Assembly (NCBI GenBank): GCA_028285065.1
Contig: JANQQG010000126.1
Span: forward strand, 1-48,655
DNA from: Phycisphaerales bacterium
GTDB lineage: Bacteria > Planctomycetota > Phycisphaerae > Phycisphaerales > UBA1924
Direction of reading: 5' to 3'
DNA length: 48,655 nucleotides
The position numbers and the translations under genes were made by a program. The notes under the pieces are model-generated. The model ran no database searches, was not told where the DNA came from, and saw only the letters and a program-made list of their open reading frames with translations. This document shows positions 1 to 48,655 of this stretch, one piece after another; position 1 is the stretch's first letter, and the number at the start of each line of letters is the position of its first letter.

Positions 1-1
1 G

Positions 2-364
2 GCCTCCGACGAAGCACCGCCGGATGAGACGTCGGTGGTCGAGGAAGGCGAGCCGACACCCAACGGGGCGGACCCGACCCAATCAGAATCCGAGAACCCG
101 ATGACCTCGAGGCGCCCGACACAACGCCTGGCGCGGTACGCGGAGGTGTTTCTGACGGCGTCGTGCCTGCGCGAGGCGGAAGAGGTCGCCCTCGAGGCCG
201 TGCTCCCGCTGCTCAGCGAGGATGAGTCTGCGGAGCGCGAAGAGGCGGTCGTGACGGCGGATCGGATGCTGCCGGAGGACTTTGGAGAGGCCGTGGGGAG
301 CGCCACGGGGGGTGAGGTGGATCTGTCGGTGAGCCGTCCGTGGCACGCGGGTTGGATGGAATAG
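2..364 (+). CDS. 3' end of an unidentified protein (partial)
   Basis: The reading frame is open from the first bases of the window to a TAG at 362-364, so the gene begins upstream; a GTG at 35 is possible but nothing there looks like a start. The visible 120 residues open with an acidic, Pro/Ser/Thr-rich disordered stretch (residues 1-35), followed by a helical segment containing LREAEEVALEAVLPLL and an acidic patch, and end in PWHAGWME. I recognise no family. It is followed by a good terminator (415-444) and then by the secretin gene, so co-transcription with the secretin is unlikely. Function unknown. Confidence 0.5.
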   Translation, partial: ASDEAPPDETSVVEEGEPTPNGADPTQSESENPMTSRRPTQRLARYAEVFLTASCLREAEEVALEAVLPLLSEDESAEREEAVVTADRMLPEDFGEAVGSATGGEVDLSVSRPWHAGWME

Positions 365-414
365 CGGACAGATCCGGGGTCGGGTTTGCGTCTTGAGCGT
401 GTGGCGGCTATCTT

Positions 415-444
415 CCCGCCCTGCTCCCACTGGGGGCGGGTTTT
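415..444 (+). terminator. Rho-independent terminator after the first gene
   Basis: CCCGCCC (415-421) pairs with GGGCGGG (434-440) and is followed directly by TTTT and then CG. It lies 50 nt past the stop of the partial gene and isolates the secretin gene. Confidence 0.65.
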
Positions 445-601
445 CGTCGGTCGGAGCGCGATTGGTGTGCGCCCGACGGGATGGCCGGCGAAAAGCCCTC
501 GCGCCAATGGACGCCCCGGGGAACCGATTGCCGGAACCTCACGAACGGCTGGCGCGTCCAACGAGGGTGAGTCACACGGCGCGACCTAACGGAGAACATC
601 G

Positions 602-3600
602 ATGGCGATCAGACGGACGAGCGGAACGGTCTTTGGACTGCTGACGAGCGTGGCGGGACTCTCGGTGGCGACCACGCCGGCCGCAGCCGAGCCGCAGGAC
701 GCTCCGCCGGCAGCTTCCGCACCCGACGCCATTGCGCAGGCGGAGCACCTGATCACGCAGGACCGGCTGATCGACGCCCGGGCGGCCCTTGGGCAGCTCG
801 TCCGATCGGACGTCGCCCTGAGCACCCTGACCGATTCCCAACGCGACCGAGCCTTCGAGCTGGTCACGCTCGTTGAGCGTCGCCTTCGGCTGGCGGACCC
901 GATCGACGTGAGCCTTCAGAAGGCACACCTGGCTCTGCGTCGCGGTGAACTCCGCGAGGCAGAGCGTCACGCGGCGGGCGTTGCCAAGGCGTCCGGCGCG
1001 TCCGAGGCCCAGCTCGATGAGGCCGGCACGATCACCTCGACGGTGCTGACGCGCCGTGCGGAGTTCGCCCCGCTTGCCGGGTCGACCATCCGTCAGGCGA
1101 TCGACGACTTCGACCAGGGTCGATACGCCCAGGCCAAGGCCGGTCTCGGCGCCGTGGTCCGGTCCGGCGTCGCACTGGACGAGGACACGACGAGCCTTGT
1201 TGATTCCTACCAGCTGCGGATCGTCGCGCTCGAGCGTGCTCGTGGCGGGGCGTTCGAGCTCGGCGCGACCTTGGGCGTGCAGCCCGGTGAGACCCGTCGT
1301 GATGGCGATGCCGCCGGGGACGCTACGGACGCCGAGCAGCCCGCTGACGCAGCAGAGGAAGCCCAACCGGGGGACGACGCCGGCCAGCCCGAGGAGCCCG
1401 CCGACGCCGGCGAGCAGCCCGGCGAGCAGGACGTGGTCAACGCGGCTCTGCGTGCCCAGGCCCAGCGTGAGCTGGTCGAGGCTGACATGGCGTTCGAGGA
1501 CGCGAACTACGTGGTCGCCCGCGAGAAGTACCGCCTGCTGGTCGGTCCTCGCGCGCCGTACCTCGACCCCGAGCAACTCGCCCACGCGCGTGATCGCCTG
1601 CAGCAGGTCGAGATCCGGCTCAACGAGATGCAGCCCGGTGACCAGGCCGACGACCTGGGGACGACGATCCGCCTGATCCGTCAGAAGACCGAGGCGGAGT
1701 TCCGCAATCACGTCGAGCAGATCGAGGCCGCCCTGAGCGCCGAGAACACCGAGCGGGCCCGCCAGTTGGTGGCCAGCGCCCGCTTCTCGGTCAACCGCGC
1801 CCGCAACGCGTTCAGCGAAGCGGAGGTCCGTGACTACCTCGACCAGCTCAACGTGCTGAGCGCCCGTGTTGCGAGCGAGGAAGAGCGGATCCGCATCGAG
1901 ACGATCGAGCGGGAAGAGGGCGATCGGATCGAGCGCGAGCGTTTCGACGAGGTGCAGCGTCTGCGAGACAAGGAGCAGCGCCTGCACGACCTGCTGGACC
2001 GCGTCCGCGCCCTGCAGCAGGAGCTCAAGTACGAGGAGGCGCTCGAGGTCGTCGACCAGATCCTCTTCCTCGAGCCGAACGAGCCGTCCGGCCTTCTGCT
2101 CCGTGATGTGATCGAGGCGATCCTGATCTACCAGCGGTTCGAGGAGATCCAGCGTCGCAAGGACGTGGGTCACGCCAAGCTCACGCTCGACAGCGAAGAG
2201 GCGATGATCCCGCCGAGCGGGATCGTGGACTACCCCGACGACTGGCCCCAGATCAGCTTCACGCGTGGGGAGCTCTCTGCCTACACCGAGAGCCCCGAGA
2301 ACCGCCAGGTGCTGACCAAGATGGACCAGCAGCGCCTGCCCGCGCCATTCGATGACGCGCCGCTGAGCGACGTGATCGACTACGTGGCGCAGGTGACCGC
2401 GCTGGACGTGGACGTCGACTGGGACAGCCTCAGCGAGATCGGAATCGACGAGGACACGCCCGTCACGCTCAAGCTCTCGTCCGTCAACGTCCGGACGATG
2501 CTGGACCGTGTGCTCGAGAAGGCCAGCGCCGACCCGTTCGCCCGCGCCGACTGGGCCGTCAACGACGGGATCCTCATGATCGCGTCGGACGCGGACCTGC
2601 GCAAGAACACGACGCTGGTGATCTACAACATCACCGACCTGCTGATCGACGTCCCGAACTTCGAGGACGCCCCGCAGATCGACCTGCAGTCCGTGCTCGA
2701 CCAGGGCGAGGGCGGCGGTCAGAGCCCCTTCGACGATGACGGGGACGACGGCGAGGACGAGGAGCGCCCGACCCGCGAGGAGAAGATCGAGCGCATCGTC
2801 GAGATCGTCCAGGCGCTCGTCGACCCCAACGGGTGGCGTGACAACGGCGGTGAGACGGGTGACATCCAGGAGCTCAACGGCTCGCTGATCATCACCAACA
2901 CCCCGAAGAACCACCGCGCGATCGTCGGGCTGCTCGACCAGCTCCGTGAGATCCGCTCGATGCAGATCAACGTCGAGACGAAGTTCCTGCTCGTCAACCA
3001 GGACTGGTTCGAGCAGATCGGCTTCGACATCGACCTCGTGATCAACGCGAACAACAACCAGGTCCGCGCCGCACGCGGGGTCAGCCCCGCGATTCAGGCC
3101 GGGGACTTCTTCGACTTCAACGGGACCCCCCGCGGGATCCAGCGCAACATCGACCTCGGCGACGTCGACCTCAACGGCGACGGCGACACGACCGACCCGG
3201 GCGAGTTCTCCGACCCGCTCGCGATCGGCAACCCCGCCGGATTCTCGCCGGTGGGTATCGGATCGAACTCCCTCGGCCTGGCCGCGGCACTCGCCCAGGG
3301 CGACTTCGCCGGCTCCGTGCTCAGCGAGGCGCCGGCGCTCGGAATCAGCGGGCAGTTCCTCGACGACGTCCAGGTCGACTTCCTGATCCAGGCGACCCAG
3401 GCCGATCGTCGCACGGTGCAGCTGACTGCCCCGCGTCTGACGTTCACCAACGGCCAAACGGCCAACATCTTCGTCGTGACCCAGCAGGCGTTCGTGAGCG
3501 ACCTGCAGCCGGTCACGGGCGACTCGGCCGTCGGCTTCGACCCGGAAGTCGACGTCGTCTCGGAGGGCGTGACGCTGCTGGTCGAGGGCGTGATCTCCGC

Positions 3601-4021
3601 CGACCGCCGGTACGTGACGCTCAACGTCGATGCGGGCCTCGGGCGCATCGACGGGTTCGCCGAGCAGCCGGTCTCCGCGGTCGCGGGCGGTCAGCTCGTC
3701 AACTCCGCCGATACGCAGTCGTTCATCCAGCTCCCGACGGTGACCGTCACCCGGGTGCGCACGACGGTGACGGTCCCTGACCAGGGCACGGTGCTCCTTG
3801 GCGGGCAGCGTCTGGTGACGGAACTCGAGGTCGAGACGGGCGTTCCGGTGCTGTCGAAGATGCCGATCCTGAACCGGTTCTTCACCAACCGGGTCGAGAG
3901 CAAGGAAGAGCAGACGCTGCTCGTGCTCGTCAAGCCCACGGTGCTGATCCAGTCCGAGCAGGAAGAGAACGCCCACCCGGGTCTGCTCGACTCGCTGCGG
4001 ACGGGCGTTGGCATCCGCTAG
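602..4021 (+). CDS. Secretin-domain protein with long helical N-terminus
   Basis: 1139 residues. A Sec signal peptide (about 1-28, ending TPAAA) is followed by TPR-like helical repeats (about 40-225), an acidic Asp/Glu/Pro linker (about 230-280), further helices and a charged coiled coil (about 425-490). An N0/STN-like module lies near 585-670 (PLSDVIDYVAQVTALDVDV), then an acidic linker and an N1-like segment. The C-terminal secretin beta-domain (about 800-1120) shows VTVPDQGTVLLGG and GVPVLSKMPILNRFF, hallmarks of GspD/PilQ-type outer-membrane channels. GGAGA at 591-595 sits 7 nt before the ATG. Usual secretins are 600-750 residues, so the extra length is the N-terminal helical part. No pilus or type II secretion ATPase or pseudopilin gene is nearby, so this is an orphan in this window. 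The secretin fold is certain; what it exports is not. Confidence 0.85.
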   Translation: MAIRRTSGTVFGLLTSVAGLSVATTPAAAEPQDAPPAASAPDAIAQAEHLITQDRLIDARAALGQLVRSDVALSTLTDSQRDRAFELVTLVERRLRLADPIDVSLQKAHLALRRGELREAERHAAGVAKASGASEAQLDEAGTITSTVLTRRAEFAPLAGSTIRQAIDDFDQGRYAQAKAGLGAVVRSGVALDEDTTSLVDSYQLRIVALERARGGAFELGATLGVQPGETRRDGDAAGDATDAEQPADAAEEAQPGDDAGQPEEPADAGEQPGEQDVVNAALRAQAQRELVEADMAFEDANYVVAREKYRLLVGPRAPYLDPEQLAHARDRLQQVEIRLNEMQPGDQADDLGTTIRLIRQKTEAEFRNHVEQIEAALSAENTERARQLVASARFSVNRARNAFSEAEVRDYLDQLNVLSARVASEEERIRIETIEREEGDRIERERFDEVQRLRDKEQRLHDLLDRVRALQQELKYEEALEVVDQILFLEPNEPSGLLLRDVIEAILIYQRFEEIQRRKDVGHAKLTLDSEEAMIPPSGIVDYPDDWPQISFTRGELSAYTESPENRQVLTKMDQQRLPAPFDDAPLSDVIDYVAQVTALDVDVDWDSLSEIGIDEDTPVTLKLSSVNVRTMLDRVLEKASADPFARADWAVNDGILMIASDADLRKNTTLVIYNITDLLIDVPNFEDAPQIDLQSVLDQGEGGGQSPFDDDGDDGEDEERPTREEKIERIVEIVQALVDPNGWRDNGGETGDIQELNGSLIITNTPKNHRAIVGLLDQLREIRSMQINVETKFLLVNQDWFEQIGFDIDLVINANNNQVRAARGVSPAIQAGDFFDFNGTPRGIQRNIDLGDVDLNGDGDTTDPGEFSDPLAIGNPAGFSPVGIGSNSLGLAAALAQGDFAGSVLSEAPALGISGQFLDDVQVDFLIQATQADRRTVQLTAPRLTFTNGQTANIFVVTQQAFVSDLQPVTGDSAVGFDPEVDVVSEGVTLLVEGVISADRRYVTLNVDAGLGRIDGFAEQPVSAVAGGQLVNSADTQSFIQLPTVTVTRVRTTVTVPDQGTVLLGGQRLVTELEVETGVPVLSKMPILNRFFTNRVESKEEQTLLVLVKPTVLIQSEQEENAHPGLLDSLRTGVGIR

Positions 4022-4075
4022 GGCGGGGCGCCGATCGGGGCCCTGTAAGGGCTCGCAACAACAGAACCACCCATT

Positions 4076-4103
4076 CCGCCGGGCGGCGCAAGCCGCCCGG
4101 CGG
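4076..4103. terminator. Perfect 12-bp GCAA-tetraloop hairpin after the secretin
   Basis: CCGCCGGGCGGC (4076-4087), loop GCAA, GCCGCCCGGCGG (4092-4103): every base pairs. There is no T-tract; the next bases are TATAGT, a -10-like box. It may stop secretin transcription, or shape the promoter of the next gene. Confidence 0.5.
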
Positions 4104-4109
4104 TATAGT
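4104..4109 (+). promoter_or_regulatory. -10 box candidate for the STAS gene
   Basis: TATAGT (5 of 6 matches to TATAAT) lies 60 nt before the STAS start and abuts the hairpin at 4076-4103. The position 17 bp upstream, inside the hairpin, has no -35-like hexamer. Confidence 0.4.
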
Positions 4110-4168
4110 GTCGCCAAGCCGCAGGGAGGCGACGCCCATCCTCTGGGCGGATCAAAGGAGCGCTTCGA

Positions 4169-4528
4169 ATGTCCAGCAGCGGATCCAGGCTTCGCTTCAA
4201 GCGTGACGGCGAGGTGACCCAGGTCGAGTTCCGCGACCGGAACATCCTCGACGAGGCGAACATCCAACAGATCTGCGAGGAGATCTCGGAGGTCGTCGAG
4301 TCCGCCCCAAACCCCAAGCTGTTGATCAGCTTCGCCGGCGTCGACCACCTTTCGTCGGCCGCCCTCGGGACGCTGATCACGATCAACAACAAGATCAAGA
4401 ACAGCGAGGGGCAACTCCGCCTCGCGAACATCGACCCGCAGATCTACGAGGTGTTCAAGATCACCCGTCTGCATGGGCTGTTCAAGATCTTCGACTCGAC
4501 CGACGAGGCCATGGCGAGCTTCGCCTAA
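4169..4528 (+). CDS. STAS-domain anti-sigma factor antagonist (RsbV/SpoIIAA-like)
   Basis: 119 residues, the usual size for a single-domain STAS protein. Such proteins bind an RsbW-type kinase and release a sigma factor or other target; phosphorylation of a conserved Ser turns binding off. The phospho-site loop reads HLSSAALGTL (residues 60-69); by alignment Ser63 is the phosphoacceptor, and the Asp usually just before it is replaced by Ser62. AAGGAG at 4155-4160 lies 8 nt before the ATG. The RsbW-like ATPase begins 140 nt downstream on the same strand, forming a classical partner-switch pair. No partner sigma factor or PP2C phosphatase is adjacent. The family is clear, the regulated target unknown. 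Confidence 0.85.
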   Translation: MSSSGSRLRFKRDGEVTQVEFRDRNILDEANIQQICEEISEVVESAPNPKLLISFAGVDHLSSAALGTLITINNKIKNSEGQLRLANIDPQIYEVFKITRLHGLFKIFDSTDEAMASFA

Positions 4529-4668
4529 GGGCACGCTCATCGCGCTGGCGCCGGCCCCATGCCGGCACGACCTGCCCGGCGCACATCGCCAGCCCCCACC
4601 GTGCGAACGCCCTCCCGGATGCGACGCTCGCACGAGACTCCGATGCCCCGGAGGAGACCCGAGCCCAG

Positions 4669-5124
4669 ATGAGCGGCCAGCATCCACCCAGCGCCGAACC
4701 AGCCGATGGTGACCGGATCACCCTCGCGCACGACAGAGCGCAGATCGATCGGCTCCACCAGACGGTGCTCGCCTCGCTTGAGCGCCACGGCTACGAGGAA
4801 GCCTCACGCTTCGCGGTGCGCCTCGCGCTCGAGGAGGGGATCAGCAACGCGTTCCGGCACGGACACGCATCGCTGGACGCGGACCTGCCCATCGACGTCG
4901 AGTGGAGCGTCGACGCGGACAGGATCGTCATGGTGATCGAGGACCAGGGCCCGGGATTCAACCCTGACGTCATCCCCGACCCGACGCTCGAAGAGAACCT
5001 CGAGAAGCCCGCGGGGCGCGGCGTCCTGCTCATCCGGTCCTTCATGTCCGAAGTCGCGTTCGAGGGCCGAGGCAACCGCCTCCGCATGGTCTTCAAGCGC
5101 GGCCAGCCAACCCCCCACGCCTGA
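4669..5124 (+). CDS. RsbW/SpoIIAB-like serine kinase, GHKL ATPase
   Basis: 151 residues forming one HATPase_c_2 domain. The N box is LEEGISNAFRHG (Glu56, Asn60), the G1 box EDQGPGF (Asp92) and the G2 box PAGRGVLLI (about 114-122), so an intact ATP site is present. These kinases phosphorylate the STAS antagonist and bind a sigma factor when the antagonist is phosphorylated. The ATG at 4669 follows GGAGGAG (4650-4656) at a long 12-nt spacing. The gene lies directly downstream of the STAS gene, its likely substrate. Whether it controls a sigma factor or another output cannot be told from the sequence. Confidence 0.85.
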   Translation: MSGQHPPSAEPADGDRITLAHDRAQIDRLHQTVLASLERHGYEEASRFAVRLALEEGISNAFRHGHASLDADLPIDVEWSVDADRIVMVIEDQGPGFNPDVIPDPTLEENLEKPAGRGVLLIRSFMSEVAFEGRGNRLRMVFKRGQPTPHA

Positions 5125-5200
5125 TCCCGTTCCACCCCAGCCCTCCACCGACGCCTATGCGGTGCATCCGGGCACGCCTCGCGACGAGTCGGACGGCGCT

Positions 5201-5224
5201 GGAATCCGTGCGTTCACGGGTTCC
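5201..5224. terminator. Stem-loop between the RsbW-like gene and the isc promoter
   Basis: GGAATCCGTG (5201-5210), loop CGTT, CACGGGTTCC (5215-5224): a 10-bp stem with one G-T pair. There is no T-tract. It sits about 80 nt past the RsbW-like stop and may end that transcript. Confidence 0.35.
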
Positions 5225-5242
5225 GAAGCACCTTGTGGCCGC

Positions 5243-5271
5243 TTGTCGACCCCGGCCGAGCCAGGTAAAAT
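5243..5271 (+). promoter_or_regulatory. Sigma-70-type promoter for the isc operon
   Basis: TTGTCG (5243-5248), 17-bp spacer, TAAAAT (5266-5271), 60 nt before iscS. The -10 matches 5 of 6 and the -35 4 of 6 consensus bases, with ideal spacing in an otherwise GC-rich gap. Confidence 0.6.
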
Positions 5272-5284
5272 AGAATGATTCTAA
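5270..5284. promoter_or_regulatory. Fur/PerR-like palindrome over the isc start site
   Basis: ATAGAAT-G-ATTCTAA is a 7-1-7 inverted repeat with 6 of 7 paired positions (a perfect 6-1-6 core at 5271-5283). The architecture and AT content match Fur-family boxes such as the PerR consensus TTATAAT-N-ATTATAA. It overlaps the last base of the -10 and the expected transcription start, where bound repressor would block the operon. No Fur, PerR or Rrf2 gene lies in the window, so the regulator is inferred. Confidence 0.45.
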
Positions 5285-5331
5285 GACTCATCCCCAGCCG
5301 GGCCTTGGCTGGCTGAACGGAGACGCCCCCC

Positions 5332-6570
5332 ATGAGCGTGAAGCTCCCGATCTACTTCGACCATGCCGCCACGACCCCATGCGACCCGCGCGTTGTCGAG
5401 GCGATGCTCCCGTACTTCACCGAGAAGTTCGGCAACCCCGGCAGCCGCAACCACAGCTTCGGCTGGGAGTCGGAGGAGGGCGTCAGCCTCGCGCGTCGCC
5501 AGTGCGCCGACCTGATCGGGGCAGACGACAAGGAGATCATCTTCACGTCGGGCTCGACCGAGGCGAACAACCTCGCGATCAAGGGAGCCGCGGAGATGTA
5601 CCAGAAGGCCCCCGCTGGCTCGACGGGTCGCGGGCACATCATCACGGTGAACATCGAGCACAAGGCCGTGCTCGACCCGTGCAAGCGTCTCGAGAAGGTC
5701 GGCTTCGACGTGACGTACCTCGAGCCGGAGCGTGACGGGCTCGTCACCGCGAAGATGGTCGAGGACGCGATACGTGACGACACGATCCTCGTCACGATCA
5801 TGTGGGCCAACAACGAGATCGGCACGATCAACGAGATCCCGGAGATCGGCAAGCTCTGCCACGATCGCGGCGTCGTCTTCCACACCGACGCGACGCAGTG
5901 GGTCGGCAAGATGCCCACGGACGTCAAGAAGGACAACATCGATCTGCTCTCGTTCAGCGGTCACAAGATGTACGGTCCGAAGGGTGTGGGCGCCCTATAC
6001 GTCCGGCGTCGCAAGCCGCGCATCCGCCTGGTTGCGCAGGTCGAGGGCGGCGGCCAGGAGCGCGGCTACCGCTCCGGCACACTCAACGTCACCGGGATCG
6101 TCGGCCTCGGCAAGGCCGCGGAGCTGTGCAAGCAGGAGATGGACACCGAGCGCGAGCGTCTGCTCGCGATGCGTCGGCGTCTCGAGACGCGATTGACCGA
6201 GCGACTGGACCATGTCGTCGTCAACGGACACGCGGACAAGCGTCTTGCGCACATCACGAACATCTCGTTCGGTTTCATCGAGGGCGAGAGCCTGATGATG
6301 GCCGTCAAGGACATCTCGGTCAGTTCGGGTTCCGCGTGCACCAGCGCGAGCCTCGAGCCGAGCTACGTGCTCAAGGGGATCGGGATCGGCGACGACCTGG
6401 CCCACTCCTCGCTGCGGATGAGCCTCGGACGTTTCACGACGGACGAGGAGGTGGACTTCGCGATCGACAAGATCTCCGAGGCCGTCGTAAAGCTGCGCGA
6501 GCTCTCCCCCCTCTACGACATGCACAAAGAGGGCATCGACATCACCAAGATCCAGTGGCAGGCCCACTGA
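5332..6570 (+). CDS. iscS: Cysteine desulfurase (IscS/NifS type)
   Basis: 412 residues, class V PLP aminotransferase fold. It removes sulfur from L-cysteine and passes it as persulfide to the scaffold for Fe-S cluster assembly. The N-terminus IYFDHAATTP is diagnostic; the PLP lysine is Lys212 in SFSGHKMYGPKG, and the catalytic Cys336 lies in SSGSACTSASLEPSYVL, as in group I (IscS/NifS) enzymes. GGAGA at 5319-5323 sits 8 nt before the ATG. First gene of iscS-iscU-iscA, with 21 nt to iscU. A small hairpin (5294-5299 with 5307-5312) lies in its leader. Confidence 0.95.
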   Translation: MSVKLPIYFDHAATTPCDPRVVEAMLPYFTEKFGNPGSRNHSFGWESEEGVSLARRQCADLIGADDKEIIFTSGSTEANNLAIKGAAEMYQKAPAGSTGRGHIITVNIEHKAVLDPCKRLEKVGFDVTYLEPERDGLVTAKMVEDAIRDDTILVTIMWANNEIGTINEIPEIGKLCHDRGVVFHTDATQWVGKMPTDVKKDNIDLLSFSGHKMYGPKGVGALYVRRRKPRIRLVAQVEGGGQERGYRSGTLNVTGIVGLGKAAELCKQEMDTERERLLAMRRRLETRLTERLDHVVVNGHADKRLAHITNISFGFIEGESLMMAVKDISVSSGSACTSASLEPSYVLKGIGIGDDLAHSSLRMSLGRFTTDEEVDFAIDKISEAVVKLRELSPLYDMHKEGIDITKIQWQAH

Positions 6571-6591
6571 CCCACCACTCGGAGACCCACC

Positions 6592-7023
6592 ATGGCATAC
6601 GGCCCCAAGATCATCGACCACTATGAGAACCCGCGCAACGTCGGCTCGTTCGGCACGCAGGACGAGATCAAGAGGCGCACCGACGTCGGCGTCGGCCTCG
6701 TCGGCGCGCCCGAGTGCGGCGACGTCATGCAGCTGCAGATCAAGGTTGACGACGACGGCAAGATCGAAGACGCCAAGTTCAAGTGCTTCGGCTGCGGCTC
6801 GGCGATCGCCTCCAGCTCCGTCGCCACCGAGTGGCTCAAGGGCAAGAGCCTCGACGAGGGCCTCGAGATCCGCAACACGCAGATCGTCGAGGAGCTCAGC
6901 CTCCCGCCCGTCAAGATCCACTGCTCCGTGTTGGCCGAGGACGCCATCCGGGGCGCGATCGCCGACTACAAGAAGAAGAACGGCATGGAAGTCGACGCCC
7001 ACGAACACGACCACGCCCACTGA
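6592..7023 (+). CDS. iscU: Fe-S cluster assembly scaffold IscU
   Basis: 143 residues, the IscU/NifU-N scaffold on which [2Fe-2S] clusters are built from IscS-derived sulfur. All ligands are present: Cys42 and Asp44 in GAPECGDV, Cys65 in KCFGCGSAIASSS, and Cys111 preceded by His110 in KIHCSVLAEDAI. An additional Cys68 gives a CxxC in the second motif. The C-terminus is His-rich (EHDHAH), possibly metal-binding. It lies between iscS and an A-type carrier. No hscA/hscB or ferredoxin gene follows, so the operon is a minimal isc set. Confidence 0.93.
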   Translation: MAYGPKIIDHYENPRNVGSFGTQDEIKRRTDVGVGLVGAPECGDVMQLQIKVDDDGKIEDAKFKCFGCGSAIASSSVATEWLKGKSLDEGLEIRNTQIVEELSLPPVKIHCSVLAEDAIRGAIADYKKKNGMEVDAHEHDHAH

Positions 7024-7107
7024 CCCGACCGACACCCCTCCCCCGCACTTCAACCGCCCGCCTACCCTTCAGGGCCCGAACCGAACCAAGATTGAGGTAC
7101 TGCAAGC

Positions 7108-7461
7108 ATGTCCGAGAGCACCACGATCCCGACCCTGACCATCAGCGAGTCTGCCGCACGGGAGATCAAGACGATCATCGAGCGCGAGGAACTCGACGCC
7201 GAGAAGATCCGGCTCCGCGTTGGCGTCAAGGGCGGCGGGTGCTCCGGCTTCTCGTACGTCCTCGACCTGACCGAGAACGCCAAGGAGACCGACGAGGAGT
7301 TCGAGGTCCACGGCATCAAGGTCGTCTGCGATCCCAAGAGCCTGCTCTACCTCAACGGCACCACCATCGACTTCCGCGACGAGATCATGGGCCGCGGCTT
7401 CGTCTTCAGTAACCCGAACGCCACCAGCACCTGCGGGTGCGGCTCCAGCTTCAGCGCCTAA
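7108..7461 (+). CDS. iscA: A-type Fe-S carrier protein (IscA/ErpA family)
   Basis: 117 residues. The three conserved cysteines are Cys45 (GGGCSGFSY) and Cys109/Cys111 in the C-terminal CGCGSSF motif. Such proteins receive clusters from IscU and deliver them to apo-enzymes. The start at 7108 follows a weak purine stretch (AGATTGAGG). It is the third gene of the isc operon, 84 nt after iscU, and a terminator lies 46 nt past its stop. It could be called IscA, ErpA or SufA; sequence alone does not separate these. Confidence 0.9.
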   Translation: MSESTTIPTLTISESAAREIKTIIEREELDAEKIRLRVGVKGGGCSGFSYVLDLTENAKETDEEFEVHGIKVVCDPKSLLYLNGTTIDFRDEIMGRGFVFSNPNATSTCGCGSSFSA

Positions 7462-7506
7462 CCCCCCCCTCCCCCCCCACGGCTTGAACAATCGAGTAAC
7501 CCTGAC

Positions 7507-7550
7507 CAGCCCGGCGGGCCCCCACTTGTGGCGGACGGCCGGGCTGTTTC
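7507..7550 (+). terminator. Terminator of the isc operon
   Basis: CAGCCCGGC (7507-7515) pairs perfectly with GCCGGGCTG (7538-7546), followed by TTTC. Loop 22 nt. Placed 46 nt after the iscA stop. Confidence 0.6.
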
Positions 7551-7802
7551 GTGGGCGCGCGGGGGCGCAGAGGGGCCGATCCAGGGGATTGGGTAGCCCA
7601 GGGGCGCAAAAACCGTTGTCCCCCAATGTGAAAACTGGTACCTTTGGGGTTGGCCAACGCCTTTGGTGGGACGCGCGGAAACCCTGCGCTGACAGGCGTT
7701 TGCGACATATCCCGGCCGTGGAAGTGCCGAGGCGCGCGATGGGTCGCTCGCCCGGCCGGACGCCCTGTTGCGCCGCACGGCTTGCTCTCCAGGAAGGACC
7801 CG
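7551..7802 (+). other. Leader region before the tandem-ACT gene
   Basis: About 250 nt without a supported gene. It contains CCCCAA (7621-7626) and TTGGGG (7644-7649), able to form a 6-bp stem around a 17-nt AT-richer loop, and a TTGTCC at 7616-7621 that could serve as a -35 but lacks a good -10. I recognise no riboswitch here. The Shine-Dalgarno of the next gene, AGGAAGG, is at 7791-7797. Confidence 0.3.
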
Positions 7803-8288
7803 ATGAGCCAGGCCCCCATGCCTCTCGAGACCGCGCACGGGTACGCGCCGCCAGCCGTCACGCAGTACGCCGTTTTCCTCGACAACCGGGTCGGCAAGCT
7901 CCATGAGTTGCTGAGCGCATTCGACCATTCACCGGTGCAAGTGTGCGCGATCTCGGTGCACGAAGCGACGGACCACGCGGTCGTGCGCATCATCACCAAC
8001 GACGCGCACGCGACACGCAACCTGCTCCGGCGCAACTCGCTCCCGTTCAGCGTGACCGAGCTGCTCGTCATCGAACTGACCGAGGGCCACTCGCTTGAGC
8101 GTCTTTGTCTCTACCTGCTCGGCGCGGAACTCAACATCCGCTTCGCGTATCCGTTGATGCTCAAGCCCAACGGCGCACCGACGATCGCGATCGCCGTGGA
8201 TGATCTGACGTTGGCCGGTCAGATCCTTCGGCGCAAGGAGTTCAGGTTGCTCGGGGAGTGCGACCTGCCGAAGCCGGCGGTGGAGTAG
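7803..8288 (+). CDS. Tandem ACT-domain protein
   Basis: 161 residues consisting of two ACT-like regulatory domains: residues about 19-90 (TQYAVFLDNRVGKLHELLSA) and about 97-155 (LCLYLLGAELNIRFAYPL, then an ILRRKEFRLL helix). ACT domains bind small ligands, most often amino acids, and no catalytic domain is attached. The ATG at 7803 is chosen over upstream in-frame starts because AGGAAGG (7791-7797) sits 5 nt before it. It follows the isc operon but is separated by that operon's terminator. Its ligand and partner enzyme are unknown. Confidence 0.75.
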   Translation: MSQAPMPLETAHGYAPPAVTQYAVFLDNRVGKLHELLSAFDHSPVQVCAISVHEATDHAVVRIITNDAHATRNLLRRNSLPFSVTELLVIELTEGHSLERLCLYLLGAELNIRFAYPLMLKPNGAPTIAIAVDDLTLAGQILRRKEFRLLGECDLPKPAVE

Positions 8289-8360
8289 GGGTAGGCGGGG
8301 GAGGTCCACGCTCCAGCGTTGACTCTCACGCGCAGGCCACCGATGCGCGAATCGGCACTG

Positions 8361-9365
8361 TTACCCGTGCTGCGCCTCGAGTTCTTCCAGCTTCGCGCCC
8401 AGCCAGCGTTCGGCGTCGAGCGCGGCCTGGCAGCCCATGCCCGCGGCCGTGATGGCCTGGCGGTACTCGGCGTCGGCGACGTCGCCGGCGGCGAAGACGC
8501 CCTCGATGTTCGTGGCGCTGTGGCGGCCCTCGAGCTTGAGGTAGCCGGCGTCGTCGGTGTCGAGGCCGCTACCCTCGAGGAACTTCGTCGCGGGTGTGTG
8601 CCCGATCGCGATGAACAGGCCCGTGACCTCGAGGGTCGAGAGTTCGCCGGTGACGGTGTCCTTGAGCTGGACGCTGTGCAGCTTGTCGTCACCGATGACG
8701 TCCTCAACTGTCTTGTTCCAGAGGACCTCGGCGTTCGGCTGCTTCATGAAGCGCTCTTGCATGGTCTTGCTGGCGCGCAGCTCGTCGCGACGGTGGATCA
8801 CGTAGACCTTCGACCCGAACTTGGTCAGGTACGTGGCCTCTTCCATGGCGGTGTCGCCGCCGCCCACGACGGCAAGGGGCTGGTCGCGGAAGTGCGGGAG
8901 CGCGCCATCGCAGACGGCACAAGCGCTCACGCCGCCGCCCATCTGAGCGAGGCGCAGCTCGTTCTCGTGGCCGAGCCAGTTGGCGGTTGCGCCGGTGGCG
9001 ATGATGACGGACCAGGCCTTGACGGTTTCGCCCTTGCTGGTGGTCAGCTCGAAGGGGCGCTTGGAGAAGTCGCACTTCTCGATGTCCTGCTGGACCATCG
9101 TGGTCCCGAAGCGCTCGGCCTGCTTCTGGAAGGCCATCATCATCTCGGGGCCGGTGATGCCCTCGGGGAAGCCAGGGTAGTTCTCGACCTCGGTCGTGAG
9201 CATCAACTGCCCACCGGGGAGGACCGGCGCGGGGTTCTGCTTGGGCACGCCCACGTAGCAGACGGGCTGGAGCTCGGCTCGAGCGGCGTAGATCGCGGCC
9301 GTGTAACCGGCGGGGCCGGAACCGATGATGACGAGCTTGTGGATGTCGGTGTTGGAATCAGGCAT
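8361..9365 (-). CDS. trxB: Thioredoxin reductase
   Basis: 334 residues. NADPH-dependent flavoenzyme that reduces thioredoxin. FAD-binding GSGPAG is at 15-20, the redox-active Cys149-Ala-Val-Cys152 (usually CATC) lies in SACAVCDGALPHF, NADPH-binding GGGDTA is at 168-173 followed by the IHRRDELRAS helix, and the FAD motif GVFAAGDV is near the C-terminus. Length is normal for the low-Mr bacterial enzyme. The gene is convergent with the ACT gene (72 nt apart) and downstream of an unknown exported protein on the same strand. Confidence 0.93.
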   Translation of the reverse strand: MPDSNTDIHKLVIIGSGPAGYTAAIYAARAELQPVCYVGVPKQNPAPVLPGGQLMLTTEVENYPGFPEGITGPEMMMAFQKQAERFGTTMVQQDIEKCDFSKRPFELTTSKGETVKAWSVIIATGATANWLGHENELRLAQMGGGVSACAVCDGALPHFRDQPLAVVGGGDTAMEEATYLTKFGSKVYVIHRRDELRASKTMQERFMKQPNAEVLWNKTVEDVIGDDKLHSVQLKDTVTGELSTLEVTGLFIAIGHTPATKFLEGSGLDTDDAGYLKLEGRHSATNIEGVFAAGDVADAEYRQAITAAGMGCQAALDAERWLGAKLEELEAQHG

Positions 9366-9469
9366 GGGCGTGGATCAACAAGGCGGCACGGTGTCTTGTT
9401 CCCGGCGTTGGACGGGCTGAAACACCTAGGGCTGGTTGGTGCAAGTCGCCGGGCGTGGGCGGATGGGGT

Positions 9470-11083
9470 TCAGGGGATGCGTCCGGTGTCCTTGAGGAAC
9501 TTGCGGACGAGGGAGCTGTAGGGCGGCCAGAGGATGTAGTCGCCCCTGGAGTAACCCTCGTCGCCCTGGACGACCTCGTTTGCCATGAAGGCCTGGCGGT
9601 CGACGCCGACGGAGTAGAGGCAGAAGGTGTCACCGAGGAGGTTGAGGCTGAAGACGCCGACGGACTCGTCGAGTGCGAAGACGCGGATCGGGTAGGGCTT
9701 GTCGACGCCGCGCGGGCCCTTGGGGGTATCGCGGACGGGGACGAAGAACTGCAGTTCCTTGCGGCTGGCACTGGAGTAGGGGTCGCGCTGGACGCGGTCG
9801 ATGAAGTCCGGTCGCGAGGAGCTGATCAAGGGCGGGAGCGAGCGGTTCTGAAGGACGTACGCCTGGAGGGAGAGGGCCTGGCGCGTGCCGGCCATCTCTG
9901 TCGCGAGCCACTGACGGGCGGCGAACATCTGCTCGTGGCCCTTGTAGGCCGCGCGAACGACGGAGGCCTCACGTCCGACCAGGTCGTACTCGCTGCGGGC
10001 GGAGAGCAGCGGGCTGCCCGGCGAGAGCTGCCAACGCGAGCCGGAGTCGATGGCGACGTCGTCGACGAGCTCGTCGATGGCGTAGTAGTCGATCTGCTCT
10101 TCGACGATGCGCTCGTACTTGGCGCTCTCGGAGAAGACGCGAAGCGGGTGACGCCCGACGTCAACGCGCGCCAGCGACGTTGCAAATCGCGTCAGGTCCG
10201 GGCCGGCGCCGGGCGTGTAGGCGAGAGCGACGAGCTGCTTGGCCGCGATCTTGGATGCGCGCGGCCAGACGATGCGATCGACGGTGGCCGCCGAGCGAAG
10301 AGGGTCGAGTCGCGCGACGACATCACCGAGGTATGCCGGGCGGAGGAGCGGGCTCGACCGCTTCGAGTCCTCGAAGGCGATCTCGCGGACGCGCGCGAGC
10401 GCGAACATCGAGCAGCGCATCCCGTAGAGCACCTCGTCCAGCAGCGCTCGGTCCGCGATCTGACGCGACAGGAAGAGCATGTCCATCGCGACCTCGATCG
10501 CGCCCTCCGGGTCGCCCTTGGCCTGCAGCCGGAATGTCTCGAGCCAGCCGAGCACAAGGATCTGATCGATCGCGTCGATGTAGCCGAAGTACGCGGCCGC
10601 GAGGCATGGCGGGTCGCCGATCTCGGTGTAGTAGCCAGCCTCGACGAGCTCGAAGGACTCGGCAACACCCTCGACGCCGTAGGGCTGGGCGAATGCCATG
10701 TGCATGTCGATGCGCTCGTCGGCAGTTGCCTGGGCGAGGGCCTCGACAAGCGCGCGCTGGGCGGGGGCCATGAGCCAGGCCTCGACGTCGACCCAGTCAT
10801 CACGTGCGGGCGGGTCCCACGACATGATGGCCTTCATCTGCTCGAACTCGTCGGGCTCGAAGTCCTCGAAGCCGGGGGGCATCTCATCGAGCTCGAGGAC
10901 CTTCGGGAGCAGGATCAGATCGCTGCGCTTCTCGTCGGTGATGTCGTCGTAGAGGGCATTGACCTCACTGACCGAATCGTCCGGCTGCGCGACGACCTGG
11001 GCGGCCACGCCGAGGCTCGTCATCGCGGCCGCGCCGGCGGCAAGGACCTGAGGGATGAGGGGCAACGACCTGGCTCGCATCAT
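9470..11083 (-). CDS. Exported protein of unknown function, 537 aa
   Basis: Not recognised. A probable Sec signal peptide (residues 1-32; hydrophobic LAAGAAAMTSLGVAAQ, ending VVAQ) is followed by an acidic N-terminal region, a largely helical middle (about 100-330), and a C-terminal part with beta-like, Tyr/Trp-rich segments (FFVPVRDTPKGPRG, YILWPPYSSLVRKFLK). No transmembrane helix follows the signal, no lipobox is seen, and there are no tandem repeats. The ATG at 11083 is followed at once by a second ATG. The gene is flanked by the sigma factor terminator upstream and trxB downstream (104 nt). Probably periplasmic or surface-located. Confidence 0.7.
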   Translation of the reverse strand: MMRARSLPLIPQVLAAGAAAMTSLGVAAQVVAQPDDSVSEVNALYDDITDEKRSDLILLPKVLELDEMPPGFEDFEPDEFEQMKAIMSWDPPARDDWVDVEAWLMAPAQRALVEALAQATADERIDMHMAFAQPYGVEGVAESFELVEAGYYTEIGDPPCLAAAYFGYIDAIDQILVLGWLETFRLQAKGDPEGAIEVAMDMLFLSRQIADRALLDEVLYGMRCSMFALARVREIAFEDSKRSSPLLRPAYLGDVVARLDPLRSAATVDRIVWPRASKIAAKQLVALAYTPGAGPDLTRFATSLARVDVGRHPLRVFSESAKYERIVEEQIDYYAIDELVDDVAIDSGSRWQLSPGSPLLSARSEYDLVGREASVVRAAYKGHEQMFAARQWLATEMAGTRQALSLQAYVLQNRSLPPLISSSRPDFIDRVQRDPYSSASRKELQFFVPVRDTPKGPRGVDKPYPIRVFALDESVGVFSLNLLGDTFCLYSVGVDRQAFMANEVVQGDEGYSRGDYILWPPYSSLVRKFLKDTGRIP

Positions 11084-11189
11084 CGGGGGGACTCCACTGC
11101 GTTCTCAGACAAGGGCCGGAGATGGTAGCAGGATGCCCGCTTCGCCTGTGGCGGGCGGACGGATCCGATGTGGGGCGGTCCAGAAAGCG

Positions 11190-11220
11190 AAAAAGCCCGG
11201 GTGTCTTGCGACACCCGGGC
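11190..11220 (-). terminator. Strong terminator of the sigma factor gene
   Basis: An 11-bp perfect stem, GCCCGGGTGTC with GACACCCGGGC, with a 4-nt loop. Read on the minus strand it ends in TTTTT (11194-11190), about 80 nt past the sigma factor stop. Confidence 0.9.
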
Positions 11221-11298
11221 CATTGCGCGAGAGAGGGAGAGCCGAAAACGACTGACTCTGTATGGGGCGACGCCTTTCGTAGGCTCGCCGGGCGCAGG

Positions 11299-12297
11299 CT
11301 AGCTCGCAACGCGGCTTGCCTCGCGCTTCGTATCTACTTTATGCCTTGATCCGGTGGCCTTGTCACGGAAACCCCGAAAAAAACGGCTTGGCTTCTCATC
11401 ATTGAGGCGTCCGTTCAGCTTCCGGAGGGCCTCGTCGGCGATCTGGCGGACGCGTTCACGGCTGATGCCGATCTCGGCGGCGATCTGCTTCAGGGTGAGC
11501 GGCTCCTGACCGTCGAGCCCGAAGCGGAGGCGGAGGATCCTCGCCTCACGCGCATCGATCGCATCCAACAGACGCCGAATCGTCGCCAGCTCGTCGTCCT
11601 TGAGCACGCACTGGTCGGGCGTCTCGTGGCGTTCGTCGGCGATCAGGTCGCCGAGGTTCATCGCCTGCCCGTTCTCGTCCAGGGGCGTCTGAGCCGGGTT
11701 TCGGAAGGCCTTGACAGCCCTCCGGATGATCCGGAGCTTCTTCAGAGGCAGCTGCATCTCGTCGGACAGCTCTTGGAGCGAGGGCGGACGCCCGAACTCG
11801 GCCTCGAGCTTGTGCGAGGACTGCTTCCACTTGGCGATCAGCTCCACCATGTAGGCCGGGACGTGAATCGGCTGTACGGCATTGATCAGGGCCCGCTTGA
11901 TGGCCTGCTTGATCCACCAGGAGGCGTAGGTCGAGAACCGAGCGCCCTGGGCGGGGTCGAAGCCCTCGACGGCCCTGAGCAGGCCGACGTTGCCCTCCTC
12001 GATGAGGTCTTGAAGGGTCAGGCCGCGATTGGCGTAGTTCTTCGCGATGGATACGACCAGGCGGAGGTTCGCCCGGATCATCAGGTCGCGTGCCTCGGGG
12101 CAGTTGTCGTTGATGATCCGCCAGCCGTACTCCTTCTCCTGCTCGGCGGTCAGGAGGGAGACCTCGTTGATCTGGCGGAGATAGAGCTGGAGCCCGGACT
12201 GGACGTCCGATGAGGGCCTTGACAGACTCGATCGCCTGGTTGTCTTGGTCGTGCCTGCCACTTGTCTGCCACCTCGTCGCCGGCGAGAACTCGCCAC
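11299..12297 (-). CDS. Sigma-70 family RNA polymerase sigma factor (RpoD/SigA-like)
   Basis: 332 residues with regions 1.2 ([20 protein letters not shown]), 2 ([18 protein letters not shown], then [18 protein letters not shown] and [13 protein letters not shown]), 3 and 4 ([18 protein letters not shown]). It lacks the long region 1.1 of E. coli RpoD, as in group 1/2 factors of planctomycetes. A basic tail ([17 protein letters not shown]) follows region 4. The start is uncertain. GTG at 12297 has no Shine-Dalgarno but carries TAGACC 5 nt upstream; GTG at 12261 has GAGG 10 nt upstream and would give 320 residues. The gene is divergent from the UVR-motif gene and ends in a strong terminator. Primary or alternative sigma cannot be decided here. 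Confidence 0.9.
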
Positions 12298-12521
12298 GGA
12301 ACGGTCTATTGGGTGGGCTCTGGGACCCGAGCGGGCCCAAACTCACCCTTCGCGGGGATATCAGCCGGGGTTGCATCGACCACCCAAAGTTCGACCTTGA
12401 GCCCTGTTTCGGCGGGGGGTCGGACCAGTTTGAGACTGAGACGTCGGTTATCGGGCGGGCGAGGTCCGGAAGGTCGTCCCACCCCTCCTGGGGAGTCGTG
12501 GGCCCATTCCCCATCGAGTCG

Positions 12522-12527
12522 TATAGT
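12522..12527 (+). promoter_or_regulatory. -10 box for the UVR-motif gene
   Basis: TATAGT, 5 of 6 consensus matches, 37 nt before the start. No clear -35. The same hexamer precedes the STAS gene at 4104. Confidence 0.45.
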
Positions 12528-12564
12528 TGGGAATGAGGCCCCTGGCCGGGTCTCGGAGACTGTG

Positions 12565-13320
12565 ATGACCCCCGATCTGACCGCCCTACTCGACGCCTGG
12601 CCCTACGAGTCCGGGAGGCTCAACGTCCGCCTGATCCAGGGCGAGGACGGGGAGCCGCGTATCCAGCTCCGTCTGGACCTGGGCATCCTGCAGATGCGGA
12701 CCTCGGGGCGTCCGGACGGTAAATCGGCGATCGAGGGCTTCGAGAGCCTCCTCGAGCACCACGAGGCGCGTCTGGACGAACACATCGAGGCCAACGGCTC
12801 GGCGTCGGGCTTCGTCCTGGCGCCCGAGGCGTGCCAGGCCCTGCGCGACGAGGCGGTCCAGTACTACCACCGGTACGTCTGCCTGATGGCCCTCGAGGAC
12901 TTCGAGGGGGTCGTCCGGGACACGACCAGGAACCTGCGAGTCCTCGACCTGTGCGCGGCCCACGCGGAGACGGAGGGCGATCGGACGACGCTCGAACGCT
13001 TCCGGCCGTACATCATGATGATGCGCGCCCGCGCGATGGCGGCCCAGGCCCTCAAGGACAACGAGCCGAAGGCGGCGGTCTTCGCGATCGACGACGGTCT
13101 CGAGTCGCTGCGTCGGTACTTCGAGGAGTCGGGGCAGCTGGACGCCTTCGACGAATCGAACGAGGTGCAGGCGCTGCGCGGGATGCGGAGTGCGCTCACG
13201 CCCAAGCTGCCGGTCAGCCAAGAGTCCGAGCTGCGCAAGCGCCTGAAGGACGCGCTCGAGCAGGAGAACTACGAGCTGGCCGCGATCCTGCGCGACGAGT
13301 TGAAACTGATCCGCGACTAG
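12565..13320 (+). CDS. UVR-motif protein of unknown role
   Basis: 251 residues. The only recognisable element is a C-terminal UvrB/UvrC-type UVR helix pair (ELRKRLKDALEQENYELAAI, then LRDELKLI) that mediates protein-protein contact in UvrB, UvrC, ClpC and McsA. The upstream part is helical and TPR-like (YYHRYVCLMALEDFEGVVRD; AVFAIDDGLESLRRYFEE). GGAG at 12555-12558 lies 6 nt before the ATG at 12565, which is preferred over starts further upstream. The gene is convergent with the antiporter gene; the two stop codons share the palindrome CTAG (13317-13320). A regulatory or adaptor role is possible but unproven. Confidence 0.75.
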   Translation: MTPDLTALLDAWPYESGRLNVRLIQGEDGEPRIQLRLDLGILQMRTSGRPDGKSAIEGFESLLEHHEARLDEHIEANGSASGFVLAPEACQALRDEAVQYYHRYVCLMALEDFEGVVRDTTRNLRVLDLCAAHAETEGDRTTLERFRPYIMMMRARAMAAQALKDNEPKAAVFAIDDGLESLRRYFEESGQLDAFDESNEVQALRGMRSALTPKLPVSQESELRKRLKDALEQENYELAAILRDELKLIRD

Positions 13321-15062
13321 GCCCCCGCGCCCGTTTCGAGCTCGGCCTCGGGATCGGCCTTGGCGGGCTCGATGTTGTCGAGGTGCTTGGCGATCAGGCG
13401 GTCCATCGTCTCGGCGGTCGCGACCTCCTCGACGATGACCTCGCTCGCGCCCAAGCTCCTTGCGACGAACGCCTTGGAGAGGTACGACGCGCGGGCTGCG
13501 ATGAACGCATCCGGGTTCATCGCGCGCACGGCGCGGCAGGCGCGGAGCATCGTGTCGTCGTCGGGCATGGTCAGCACGACGGCGACTGCGTCGCGGACGT
13601 GCGCGGACTCGAGCACCTCGTGGTTCGTCGCGTCGCCGTAGACGACGCGACGTCCCAGCTTCGCTTGGCGCAGCACGGTCTTCGGGTTGAGTTCGACGAC
13701 GGTGTAGGTGACGCCGCGGTTGGCGAGGCGCTCTGCGACGGCTCGGCCGACGGGGCCGAATCCGGCGATGAGGACGTGGCGCACCGGGTCATCGCCGGTG
13801 CCGTGCGTCTCGCCGAGCTTCGGCGCGTGGATCCAGGGCGGCTTGACGCGCGAGCGGATCTTGGGCTCGATCCGGGACGCCAGGTCGAGCAAGGGCGGGG
13901 TCACGACCAGCGAGAGCACGACGACGAGGATCACGGCGCTGCGCGTCTCCTCGGTCAGCGCGCCGCCCTCGGGGACCGCCGCAAGCACAACCAGCGAGAA
14001 CTCACCCGCCTGCGCGAGCATGAGCCCGACGCTGACCGCGACCGAGAAACCGATCCCGGCGGCCCACGCGCCCAGGGCGATCATGACGCACTTGACCACG
14101 ATCAGCGTGACGAACGCGAGCACGATCGCCCACCACGAGTCCGCCAGGACTCCGGGATCTACCAGCAGGCCGACGGCGGTGAAGAACACGGCCATGAACA
14201 AGTCACGGATGGTCGTGACCTGCCCCATGATCTCGTACTTGTAGGGAGTCGTGCTGAGGACAAAGCCGGCAAGAAACGCGCCCAGTTCCGGGCTGAACCC
14301 GAGCGCGGAGGTGATCGCTCCGGCGCCGAGCGCGGCCGCTGCGGAGAGCACGAGCATCAACTCGCCCGAGCGTGCGCGGGCGGCCTGGCCGAAGAGCAGC
14401 GGGAGCAGGTGCTTGGCGGCGATGGCGAGGCCGCCGACGCCCGCGAGCGCGATGAAGCCGCGTCCGAGCATGACGGGCCAGGCGACGCTGTCGTCCGGTC
14501 CCTCCCCGCCCGCGAGCGTGGGGACGATCGCGAGCATGCCAACCACGGCCAGGTCCTGGACGATCAGGACACCGAGGGCGAGGCGGCTGGACAAGCGGCG
14601 CAGCAAGCGGCGCTCGGCGAGCAGTCGCATGACGACGGCCGTGGACGAGAGCGAGAGCGCCATCGCGATGATCAGGGCCGGGGCCGCCCCGAGGCCGAAG
14701 AGCATAGCGAGCGGCCAGAGGGCTCCGACGCAGAGCAGGACCGCCGCCATGCCTGCGCCGGCGAGGACGATCAGGGATCCGCGGAACGCGCCGATGTCCA
14801 GGTGCAGGCCGATGCCGAACATCAGGAGGACGAGGGCGAGGCTCTCGATGGTCTCGATGGACTCGGAGTCAGCGCCGCCGGCGAGCCCGAGCAGGCGCGG
14901 GCCGAGGAGGATGCCAACGAGGAGGTAGGCGGGGATAGGGTGGACGCGGATTCGGTGGGCGAGCAGCGAGGCGAGGGCCGCGCCGACGAGGATGGTCAGC
15001 AGCGAGACGATCGCCGGGCTGACGTCCGTTGCGCCGAGTGTGAGGAGCCCACCGGTGGTCAT
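13317..15062 (-). CDS. Kef-type cation:proton antiporter (CPA2) with RCK/TrkA-N domain
   Basis: 581 residues. The N-terminal 390 or so form about 12 transmembrane helices of the Na+/H+ exchanger (CPA2) fold, including IPAYLLVGILLGPRLLGLAG. A cytoplasmic RCK_N domain follows (HVLIAGFGPVGRAVAERLA, then VVELNP and GDATNHEVLE), as in KefB/KefC and YbaL. The proteins exchange K+ or Na+ for H+ under NAD(H) or ligand control. The ATG at 15062 overlaps the mnmG stop as ATGA, the usual sign of translational coupling, and avoids an implausible 62-residue hydrophilic extension. Downstream stop shared with the convergent gene (CTAG). Confidence 0.87.
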   Translation of the reverse strand: MTTGGLLTLGATDVSPAIVSLLTILVGAALASLLAHRIRVHPIPAYLLVGILLGPRLLGLAGGADSESIETIESLALVLLMFGIGLHLDIGAFRGSLIVLAGAGMAAVLLCVGALWPLAMLFGLGAAPALIIAMALSLSSTAVVMRLLAERRLLRRLSSRLALGVLIVQDLAVVGMLAIVPTLAGGEGPDDSVAWPVMLGRGFIALAGVGGLAIAAKHLLPLLFGQAARARSGELMLVLSAAAALGAGAITSALGFSPELGAFLAGFVLSTTPYKYEIMGQVTTIRDLFMAVFFTAVGLLVDPGVLADSWWAIVLAFVTLIVVKCVMIALGAWAAGIGFSVAVSVGLMLAQAGEFSLVVLAAVPEGGALTEETRSAVILVVVLSLVVTPPLLDLASRIEPKIRSRVKPPWIHAPKLGETHGTGDDPVRHVLIAGFGPVGRAVAERLANRGVTYTVVELNPKTVLRQAKLGRRVVYGDATNHEVLESAHVRDAVAVVLTMPDDDTMLRACRAVRAMNPDAFIAARASYLSKAFVARSLGASEVIVEEVATAETMDRLIAKHLDNIEPAKADPEAELETGAGA

Positions 15063-17092
15063 GACGCCGATGGTACCGATGCTCCGCCGGCGCGCCTTCG
15101 GCGCTCGAGCAGGACGGTCAGCAGCGTCAGATCGGCTGGGGTGATGCCCTCGAGTCGGGCCGCCTGCGCAAAGGTCGCGGGACGGAAGCGCGTCAGTGCC
15201 TCGATCGCCTCCGCACGCATCGGGGACAGGTCCGCGCGGGTCAGCCACTCGGGGATTGCACGCCGGGCCTGCTCACGCTGGCGACGGATCTCCGCGCCCT
15301 GGCGGACGAGGTACGGCTCGTACCGGCGCTCCGCGTGGGCGTGGAAGACGACAGGTTCATCCAGTTGCTCGCCAGCTTCGCTCAGGGCCCGCGCGAGGTC
15401 GCTCGGTCCGAACTCGGGTCGGCGGCACGCGTCGCCAAGGGTGGACATCGAGCCGTCGGGCTTGGGCTCCATGCGGATCTGGTCGAGCATCTCGCGGGCA
15501 CGTTCGACCTGTGCCCGGCGCTGACCGAACCGGCGCAGACGCTCGCGACCGAGCTCGGTCGAGCCGAGCAGCCCGAGACGCTCCGCGATCGGCGTCAGAC
15601 GCTCGGGGGCGTTGTCGGCCCGGAGCACGAGGCGGTGCTCGGCGCGCGACGTGAACATCCGGTACGGCTCGCGCGGCGTCTTCGTGACCAAGTCGTCCAT
15701 CAACACACCGATGTACGCCTCGTCGCGACCGAAGACGACATCGTCCTCGCCCAGGACGCGCCGAGCGCCGTTGATCCCGGCGACGAGGCCCTGAGCCGCG
15801 GCCTCCTCGTACCCGCTGGTTCCGTTGATCTGTCCGGCGAGGAAGAGCCCGTCAACCGAGCGCGTCTCGCAGGTGGCGCGGATCTGGTGCGGCAGGACGA
15901 CGTCGTACTCGACGGCGTAGCCGTAGCAGAGGATCTCCGCTCGCTCGCAGCCCTCCATCTGGCGCACGAGGATGTCCTGAACGTCCGCGGGGAGACTCGT
16001 GGCGATCCCGTTGGCGTAGACGACCTCGTCGCGGAGGGACTCGGGCTCGAGGAAGACGTGGTGCGAGTCGCGCTCGGCGAAACGCACGACCTTGTCCTCG
16101 ATCGACGGGCAGTACCGAGGACCGGCGGACTCGATCTGGCCGCTGAACATCGGGGCGCGGTCGAGGTTGGCGCGGATCGCCCGATGCACCAGCGCGTTCG
16201 TGCGCGTGACGCGGCAGGCGACCTGCTCGAGTTCGGGGAAGCCCGCCCGGTTGGTCAGCTCGCTGAACGGGACGGGGCGTTCGTCACCGCCGGCGGGCTC
16301 GAGCGCATCCCAGTCGAGGCTGGAGCGCTTCATGCGCGGTGGCGTGCCGGTCTTGAGGCGTCCGAGCTCGAAGCCAAGGTGACCGAGGGAAGCCGAGATC
16401 CCGAGCGCGGCGCCTTCACCGGTGCGCCCGCCCGGTGTGCGCTGCTCGCCGGTGTGCATCAGCCCACGCATGAACGTGCCGGTGGTGACGATGACCACGT
16501 CGGCGAGTAGATCGATCCCCCCGCCATCCTCGACGACCCATGCGTCGCTGTGCGAACCATCGCGGTCCAGTTCATCCCCGTCGCGCCCGTGGAACGTCTC
16601 GCGCGCCCGGCAGAGCGAGTCCATCGGCAGGGGCGCGCGGCGCGGGGAGGCCCCCACTCGCACACCCGCGACCCGCTCCCCGTCGGTCAGGAATTGCTCG
16701 ACGGCGCCCTGGATGAACCGGACCTCCTCGCGAGCGTGCAACAAGCGCTGAACCGCCTCGGCGTACGCGTGCTTGTCGGACTGGCAACGCGGCCCGTGCA
16801 CGGCCGCGCCCTTGGACGGGTTGAGCACCTTGAACTGGATCCCGGTGGCGTCGGCCGCAAGGCCCATGAGCCCGCCGAGCGCGTCGATCTCGCGGACGAG
16901 CTGGCCCTTGGCGAGCCCGCCGATCGCCGGGTTGCAGCTCATCGCGCCGGTCTTGGCGGCATCAAGGGTGACCACGCCGACCGCGCCCGGCCCGAACTCG
17001 CCGGCGGGCAAGAGGTTGGCCGCGGCCCACGCGGCTTCGGCCCCGGCGTGCCCGGAACCAACCACGATCACCTTGAAGCGGTGCTTCGCCAT
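15059..17092 (-). CDS. mnmG: tRNA uridine-34 5-carboxymethylaminomethyl modification enzyme MnmG
   Basis: 677 residues. The FAD-dependent subunit that, with MnmE, adds carboxymethylaminomethyl to U34 of certain tRNAs. The FAD motif VVGSGHAGAEAA is at the N-terminus, followed by GAMSCNPAIGGLAKGQLVRE, KTGTPPRM, TSGYEEAAAQGLVAGIN and the C-terminal FTSRAEHRLVLRADN. It is some 50 residues longer than usual because of a Gly/Arg/Asp-rich insert around 175-205, in which a stretch resembles linker sequence. ATG 17092 is preferred over TTG 17122. There is no Shine-Dalgarno; TACCAT lies 5 nt before the start. No mnmE is in the window. The downstream antiporter overlaps by 4 nt. Confidence 0.94.
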   Translation of the reverse strand: MAKHRFKVIVVGSGHAGAEAAWAAANLLPAGEFGPGAVGVVTLDAAKTGAMSCNPAIGGLAKGQLVREIDALGGLMGLAADATGIQFKVLNPSKGAAVHGPRCQSDKHAYAEAVQRLLHAREEVRFIQGAVEQFLTDGERVAGVRVGASPRRAPLPMDSLCRARETFHGRDGDELDRDGSHSDAWVVEDGGGIDLLADVVIVTTGTFMRGLMHTGEQRTPGGRTGEGAALGISASLGHLGFELGRLKTGTPPRMKRSSLDWDALEPAGGDERPVPFSELTNRAGFPELEQVACRVTRTNALVHRAIRANLDRAPMFSGQIESAGPRYCPSIEDKVVRFAERDSHHVFLEPESLRDEVVYANGIATSLPADVQDILVRQMEGCERAEILCYGYAVEYDVVLPHQIRATCETRSVDGLFLAGQINGTSGYEEAAAQGLVAGINGARRVLGEDDVVFGRDEAYIGVLMDDLVTKTPREPYRMFTSRAEHRLVLRADNAPERLTPIAERLGLLGSTELGRERLRRFGQRRAQVERAREMLDQIRMEPKPDGSMSTLGDACRRPEFGPSDLARALSEAGEQLDEPVVFHAHAERRYEPYLVRQGAEIRRQREQARRAIPEWLTRADLSPMRAEAIEALTRFRPATFAQAARLEGITPADLTLLTVLLERRRRAGGASVPSAS

Positions 17093-17097
17093 CTGTG

Positions 17098-17103
17098 ATG
17101 GTA
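17098..17103 (-). promoter_or_regulatory. -10 box suggesting a leaderless mnmG mRNA
   Basis: TACCAT on the minus strand, with 5 nt (CACAG) to the ATG. There is no Shine-Dalgarno between them. Confidence 0.4.
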
Positions 17104-17147
17104 GATCGGGGGGATCCGGCAAAGCGGATCACATTGCACCGCGGGGG

Positions 17148-18626
17148 TCAGTGCGCGTTACGGTGGACGAACCCGCGGAAGAGGGTCAGCCAGAGGATGC
17201 GGAGATCGAAGCCGAGCGACCAATGGCGGACGTAGAAGAGGTCGTACTGGAGGCGCTTCTTGAGGGAGGTCTGCCCTCGGAGGCCGTTGACCTGAGCCCA
17301 GCCGGTGATGCCCGCCTTGACGTGCTGGCGGAGCATGTAGCCTCGCCAGTCCTCGCGGAAGCGTTCGATGAGCTCTGGGCGTTCGGGGCGCGGTCCGACG
17401 AGGGACATGTCGCCTCGCAGGACGTTGAACAGCTGGGGGAGCTCGTCGAGGCTCGTCTTCCGGAGGAGGCGTCCGAGCGGCGTGATGCGCGGGTCGTCTC
17501 GTTCCGTCCAGCCGACCTGCGAGGGGCGCGTCTTGGTCGGGTCGGCGGTCTCGTCCTCGACGTGGTGCATGGTGCGGAACTTGTAGATGTTGAAGACCTG
17601 CCCACCGAGGCTGACGCGCTGCTGGCGGAAGAGCGCGGGGCCGGGGCTCGTCAGGCGGATCAGCAGGAAGGTGATCGCCATGATCGGGCTGAAGATCGCG
17701 ATGGCCACGAGCGCACCGAGGATGTCGAGGATGCGCTTGGAGATCCCCCCCACGCCCTGTGTTGGGTTCTCGCGGTACGAGAGCACGGGCATCCCGTCGA
17801 GTTCGCTGACCGCCATCGACTGCGGCAGGTGGCGGGGCGTGACGTCGGGCACGATGCGCACATCGACGGGGAACTTCTCGAGACGCGTCAGCACGGGCTG
17901 GATCAGGTTGGCGCGCGAGCTGGGTAGCGCGAGGTAGATCGCGTCGGGCTTGTTCGTCTCGAGGATCGATTCGAGGTCGTCGAGCCCGCCGAGGATGGGA
18001 CGGTCAAGGCAGGTCTCGCGCCGCGTCGTGTCCTGGTGGGAGACGAAGTAGCTGACGCGGATGCCGGTCCAGCTGTTGCGCTCGAGGGTGCGGGCGACGA
18101 TCTGGCCGAGACGCCCGACGCCGATGACCCCAACATGGCGGAGGTTCCACCCGCGCCTTCGCATGAGACGCAACCCCACGCGGAAGGCGATGCGCCAGAG
18201 CACCAGGGCCGCGGGCAGGATCACACCGAGTGCGCCGAGCTGGAGTCTGCCCGCGTCGAGCTCGAGTCCGGCGATGGTGGCGGTGCCGTACTGCTGCTGG
18301 AAGACGGAGGAGCCGGTGATGAAGAGGAGGGCGATCAGCGCGAGCATCGCGGCAACGCTTGCCTTGAGGATCTGGATGATCTCGGAATCGAGCGAGCGGT
18401 CGCGCCGAGGTCGGTAGAGGCCGGCCCAGCGGATGGCCAAGAGCACGAGCGGGATGGTGAAGAAGACGAGCGCTTCCTTGGGCGGATGCTCCCAACTCTC
18501 GGGCCACCAGGTGCGCTCGATGAGGGTGCGACGCAGCGCCCAGGCGCCGAAGGATGCGCCCGCGACCACGAGGCCGTCGACCGCGGCCAAGAGCGTCACA
18601 AAGACCTGATGTTGCTGCTTGAGCAA
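17148..18626 (-). CDS. Polyprenyl-phosphate sugar-1-phosphate transferase (WcaJ/PssA type)
   Basis: 492 residues. It starts exopolysaccharide or capsule repeat units by moving a hexose-1-phosphate from a UDP-sugar to undecaprenyl phosphate. There are four or five N-terminal membrane helices (to about residue 140), a CoA-binding/Rossmann-like central domain (HVGVIGVGRLGQIVARTL), then the bacterial sugar transferase domain from about 290 (KRILDILGALVAI, SPGPALFRQQRVSLGG, FNIYKFRTM, SLDELPQLFNVLRGDMSLVG PRPE, VKAGITGWAQVNGLRG). The TTG at 18626 is the only start that keeps the first helix; its Shine-Dalgarno is weak. No other polysaccharide genes are adjacent, so it is isolated from a typical eps cluster. 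Likely inner membrane. Confidence 0.9.
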   Translation of the reverse strand: MLKQQHQVFVTLLAAVDGLVVAGASFGAWALRRTLIERTWWPESWEHPPKEALVFFTIPLVLLAIRWAGLYRPRRDRSLDSEIIQILKASVAAMLALIALLFITGSSVFQQQYGTATIAGLELDAGRLQLGALGVILPAALVLWRIAFRVGLRLMRRRGWNLRHVGVIGVGRLGQIVARTLERNSWTGIRVSYFVSHQDTTRRETCLDRPILGGLDDLESILETNKPDAIYLALPSSRANLIQPVLTRLEKFPVDVRIVPDVTPRHLPQSMAVSELDGMPVLSYRENPTQGVGGISKRILDILGALVAIAIFSPIMAITFLLIRLTSPGPALFRQQRVSLGGQVFNIYKFRTMHHVEDETADPTKTRPSQVGWTERDDPRITPLGRLLRKTSLDELPQLFNVLRGDMSLVGPRPERPELIERFREDWRGYMLRQHVKAGITGWAQVNGLRGQTSLKKRLQYDLFYVRHWSLGFDLRILWLTLFRGFVHRNAH

Positions 18627-18795
18627 GAGCGAGCCCCACAGCGCGGCGTGCGGGTCGGGGCCAGAAGAGGCGGACGGAACCGGACACCCTGATCGGGACC
18701 ACGAACGCCGCGGGCGTCACTTTCGCCGCGCCGGGGTCGGTTGTCAACCGGATGTGGGGTTGCAGGGGACGGTTGGGTCCGGTTCGCGAGTCGAA

Positions 18796-19140
18796 TCAGG
18801 AGCCGAAGAACGCGTCGTACATCTCGTCGAGGTCCGTCGGACCGGCGTCGCCATCGCCGGTCGGGCGGGCGGCGATGTTCGACCACGTGTAATGGGCGAC
18901 CCCGCGCGAGACCTCCAGACGCGGCGCCTCGGCGAGCGATGCGTCGTAGGCGCGACGACGCGAGGCGTCACCGAGCACCTCGTAGGCCTCGGCGACGCGT
19001 GCGAACCGCTCGGCGGCATCGGGCTCGTCGCAGACGTCCGGGTGCAGGCGACGCGCCAAGACCCGATAGGCATCGCGCACCTGCGACTGCGTCGCGGACG
19101 GCTCCACCCCGAGCACTCTGTAATGCGTCGTGCGTGACAT
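18796..19140 (-). CDS. Small J-domain protein
   Basis: 114 residues. An N-terminal J domain (about 5-68; HYRVLGVEPSATQSQVRDAY) carries the essential His33-Pro34-Asp35 motif that stimulates DnaK-family ATPase. The Gly/Phe, zinc-finger and C-terminal substrate domains of DnaJ are absent; a short acidic tail ends DEMYDAFFGS. ATG 19140 is supported by AGGA 9 nt upstream. It lies between the sugar transferase and the FKBP-fusion gene on the same strand, 50 nt after the latter. A specialised cochaperone; client unknown. Confidence 0.82.
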   Translation of the reverse strand: MSRTTHYRVLGVEPSATQSQVRDAYRVLARRLHPDVCDEPDAAERFARVAEAYEVLGDASRRRAYDASLAEAPRLEVSRGVAHYTWSNIAARPTGDGDAGPTDLDEMYDAFFGS

Positions 19141-19190
19141 GGCCACAGGTCCTATCGGCACGCGCCAACACGGCGCTCACCGACAGAACG

Positions 19191-20204
19191 CTACGGCGCG
19201 GGGTTGGGTCGTGCCACCGGATTGGCAAGGTCGAGGCAGGAGACGTCGAAGATCAGCGTCTCACCGCCCGGGATGCGGGCCCGGGGGTTGCCGTTGGGCC
19301 CGTAGCCGAGGTCGCCGGGGATGACGAGCTTGCGTCGCTCGCCCACGGCCATTCCGGGGATTCCCATGTTCCAGCCCTGGATGAGCTGGCCGGGGATACG
19401 GGTGCGGAACGGGTCGCGTCCCTCCTGGCGGGAGGTGTCGAAGCGGAAGCCGCTGCTGGTCCATCCGGTGTAGTCGACAGCGATCTCGCCACCGGGCTCG
19501 TGCGCGGGCGAGTCGGCCGGGGGTGCGACGATCTGCACGAGGACGAGCCCGCCGTCCATGCGTGTGACGGTGGTCTTGGGCTCGAAACGAGTGAAGACGT
19601 AGCCGTCACCGTCGGGGCCCCAGAGCTTGCTGCCGTTGGCGTCCAGGCCGGTGTCCTTCATGACGAGCGTGTCGCCCTGCATGCGCACGGACGAGGTCAT
19701 CGAGACGGCACCGTTGAGCTTGGTCGGGAAGGGGTGCTTCGTCTCGGCAACCCAACCGGAAGCCTGCATCTCGACGACAAGGTCGACGTTGGCATCGAGC
19801 ATGTCCTTCGACAGCGCGGGCATGGCGTCCGGGGCGGCCCAGAGACCGGCGATTGCGCCGGCGAGGTCCACGGTCACGCCGGGCAGGCCCACCATGTTCG
19901 GCAGGTCCCACGCACGGATCACGGTCTGGTCGTTGGACTCGTAGGTCTGAATGATCGCTTGGCGGAACGGGACGGCCGGGTCGTCGGCCCGGGCGAGTTC
20001 CATGTACATGGCGTTGTCGATGCCGTCGACATCGACCTCGACGAAGTGGAGCACCATGGCGGGCGTCGCGGCGGTCGCCTGCGAGCGGTAGTGCCCGGCG
20101 AGGCCGAGCGGCGCGACGCTGGTCGCGGTGTCAGGCGTGGGCGCCACGGCGCCGAGCGTGACGAAGCCGATGACGGAGAGGACGAGCGCTGCGATCGTGC
20201 GCAT
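19191..20204 (-). CDS. Exported CpcT/CpeT-like domain fused to FKBP-type peptidyl-prolyl isomerase
   Basis: 337 residues. Signal peptide about 1-20. Residues about 35-210 resemble the CpcT/CpeT family (PF06206 type): GHYRSQATAA, then PFRQAIIQTYE, and SSVRMQGDTLVMKDTGLDANG with KLWGPDGDGYVF. In cyanobacteria these are phycobiliprotein lyases; homologues elsewhere have no known substrate. Residues about 238-328 form a complete FKBP domain (VDYTGW, FDTS, LIQGWNMGI, LGYG) that would catalyse proline isomerisation. AAAGG 8 nt before the ATG supports the start. It lies between mdh and the J-domain gene, so two folding-related genes are adjacent. The FKBP call is strong; the CpcT-like call is by motif recognition and moderate. 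Confidence 0.8.
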   Translation of the reverse strand: MRTIAALVLSVIGFVTLGAVAPTPDTATSVAPLGLAGHYRSQATAATPAMVLHFVEVDVDGIDNAMYMELARADDPAVPFRQAIIQTYESNDQTVIRAWDLPNMVGLPGVTVDLAGAIAGLWAAPDAMPALSKDMLDANVDLVVEMQASGWVAETKHPFPTKLNGAVSMTSSVRMQGDTLVMKDTGLDANGSKLWGPDGDGYVFTRFEPKTTVTRMDGGLVLVQIVAPPADSPAHEPGGEIAVDYTGWTSSGFRFDTSRQEGRDPFRTRIPGQLIQGWNMGIPGMAVGERRKLVIPGDLGYGPNGNPRARIPGGETLIFDVSCLDLANPVARPNPAP

Positions 20205-20280
20205 GGCGTATGCCTTTCGTGGTCGGGGCGGGTGCCCGGATGTGTCGTGCAGGCGGGGTCGTGCGGGCTGAGGGCGGTCG

Positions 20281-21234
20281 TTACGCGAGGTCGGGGAACA
20301 TCTCGCGGACGGTGCCGACGAGGTCCTTGACGTGGCTGGCGGACTCCTCGAAGAGCGCCTTCTCGTCGTCGGTCAGGTCGAACTCGACGACCTTCTCGAC
20401 ACCCTTGGCGCCGAGCAGCGCGGGGACGCCGACGAAGTAGCCATCGACGCCGAACTCGCCGCTGAGGTAGGCGGCCGACGGGATGATGCGCTTCTTGTCC
20501 TTGACGATGGCCTCGACCATCTGGATGGTGCCGCTGGCGGGGGCGTAGTAGGCGCTTGTGCCCATGAGCTTGACGATCTCGCCGCCACCGACCTTCGCGC
20601 GATCGACGCAGGCGGTGATCTTCTCTTCGCTAAGCAGCGAGGTAACGGGGATGCCATGGACGCTGGTGCAGCGCGGGAGCGGGACCATGTCGTCGCCGTG
20701 CCCACCGAGGAGCAGTGCGCTGATGTCCTCGACGGAGCAGCCGATCTCCATGGCGAGGAAGGCGCGGAAACGGGCCACGTCGAGCGAGCCTGCCTGGCCC
20801 ATGACGCGGTGCGGCTCGAAGCCGGTCGCCTTCCAAGCGGTGTAGACCATCGCGTCGAGCGGGTTGGAGACGACGATCACGATCGACTCGGGCGCGAACT
20901 CGCGCACCTGCTCGGAGACGCTCTTGACGATCTTGACGTTGGTCTGGATCAGGTCGTCGCGGCTCATGCCGGGCTTGCGGGGCAGGCCGGCGGTGATGAC
21001 GACGACGTCGGAACCGGCGATGTCGCGGTAGTCGCTGGTGCCCTTGATGTTCGAGTCGAACCGCTCGATGGGCCCGCAGCAGGCGAGGTCGAGCATCTTG
21101 CCCTTGGCGACGCCCTCCTTGTCGGGGATGTCGAGGACGACGATGTCGCCGAGCTCCTTGGCCGCGGCCCAGTGCGCACAGGTCGCGCCGACGTTGCCGG
21201 CCCCGATGATGGAGATCTTCGCCCGCTTGACCAT
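20281..21234 (-). CDS. mdh: Malate dehydrogenase (LDH-like type)
   Basis: 317 residues. Reversibly oxidises malate to oxaloacetate with NAD+ in the TCA cycle. The Rossmann motif IIGAGNVGAT opens the protein, Asp35 (VLDI) marks NAD preference, AGLPRKPGMSRDDL carries the substrate-binding arginines (the Arg-Lys pair is typical of malate rather than lactate specificity), and SNPLDAM and LLGGHGDDMVPL (catalytic His) follow. ATG 21234 has AAGAGGG 8 nt upstream and removes a spurious N-terminal extension. 76 nt before the FKBP-fusion gene on the same strand. Confidence 0.95.
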   Translation of the reverse strand: MVKRAKISIIGAGNVGATCAHWAAAKELGDIVVLDIPDKEGVAKGKMLDLACCGPIERFDSNIKGTSDYRDIAGSDVVVITAGLPRKPGMSRDDLIQTNVKIVKSVSEQVREFAPESIVIVVSNPLDAMVYTAWKATGFEPHRVMGQAGSLDVARFRAFLAMEIGCSVEDISALLLGGHGDDMVPLPRCTSVHGIPVTSLLSEEKITACVDRAKVGGGEIVKLMGTSAYYAPASGTIQMVEAIVKDKKRIIPSAAYLSGEFGVDGYFVGVPALLGAKGVEKVVEFDLTDDEKALFEESASHVKDLVGTVREMFPDLA

Positions 21235-21349
21235 GTCCGAAACCCTCTTCTTTCGTTGCGTCCGCCCCGCTCCCCGGCGTCGAGCGGAACCATACGCACG
21301 CGTGTCGAAAAGGCCAGTCGGCAACCCCCTGTCGTGGGCCCGAGCGGCG

Positions 21350-22171
21350 TCACTCGCCCGGCTCGTCGGGTCCGAACACCACGGGGAGGGGGTCCTGGCG
21401 GTCGGGGGCCTTGGGGGGCAGGGAGACCGGCATCGCCTCGCCTCGCTCGATGACCATCACGAGGAGGGGCTGACCTGGGGGGAGCGTCTCATCCATGGGA
21501 AGGACGAGGTCGCGGGTCGGGCCGCCCTGAGCAAAGTCGAACTGGCGGTAGGCCTGTCGCGGCCCCTCGACGCCGGCGGGGTCGGCAACGCCCTCACCGA
21601 GCCAGAGGTCGATCATGGCGAGAACGTCGTCGCTCGGTGGGCCGCCGTGCGTGTCGCGTGCGAAGCAGGCGGGGCAGCCCTCGAACAGCGCGACCCCGGG
21701 CGCCGCGACCATGAGGTCGCCGGTGAAGCCGGAAGCGAGCAGGACGCCGGCGAGGTCGGCGGGGTGGCGCGCGACGAAGCGGTCGTTGGGGTATGCCTCG
21801 CCGATGGGCTCGACGCACCACTCGGCGCCGGCGCCCTTGGCGGCGTTGAGCGCGCGCCGAGCGTCCTCGATCAGGCGCACGAGTTCCATCGACATCGGCT
21901 CGTTCGCCCAGACCTCGTGCAGCGCACCGGCGTGCTCGCGGATCGACATATCCGCGCGATCGAGCGCGAGCGGACGCTCATCAGGCTCCGCCAGCCGATC
22001 AAGGTCACCGAGCGCCATGGTCACGGCCTGGAGCGCGATAATCGGCGCGACCGACTCACGCCAGCGCTCGCCCTGATCGTCCTTCGGAAGCGCGACCGAG
22101 GCCTTGGCGAAGTCGGTCCAGTACGCGAGCAGGCCGGGCCAGGTCAGATCGGTCGGAGCGGATTCGGTCAT
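21350..22171 (-). CDS. Conserved-looking protein of unknown function, 273 aa
   Basis: Not recognised. A soluble, acidic protein without signal peptide or membrane helix; predicted helical in the first 130 residues (IIALQAVTMALGDLDRL; MELVRLIEDARRALNAAK), then a mixed part with a CPAC pair (FEGCPACFARD) and a Pro-rich tail. The CPAC motif could bind metal or be redox-active, but only one such pair exists. The ATG has no Shine-Dalgarno; TACGAT sits 6 nt upstream, as at other putative leaderless genes here. It lies between mdh and the RibD-like gene, same strand. Confidence 0.65.
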   Translation of the reverse strand: MTESAPTDLTWPGLLAYWTDFAKASVALPKDDQGERWRESVAPIIALQAVTMALGDLDRLAEPDERPLALDRADMSIREHAGALHEVWANEPMSMELVRLIEDARRALNAAKGAGAEWCVEPIGEAYPNDRFVARHPADLAGVLLASGFTGDLMVAAPGVALFEGCPACFARDTHGGPPSDDVLAMIDLWLGEGVADPAGVEGPRQAYRQFDFAQGGPTRDLVLPMDETLPPGQPLLVMVIERGEAMPVSLPPKAPDRQDPLPVVFGPDEPGE

Positions 22172-22177
22172 GAACTG

Positions 22178-22183
22178 ATCGTA
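22178..22183 (-). promoter_or_regulatory. -10 box suggesting a leaderless mRNA
   Basis: TACGAT on the minus strand, 6 nt before the ATG at 22171; no Shine-Dalgarno. Confidence 0.4.
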
Positions 22184-22220
22184 CTGGGACTGTGACCACG
22201 ACGGCGCTCACAAGAGGCAG

Positions 22221-22772
22221 TCAAACCGCGGCCCTCGAGCGGACCACGTCGTAGGTGCTCTGGACGAGGCCGGAGGGGTAAGAGCGGGTGGAGCGGTGGC
22301 GGAGCGGAATGTCGCCCCCGACAGGGCCGAAGAGTGGGATGCCCTCGCCGATCAGGACGGGCAAACGCGTCAACGTGATGTCGGCGATCAGGCCCTCGCT
22401 CAGAAAGGCGCGGATCAGACGCCCGCCATCGATGTACGCGCGGCTCCAGCCTTGCGAGGCGAGGGCTTCCATGATCAGTCGCGGTGCGGCGTCGGTCACG
22501 CTCACCTTGTCGGCGAGTCGGTCGGGGATGTCACCCTCGTGCATTGAACGGCTGGCGACGACGAGTGGTTTGGGAGGCTCCCAGCCCTCGAAGGTCAGGA
22601 CCTTCTGGAAGGTCGCGCGTCCCATGACGAAGCCATCCATGGAGCTCATGAAGTCGGTGTAGCCATGGTCTTCGTTGGGATCGGAGTGGTCATCGAGCCA
22701 TCCGATATCGCCGTCGGCGCGCGCGATGAACCCGTCGACGCTCATCCCGATGAAGACGTGGCCGGTGGTCAT
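22221..22772 (-). CDS. Dihydrofolate reductase-fold protein (RibD C-terminal family)
   Basis: 183 residues of the RibD_C/DHFR-like fold: VFIGMSVDGFIARADGDIGWL at the N-terminus, GRATFQKVLTF, a Rossmann-type KPLVVASRS segment, WSRAYIDGGRLI and LTRLPVLIGEGIPLFGP. These NADPH-dependent reductases include riboflavin biosynthesis enzymes, but stand-alone members like this one (similar to YyaP/YwjB) have undefined substrates. ATG 22772 is chosen as the family start; it has no Shine-Dalgarno, with TACGAT 6 nt upstream. Divergent from the flavin reductase gene, 47 nt apart. Confidence 0.83.
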   Translation of the reverse strand: MTTGHVFIGMSVDGFIARADGDIGWLDDHSDPNEDHGYTDFMSSMDGFVMGRATFQKVLTFEGWEPPKPLVVASRSMHEGDIPDRLADKVSVTDAAPRLIMEALASQGWSRAYIDGGRLIRAFLSEGLIADITLTRLPVLIGEGIPLFGPVGGDIPLRHRSTRSYPSGLVQSTYDVVRSRAAV

Positions 22773-22778
22773 AGGGAG

Positions 22779-22814
22779 ATCGTAACGCGAGGACGGTCGC
22801 ACCACTGCTACCGT
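22779..22814. promoter_or_regulatory. Divergent pair of -10 boxes between ribD-like and flavin reductase genes
   Basis: On the minus strand TACGAT (22784-22779) is 6 nt from the ATG at 22772. On the plus strand TACCGT (22809-22814) is 5 nt from the ATG at 22820. Neither gene has a Shine-Dalgarno in the 47-nt gap, so both mRNAs would be leaderless. Confidence 0.4.
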
Positions 22815-22819
22815 TGCTC

Positions 22820-23449
22820 ATGGACCTTGACCCTGCGCGGCTGTCGATGTCGGAGCGGTACAAGCTGTTGATCGGCGGGATCGTGCCGAGGCCGATCGCG
22901 TTCGTTTCTTCGGTGTCGCCCGATGGCAAGACGAACCTTGCGCCGTTCTCGTTCTTCAACGGCGTCTCGTCGAACCCGATGACGCTGATGTTCTGTCCGG
23001 CCAACAACGCGGACGGGAGCGAGAAGGACACGCTCCGGAACGTGCGGACTCCGGAGGAGGGCGGGACGGGTCAGTTCGTCGTCAACGCGGCCGTGGAGTC
23101 GTACGAACGGAAGGTCGCGCTCGCGGCCGAGCCATTGGCGCACGGGGACTCGGAGTTCGCGCTGACGGGACTCACGGAGGCGCCCAGCGCGAAGGTGCGG
23201 GCGCCTCGGGTTGCGGAGAGCCCGCTGTGCTACGAGTGCGAGACGGAGCGGGTGATCTCGCTGGCGCCCGGTGAACCCGGCGGGGGCAACCTCGTGCTCG
23301 GGCGCGTCGTGCATGTGTGCGCCGCGGACGGGCTGGTCAACGAGCGGATGCACGTCGACGCGGACACGCTCGGCGCGATCGGACGATTGGGCGGCACGGC
23401 GTATTGCCGCACTTCGGAGCGATTCGACATGCGGATGGGTCGCGGGTAG
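22820..23449 (+). CDS. Flavin reductase-like (FMN-binding split-barrel) protein
   Basis: 209 residues. LIGGIVPRPIAFVSSVSPDG and NLAPFSFFNGVSSNPMTLMF are signatures of the FMN-binding flavin reductase-like family (DIM6/NTAB, PF01613), followed by the FVVNAA segment and the C-terminal GRVVHVCAAD strand. Members bind FMN and either reduce flavins or serve as flavoproteins of unknown substrate. ATG 22820 begins MDLDPARLS; a TTG two codons earlier is possible. The gene is convergent with the PEP-CTERM-like gene (5 nt between stops). Confidence 0.86.
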   Translation: MDLDPARLSMSERYKLLIGGIVPRPIAFVSSVSPDGKTNLAPFSFFNGVSSNPMTLMFCPANNADGSEKDTLRNVRTPEEGGTGQFVVNAAVESYERKVALAAEPLAHGDSEFALTGLTEAPSAKVRAPRVAESPLCYECETERVISLAPGEPGGGNLVLGRVVHVCAADGLVNERMHVDADTLGAIGRLGGTAYCRTSERFDMRMGRG

Positions 23450-23454
23450 ACGGC

Positions 23455-24015
23455 TCAGCGCCGGCGTCGGCCGACGAGCACACCGACGGATCCGACCAGC
23501 AGGACGACGCTGCCCGGCGCGGGCGCGATCTCGAACTCGACGTCGTCCATCGAGTAGCCGGGGCCGCTGATGGTGATCTCGACGTACGCGAAGGTCGCGG
23601 CAGCAGTGTCGGCCGGGCCGATCTCGAGGTAGCCGTGTGTGAGGCCGGAGGACGGTGTGTTGAATGAAACGAGGCCGATCTCCGAGTCGAGGGCGTCGAA
23701 AGCTCGGATGGTCAGAACATCGCCGGGGCCATCGCCTCTGAACCAGGCGCCGAAGGAGATGAACTCGTCACCGACGCTGTCGATGCGCGTCGGATCGGTC
23801 CCGAACGGTGGGCCGAAGGCCTCGTTGACGCCGGAGCGCGCTTGCGGCCCGGGTCCGATCATCTCCATCGTGCCGTTGAAATCGATCCCGAGCGCAAGCC
23901 ACTGGTTGTCAAGCACCTCTCCGGTCGTGAGGCTCTCGAAATCGATGATCGCAGCACCGGTGGGCGCCGCGATGAGCGCACCGGTCACCAAACCAAGCCA
24001 AATGTTCCTACGCAC
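23455..24015 (-). CDS. PEP-CTERM-like exported protein
   Basis: 186 residues. Signal peptide about 1-22 (WLGLVTGALIAAPTGA). A beta-rich middle domain starts AIIDFESLTTGEVLDNQW and resembles the secreted concanavalin-like or choice-of-anchor domains common in this protein class. The C-terminus is a tripartite sorting tail: PAPGS, a hydrophobic segment VVLLVGSVGVLVG and RRRR. This is the PEP-CTERM pattern with the short PAPG variant often seen in Phycisphaerae. The start is GTG at 24015, preceded by an AG repeat that may act as Shine-Dalgarno. No exosortase gene lies in the window. Confidence 0.75.
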   Translation of the reverse strand: MRRNIWLGLVTGALIAAPTGAAIIDFESLTTGEVLDNQWLALGIDFNGTMEMIGPGPQARSGVNEAFGPPFGTDPTRIDSVGDEFISFGAWFRGDGPGDVLTIRAFDALDSEIGLVSFNTPSSGLTHGYLEIGPADTAAATFAYVEITISGPGYSMDDVEFEIAPAPGSVVLLVGSVGVLVGRRRR

Positions 24016-24034
24016 TGCTGGTCTCTCTCTCTCT

Positions 24035-24055
24035 CCCGCTGGGCTCCCCAGCGGG
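24035..24055 (-). promoter_or_regulatory. Leader hairpin of the PEP-CTERM-like gene
   Basis: CCCGCTGGG and CCCAGCGGG form a perfect 9-bp stem with a 3-nt loop. On the minus strand it is followed by (AG)n and the GTG start about 20 nt later, so it may protect or expose the purine-rich ribosome site. Confidence 0.35.
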
Positions 24056-24136
24056 TCTCTCTTCGGCCCATGTTAATGACGGAGGCCGCTATCTCCTAAA
24101 GGAAATCGCGGACTGCACCACAGAGCAAAACAGAGC

Positions 24137-24171
24137 AAACCCCCGACCGGCGAGACACCGGGCGAGGGTTT
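24137..24171. terminator. Bidirectional terminator-like hairpin
   Basis: AAACCC (24137-24142) pairs with GGGTTT (24166-24171); inward pairing continues for eight more positions with one mismatch. The plus side runs into TGTGTGTGTT and the minus side into GCTCTGTTTTGC. It separates the PEP-CTERM-like gene from the structured region downstream of nrdJ. Confidence 0.5.
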
Positions 24172-24265
24172 GTGTGTGTTGAGTGTTCTGTAGTCCCGCC
24201 CGCCGCGCAATAAGCGGGCGGGGGTGGTGAAGCGCCGTCTTGCGATGTCTGGCGTGCGCGGTTGG

Positions 24266-24415
24266 CCCGATCCGGTGGGAGCCCACCCGAAACGCCCGTG
24301 GCCCTGACTGACGGCCTTGGTCCCGGGCGGGCGCCCTGGTTTCGACGGCGACCGTTCCTTCGCTCGCGGCCGAGGCGGGGGTCCATCCACGCGCCGGTGG
24401 TTGGACCGGATCGGG
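24266..24415. ncRNA. Candidate structured RNA downstream of nrdJ
   Basis: In a gene-free stretch, CCCGATCCGG (24266-24275) is exactly complementary to CCGGATCGGG (24406-24415), a closing helix of 10 bp. Inside are CGCCCG/CGGGCG (24293-24298/24324-24329) around GGCC/GGCC, the small stem ACGG/CCGT (24345-24355), and a hairpin GGTCCA-T-CCAC / GTGG-T-TGGACC (24380-24407) that shares two bases with the closing helix. An additional 9-bp hairpin (24195-24203/24214-24222) lies just outside. Strand cannot be decided from the pairing. I match it to no known RNA. It could be the nrdJ 3' UTR or an independent RNA. Confidence 0.35.
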
Positions 24416-24469
24416 TTTGTCGTGCGTGCCTGTTCGCTGTGGCGGGGCTCTCCTCTTGGTAGATCATGA

Positions 24470-24507
24470 CGCCCCGCGCCGATCGTCTGGGGGACCGACG
24501 CGGGGCG
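24470..24507 (-). terminator. Hairpin just past the nrdJ stop
   Basis: CGCCCCGCG (24470-24478) with CGCGGGGCG (24499-24507), a perfect 9-bp stem 17 nt past the nrdJ stop. There is no T-tract on the minus strand; the plus side is TG-rich. The same GCCCCGC arm can instead pair with GCGGGGC at 24442-24448. Confidence 0.4.
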
Positions 24508-24524
24508 ATGTGTTTGTGTGTGTG

Positions 24525-27500
24525 CTAGCTGCAGCCCATGGAGTTGCCGCAGTTGAGGCACTTGTAGCAGGTGCCGTTGCGGACGGTGATGGACCCGCAA
24601 ACATCGCATGCGGGCGCGTCACCCATGTTCGACCTCATCGCGAGGTCGAGCGGGCTGGGCTCGTCATCGGTTTGGATGGAGGCGTGCTCTCGGAGGCTGA
24701 CGGTCAGTTCCCGGTCGACCTCGATCCGGCCCTTCGTAGCGGCGCTCGTGCCCTCTGGCGAAGTGGTTTGGGGCCCGTCGTGTGCGTGACCGGGCTTGGG
24801 TTCCACCGCGTGAGCGTCGTGTGTTGCTTCGTTCCACGATTCGTTGTCCTCCTTGACAGCGATTCTGCGGCGGGCTCCGCCCGCACCATTGGTTTCGGCG
24901 CTTGCGCTCTCGGTCCGTGAACCGGACGCGCCTTCCTCACGATCCGTTGACCTTCGCGGCGCGTTGGCGTCGCGGTAGCCGGGGATGAACTGCATGCCCA
25001 TCCAGCGGAAGATGTAGTCGACCAGGCTCTTGGCGAACGGGATGTCGCGGTTGGTCGTCATGCCGGCCGGCTCGAAACGCTGGTGGCCGAACTTGTTGAC
25101 GAGCGACTCGACGGGGACGCCGTACTGCAGCGACACCGAGACGGCGGTGCCGAGGCAGTCCATGACGCCGCCGATGGTCGAGCCTTCCTTGGCCATGGTG
25201 ATGAAGAGCTCACCGGGCATGCCGTCCTCGTAGAGGCCGACTGTGAGGTAGCCCTCGTGCCCGGCGATGTTGAACTTGTGCGTGATCGACGCGCGGGTGT
25301 CGGGCAGACGCCGACGCATCGGGCGCTCGATGATGCGGATCTCCGGCTCAATCGGCGCAGTCGTGGCAAGGGCCGGGGCCGGAGCGGCCTCGGGGGTTTC
25401 CGCCACGTCTGCCACCGCCTCGTCCGTCTTCTCCTCCTCCGTGTCGCTCGTCGAGTTGAGCGGCTGCGAGAGCTTGCACCCATCGCGGTAGAGCGCATTT
25501 GCCTTGATGCCCAGTTCCCATGACAGGCGGTAGGACGCCTCGATGTCCTCGATGCTCGCCTCGTGCGGCAGGTTGATCGTCTTGGAGATTGCGCCGGAGA
25601 TGAACGGCTGAGCTGCGGCCATTGCGCGGATGTGCCCGTGAGCGTGGATGTAGCGTGTGCCCTTCTTCCCGCAGCGGTTTGCGCAGTCGAAGACGTGCAG
25701 GTGTTCTTCCTTGAGGTGCGGTGCGCCCTCGACGGTCTGGGTGCCGCAGATCAGCTCGTTGAGCGCGGTGATCTGCTCGCCGGTCAGACCGAGTTCCTTG
25801 AGGATGTTGAACGACGGGGCGTTCTTGACGACCTCGGCATCGAAGCCGAGGCGCTCGATGGCGTCGTCTCCGAGCGTCCAGGCGTTGAAGGCGAAGCCGA
25901 CCTCGAACATGCCGGGCAGGGCGTCCTCGATGGTCTTGACGTCGTCGGTGTTGAGCCCCTTCTCGAGCAGGAACTCCTTGAAGGTGAAGCCGCCCCCGAG
26001 CGTGCCATCGGGGTTGGGGAGCGGGACGTCGGTGGTGAGCGCACCCAGGAGGTAGGTGAGGATCTGGCGGATCTGATCCTCGGAGTAACCGAGGGTCTCG
26101 AGCGCCGGGCGGACGGAGGCGTTCGCGATCTTGAAGTAGCCGCCACCGGCGAGCTTCTTGAACTTGACGAGCGCGAAGTCGGGCTCGATGCCGGTGGTGT
26201 CGCAGTCCATCAGCAGACCGATGGTGCCGGTGGGCGCGATGACGGTGGTCTGCGCGTTGCGGTAGCCGTGACGCTCACCGAGCTCGAGCGCCTCGTCCCA
26301 GGCGTTGGTTGCGCGGGAGAGCAGCTCAGCGTCGTTGGCCAGGGGGGTCCCGTTCTGCGCGATCAGGTTGTGATCGATGGGGACGGGCCGGATGCGGAGA
26401 TCCTCCCATTCATCGCTTGCGCGATCGAGGCCGTGCGCGGCGCGCCGGTGGTTGCGGATGACGCGGAGCATGCTCTCTCGGTCGTCCTCGTAGCCGGCGA
26501 AGGGCCCGTGCTGGCGGGCCATCAGGGCGCTCTGGCGGTAGGCGCGCCCGGTGAGGATCGAGGTGAGGCAGCCCGTCAGGGCGCGGGCCTCGTCGGAGTC
26601 GTAGGCGATCCCGGCCTGCATGAGCATCGCGCCCAGGTTCGCATAGCCCAAGCCCAGCGTGCGGTAGCGGTAGCTCAGACGCGCGACCTCCTTGGAGGGG
26701 TACGCGGCCATCAAGACCGACACCTCGAGGACGATCGTCCACAGGTCGATCGCGTGCTCGTATCGCTCGGCGTCGAACGTCGCGGTCTTGGCGTCGAAGA
26801 ACTTCATGAGGTTGATCGACGCGAGGTTGCAGGCGGTGTTGTCGAGGAACATGTACTCCGAACACGGGTTGGACGCGTTGATGCGTCCCGCGGTCGGGCA
26901 CGTGTGCCAGGCGTTGATCGTCGAGTCGAACTGCACGCCGGGGTCGGCGCAGCGCCAGGCGGCGTAGCAGACCTCGTTCCACAGCTTCTTCGCGTCGTAG
27001 CTGCGCGCGATCTCGCCGGTCGTCCGCCAGGTCGTCGCCCAGTCACCCTCGGCGTCCACGGCATCGAAGAAGGCGTCGGGGATGCGCACCGAGTTGTTCG
27101 AGTTCTGACCAGAAACGGTCTGGTACGCCTCGCCGTTGAAGTCGTAGTCGAGTTCGAGACCGAGTCGCTCGGCGGTCTCCTTGATCTCCTCGTTGGACTT
27201 CTTGAGTGCCTTGAGACCCTCGACGAGCGCGGCGACCTTGATCTCCTCGCGGACCTTCCAGTTGACGAAGGTCTCGATGTCCGGGTGGTCCATGTCGAGG
27301 CAGACCATCTTGGCCGCTCGACGCGTGGTGCCTCCGCTCTTGATGGCGCTCGCGGCGCGGTCGCCGATCTTGAGCCAGCTCATGAGGCCGGAGCTCTTGC
27401 CGCCGCCGGACAGCTGCTCGCCCTCGGCGCGGAGGTTCGAGAAGTTGGTGCCGGTGCCGGAGCCGTACTTGAAGAGGCGCCCCTCGCGCACCCAAAGGTC

Positions 27501-28112
27501 CATGATGCCGCCCTGCGCGACCAGGTCGTCATCGACGGACTGGATGAAGCAGGCGTGGGGCTGCGGATGGGTGTAGGCGTCGCGCGCCTGGGTGACCTTG
27601 CCGGTCTTGGGATCGGGGACAAAGTGGCCCTGCGCAGGCCCGGTCACGGCGTACGCCCAGTTCAGCCCGGTGTTGAACCACTGGGGGCTGTTGGGGGCGG
27701 CCATCTGGTTGACCATCATGTGGCAGAGCTCGTCGTAGAACGCCTGCGCGTCGGCGGGGGTGTCGAAGTAGCCGTACTTCTCGCCCCAGAAGCGCCAGCA
27801 TCCAGCAAGGCGGTGGATGACCTGGCGTGCGGACTTCTCGGGTCCGGTCGCGCCCTCTTCGGTGGTCTTCGCGTCGTAGTCGGGCGAGGCGATCCCGTTG
27901 GGCCCGCCGTCGAGCGGGACGCCGGCCTTGCGGAAGTACTTGCTCACCATGATGTCGGTGGCGAGTTGCGACCAGTCGGCCGGGATCTCGGCATCTGTCA
28001 TCTCGAAGACGACGGAGCCGTCGGGGTTGGTGATGCGGCTTGCTCGCGAGCTCCACTTGACGGTCGCGAACGGGTCCTTGCCGGCCTTGGTGAACTTCCT
28101 GTCAACCTTCAT
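24525..28112 (-). CDS. nrdJ: Adenosylcobalamin-dependent (class II) ribonucleotide reductase
   Basis: 1195 residues. Makes deoxyribonucleotides from ribonucleotides using a cobalamin-derived thiyl radical, independent of oxygen. Landmarks in order: SPQWFNTGLNWAY, FKYGSGTGTNFSNLR, ASNPCSEYMFLDNTACNLAS, VIAPTGTIGLLMDCDTTGIE, the TSCPD-like domain near ITHKFNIAGHEGYLTVGLYE, then a long low-complexity linker (about 1020-1160) and a C-terminal zinc ribbon (CDVCG, CYKCLNCGNSMGC) thought to re-reduce or recruit. ATG 28112 has GAAGG 5 nt upstream. Downstream of dcd on the same strand, both serving dNTP supply. No ATP-cone domain is obvious. No nrdAB or nrdD is present in the window. Confidence 0.95.
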   Translation of the reverse strand: MKVDRKFTKAGKDPFATVKWSSRASRITNPDGSVVFEMTDAEIPADWSQLATDIMVSKYFRKAGVPLDGGPNGIASPDYDAKTTEEGATGPEKSARQVIHRLAGCWRFWGEKYGYFDTPADAQAFYDELCHMMVNQMAAPNSPQWFNTGLNWAYAVTGPAQGHFVPDPKTGKVTQARDAYTHPQPHACFIQSVDDDLVAQGGIMDLWVREGRLFKYGSGTGTNFSNLRAEGEQLSGGGKSSGLMSWLKIGDRAASAIKSGGTTRRAAKMVCLDMDHPDIETFVNWKVREEIKVAALVEGLKALKKSNEEIKETAERLGLELDYDFNGEAYQTVSGQNSNNSVRIPDAFFDAVDAEGDWATTWRTTGEIARSYDAKKLWNEVCYAAWRCADPGVQFDSTINAWHTCPTAGRINASNPCSEYMFLDNTACNLASINLMKFFDAKTATFDAERYEHAIDLWTIVLEVSVLMAAYPSKEVARLSYRYRTLGLGYANLGAMLMQAGIAYDSDEARALTGCLTSILTGRAYRQSALMARQHGPFAGYEDDRESMLRVIRNHRRAAHGLDRASDEWEDLRIRPVPIDHNLIAQNGTPLANDAELLSRATNAWDEALELGERHGYRNAQTTVIAPTGTIGLLMDCDTTGIEPDFALVKFKKLAGGGYFKIANASVRPALETLGYSEDQIRQILTYLLGALTTDVPLPNPDGTLGGGFTFKEFLLEKGLNTDDVKTIEDALPGMFEVGFAFNAWTLGDDAIERLGFDAEVVKNAPSFNILKELGLTGEQITALNELICGTQTVEGAPHLKEEHLHVFDCANRCGKKGTRYIHAHGHIRAMAAAQPFISGAISKTINLPHEASIEDIEASYRLSWELGIKANALYRDGCKLSQPLNSTSDTEEEKTDEAVADVAETPEAAPAPALATTAPIEPEIRIIERPMRRRLPDTRASITHKFNIAGHEGYLTVGLYEDGMPGELFITMAKEGSTIGGVMDCLGTAVSVSLQYGVPVESLVNKFGHQRFEPAGMTTNRDIPFAKSLVDYIFRWMGMQFIPGYRDANAPRRSTDREEGASGSRTESASAETNGAGGARRRIAVKEDNESWNEATHDAHAVEPKPGHAHDGPQTTSPEGTSAATKGRIEVDRELTVSLREHASIQTDDEPSPLDLAMRSNMGDAPACDVCGSITVRNGTCYKCLNCGNSMGCS

Positions 28113-28140
28113 TGTGCCCTTCTTCCCTGCGTCACACGAG

Positions 28141-28253
28141 CGCCATGGAGGCGGAGCGACCCTCCCACAGGTGCGCCGTCCATGGCGAAGCCAACAGAAA
28201 CAGATTGGAATACATGGGCGGAGCCATTTCGGCTCGACGCCCATGTGGGAGGG
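28141..28253 (-). promoter_or_regulatory. Structured nrdJ leader with competing stems
   Basis: Three inverted repeats lie between dcd and nrdJ. A: CGCCATGGA (28141-28149) with TCCATGGCG (28179-28187). B: ACATGGGC (28212-28219) with GCCCATGT (28239-28246), extended inward by GAGCC/GGCTC. C: CCCTCCCACA (28160-28169) with TGTGGGAGGG (28244-28253). A and C cross, and B and C share three bases, so C excludes the other two. This topology suits a switch or attenuator. No cobalamin-riboswitch B12 box or NrdR box is visible. Confidence 0.4.
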
Positions 28254-28263
28254 AGGCGTTGAG

Positions 28264-28836
28264 TCAGTCCACCAAGGGGAGCGTGAGCCCGCTCTGATCC
28301 TGATACTTGCCGCTCTTGTCCGCGTATGAGACTTCGCAGACTTGCTCGGCCTTGAGGAAGATGAGCTGAGCGATGCCCTCCCGCGCGTAGACCCGCGCGG
28401 GCAGTGGCGTGGTGTTGGAGATCTCGAGTGTGATGCACCCGCGCCACTCGGGCTCGAGGGGTGTCACGTTCACGATGATCCCGCAACGCGCGTACGTGCT
28501 CTTGCCGACGCAGATGGCAAGGACGTCGCGTGGGACGCTGACGCGCTCGACCGTCTCGGCCAGCGCGAAGGAGTTCGGAGGGATCACGATGTGATCCGTG
28601 CCGAGCTCGTCGGTGTCGAGCTCGACGAACAGGTCGGGGTCGAATGTCTTTGGATCAACGACGGTGACGCCACCGGTCTTCGGCGTGGGCGTGAAGACCT
28701 TGAAACGCGAACCGACGCGGATGTCGTAGCCGTAGCTGGAGACGCCGTAGGAGATCTTCCCTGGCCGCTTCTCAGCCGGCTCGTAAGGCTCGATCCCGAT
28801 GGTCTCGCGGATCTGAGCGTCGCAGAGGACTGGCAT
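28264..28836 (-). CDS. dcd: dCTP deaminase
   Basis: 190 residues, the usual size. Deaminates dCTP to dUTP, the precursor of dTMP; some homologues are bifunctional and also hydrolyse d[13 protein letters not shown] (111-120) and [15 protein letters not shown] with the catalytic Glu138 are intact, and the C-terminus is [14 protein letters not shown]. Bifunctional and monofunctional forms are not distinguished with certainty. ATG 28836 follows GAGG at 8 nt, replacing a longer in-frame extension. nrdJ follows 151 nt downstream after a structured leader. Confidence 0.93.
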
Positions 28837-28919
28837 ATGTCGAACCTCGCTCCCAGAAAGCAGATGTCGGTGTCCAGGTTCTCGTCTCGGAGGGACCAAA
28901 CCGGCTTCCGACGGCGGGC

Positions 28920-28947
28920 AGGATACCACTACCTGTTGTGGCTTCAA
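28920..28947 (-). promoter_or_regulatory. Promoter candidate for dcd
   Basis: On the minus strand TTGAAG (28947-28942), 16-bp spacer, TATCCT (28925-28920). Each box has 4 of 6 consensus matches. It would give a leader of about 75 nt. Confidence 0.4.
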
Positions 28948-28983
28948 GGAGCTTTCACACGAAATGCAGGGCACTTGGTGGTC

Positions 28984-29428
28984 GGAAGCTGTCGATTGCT
29001 TCCAAGGGTCCCAAGCACAGCCGCTTGCGCGCTTCAGATTTTTTCAAGTGCGGATCGCGAGCACCAGGATCATGTACCCGCCCCCGGCACGGGACTGGGG
29101 AGAAGCACACCATGTGGTGTGAGGCGGCCCGGCCCGCGCCGGGCGCGCCGACCCAATCGCCCGTCGTCGACAGCGATCGACAGGGGCCCCCCGCTGGGAG
29201 CCCCACGATCGCTCGGGACCACCCAGGTGAGAGCCAGGAACCGGCGGACAGAGCGGGGCGAACCGCTGCCGTCGGGGCGGCAGGACGGAACCCGTCCAGA
29301 ACGGAGCCGTCAACAAGCCGGGGAGGGCGCCGAGAAGGCCCTGAGGGCAGGCGCGCGGGCCTACCGTCACTCCCAGCTTCGCTTGTCCGTTGCTCCGCCC
29401 GGGACCGGGCCTAGACCTCCGACGGAGG
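28984..29428 (+). other. Gene-free, hairpin-rich region before the FlgI-like gene
   Basis: The 600-nt gap between dcd and the lipoprotein gene has no convincing gene. It holds a series of stable inverted repeats: GGAAGC/GCTTCC (28984-29003), CACACCA-TG-TGGTGTG (29106-29121, operator-like), AGCGATCG/CGATCGCT enclosing GGGGC/GCCCC (29172-29213), GGACGG-AAC-CCGTCC (29283-29297), and CCTCCG-A-CGGAGG (29416-29428), whose right arm contains the Shine-Dalgarno of the next gene. A TTTTTT run ends at 29044. It may be a long structured leader or contain a small RNA; I see no known RNA family. Confidence 0.35.
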
Positions 29429-29439
29429 CGTCGAGCCGC

Positions 29440-31365
29440 ATGAGAATCACAAAGCGAGTGTTGACAACGACTTCCATCCCTCACCATGCCGGCCGCACCA
29501 GGCTGGGGCTCGTGGTGAGCTGTGCGGTCCTGCTCGGACTGGGAGCGTGCGCGGGGCGCCGCGGTCCGGCACCGACGGCACGCGCATCGCGGGACATCGT
29601 GGTCCGGGATGTGCCACCGATCCTGCGCGGGACGATCGGCGCCGAGGCGTCGATCCGTGGGATCGAGCCGCAGCTGATCTCTGGGTTCGGGATCGTCGTC
29701 GGCCTCAACGGCACGGGCGGTTCGCAGATGCCCGTGCAGGTGCAGGCGACGATGGAGCGCGAGCTCGCGCGCGGGGGCGTGTCGCTTGGCGGGATCGGGG
29801 ACATGGGGTCGCTCGAGGGTGTGACGCCGCGTGCGTTTCTCAGTGACCCCGGGACTGCTGTCGTGATCGTGGAAGCTGCGATCCCTCCCGGCCTTCCGGA
29901 GGGCGCCGACTTCGATGTGTACGTGCGCGCACTGCCGAACTCGGACACGACGAGCCTCGAGGGCGGTCGTCTGTGGACCACGGAGATGACGATCGGCCCG
30001 GCGACAGTGTTCGGGGGCGTCAGGACGCGCTCGATCGCGAAGGCAACGGGCGAGGTCTTCATCAACCCGTTCGCGGATCCGTCGGGCGTCGGCGTCGATC
30101 CGGTCAACCGCACGCGCGGGCGCGTGCTGGGGGGCGGTCGCGTCACGCAGCCGCTGACGCTGGAGATCGTGCTGGACAACCCGTCGCACACGCGAGCACG
30201 AGCGATCGTGGCGGCGATCAACTCTCGCTTCCCCGAGGGCCCGGGCGATCGCGGCGCGATCGCACGCGGGCGCACGGACGAGAGCGTCGCGCTCAGCGTC
30301 CCGGTGCGCTACCGCGACAGGCCGGCCGAGTTCATCGAGTTGATCAACCACCTGCGCGTCAACCAGCAGCTGCAGCGCGAGTACGCACGGGTCTGCGTCG
30401 AGCAACTCAAGGACCGCCCGGGACTGAGCGAGTCGATCTCGTGGTGCCTCCAATCCGTGGGCCCCTCCGCGATCCCGTTCCTCCGTCCCATGTACACGTA
30501 TCCCGAGGTGCGACCGCGACTTGCGGCCCTTCGCGCGGGCGCCCGGCTGGGCGATGCGCGGAGCGTCCCGTTCCTGATCGAGCTTGCTCGGACGGGTCCA
30601 GCGGGGCTGCGAACGCGGGCGATCGAGCTGCTCGAGTCGATGCCTCAGGACACGCGGATCGACATGGCGCTGCGTGAGCTCCTCGACGACGGCTCGCTGG
30701 AGGTCCGCGTTGCGTCCTACGAGGCACTCGCGGCCCGGTACGCCCCGTGGGTATCGCGTGCGATGGTGGACGACAAGTTCGAGGTACACAGCGTGCCCTC
30801 GCGCGAGCCGATGGTGTACATCACGCAGCAGGGCAAGCCCCGGGTGGTCGTCTTCGGCGAAGCGTCCGGCTTCGTCAAGCCACTGCTCGTGGACGCGTGG
30901 GACCACCGCCTGCTCATGACGTCGGGCGACTCCGAGGGTGAGCCCGTGCGGATGCGGTACCGGAACGAGCGTGGGGTGGTGCGAACGCTGGACCGGGTGC
31001 CGGAGGACCTCGCGGGGTTCGTGCGGACGATCGCGCACGAAGAGACGCCCGAGGACCCGCGTCCGGGCCTGGACTTCTCGTATTCGCAGGTGATCAGCGC
31101 GCTCTACGCCCTGCAGAAGCAGGGAGCGATCGGCGCGATGCTGACGACCGAGCGGGACCGCCTGCGAGCGGAGATCTACCGGGCGTCTCGCTCGACGCTG
31201 GTCAGCGAGCGTCCCGAGTCCACATCGGCCGGGGACCCCACGGAGGAGCCGGAGTTGATCTTCGAGCCGGAGGAGCTCGGCGAGCGCCGGCCCGAGGAGC
31301 TGGAGCCGGACGTGCCCTGGCGGGTGGTGCCGCTGACGCCGGCGCCCACGGGCGGCGGTGCGTAG
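29440..31365 (+). CDS. FlgI-like lipoprotein with HEAT-type repeats
   Basis: 641 residues. A lipobox LGAC (residues 34-37, Cys37) ends the signal peptide, so it should be a lipoprotein. Residues about 55-290 resemble the flagellar P-ring protein FlgI: ISGFGIVVGLNGTGGSQMP, FLSDPGTAVVIVEAAIPPGL, FDVYVRALPNSDTTSLEGG and TTEMTIGPATVFGG correspond to its conserved blocks. Residues about 330-440 contain HEAT-like repeats (GLRTRAIELLESMPQDTRI). The tail is acidic and Pro-rich. GGAGG at 29424-29428 is 11 nt before the ATG. No flagellar genes are nearby and the smc gene follows. The role may be an envelope ring or scaffold, not necessarily flagellar. Confidence 0.75.
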   Translation: MRITKRVLTTTSIPHHAGRTRLGLVVSCAVLLGLGACAGRRGPAPTARASRDIVVRDVPPILRGTIGAEASIRGIEPQLISGFGIVVGLNGTGGSQMPVQVQATMERELARGGVSLGGIGDMGSLEGVTPRAFLSDPGTAVVIVEAAIPPGLPEGADFDVYVRALPNSDTTSLEGGRLWTTEMTIGPATVFGGVRTRSIAKATGEVFINPFADPSGVGVDPVNRTRGRVLGGGRVTQPLTLEIVLDNPSHTRARAIVAAINSRFPEGPGDRGAIARGRTDESVALSVPVRYRDRPAEFIELINHLRVNQQLQREYARVCVEQLKDRPGLSESISWCLQSVGPSAIPFLRPMYTYPEVRPRLAALRAGARLGDARSVPFLIELARTGPAGLRTRAIELLESMPQDTRIDMALRELLDDGSLEVRVASYEALAARYAPWVSRAMVDDKFEVHSVPSREPMVYITQQGKPRVVVFGEASGFVKPLLVDAWDHRLLMTSGDSEGEPVRMRYRNERGVVRTLDRVPEDLAGFVRTIAHEETPEDPRPGLDFSYSQVISALYALQKQGAIGAMLTTERDRLRAEIYRASRSTLVSERPESTSAGDPTEEPELIFEPEELGERRPEELEPDVPWRVVPLTPAPTGGGA

Positions 31366-31370
31366 GCCGG

Positions 31371-31389
31371 GGCCGGGCGTTGCCCGGCC
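31371..31389 (+). terminator. Hairpin after the FlgI-like gene
   Basis: GGCCGGGC-GTT-GCCCGGCC, a perfect 8-bp stem 5 nt past the stop, followed by GGAATCTGGTTTCTC, a weak T-containing tail. Confidence 0.5.
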
Positions 31390-31427
31390 GGAATCTGGTT
31401 TCTCGGCGTGGTTCGGCCCGATGTTGG

Positions 31428-31511
31428 TAGGCTGTGGCGACATTGCCCGCGTGCGGGTTCTTGGTGTGTTTGTCGTCAGCGCTGAGAGCGCAGCGGTTCA
31501 GGATCGAACCG
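31428..31511 (+). promoter_or_regulatory. Possible smc promoter -10 and leader hairpin
   Basis: TAGGCT (31428-31433) matches -10-like boxes found before pyrD and the YciI gene in this window. A leader hairpin CGGTTC/GAACCG (31494-31499/31506-31511) follows, then GGAGG at 31527-31531, 11 nt before the smc ATG. Confidence 0.3.
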
Positions 31512-31542
31512 TTCTCGATGCAACACGGAGGTTGCCCTACTG

Positions 31543-34500
31543 ATGCGTCTGGCCAAGCTGACCCTGAGCGGGTTCAAGTCCTTTGCAGACACGACGGAGT
31601 TCACCTTCGACGAGCCGATCACGGCGATCGTCGGCCCGAACGGGTGCGGGAAGTCCAACGTCGTCGACGCCATCAAGTGGGTCCTCGGCGAGCGATCGAG
31701 CAAGTCGCTGCGCGGGAAGGAGATGATCGACGTCATCTTCGCCGGCAGCGCGGCCCGCAAGCCCATGGGCATGGCCTCGGTCACGCTCACCTTCGACAAC
31801 CCGATCGTCGAGAACGCGACGCGTGAGGCGACAGCACGACCGATCGACGCCGACCTCGAGCCCGATGCCGGGGCGAACGGCGCGACGCAGAACGGGACGA
31901 CCGAGCACGGCGTCGATGACGAGTCCGGCCCGATTCGTCGCCTGGTCAAGCGCGACCTGCCGTACGACGCGGACGTGGTCGCGGTCGAGCGGCGTCTGTA
32001 CCGCGACGGGACGAGCCAGTACCTCATCAACGGGAAGCGCTGCCGTCTCAAGGACATCAAGGAGCTGTTCCTCGACACGGGGATCGGCGCGGACGCGTAC
32101 TCGATCATCGAGCAGGGTCGCGTCGATGCGTTGCTGCTGGCGTCGAGCCAGGAGCGTCGGTCGATCCTGGAAGAGGCCGCCGGCATCGCGCGGTACCGCC
32201 AGCGCAAGGTCGAGGCCGAGCGCAAGCTGGACCGGACCGAGACGAACCTCGCGACGACGCGCGAGCAACTCCAGAACACCGAACGTCGGCTTCGGATCGT
32301 GCGCGGCCAGGCCGCCAAGGCGCGTCGGTTCCGCGAGCTCGACACGGAGCACCGCGCGTGGCGCGCGTCGCTTGCGTTCGACCTGTACGACGAAGTGCGC
32401 GATCGCCTCGAGGGGCTCACCGGCTCGCTCGACGAGCTGTCGCGCAAGCGCGAACGCTCCGAGATGATCCTCGCCGAATCCGAACAGGCACTCCAAGAAG
32501 CCGAGATCGCCAAGGCAGAGACGGGGGAGGAGCGCCGGCGCGCCGAGTCGGCGTTGCAACGCCTGACGCACAACGTGACCGATGCGACGAGCCGTCGTGA
32601 CCACGCGGCACGCTCGATCGAGGACACCGAGCGCCAGGTCGAGACCGACACGCGACAGCTCACGGAGCTGGACAGCCACATCGCGGCCCTTCGCGAGAGT
32701 GCGGGCGCCCACGACACGGGTGTCAACGACCTCGTGACGCGCCTTGATGAGGCGGAGAACACACTCGAGCGCACGATCAACGAGCGTGCCGAGGCGGACC
32801 GTCGTGGCGCCGCGATCCGGACCGAGATCGCGCAGAAGCGCAACGTGCTTGCGGACCTCGAGCGCCGCCTGGCAACACTCGAAGCCGCGGACAGGGCAGA
32901 CACGGACCGACTGGGGCACGTGGAGACGCAGGTCGGTGAGCTGGGCGTCCGCGACGAGCGTCTCGGCACCGAGCACGAGGAGACGGCGGCGGCCCTGCAC
33001 GCGGCCCGCGCCGAGCACGAGGCGCTGACCGAGCGTCTGGCTTCGTTGCAGGCACAACTCAGCGAGGCCGAGCAGCGGACCGTGCGCCTGGCCGACGACC
33101 GGCGGACGGTCGCTGAGCGCGTGGGCTCGCTCGAGCAAGAGCTCGCCGGGCTGGACAGCCGTCGCGCAACACTGCAGGAGATGATCGACCGGCACGAGGG
33201 GCTCGACGAGGCCGTCCGTGCCGTGCTGTCCGCGGACCCTGACGGCGCGTTCGGCGGCGTGATCGGGGCGCTCGGCGAGTTGATCGACGCGGACCCGGAG
33301 CACGCGGTTGCTCTGGAAGCTGCCCTGGGCCCGGCGCTGCAGGCGCTGGTGGTTGGTTCCGTGTTCGACGTGCCCGATCAGGAGGCGCTCGCGGACCTTC
33401 CGGGTCGCGTGACGTTCCTGGCTTGCGCGGGGGACCGCGACGAAGGATCGCGCTCGACCGTCAGCGCGTTCGAATCACTGGTGGGTGCATCATCGGGGCA
33501 CGTGCGGGGGCTGCGAGATCGCGTGCGCCCTCGCTCCGACAACGCGGAGACGACCGGGGCGCTGAGTGAGCTTCTGGACCGCCTGCTTGGCCGGACGTAT
33601 CTGGTGCGTGACCTGGACTCGGCGCTGATGCTCCGGTCCGGACCGATGGCGACGCCCGGCGCACAGCCGGCTCGCTTCGTGACAAGCGACGGCGTGGTGC
33701 TCGAGCCCGACGGACGCGTTGTGGCCGGCCCGATGAAGGGCGCCGGCACTGGCGCGGGCGTGCTCTCGCGCCGTGCTGAGTTGGACACACTCGAACTGCG
33801 GGCGAGCGAGCTGCGCGGCGACCTCGACGGGTCGAGAGCGGAGCTCGCGTCCGTTGACGACGAGGCGTCGCGCCAGGGCGAGCGGACGGCCGCGCTGCGG
33901 ACGGAGAGCGCCGAAACGGATCGCCTGCTGACGGGCGCCGGGGCGCGGGTCGAGCGTGCTGGGGCGGAGCTTGAGCGACTGGACCGCGAGCGCCGCGAGC
34001 TTGGCGAGCAGCGCGGTGTGTTGACCGAGCGTGCCGACGAGCTGCGCACGCGTCTGGAAGAGCATCGCACTGGCGGCGCGAAGCTGCGCCGGCTGTTGGA
34101 AGAGCAGGCCGCGGAGGCCCGCAGTCTCGAGGAGGGCGTGGAGACGGCGCGCGCCGAGTCCGAGCGTCTCGGTGAGCGTGTCGCCGAGGCACGGGTCGAG
34201 ACCGGACGCCTCGGCGAGCAGCTGGCCGCTGCCCGCCGCGAGAAGGCTCGCGCCGAGGCCGAGCTTGCGCGCGAGCAGCGCCGGCACGAAGAGCTGTCGG
34301 GTCAAGCCGAGACGCGTGCGAGCGCACTGGCGCGTCACCGCGAGACGGTGGAAGCCGCCGAGGCGGAGATCGAGCGCGCAACGGGCGAGCTTGCGAACGC
34401 GCGGGAGGCCGTGAGCGAGATCGAGTCGCGCCTGGGCGAGGTCGAGCGTCACACTGGCGAGCTGACCAAGCGCGTCCGCGACGCGCGGGACCACGCGCAG

Positions 34501-35541
34501 GCTGTCGATCGCGACTGGAACTCGATCGAGATGTCCCGTCGCGAGACCGAGGTCCGGCGCGAGACCCTCGAGGAGCGTACCCAGGAGGACATCGGTCTCG
34601 ACCTGCTCAAGGACTATGAGGAGTACCGCGAGGTCATGGCGGACGGCGAGATCGCCCGCATCGATCGCGACGAGGCGAACGAGCGGATCGAGACGCTCCG
34701 CACCGAGATCAAGCGACTCGGAAATGTGAACCTCGACGCGATCGACGAGGAAGACACCCTCGCCGAACGCAACGAGGACCTCGCGCAGCAGGTCGCGGAC
34801 ATCGACGCGGCCCGGTCGCGACTGATCGAACTGATCGAGCGCCTCAACGTCGCATCGCGCACGCGGTTCAAGGAGACCTTCGAGGCGATCAACGGGCACT
34901 TTGCCGGACCCGAGGGGCTGTTCCGGATGCTCTTCGGCGGCGGGCGCGCCGAGCTGCGCCTCGAGCCGCTCGTCAAGGAGATCGATGGGCAGAAGGTCGT
35001 CACCGACGAGACCGACTGGCTCGAGAGCGGGATCGAGATCCTCGCCAAGCCGCCCGGCAAGGAGCCGCGTTCGATCAGCCAGCTCTCGGGCGGCGAGAAG
35101 TCGATGACGGCCGTCGCGCTGCTGCTCTCGATCTTCAAGAGCAAGCCGAGTTGCTTCTGCGTGCTCGACGAGGTCGATGCGGCTCTCGACGAGACGAACG
35201 TCGATCGGTTCTGCCGCATCGTCCGCAAGTTCCTGGACCAGTCGCACTTCATCGTCATCACGCACCACAAGCGGACGATGCAGGAGGCCGACCGCCTCTA
35301 CGGCGTCACACAGCAGGAGCGCGGCGTGTCCAAGCGTGTCACGGTCAAGCTGGACCAGGTGGCGCGCGACGGTGAGATCGCCGACGACGCATCAGCCGAT
35401 GGCGCCGATGCCGAACCGCTCGCCCCCCCACCGCCCGAGCCCGAACTCATCGAGCCGAAGGAAGGGACACCGTCGGGGTCATTGCGCAAGGCGCTGGCCG
35501 CGATGCGCGAAGAGGGCGCAGCGGTCCCGTCGGACAACTAG
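31543..35541 (+). CDS. smc: Chromosome segregation/condensin protein SMC
   Basis: 1332 residues against about 1190 for typical bacterial SMC. Organises and compacts the chromosome with ScpAB. Walker A GPNGCGKS is at 31-38; two long coiled coils flank a hinge (about 552-740, beginning near [19 protein letters not shown]); the ABC signature LSGGEKS is near 1182 and Walker [13 protein letters not shown] near 1206. The extra length is an acidic insert of about 45 residues in the N-terminal head (about 87-140, between LTFDN and ERRLYRDG) and a Pro/Glu-rich C-terminal tail of about 65 residues. A GGAGG precedes the ATG. No scpA/scpB is adjacent. Function is certain; the role of the inserts is not. 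Confidence 0.96.
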
Positions 35542-35565
35542 ACAAGTCGTGCACCTGGCATTCGG

Positions 35566-35946
35566 CTAGATGGCGTCGCCCTGGGTGTCGCCGGCGGCAG
35601 TGGCCTCGCTCTGGCCGGTGAACCAACCGACGACCGAGCGGAGCGTGTCGGACGGATCGCCGGCCGCGTCGAGCAGTCGCTCGCCGACCTCCGCAACGAA
35701 ACCAGACACGGCTTCGGGCGCCTCCGGGGGCACCTGCTCGTCGGCCACTGGGCGCGTGGTGTGGTCCCCGTCCACCGCGGTCGACGGCGGGAGCGCACGA
35801 CCCGCGAAGACCTCCTGGGCGACGTACTCGCCAGCAAGCCCGACGCCGACCAGCAGCACGAGGCCCGCGCCGGTCACGAGACGGCGCAGCCCCTCGCGGG
35901 TGAAGCGGTCGTCGGTGTCGCGGGTTGTCAGGCGTGAAGGGAGCAT
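35566..35946 (-). CDS. Small membrane-anchored protein of unknown function
   Basis: 126 residues. A short charged N-terminus (MLPSRLTTRDTDDRFTREGL) precedes one transmembrane helix (VTGAGLVLLVGVGLAGEYVA, about 25-45), then an acidic, Pro-rich outer or cytoplasmic tail (STAVDGDHTTRPVADEQVPP, VAEVGERLLDAAGD). ATG 35946 is preferred to longer options because the upstream sequence is not protein-like; its Shine-Dalgarno is poor. Convergent with smc, 24 nt between the stops. Not recognised; the existence of the gene is likely but not certain. Confidence 0.5.
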   Translation of the reverse strand: MLPSRLTTRDTDDRFTREGLRRLVTGAGLVLLVGVGLAGEYVAQEVFAGRALPPSTAVDGDHTTRPVADEQVPPEAPEAVSGFVAEVGERLLDAAGDPSDTLRSVVGWFTGQSEATAAGDTQGDAI

Positions 35947-36174
35947 GGGTGTCCGGCGAGGGGGTTCTCTCCGCTGGTGTACTTCGGAGAAGACAAGCCT
36001 CAGTTGCAAGAACCACTGGGAAGACGTTCTGTTGCACAAGACTTGGCCTTTGAGACGCGCTCGTGGACGCGAATCCGTCAGAAATCGCCCGTCTTCACCG
36101 CCCACCCGCCCCGGACGGGGTGGGTCGGGAGGCGAATCGGACGGGTCGGAGATGAGACCGGCTCAGGGCCGAAG

Positions 36175-37122
36175 TCAGGTCTTGAGTTCGCCGCGGAGGC
36201 TGTCGATCGAGGCGACGCCCTCGCGCTTGACCCACCTTGAAAGCCCTGCCAGGACGCGCCTGGGGCTGCGTGGGTCGACCAAGAGGGCCGTGCCCATCTC
36301 AACGCAGGTTGCGCCTGCGAGGATGAAGGCGGCGGCGTCTCGCCAGTTCATGACGCCGCCGCATCCGATGAGCGGGACGCCGGCCTCGCGCGCAACACGC
36401 GTGTAAACACGATGCAGTTGCGCGAGCGCAATCGGGTGGATGGCGGGTCCGCTGAGCCCGCCGGTGGTGTTGGAGAGCTTGGGACGGCGCGTCTCGACGT
36501 CGATCGCCATGGCCGGGACCGTGTTGCCGATGGTCAGGGCGCTTGCGCCCGCCTCGATGGCGCTTCGCGCGATCACGTGCAGTTCCGGTGCGACTGGCGA
36601 GAGCTTGACGAACAACGGCAACCCGCCGGCCACCCTGCTGACTGCACCGACGACCTCGCCGACGCCGGCCGCGCTCGCGCCGAACTCCAGGCCGGTCTTG
36701 ACGTTGGGGCAGGAGACATTGAGCTCGATTGCGTGGACGCGGTCCGTCCACTCGGCAAGGTGGGCCGCTACCGAGGCGTACTCCTCGACGCTCGCCCCGG
36801 CAACGGAGACGACGAGACGGGTCGGGAGGCTCTCAAGAGGCTCGAGGTAGTGCTGCTCGAATGACTCGATGCCGGGGTTGGCCAGGCCGATCGCGTTGAG
36901 CATGCCGGCGCGGTCCTCTGCGACGCGCCAGGTCTCGTTGCCGGGGCGGGGCTCCCCAGTGATCGACTTGCTGACGATCGCGCCCAGGGGCGCGAGGTCG
37001 AGGACCTCGCCGATCTCGCCGAGTGTCCCACAGGTCCCGGCGGCGAGCATCACAGGGCTTGCCATGTCGAGCCCCGCGAGGGTGACGCGGAGCTCCGGTC
37101 GTGCGGGGTCTTGCTGCGGCAT
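36175..37122 (-). CDS. pyrD: Dihydroorotate dehydrogenase, class 1B catalytic subunit
   Basis: 315 residues. Oxidises dihydroorotate to orotate in pyrimidine synthesis, using FMN. The active-site base is Cys138 in ELNVSCPNVKTG, as in cytosolic class 1 enzymes (class 2 has Ser). ANPGIESF, VKLSPV, TIGNT, GLSGPAIHPIALAQLHRV and IGCGGVMNWRDAAAFILAGA are the FMN and phosphate-binding segments. Class 1B enzymes pair with PyrK; no pyrK is nearby. The ATG lacks a Shine-Dalgarno; TAGGCT is 6 nt upstream. Its 3' end is free of neighbours for about 230 nt. Confidence 0.94.
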   Translation of the reverse strand: MPQQDPARPELRVTLAGLDMASPVMLAAGTCGTLGEIGEVLDLAPLGAIVSKSITGEPRPGNETWRVAEDRAGMLNAIGLANPGIESFEQHYLEPLESLPTRLVVSVAGASVEEYASVAAHLAEWTDRVHAIELNVSCPNVKTGLEFGASAAGVGEVVGAVSRVAGGLPLFVKLSPVAPELHVIARSAIEAGASALTIGNTVPAMAIDVETRRPKLSNTTGGLSGPAIHPIALAQLHRVYTRVAREAGVPLIGCGGVMNWRDAAAFILAGATCVEMGTALLVDPRSPRRVLAGLSRWVKREGVASIDSLRGELKT

Positions 37123-37128
37123 CGGGAC

Positions 37129-37134
37129 AGCCTA
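37129..37134 (-). promoter_or_regulatory. -10 box suggesting a leaderless pyrD mRNA
   Basis: TAGGCT on the minus strand, 6 nt before the pyrD ATG. The same hexamer and spacing occur at the YciI gene (47969). Confidence 0.4.
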
Positions 37135-37221
37135 TGGCGCACGAACCCCTCCGGAGAGCCCGGGGGCGCGGGGCGTGGCCTATCGTTGAAATCACCCTGC
37201 CCTCGCACGCGGAGAGCCCCC

Positions 37222-37866
37222 ATGGACCCCGAGCAGCGGATCGCGCAGTTCCAGAAGATGGCGACCGAGGACCCCGAGAACGAGATGGCCCACTTCTCGC
37301 TCGGGCGGGCCCTGCAGGACGCCGGTCGGTACGCCGAAGCGGCCCGGTCGTTCGTCGAGTGCACCCGCGTCGCGCCGGGGATGAGCAAGGCGTACGAGTT
37401 GGCGGCCAAGTGCTACCTGGAGGACGGCGAGACGGACCACGCGGCTCAGATCGCCGAGGTTGGGTACGTCAAGGCTGCAGAGCAAGGCGACCGGATGCCG
37501 CGGGATGCGATGGGTGAGATCCTCGACTCACTCAACCGCCCGGTGCCGCAGGTCGAGACGAAGGCCCCGGGCTCGGCCGGCGGGCCGCCCCCCGAGGGTT
37601 CGTTCGTGTGCTCGCGCACCGGGCGCGCCGGGGCGAAGATGGACCGTCCGCCGTTCCGTGGCCCGATCGGCGAGTGGATCGCCGAGCACATCTCGCGGGA
37701 GACGTTCCACGACGGGTGGATCCCGCAGGGGACGAAGGTGATCAACGAGCTGCGCCTGGATCTGTCGCGGGACGAGGACGAGAAGACCTACGACGAGCAC
37801 ATGCGCGAGTACCTCGGCATCGACGACGCGCTCTTCGAGCAACTCACGGGGAAGCAGCCGGGCTAA
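37222..37866 (+). CDS. TPR - YggX-like (Fe(2+)-trafficking) fusion protein
   Basis: 214 residues. Residues about 5-80 contain two TPR units (MAHFSLGRALQDAGRYAEAA; SKAYELAAKCYLEDGETDHA). Residues about 127-205 match YggX, the protein linked to labile iron trafficking and protection of Fe-S clusters: FVCSRTGRAGAKMDRPPFRG, ISRETFHDGWIPQGTKVINE and DEHMREYLG align with the E. coli pattern of FC, YPG, ISKEAW, INEKKL. The YggX N-terminal Cys corresponds to the Cys in FVC. GGAGA at 37211-37215 and TATCGT at 37181-37186 give a normal leader. Its 3' end overlaps the convergent DUF3592 gene by 23 nt. Confidence 0.85.
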   Translation: MDPEQRIAQFQKMATEDPENEMAHFSLGRALQDAGRYAEAARSFVECTRVAPGMSKAYELAAKCYLEDGETDHAAQIAEVGYVKAAEQGDRMPRDAMGEILDSLNRPVPQVETKAPGSAGGPPPEGSFVCSRTGRAGAKMDRPPFRGPIGEWIAEHISRETFHDGWIPQGTKVINELRLDLSRDEDEKTYDEHMREYLGIDDALFEQLTGKQPG

Positions 37867-38428
37867 CCGGCTCGGACTCGTCGTCGTCCTCCGTCAGGAA
37901 CATCGGCTCGGCCTTGCGCGAGCGGGCGATCGCGATCAGGCTGGCGATCACGCCCAGCAGCGCAACACCCGCGACGATCGGGAAGAACATCCCGAGCGAG
38001 CCGCCCTCGTCAGTGCCTTGCACGAGCACGGCCCGGTCGGGATGCGCGGGATCGACGAAACACGTGACCTGTGCGCCGACCGGGTGGGTGGTCACGATGG
38101 TGGCGGCAGGGGTCGTGTTGCCGAGCCAGGCGTAGCGCGTGCCGGTGCGCTGGCTGCCATCGGCTTCGTACTGGTACTCGAGGAGCAGGCTGGTGATGCG
38201 CCCGTGCTGGCCCTGGCGGGTGGTCTGTGTCTCGCAGCGCGTGATCGTCGCGGGGGTCGGCGTCCAGTTCGGCGTGTCCTTGGCGATGGCGAGGTTGTTG
38301 ACGAGCCAGATGGAGGGGATGGACGTGAAGAGCAGGACACTCACGGAAAGGGCAAGGCCGATCCCGCCGACGAGGCAGCCGGGATTGAGCAGTTGAACCG
38401 GGAAGTCGTCGGCTTGCTTGCGTGCCAT
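37844..38428 (-). CDS. DUF3592-type membrane protein
   Basis: 194 residues. A hydrophobic helix at about 17-48 (CLVGGIGLALSVSVLLF region), a beta-rich extracytoplasmic domain with the family features (ITRCETQTT, LLLEYQYEADGSQRTGT, YPVG-like HPVGAQVTCFVDPAHPDRA), and a second helix at about 147-168 (FFPIVAGVALLGVIASLIAI), then an acidic tail. This arrangement matches DUF3592. Function unknown in all members. The ATG at 38428 has no strong Shine-Dalgarno. Convergent overlap of 23 nt with the TPR-YggX gene. Confidence 0.8.
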   Translation of the reverse strand: MARKQADDFPVQLLNPGCLVGGIGLALSVSVLLFTSIPSIWLVNNLAIAKDTPNWTPTPATITRCETQTTRQGQHGRITSLLLEYQYEADGSQRTGTRYAWLGNTTPAATIVTTHPVGAQVTCFVDPAHPDRAVLVQGTDEGGSLGMFFPIVAGVALLGVIASLIAIARSRKAEPMFLTEDDDESEPVSPAASP

Positions 38429-38498
38429 CGGGCGTGCCTCGGCGAGAACTGGGCGGATGGGTATTCGGACGCGGGTGAGTGCCGCGAGTTCGCTGGGG

Positions 38499-41081
38499 CT
38501 AGCCCTTCATCGCGGCCAGCAGCTCGCGCGGCTTGCGGCGCATCAGGCGCAGGGTCGCGGGGACGGCCGCTCCGAGCGTGATCACCAGAAGGGTCACCCA
38601 TCCGATCGAGGTCGCGTCCAACGGGACGACGAGGGAGAGATCGATCCCGAGCAAGACCTGGTAGAGGATCTGGCCGGCCCAACTGACCTGCATGCCCATG
38701 ATCGTGCCGAGCACGCACGCGCCCAGCGCGATGATCAGCGCCTCGCCGAGGACGAGGCGTGCGAGCAGCCCACGCTGCGCCCCCACGGCCCTGAGCACGC
38801 CGAACTCGAACTGGCGTGCCTGGATCGACGCCACGATCAGGTTCGCCACCCCGAAGCACGCGATCAGCATCGAGGCCACGCCCATCAGGCTGAACAGCAG
38901 CAGGCTCTTGCGGATGAACCCGCCGATCTCGACCTTCATCTCACGACCGGACCCGACCGCCAGGACGCCCGCCCCTCGTGAGGCGCGGCGCACCGCTTCG
39001 AGCGACTCTTCGTCCGTGTAGGCGTCATCGAGGCTCATGATGATCAGGTCGACCGCATCGTTGCCGAACTTGGTTCGCAGGTCCTCGCGCGACCCGAAGA
39101 CCGCGTTGACTGCCTGCTCGACGTACTCCTCGCCGATGTCGAAGAACTTGCTGACGATGTCCAAGCCCGGGCTCGTGACCACACCGACCACATCGAACTC
39201 GTGCGGCACGTCGTCGTAGGTCAACGTGATCGTGTCGCCCACGCTGATCCCACGCGTCACGTTGAACTCGCGCGCGACCATCACGGCCCCGCCCTCGTTC
39301 AATCGCCGGATCGCCTCGTCGCGATCACCCTGGATCCAGTCGATCCGCGTGACGTCGAAGAACGCGTTGGGCTCGAAGCCGATGTACGTCGTCTTGTACG
39401 AGCTGACGCCGGCGATGCCGAACGCGCTGGTCCCGAAGTTCTGCATCGTGATCGCGCACGTGCGGTTGACCTGCGGAAGATCCTCGATCTTCTGCTCGAC
39501 CTCTTCCGACAGATTCGTCCCGTTGACGAATGCGTCGGGGAAGTCCAGCGCCCCGAGCCAGTCGCGGACGATCGCTTGCCCGTTCGTCCAGATACCGATG
39601 AGCAGCGCGAGCCCGATCATCATCGCGCCGGTCGTGAAGCCGTGCCGGAACGGGGTCGCGCTGACAGTCCGCGAGAGCAGCCCCGGCGGAAGGCGCAGCA
39701 GGCGGCTCAGCCACGGGGCGACCAGACGCGAGAGCACCAGCGTGAACGGGACGGCCAGGAGGAAGTACCCGACAAAGAGCGACGGGAGCCCAACGGTCAC
39801 GTCCAGCCAGAACACGTGCTGGGCGTTCTGCGGGATCGTGAGCACGGCCACATGGGCCAGCGCGCCAGCAAGACCGATCACGAGTGTCAGGGCGAGCGTG
39901 CCTCGACCGACGACATCCGCCCGGGCCGCCAGTGCGCGCAGCGGCGTCGTCCGCCCCGCGCGCAGCGCCGGCCAGAGAGCACCGATCACGCCCGACCCGA
40001 TCGCTCCGACCAGCGACGTCATGAGCCCCAGCGTCGAGAGCTGGAACCCACCCGGCAGGATGTCCGGGAAACGCGCGATCATCTGTGAGGACACCAGGAC
40101 GCCCATCGGTATGCCGATCGCGGCCCCGGCCGTGCCAAGCCCCAGACCGACGATGAGTTGTGCGCCGGCCAGATGCCCCTTGGTCCCGCCGATGCATCGC
40201 ACGATCGCGAGCTCGCGTTGACGCTCGAGCACGCTCGTCGAGAGACCCGTCATGATGATGAAGGCGGCCGACAGAAACGCCAGCACGCCGGCAACGATCA
40301 TGCCGATGTTGCCGGACTCGATGTTGCGCTCGAGTCCGGAGGTGATGCGTTCGGTCGTCTGCAGCAGGAGGCCCGTGGGTGTGGAGCCGTCGCGCGTCGC
40401 CAGCGACTCCCGGTACTTGTCCGCGACCGCTTCGGCGTCCTCATCCTCACCGACGCGGATGTCGACGATGCTGATCCGCCCGGGCTTCTGCGAAATCCGC
40501 CCGACGGTCCCGATCGTCGTGAATGCCTCGAGCTTGGACATGAAGGCAACGGGCGGGCGTTCGAGGATCCCCACGACGCGGAGCTGGATCGGATCGCCCC
40601 AGCCGCGCACCTCCAGCACGTCGCCGATCTCGGCCTCGATGGCCTCGGCCGTCGCGGTGTCGAGCGCAATCTCGTCGTCGGCGCGGACCTCGCGTCCATC
40701 GCTGAGCCTCGGTTCTCGCAGCTCGTACTCAATCTGTGGGTCGAGCCCGTAGGTCAGGGCCGTGGTCGTTCGTTCGTTGCGTGTGTTTGCGTACGTGACA
40801 CCCTCGGCGACGCGTGGGACGGCCAGGTCGATCTCGGGCCAGGAAGCGACCGTCGTGGCGATCGACGCAGGGAAGGTCGAACCGCCGACGTGCACGACGC
40901 GGAGATCGGCGACGCCGACCGTCGAGTCGACGCGCATCTTGATGCCGAGCTGCATCGACGTCATCGCGCTCGTGACCGAAACGATCAGGCCGGCGCACAG
41001 CGCGACGGTCGCGACGAGCAGCAGGGTTCGGCTACGCCGCTCGGATAAGCTGTTGATAGCGAGACGCCACGCCGGACGCAT
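38499..41081 (-). CDS. ABC exporter permease, double FtsX (MacB/LolC-like)
   Basis: 860 residues. The N-terminus MRPAWRLAINSLSERRSRTL is the standard MacB-type start. There is an extracytoplasmic MacB_PCD-like domain after the first helix, a block of three helices (about 245-400; MIVAGVLAFLSAAFIIMTGL), further helices, a second periplasmic domain (about 500-740) and a second FtsX block at the C-terminus, ending RLMRRKPRELLAAMKG. Such permeases move lipoproteins, lipids or peptides out of the inner membrane by mechanotransmission. The gene overlaps the upstream ATPase by 50 nt, so they form one transporter. No periplasmic adaptor gene (MacA type) is adjacent. Confidence 0.9.
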   Translation of the reverse strand: MRPAWRLAINSLSERRSRTLLLVATVALCAGLIVSVTSAMTSMQLGIKMRVDSTVGVADLRVVHVGGSTFPASIATTVASWPEIDLAVPRVAEGVTYANTRNERTTTALTYGLDPQIEYELREPRLSDGREVRADDEIALDTATAEAIEAEIGDVLEVRGWGDPIQLRVVGILERPPVAFMSKLEAFTTIGTVGRISQKPGRISIVDIRVGEDEDAEAVADKYRESLATRDGSTPTGLLLQTTERITSGLERNIESGNIGMIVAGVLAFLSAAFIIMTGLSTSVLERQRELAIVRCIGGTKGHLAGAQLIVGLGLGTAGAAIGIPMGVLVSSQMIARFPDILPGGFQLSTLGLMTSLVGAIGSGVIGALWPALRAGRTTPLRALAARADVVGRGTLALTLVIGLAGALAHVAVLTIPQNAQHVFWLDVTVGLPSLFVGYFLLAVPFTLVLSRLVAPWLSRLLRLPPGLLSRTVSATPFRHGFTTGAMMIGLALLIGIWTNGQAIVRDWLGALDFPDAFVNGTNLSEEVEQKIEDLPQVNRTCAITMQNFGTSAFGIAGVSSYKTTYIGFEPNAFFDVTRIDWIQGDRDEAIRRLNEGGAVMVAREFNVTRGISVGDTITLTYDDVPHEFDVVGVVTSPGLDIVSKFFDIGEEYVEQAVNAVFGSREDLRTKFGNDAVDLIIMSLDDAYTDEESLEAVRRASRGAGVLAVGSGREMKVEIGGFIRKSLLLFSLMGVASMLIACFGVANLIVASIQARQFEFGVLRAVGAQRGLLARLVLGEALIIALGACVLGTIMGMQVSWAGQILYQVLLGIDLSLVVPLDATSIGWVTLLVITLGAAVPATLRLMRRKPRELLAAMKG

Positions 41082-41766
41082 CGAGTCCCTCCGTGTCGAT
41101 CTTGCCCGTCACACGCCCGTCACGAAGCACGAAGATGCGCCGGCAGTGGCTGGCGGCCTCGGGCTCGTGGGTGACCATCACGACCGACATCTCGTGCTCG
41201 CTGGCCAAGTCGGCAAGCAGTCGCCAGAGCTTGGCGCTCGAGGCCGAGTCGAGGTTGCCTGTCGGCTCGTCGGCGAGGATCACCTGGGGGCTGAAGAGCA
41301 GCGCCCGAGCGATGGCCACGCGTTGCTGCTCGCCGCCGGAGAGCGCATCAGGCCGGTGCCCGGCTCGCTCGGCGACGCCGAGGGCCTCAAGAAGTTCCTT
41401 GCTGCGCTTGCGGAGCCAGGTCACCTTCTCGCCGGCGAGGACGCCGGGCAGCTCGATGTTCTCACGCGCGGTGAGCGTCGGGATCAGATTGAACTGCTGA
41501 AAGACGATGCCGATCTGCCGCCTGCGGAAGAGCGTCAGCTCGCGCTGGCTCAGCGACTGGAGCTGCTGGCCGGCGACTTCGAGGGTGCCCTTCTCGGGCG
41601 TGTCGAGTGCGCCCAGAAGATGCAGCAGCGTCGACTTGCCGGAGCCCGAGGCGCCCATCACTGCGTAGTAGCCCGGGTCCGCGATCTCGAGATCGACACC
41701 GCGCAGCGCCTGCACTGACCGGTCGCCGAGCTGGTAAGACTTGTGGACGTCGATGCAGCGGATCAT
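41032..41766 (-). CDS. ABC transporter ATP-binding protein (LolD/MacB-NBD type)
   Basis: 244 residues. All ATPase motifs are present: Walker A GASGSGKST (38-46), Q-loop near 90, signature LSGGEQQR (142-149), Walker B VILADEP (162-168) and the H-loop His200 (MVTHEPEA). The LFRRRQIGIVFQQFNLIPTL sequence is characteristic of the LolD/MacB/FtsE family. GGAAG lies just before the ATG, and TATCCT at 41823-41828 could be its -10. The FtsX-type permease overlaps its 3' end by 50 nt. gcvH lies upstream on the same strand, 108 nt away. Substrate not predictable. Confidence 0.93.
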   Translation of the reverse strand: MIRCIDVHKSYQLGDRSVQALRGVDLEIADPGYYAVMGASGSGKSTLLHLLGALDTPEKGTLEVAGQQLQSLSQRELTLFRRRQIGIVFQQFNLIPTLTARENIELPGVLAGEKVTWLRKRSKELLEALGVAERAGHRPDALSGGEQQRVAIARALLFSPQVILADEPTGNLDSASSAKLWRLLADLASEHEMSVVMVTHEPEAASHCRRIFVLRDGRVTGKIDTEGLDASGVASRYQQLIRAA

Positions 41767-41874
41767 GTTTCTTCCGTGTCGCCGCCCCGGGGATGGATGT
41801 GTCCATGCCCTGGGGGTCGGGGAGGATAGACCGCTGGATCGGCCGTGGCGGGGCTGCGTGGGGTCGGGACCGGG

Positions 41875-42255
41875 TCAGGACGCGTACGACTCGTCGTACG
41901 ACGCGGCGTCCATCAGGCCTTCCAACCCGGACAGGTCCGTCGCCTTGATCTTCACCAGCCACCCGGCGCCGTAGCAATCCTCGTTCAGCAGGGCGGGGTT
42001 CTCGGCGGCGGCCTCGTTGACCTCGACGACCTCGCCCCCGACGACGCTGTAGACATCGGAGGTGGTCTTGACGCTCTCGACCTCGCCGACGGCCCCGCCG
42101 GCCTCGATCTCGGAGCCCGCCTCCTGCATCTCGACGTAGGTGACGTCGGTGAGCTGGTCGATCGCGAACTTGGTCAGCCCGATCGTGACGATTTCGCCCT
42201 CGGCCTTGTGCCACTCGTGGCTGTCGCTGTACCGGCGGTCGTCGGGTGAGGCCAT
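41875..42255 (-). CDS. gcvH: Glycine cleavage system H protein
   Basis: 126 residues. A lipoyl carrier protein that shuttles the aminomethyl group between the P, T and L proteins. The lipoyl-lysine is Lys63 in GEVESVKTTSDVYS, and the fold pattern SDSHEWHK, IGLTKFAIDQLTDVTYVEM and GWLVKIK is complete. ATG 42255 follows GGGAG at 7 nt, preferred over an upstream GTG-type extension. TAGCAT (42298-42303, minus) may be the -10. No gcvP, gcvT or lipoylation gene is adjacent, so the gene is isolated from its pathway partners. Confidence 0.93.
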   Translation of the reverse strand: MASPDDRRYSDSHEWHKAEGEIVTIGLTKFAIDQLTDVTYVEMQEAGSEIEAGGAVGEVESVKTTSDVYSVVGGEVVEVNEAAAENPALLNEDCYGAGWLVKIKATDLSGLEGLMDAASYDESYAS

Positions 42256-42373
42256 GTTCGAGCTCCCAGGAAGGTCCTGCTGCGGGTCCAAGTGCCGATG
42301 CTAGGGTGGCGCGGGCGTCCGGTGCAAACCGCCCGCTGGCGGGTCGCCCGGCGAGGCGATAGAGTGCCGCTCG

Positions 42374-43195
42374 ATGCTCCTGACCCTCTCGGCGAACACC
42401 TTCCGGTCCAAGCTCCTCGGCTCCGGGCGCAAGAAGCCCTCGATGGAGCTGGACGAACTTCCTCGCTACGCGCGAGAGCGCCTGGGCCTGTTCGGGCTGA
42501 ACCTGGACACCGAGATGCTCGCAGGTGCGGACTTCGCGCGTCTCGACCGCCTGCGCGACGCCGCCGACAAGGCGAGTTGCCCCTGCCTCGTCCTGATCGA
42601 GTCGACCCCGCTGGCGCTCGGCGCCGGTGAGGAGGACGTCGGCAAGGCGGCGGCAGACCGAATGGTCCGCGTCGTCCGGGCGGCCAACCGCCTCGGGTGC
42701 AACTCCGCGGCCATGCGGATCGACGCGAAGGACGACGAGGACACGTTCGACTTCGCCGCGGAGCGCATCCGGCGCATCCTCGACGAAGCCGAGAGCCTCG
42801 AGGTCAACCTCCTGCTGATGTCGAACAAGGGGCTGACGGAGGAGCCGGATCGGTTGACGGAACTGATCAAGAAGATCGGCGGTTTCCGGATCGGCACGCT
42901 CCCGGACTTCGAGGTCGCGTCCAAGGCCGACGACCCAATCCTGTTCCTCCGGCGCCTGACGCCGTATGCCTCGGCGCTGACCGCCTCGAGCCTCAAGTTC
43001 GCCGACGCCGACAACGAGCGCGGGTTCGAGCACGGCGCGTATGACCTCGCGGCTTACGCCGAGGCGGTCAACTCCGTCGGCTACCAGGGCACGCTGGCGA
43101 TCGAGTACCGCGGGCCCGGCGACCTCGACGAGGGTGTCGCCCGGACCAAGGCGATCCTCGAGGGCGCTCTCGGGTTGGAGGCGGTGGAGCAATGA
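42374..43195 (+). CDS. Sugar phosphate isomerase/epimerase-like TIM-barrel protein
   Basis: 273 residues of the xylose isomerase-like TIM barrel (AP endonuclease 2 family): LTLSANTFRS, GLFGLNLDTEM, LVLIESTPL, VNLLLMSNKGLTEEPDRL, IGTLPDF, KFADADNERGFEHGAYD and GTLAIEYRGPGDLDEGV correspond to successive strands with a Glu/His metal-site pattern. The substrate is unknown. The ATG at 42374 has no Shine-Dalgarno; TAGAGT lies 8 nt upstream, so a leaderless mRNA is possible. It overlaps cmk by 4 nt (ATGA), giving a three-gene operon with cmk and plsC. Confidence 0.8.
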   Translation: MLLTLSANTFRSKLLGSGRKKPSMELDELPRYARERLGLFGLNLDTEMLAGADFARLDRLRDAADKASCPCLVLIESTPLALGAGEEDVGKAAADRMVRVVRAANRLGCNSAAMRIDAKDDEDTFDFAAERIRRILDEAESLEVNLLLMSNKGLTEEPDRLTELIKKIGGFRIGTLPDFEVASKADDPILFLRRLTPYASALTASSLKFADADNERGFEHGAYDLAAYAEAVNSVGYQGTLAIEYRGPGDLDEGVARTKAILEGALGLEAVEQ

Positions 43196-43980
43196 TGGTC
43201 GAACCGGCCGTGGAGATCGCCATGGGACCCGATCGGATGATCGTGACCATCGACGGGCCGGCCGGAACCGGCAAGTCCACGGTTGGACGCGAGTTGGCGG
43301 CTCGCCTGGGACTCGCTCTGCTGGACACCGGCGCGATGTACCGTGCGGCTGCCGCGATCGTGCTCGACCAGGGGATCGATCCCGCGGACGAGGAGCGTGT
43401 GGTCGAGGCGGTCGCGAAGGAAGACCTGCACTTCGACTTCTCGAAGGACCCACCCTCGATGCTGTGCTCGGGCACGCCCGTGGACGATCGGATCCGCGAG
43501 CAGGACGTGACGCGCCTGGTCTCTCGCGTCAGCGCAATCGCGGCGCTCCGCACGCACATGGTCCGCAAGCAGCGGATCGTCGCGCACCAGCACCCGCGCC
43601 TGGTCGCGGAGGGACGGGACCAGGGGAGCGTGGTCTTCCCCGACGCGGACGTGAAGTTCTACCTCGAGGCCACGCCCGGGGAGCGGGCGCGCCGGCGCGC
43701 CGAGCAGATGCGCTGCGCCGGTCAGGACGTCGACGAGCGCGCGCTGCGCGTCGAGATCGAGCAGCGCGACAACTACGACTCGACGCGGGCCGTCGGACCC
43801 CTGCGTTGCCCCGAGGGCGCGACGAGGCTCGACACGTCGGAGCTCAGCTTCGATGAGGTGGTCGATGAGCTCGAGCGGATCGTGCGCCAGCGCATCGCCG
43901 AGCAGACGCCCACGCGGGGCGACGGCGGATCGCGCCCCGGGCGCGGCGCCGAAGGCGCGGCCGGGGCGGGCGAAGGCTGA
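43192..43980 (+). CDS. cmk: Cytidylate kinase
   Basis: 262 residues. Phosphorylates CMP and dCMP. P-loop DGPAGTGKST (21-30, Lys28), LLDTGAMYRAAA, the CMP-binding segment LVAEGRDQGSVVFPDADVKF, and RRRAEQM followed by IEQRDNYDSTRAVGPL. The C-terminus has an extra Gly/Arg-rich tail (TRGDGGSRPGRGAEGAAGAG) not needed for catalysis. ATGATG at 43192 offers two starts; GGAG fits the second better, and the first overlaps the upstream stop. Its stop overlaps the plsC start by one base (TGATG). Confidence 0.92.
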   Translation: MMVEPAVEIAMGPDRMIVTIDGPAGTGKSTVGRELAARLGLALLDTGAMYRAAAAIVLDQGIDPADEERVVEAVAKEDLHFDFSKDPPSMLCSGTPVDDRIREQDVTRLVSRVSAIAALRTHMVRKQRIVAHQHPRLVAEGRDQGSVVFPDADVKFYLEATPGERARRRAEQMRCAGQDVDERALRVEIEQRDNYDSTRAVGPLRCPEGATRLDTSELSFDEVVDELERIVRQRIAEQTPTRGDGGSRPGRGAEGAAGAGEG

Positions 43981-44750
43981 TGGGGCCGATCTCGCGCTGG
44001 GCGCACACGCGCGATCCGGGCCAAGCCGTCGGGCGCATCCTCTTCTTCCGAACGATCTGGCACGCCGCCAACATCGCGCTGACGCTGCTGTACCGCCAAC
44101 GTGCGCTGCACCGCGACCGCGTCCCCAAAGAGGGGCCGCTGCTCGTCGTCGCGAACCACCAGTCGTTCCTGGATCCCCCGATCATCGGGACGGCCATCCC
44201 GTCGCGCAACATCGTCCCGCTCGCGCGTTCGGGCCTGTTCAAGAACCCACTCTTCGGCGCGCTCATCAAGGGCCTCAACTCGATCTCGATCCGGCAGGGT
44301 GAGACCGATGCCGGTGCGATGCGTGCGGCGCTCGGAGAACTGAAGAATGGGCGCATGGTCCTGATCTTCCCCGAGGGCTCGCGCACCGAGGACGGGGACA
44401 TGCAGCCGCTCCAGCGCGGGGCGTGGGTCCTGATGACCAGGTCACGCGCAACCGTCTTGCCCGTAGCGCTCGACGGCGCCTTCGACACCTGGCCACGCAA
44501 GCGAAAGCTGCCGAGGCTCTTCGGCTGCCGTGTCGCTGCTTCGATCGGTCACCCGATCCCGCCGGACGAGCTCCGCGCGATGGGGCCGGACGAGGGGCTC
44601 GCGGAGATCAGCCGTCGCCTGAAGGCGCTGCAGATGGAAGCGCGGGGTCTTCTGCGGGCGTCGTCGTCGGGTCGGTTCCCGGCGCGGGGTCCGGCTGATG
44701 ACCCGAGCCCAACGCAAGGCGACCCGCGGCCACCAACAGCAGGATCGTGA
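43980..44750 (+). CDS. plsC: 1-acyl-sn-glycerol-3-phosphate acyltransferase
   Basis: 256 residues. Adds the second acyl chain to lysophosphatidate in phospholipid synthesis. The catalytic His60-x4-Asp65 is in NHQSFLD, and FPEGSRTEDGD carries the substrate-binding Glu132. The acyltransferase domain ends near residue 220; the last 40 residues (RASSSGRFPARGPADDPSPT) are low-complexity. The start overlaps the cmk stop. The 3' end overlaps the convergent TauE/SafE gene by 143 nt, with the overlap falling in the disordered tails of both proteins. A shorter true 3' end cannot be excluded only by a sequence error. Confidence 0.9.
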   Translation: MGPISRWAHTRDPGQAVGRILFFRTIWHAANIALTLLYRQRALHRDRVPKEGPLLVVANHQSFLDPPIIGTAIPSRNIVPLARSGLFKNPLFGALIKGLNSISIRQGETDAGAMRAALGELKNGRMVLIFPEGSRTEDGDMQPLQRGAWVLMTRSRATVLPVALDGAFDTWPRKRKLPRLFGCRVAASIGHPIPPDELRAMGPDEGLAEISRRLKALQMEARGLLRASSSGRFPARGPADDPSPTQGDPRPPTAGS

Positions 44751-45504
44751 TCGCGACGCGCACGGCTCGGATAGGGAGCGCGTGCGTCAGCATCGCGCCC
44801 ACGCGAGCGCCCAGGATCGCGCCGGGGAGCATCATCAGCGCGAGCAGGAGCGCGTCGTCGATCGACTGATCGTGCTGGGGAAGCGTTCCGAGCTTCAGTG
44901 CGGCACCGATGATTGCCGTCACGCTGATCACCGCCGAACTCGTCGCGATGGCCTCGCGCAGCTTGACGCGTGCGACGAGTTGGAGCATCGGGACAAGGAT
45001 GACACCGCCGCCAAGCCCGAGCAGTCCGGCGACGAGTCCCGTGGAGACCGCGCACGAGCTGAGTCGCATCCGAGATGGGCGCCGATCGGTCGCCGGATCG
45101 TGGCCGTGATCGTGCGCATCGCGCAGGCGCCAGAGGTTCCATGCGCAGTACAGCCCCAGGAACCCTGCAAGCGCGTAGCGGAGGCTCGTGCCCTCGAAGA
45201 CGTTCGACACGAGCACGCCAACCACGATCGCCGCGCAGGTCATCGCCAGCAGCGGGCCGAGCAGGTCGGCGCGCACGGCCCCGGCCTTGCGGTGACGCAA
45301 CGCTGCAGGGATCGCGACGCCGACGTTGACCGTCATCGCGGCCGCCATGTACATGTGGTGTGTGCTCGCCGATGCCTCGCCGAGGATCAGGTGCAAGCCG
45401 GGCAGGATGATCATTGAGCCGCCGACGCCGGCCAGCCCGCCGAAGACGCCCGCGAGCAGCCCGAGCGCCACGGCCAGGAGGATGAGCGTCAGGGTTGGAT
45501 CCAC
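44608..45504 (-). CDS. TauE/SafE family anion exporter-like membrane protein
   Basis: 298 residues with about eight transmembrane helices in two repeats: LLAGVFGGLAGVGGSMIILP and STGLVAGLLGLGGGVILVP are the paired family signatures. Members move sulfite, sulfoacetate or related anions, but specificity is not readable. A His-rich loop (RDAHDHGHDP) lies between the halves. The tail after about residue 250 (PDPAPGTDPTTTPAEDP) is disordered and is what overlaps plsC. The GTG start at 45504 lacks a Shine-Dalgarno; TACCAT is 6 nt upstream. Divergent from the DUF58 gene, 50 nt apart. Confidence 0.88.
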   Translation of the reverse strand: MDPTLTLILLAVALGLLAGVFGGLAGVGGSMIILPGLHLILGEASASTHHMYMAAAMTVNVGVAIPAALRHRKAGAVRADLLGPLLAMTCAAIVVGVLVSNVFEGTSLRYALAGFLGLYCAWNLWRLRDAHDHGHDPATDRRPSRMRLSSCAVSTGLVAGLLGLGGGVILVPMLQLVARVKLREAIATSSAVISVTAIIGAALKLGTLPQHDQSIDDALLLALMMLPGAILGARVGAMLTHALPIRAVRVAITILLLVAAGRLALGSGHQPDPAPGTDPTTTPAEDPALPSAAPSGDG

Positions 45505-45510
45505 GAGGCG

Positions 45511-45548
45511 ATGGTACGGACCTGGACGGACGTGTGGGCGGGTACAGT
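45511..45548. promoter_or_regulatory. Divergent -10 pair between TauE/SafE and DUF58 genes
   Basis: Minus strand TACCAT (45516-45511), 6 nt to the GTG at 45504. Plus strand TACAGT (45543-45548), 6 nt to the ATG at 45555. Neither gene has a Shine-Dalgarno. Confidence 0.45.
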
Positions 45549-45554
45549 TGTGCC

Positions 45555-46559
45555 ATGATCGTCCCGTCCACAGGACCCTGGCCCGAGTCCATCACGGAGC
45601 TCGCACCGCCGGCGCTGCTCGCGAAGCTCGAGCGTCTGGACATCGCGTCGCGCCGCGTCTTCGCGGGCAAGCTCCAGGGCGAGCGGCGCTCCAAGCGTCG
45701 CGGCCAATCGGTCGAGTTCGAGGACTTCCGCAACTACGTCCCAGGCGACGACCTGCGACGGATCGACTGGAACGTCCTGGCGCGACTCGATCGCGTCTTC
45801 ATCAAGATCTTCCTCGAGGAGCAGGACCTCGCGTTCCACCTCGTTCTCGACGCGTCGGCATCGATGGGCGCGGGGCGCGGCGAGGCGCTCAAGGGCCTCT
45901 TCGCGGCACGCATGGCGATGGCGCTCGGCTACATCGCGCTATCGAAGAACGACCGGGTGCTCGCCAGCGCGTTCACTTCTGACGGGAGCCTGCGCCAGCT
46001 CGAACCAGTCCGCGGCAGGCGTGGGGCCGAACCCCTGGCGTCCTTCCTGCTCGAGCACGCGCGCCCCGAGCCCAGGCGCGCCGGTGCGCACGCCGGTGGG
46101 TTCACGGGCGCGATGCGATCGCTCGCGCTTGCCCAACGCGGTCGCGGCGTCATGGTCATCCTCTCCGACTTCCTCGTCCCGGAGGGCTACGAGGAAGGCC
46201 TCAAGCTCATCTCCGGAGGCGGGGGATACGAGACGTGGTGCGTGCAGGTCCTTGCGCCGGGCGAGTTGGATCCCGCTGGCGAACTCGAGAAAGGAAGCAG
46301 CGGAGGGAGTGCTGGAGGCGACGGCGCTCGGGCGTTGGTCGGGGACATGCGCCTGACAGACGTCGAGACGGGGCGCAGCGCCGAGGTGACGCTGACCAAC
46401 GAGACGATCGCCAACTACCGCAAGGCGCTCGAGCGGTACATCGCGGAGTTGCAGGGCTTCTGCCGCGCGCGCGGGATCTCACACCTGCTGGCGCGCTCGG
46501 ACGAGACGGTCGAACGCATGGCAACCAGCGAGCTGCGCCGCCGCGGGCTCGTGCGCTAG
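45555..46559 (+). CDS. DUF58-domain protein
   Basis: 334 residues. The N-terminus carries the DUF58 signature: GERRSKRRGQSVEFEDFRNY, then YVPGDDLRRIDWNVLAR, followed by a von Willebrand A-like fold (HLVLDASASMG resembles a MIDAS DxSxS loop). A Gly/Ser/Lys low-complexity insert occurs at about 236-252. DUF58 proteins usually sit with MoxR AAA ATPases and VWA proteins in stress or maturation clusters; none are adjacent here. ATG 45555 is favoured by the TACAGT box 6 nt upstream and by the family start. Convergent with the ArsR-SRPBCC gene. Confidence 0.88.
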   Translation: MIVPSTGPWPESITELAPPALLAKLERLDIASRRVFAGKLQGERRSKRRGQSVEFEDFRNYVPGDDLRRIDWNVLARLDRVFIKIFLEEQDLAFHLVLDASASMGAGRGEALKGLFAARMAMALGYIALSKNDRVLASAFTSDGSLRQLEPVRGRRGAEPLASFLLEHARPEPRRAGAHAGGFTGAMRSLALAQRGRGVMVILSDFLVPEGYEEGLKLISGGGGYETWCVQVLAPGELDPAGELEKGSSGGSAGGDGARALVGDMRLTDVETGRSAEVTLTNETIANYRKALERYIAELQGFCRARGISHLLARSDETVERMATSELRRRGLVR

Positions 46560-46582
46560 TCCTCTCCTTCTCATTGCGACGC

Positions 46583-47404
46583 CTACTCGTTGCGCGAGCC
46601 GGTCTCGATGAACGCCTTGAGTCCGTCGGTGAACATCTGACGCCAGCCGTCGCCCATCGACGACTCCATGGCCTCGCCCACTGCGCCCCACGCACCGTCG
46701 AGGATCCTCAGGGCCGTCCCGTCCTTGCGCGGCTCGAGCGTGAGCTCGAGCATGGTCGAGGCGGGGCCGCCGAAAGACGGCGCGATGGCGCCGCTGAGCC
46801 GGAGCATCTTGCCGGGATCGATCGCGACGACCTGGTACCAGGCGTGTCGCGAGCCGGTGGTCTCATCGCCCCACTGCTCGTAGGCGAAGCCGCCGAGGTG
46901 GGGCTCGATGACGAAGGACGTCGCCTTGTCCCCGCCGGCGTAGAAGGCGCGGAGCCACCAGCCGGTTGCCTCTCCGACGAGCGCCTCCCAGACCTTCGCG
47001 GGCGGGGCGTCGATCTCGATCTCTAGCTCGACGCGCGCCACGTTGAAGGGTGTGCTCGTGACCTTCTCCGATCCGGTTGCCGCCTGGCCCATCTCGACCG
47101 CCTCCTTCAGCCCGAGCAAGCCCCGGGCCCAGTGATTCTCGTACCTGCTGACCCATCGCTCGTAGACCCGACGCAATGGGACGGCGTTAAGTGTGTTGAT
47201 CCGCTTGCGCCCATCGCGACGCACCAGCACCAGCCCGGCCTCGACGAGCACGTCCAGGTGCTTCATCACCCCGAAGCGCGACAGGCGGGGGAACCGCTCA
47301 ACGAGTTCACCCGTCGTGCGCGGCCCGGCGCGGAGCGCGTCGAGGATGCCACGACGCGTTCCGTCCGACAGGGCGCGCCACACGATGTCCAGATCGGCGT
47401 CCAT
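46583..47404 (-). CDS. ArsR-type HTH fused to an SRPBCC (AHSA1-like) domain
   Basis: 273 residues. Residues about 3-95 form an ArsR-family winged helix (IVWRALSDGTRRGILDALR, TTGELVERFPRLSRFGVMKH, LDVLVEAGLVLVRRDG) with no Cys pair for metal sensing. Residues about 118-270 form an SRPBCC/AHSA1 ligand-binding fold (VELEIEIDAPPAKVWEALVG, GWRQMFTDGLKAFIETG). So repressor and a possible hydrophobic-ligand sensor share one chain. ATG 47404 is chosen because it starts just before the HTH. It lies 20 nt after the stop of another SRPBCC gene, so the two form an operon driven from 47915-47942. Likely an autoregulator of that operon. Confidence 0.85.
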   Translation of the reverse strand: MDADLDIVWRALSDGTRRGILDALRAGPRTTGELVERFPRLSRFGVMKHLDVLVEAGLVLVRRDGRKRINTLNAVPLRRVYERWVSRYENHWARGLLGLKEAVEMGQAATGSEKVTSTPFNVARVELEIEIDAPPAKVWEALVGEATGWWLRAFYAGGDKATSFVIEPHLGGFAYEQWGDETTGSRHAWYQVVAIDPGKMLRLSGAIAPSFGGPASTMLELTLEPRKDGTALRILDGAWGAVGEAMESSMGDGWRQMFTDGLKAFIETGSRNE

Positions 47405-47424
47405 GCGATCCCCGTGCGCGACGA

Positions 47425-47874
47425 CTACGCGCGACCCTCGGCGTACGCCTTGAAGCGTCCGGCGAGGATCTCCGTCCACACGGCCCGCGCCTCATCGAGC
47501 GACTCGCCCATCGGCGTCTCATTGGCGAGGTGCGTAAAGCGCAACACCGACCCTCCACCATCGTCCTCGACCACACGGAATGTCAGGTGGTGCAGCATCG
47601 GACGCGACTCGAACATCGGGCCGATGAGTTCCAAGAGCGTCGGCGGCTTGAATACCTGCACGTGCCCCCAGAGGTGCCCGCCCGCCTCGCCGAGGTCGCG
47701 CCAGAGACGCCCGCCCGGGAAGCGCTCGAGTTTCAGGCCCATCGGTTGGTCGTTCTCGCCGAGCAGCCAGTCGCCGATCCCTCCGGCGATGGCCTCGAAG
47801 ACGCGCTCGCGCGATGCCTCGATCGGGACTTCCAGTTCGATCCGCAGGTCGCCGCCCGCTGTCAGTTCGCTCAT
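47425..47874 (-). CDS. SRPBCC (START/AHSA1-like) domain protein
   Basis: 149 residues, one SRPBCC domain: LRIELEVPIEASRERVFEAI, GGRLWRDLGEAGGHLWGHVQ, LTFRVVEDDGGGSVLRFTHL and a C-terminal helix ESLDEARAVWTEILAGRFKA. The fold forms a hydrophobic pocket; the ligand is unknown. ATG 47874 has GGAGG 7 nt upstream, a strong site, so the long in-frame extension upstream is not coding. First gene of the operon with the ArsR-SRPBCC fusion. Confidence 0.87.
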   Translation of the reverse strand: MSELTAGGDLRIELEVPIEASRERVFEAIAGGIGDWLLGENDQPMGLKLERFPGGRLWRDLGEAGGHLWGHVQVFKPPTLLELIGPMFESRPMLHHLTFRVVEDDGGGSVLRFTHLANETPMGESLDEARAVWTEILAGRFKAYAEGRA

Positions 47875-47903
47875 GATCCAGCCTCCTGCCCCTCGCCCGC
47901 TCT

Positions 47904-47925
47904 TATGTGACTGGATTGTCACATA
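47904..47925. promoter_or_regulatory. Perfect palindromic operator of the SRPBCC/ArsR operon
   Basis: TATGTGAC-TGGATT-GTCACATA, 8-bp arms and a 6-nt spacer with no mismatch. It covers the -10 of the promoter below. Probable binding site of the co-transcribed ArsR-type regulator. Confidence 0.6.
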
Positions 47926-47942
47926 TTTGTCGGCGATGTCAA
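47915..47942 (-). promoter_or_regulatory. Promoter of the SRPBCC/ArsR operon
   Basis: On the minus strand a consensus -35 TTGACA (47942-47937), 16-bp spacer and GACAAT (47920-47915, 4 of 6). It is the best -35 seen in the window. Confidence 0.6.
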
Positions 47943-47968
47943 GGGGCTCGCGCAGAAAGCCGCCCAGG

Positions 47969-47974
47969 TAGGCT
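47969..47974 (+). promoter_or_regulatory. -10 box suggesting a leaderless YciI-like mRNA
   Basis: TAGGCT, 6 nt before the ATG at 47981; no Shine-Dalgarno. Confidence 0.4.
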
Positions 47975-47980
47975 CTGGCG

Positions 47981-48298
47981 ATGCCAGATCCTGCCCACAC
48001 GCAGTGGCTCTGCCTCCTCAGCCCAGCCCGGCCCACGTTTCCCGGGGACGCGACGCCGGACGAGGTGGCCCATGTGCAGGCCCACTTCGAGCGCCTGGTG
48101 GCCCTGCACGCCGAGGGTGTGGTGATCCTGGCGGGCAGGACCCAGGACGAGCCGCCGATCGGGCTGGTGATCTTCGAGGCGCCCGACGAGGAGGCGGCCC
48201 GTGAGCTGGTTGGGCGCGACCCGGTCGTCGCCAATGGGGTGATGACCTACGAGCTGCGTCCGTACACCGTCGCCATCCCGACGACGGGGCTCCTGTAG
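47981..48298 (+). CDS. YciI-like protein
   Basis: 105 residues. The ferredoxin-like YciI fold is indicated by [12 protein letters not shown] at the start, [20 protein letters not shown] (the conserved His-containing helix), [20 protein letters not shown] and [20 protein letters not shown] with the typical C-terminal strand. YciI proteins may be small dimeric enzymes or regulators with a His-Asp pair; none here is assigned. Divergent from the SRPBCC operon, and 37 nt before uvrB. Confidence 0.85.
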
Positions 48299-48324
48299 GC
48301 CGGCGTCCCGACCGGGCACGCCTC

Positions 48325-48330
48325 TACGAT
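48325..48330 (+). promoter_or_regulatory. -10 box suggesting a leaderless uvrB mRNA
   Basis: TACGAT, 5 nt before the uvrB ATG; no Shine-Dalgarno in the 37-nt gap. Confidence 0.4.
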
Positions 48331-48335
48331 CACCA

Positions 48336-48655
48336 ATGGCCAACGAGGCGAACCGCCCCTTCGAGGTTGTCAGCGACTTCTCGCCGACCGGCGATCAGCC
48401 CGAGGCGATCGACGCGCTGGCCGAGCGAATCAACCGGGGCGAGCGCTTCAGCACGCTGCTGGGGGCGACCGGTACGGGCAAGACGTTCACGATGGCGCAC
48501 ACCATCGCGCGCGTGAACAAGCCGACGCTCATCATCAGCCACAACAAGACCCTGGCGGCCCAGCTCTACGAGGAGCTGCGCGAGTTCCTGCCGGACAACT
48601 CGGTCAACTACTTCGTCAGCTACTACGACTACTACCAGCCCGAGGCGTACATCCC
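48336..48655 (+). CDS. uvrB: Excinuclease ABC subunit B, 5' part (partial)
   Basis: The first 106 codons; the gene runs off the window end. UvrB is the damage-verifying helicase-like subunit of nucleotide excision repair. [14 protein letters not shown], Walker A GATGTGKT (43-50), [20 protein letters not shown] and [16 protein letters not shown] are near-invariant UvrB segments. No Shine-Dalgarno is seen. Confidence 0.96.

Follow-up and report, generated by a model that had tools for sequence, protein, structure and literature searches.

Predicted alternative folds in the nrdJ leader of a Phycisphaerales bacterium: a candidate lineage-specific RNA switch

The spacer between dcd and nrdJ in an uncultured Phycisphaerales bacterium contains three perfect inverted repeats that exceed chance expectation and whose helices are predicted to compete with one another. 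Our results tentatively favor a model in which this spacer is a lineage-specific, cis-acting leader of the nrdJ mRNA that would tune translation initiation by means of alternative folds. Among the explanations that we considered, such an attenuator or coupling leader is the most likely, with a neutral origin of the structure ranking next. For the present, the leader makes a good candidate for an RNA switch confined to its lineage and not for a new riboswitch class.

The window, that is, the whole stretch of DNA analyzed here (48,655 nt), comes from a fragmented genome of 262 contigs that is 87% complete. The gene order on its minus strand is dcd, a gap of 151 nt and then nrdJ (Table 1). The flanking genes had been identified from the sequence as dcd and a class II nrdJ, and matches above cut-off to TIGR02274 and TIGR02504 agree with this identification. 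The sole ribonucleotide reductase (RNR) gene detected in this bacterium is nrdJ, and NrdJ is likewise the only aerobic RNR detected in 41 related genomes, including the window's own. Because the class I small subunit (PF00268) was found in none of these 41 genomes, NrdJ is probably essential in these bacteria, and nrdJ looks like their only aerobic route to dNTPs. The divergent neighbor of dcd, at 28342-31365 on the plus strand, is a single open frame in which a flagellar P-ring FlgI domain is followed by a HEAT-repeat region, an unusual fusion.

Table 1. Features of the dcd-nrdJ locus (window coordinates) and of the hairpin at nrdJ in sister families (locus coordinates)
Feature	Coordinates	Strand	Remarks
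nrdJ, adenosylcobalamin-dependent class II ribonucleotide reductase, 1195 aa	24525..28112	-	TIGR02504 564.8 bits (over cut-off); PF08471, PF02867, TSCPD
dcd, dCTP deaminase	28264..28836	-	TIGR02274 over cut-off; start M inside P0002
dcd-nrdJ spacer / nrdJ leader, 151 nt	28113..28263	-	single copy in assembly
Pyrimidine strand GCCUCCCUCC, just after dcd stop	28247..28256	-	can pair with SD region, or via 28247-28253 with stem C 3' arm
Stem C 5' arm CCCUCCCACA	28244..28253	-	10 nt, perfect; 19-nt extension 28235-28253, 84%
Stem C 3' arm UGUGGGAGGG	28160..28169	-	extension 28160-28178
Stem B 5' arm ACAUGGGCG	28238..28246	-	9 nt, perfect; inner stem GAGCC 28231-28235
Stem B 3' arm CGCCCAUGU	28212..28220	-	inner stem GGCUC 28221-28225
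Stem A 5' arm CGCCAUGGA	28179..28187	-	9 nt, perfect
Stem A 3' arm UCCAUGGCG	28141..28149	-	pairs with 28179-28187
Alternative small hairpin H, CGCC(AUGGAC)GGCG	28174..28187	-	CsrA-type ANGGAN hexaloop; overlaps stem A 5' arm
Purine-rich Shine-Dalgarno (SD) region of nrdJ AGGGAAGAAGGG	28117..28128	-	AGGGA at 28124-28128
Sister-family hairpin, L058	894-921	-
Sister-family hairpin, L061	1438-1465	+
Sister-family hairpin, L066	890-917	-
Sister-family hairpin, L184	2419-2446	-
Sister-family hairpin, L188	1437-1464	+
Sister-family hairpin, L190	2389-2416	-
Sister-family hairpin, L205	1438-1465	+	further examples in other loci

A direct repeat search recovered exactly three inverted-repeat pairs in the spacer, at the positions given in the initial annotation. 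The one correction concerns stem B, whose place and inner 5 bp were right but whose outer helix is 9 bp long rather than 8 bp. The mutually exclusive geometry read from the sequence also held up: stem C shares bases 28244-28246 with B and interleaves with A, and the simultaneous formation of A and C would need a pseudoknot. This set of 10, 9 and 9 bp was absent from 5000 dinucleotide shuffles, and two repeats of at least 9 bp arose in only 0.06% of shuffles. When the window was cut into 647 overlapping tiles of 151 nt, the set turned up once, in the leader itself. The minimum free energy of the leader corresponds to a folding z-score of -2.6, which ranks 4 of 158 nrdJ leaders. A repeat family or mobile element was ruled out, as the leader is single-copy in the assembly.

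The competing folds are predicted to be closely balanced, at -69.0 kcal/mol for A+B and -66.6 kcal/mol for C, a gap of about 2.4 kcal/mol; these and all other energies and pairing values were obtained with the default energy model and one thermodynamic parameter set. When the transcript was folded stepwise, B appeared earliest (probability 0.98), C stood at 0.92 once the transcript reached 28158, and on extension to 28116 stem A reached 0.95, with SD:anti-SD pairing at 0.69. The flip to A+B coincides with emergence of the purine-rich SD, because the pyrimidine strand at 28247-28256 pairs with it. The mean unpaired fraction of the SD was 0.36 in the free ensemble, 0.83 with C forced and 0.87 with the dcd-stop region masked to mimic a terminating ribosome. 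The same masking lowered predicted AUG exposure from 0.94 to 0.34, and the sign of the effect is uncertain because AUG exposure falls while the SD opens. Pairing of the SD with the first 20 nt after dcd was 0.51, compared with 0.02 in shuffles, 1 of 40 of which was as high. Stems A and B were robust, A staying at 0.90 or higher for 15 of the 16 sets of transcript ends tried; pairing of the SD with the pyrimidine strand ranged from 0.16 to 0.70 depending on the ends chosen, under default parameters. By predicted energies, then, the leader has the mutually exclusive folds with different SD exposure that are looked for in a translational attenuator or coupled leader. Of the initial suggestion of an attenuator or riboswitch acting on nrdJ, it is the idea of a regulatory device, and not the riboswitch, that these folds sustain.

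These predictions point to a translational mechanism, in which alternative folds suggest attenuation by SD sequestration or coupling to dcd. Hairpin B would form first during transcription, and helix C, built from the 5' pyrimidine strand and UGUGGGAGGG, would follow and partly displace it. Emergence of the SD region would then shift the equilibrium to A+B, a fold in which the pyrimidine strand after the dcd stop would be freed from C and able to cover the nrdJ SD. The SD would be opened by any factor that maintains C, and likewise by one that occupies the pyrimidine strand, such as a ribosome terminating on dcd. Translation of nrdJ would be expected to be coupled to that of dcd, and to be low when dcd is not translated. 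The repeats with their statistics, the gene order and the calculated energies are what we have shown; we infer that these folds may arise in vivo, that dcd and nrdJ are probably co-transcribed, and that the leader would regulate nrdJ in response to a signal that sets the balance between folds. Translational coupling with SD sequestration is a known regulatory mode in operons. The likeness lies in a strand near the upstream stop that can cover the downstream SD and would be freed by a terminating ribosome; the difference is that in the window this strand also takes part in the third helix, C, resulting in a predicted three-way competition.

Conservation of the stems in relatives, set beforehand as the test on which the regulatory idea could fail, gave a negative answer. 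Our search covered many Phycisphaerales genomes; no homologous leader was found among 60 relatives, and the 10/9/9-bp set was present in 1 of 158 nrdJ leaders from the order, that of the window. A single 24-nt match to the leader occurs in another genome (L002), outside nrdJ. The leaders of nrdJ are generally unstructured, with a mean folding z-score of 0.0 over the 158, and across these operons the SD does not generally pair with the sequence that follows the dcd stop (mean 0.06 vs 0.07 when shuffled). A conserved, widespread riboswitch class is thus not supported, and a genus-level or lineage-specific device would be compatible with the data. The closest NrdJ in our search shares only about 80% identity and comes from another genus, so the comparison excludes a broad class and leaves room for a lineage-specific device. 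Such a device is supported by the position of dcd, which in most relatives precedes nrdJ in the same orientation, sometimes by 39-60 nt, but the absence of the structure from all sampled relatives and the unstructured state of most nrdJ leaders count against it.

It is quite conceivable that the repeats arose by chance or through neutral evolution of a GC-rich spacer and play no regulatory part, in which case the dcd operon would drive nrdJ expression and the structure would simply be tolerated. The repeats are conserved in none of the 157 other nrdJ leaders, and in relatives the dcd-nrdJ spacer measures anywhere from 39 to >1000 nt and can contain unrelated genes. The mean z-score of the leaders is 0.0, three leaders besides that of the window show equal or greater structure, and scanning 158 leaders is expected to turn up some outliers. 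A neutral origin accounts less easily for a repeat set unmatched in 5000 shuffles and in the other tiles of the 647, or for balanced alternatives with an SD-complementary strand inside the switching element.

The survey of relatives also yielded several observations in their own right. Short genes lie between dcd and nrdJ in five loci (L007, L025, L026, L037 and L049); their products carry ...SYRDL.AWQ.A... or a similar sequence and appear four-helix-bundle or S23-like by eye. The nrdJ leaders of family f4 (L019, L027, L030 and L047) contain a palindromic repeat of the GGTCCGCACGGCGGACC type, with two related copies in L030. Three loci (L111, L153 and L160) derive from public MAG records titled Cyanobacteria, Isosphaera and Leptolyngbya; their nrdJ region groups with Phycisphaerales by identity, and they are probably mislabelled.

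A separate covarying RNA motif, without an Rfam match in the loci scanned, is present at nrdJ in the sister families f5 and f6. The nrdJ leaders of these families carry a hairpin with an ANGGAN hexaloop, which together with its closing pair is mostly UACGGACG or CACGGAUG, on a stem of about 8-10 bp that is mostly located 50-60 nt before the start and is often followed by UUCAUAAACG (Table 1). In alignment A1, which comprises 17 hairpins partly chosen for pairing, the stem shows 31 two-sided changes where shuffles give 9.1, a count that none of 500 shuffles equaled; 86.9% of cells are paired, a share that falls to 30-48% when the alignment is slid. CAUAA follows the stem in 7 of the 17 hairpins, where 0.1 would be expected. 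Because the A1 hairpins were partly chosen for pairing, we made an independent cross-family test in which a model, R2, built from f5 only (A2, 7 hairpins) was run on 33 f6 loci (119.5 kb). The eight best matches, and 11 of the best 12, were at nrdJ leaders, which make up <2% of the sequence searched. When a model from both families was run on 51 whole f6 genomes, 7 of the top 9 matches were nrdJ leaders, one of them outside the training set.

The window leader shares with the sister-family hairpin the gene, the position in the leader and an ANGGAN hexaloop, but it has neither the longer stem nor the CAUAA. With the sister-family model R1 it scored only 5.2 bits, too little to place it in that motif, and the f5-trained model matched no nrdJ leader in the window's family. 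Matches to R1 near flgF and clcA in the window's own genome were rejected, as neither is close enough to a start and the one linked to flgF falls within what may be a small ORF. A class-wide search with R1 was uninformative; most matches were either GC-rich palindromes within genes or repeats in intergenic DNA. Palindromes of sequence GGCCGGCAGGGACGCCGGCC with the same ANGGAC loop occur in L242, L243 and L254, in tandem in L243, and also in other genomes of the class; they are possibly a dispersed repeat family. As a further observation, three f6 genomes of genus g55 (G057, G113 and G116) have no close NrdJ and only a distant reductase, with ~35% identity over the matched stretch and frames of ~1010-1030 aa, suggesting that the usual reductase may have been replaced.

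An ANGGAN hexaloop placed directly on a stem is a high-affinity CsrA/RsmE site (PMC4005645, PMC7652899), and we infer by analogy that CsrA may bind the sister-family hairpin. The window leader contains the sequence for a hairpin of this geometry, H, together with a GGA at the SD; the spacing from H to the AGGGA of the SD, ~50 nt, is within the 10-63 nt over which CsrA can bridge (PMC7652899). We regard H as a lead. It is unlikely, but worth setting out, that CsrA controls nrdJ in this bacterium: H would show AUGGAC when C forms, CsrA would bridge H to the AGGGA of the SD, and A would hide the site. Beyond the hexaloop geometry, the spacing and the covarying hairpin at nrdJ in the sister families, this idea is favored by the presence of two CsrA genes in the window's genome, and of CsrA in 101 of 101 genomes searched; in a by-eye alignment with E. 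coli CsrA, the first of these two proteins retains R6 and R44, the arginines that contact RNA. H was reached in 0.2% of shuffles, but this probability is post hoc, as H was spotted after the sister-family motif. Moreover, H cannot form while stem A is formed, and it is predicted to be present in ~1% of the full-transcript ensemble. The low score with the sister-family model and the failure of the f5-trained model in the window's family also argue against CsrA control, as does the finding that such hairpins are only weakly enriched among that family's distal leaders (4 vs 0.5 with 3 bp, and 1 vs 0.2 with 4 bp). For the window's family, ACGGA at the SD was also considered as a sign of CsrA control and rejected, because its occurrence does not differ from that in dcd leaders (p = 0.82). 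In comparison with the CsrA/RsmE hairpins of the glgC and hcnA leaders (PMC7652899, PMC4005645), H likewise places an ANGGAN hexaloop on a stem upstream of an SD carrying AGGGA, but its stem is only 4 bp and, in the final predicted fold, would be buried within stem A. We found no paper that links CsrA with nrdJ regulation. Still more doubtful is a Phycisphaerales-wide control of nrdJ at the RNA level, in which the sister families would use an nrdJ-specific CsrA-type hexaloop hairpin with its downstream UUCAUAAACG, and the three-helix switch of the window would embed an equivalent in H, alternately hiding and showing H and the SD.

We consider it very unlikely that hairpin B simply terminates transcription of dcd or marks its 3' end, with nrdJ transcribed from its own downstream start. 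A strong GC-rich hairpin does lie right after dcd and is followed by a U-containing stretch, but no site in the spacer passes a scan for intrinsic terminators (GC stem plus U run), no sigma-70-like promoter was found there, and the dcd-nrdJ gap of 39-60 nt in several relatives fits co-transcription.

Searches of the leader for known regulators of B12-related genes and of RNR genes were negative. Cobalamin riboswitches are known cis-regulators of B12-related genes, and known riboswitch aptamers are conserved. At other places in the genome, cobalamin riboswitches score above cut-off in 37 of the 41 relatives, whereas the window leader has no sequence or structure match to the family (RF00174, covariance model) and none was detected in the window's own incomplete genome. 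The Rfam scan that had been proposed for an nrdJ-associated or cobalamin model was equally negative: Rfam 15 gave no match in the window at the gathering score and none credible at E<=10, the best relaxed match being Ocean-VII at 10.1 bits against a cut-off of 53.5, and nothing credible was found on 17 related loci. A riboswitch for adenosylcobalamin or a dNTP, for which a B12-dependent enzyme, the lack of a class I small subunit in 41 genomes and the alternative structures might speak, is therefore the least probable explanation, and the sensing of either ligand proposed at the outset finds no backing in these scans, in the relatives, none of which has the structure or a conserved core, or in nrdJ leaders at large, which are generally unstructured. 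NrdR is encoded in this genome, as would suit NrdR regulation of RNR genes, but no pair of NrdR boxes (~16 bp each) was found in the leader (best match 9/16) or in the region upstream of dcd (best 11/16), and the original reading that the leader has neither a B12 box nor an NrdR box is consistent with these results.

In the literature that we found, tuning of a B12-dependent sole reductase in Planctomycetota is not described. If the nrdJ leader works as proposed, it would represent a mode of RNR control that involves neither a riboswitch nor NrdR. With the hairpin of the sister families, control of dNTP synthesis by CsrA can be put to a direct test and, if such control is real, regulation at the RNA level would tie dNTP supply to the Csr system.
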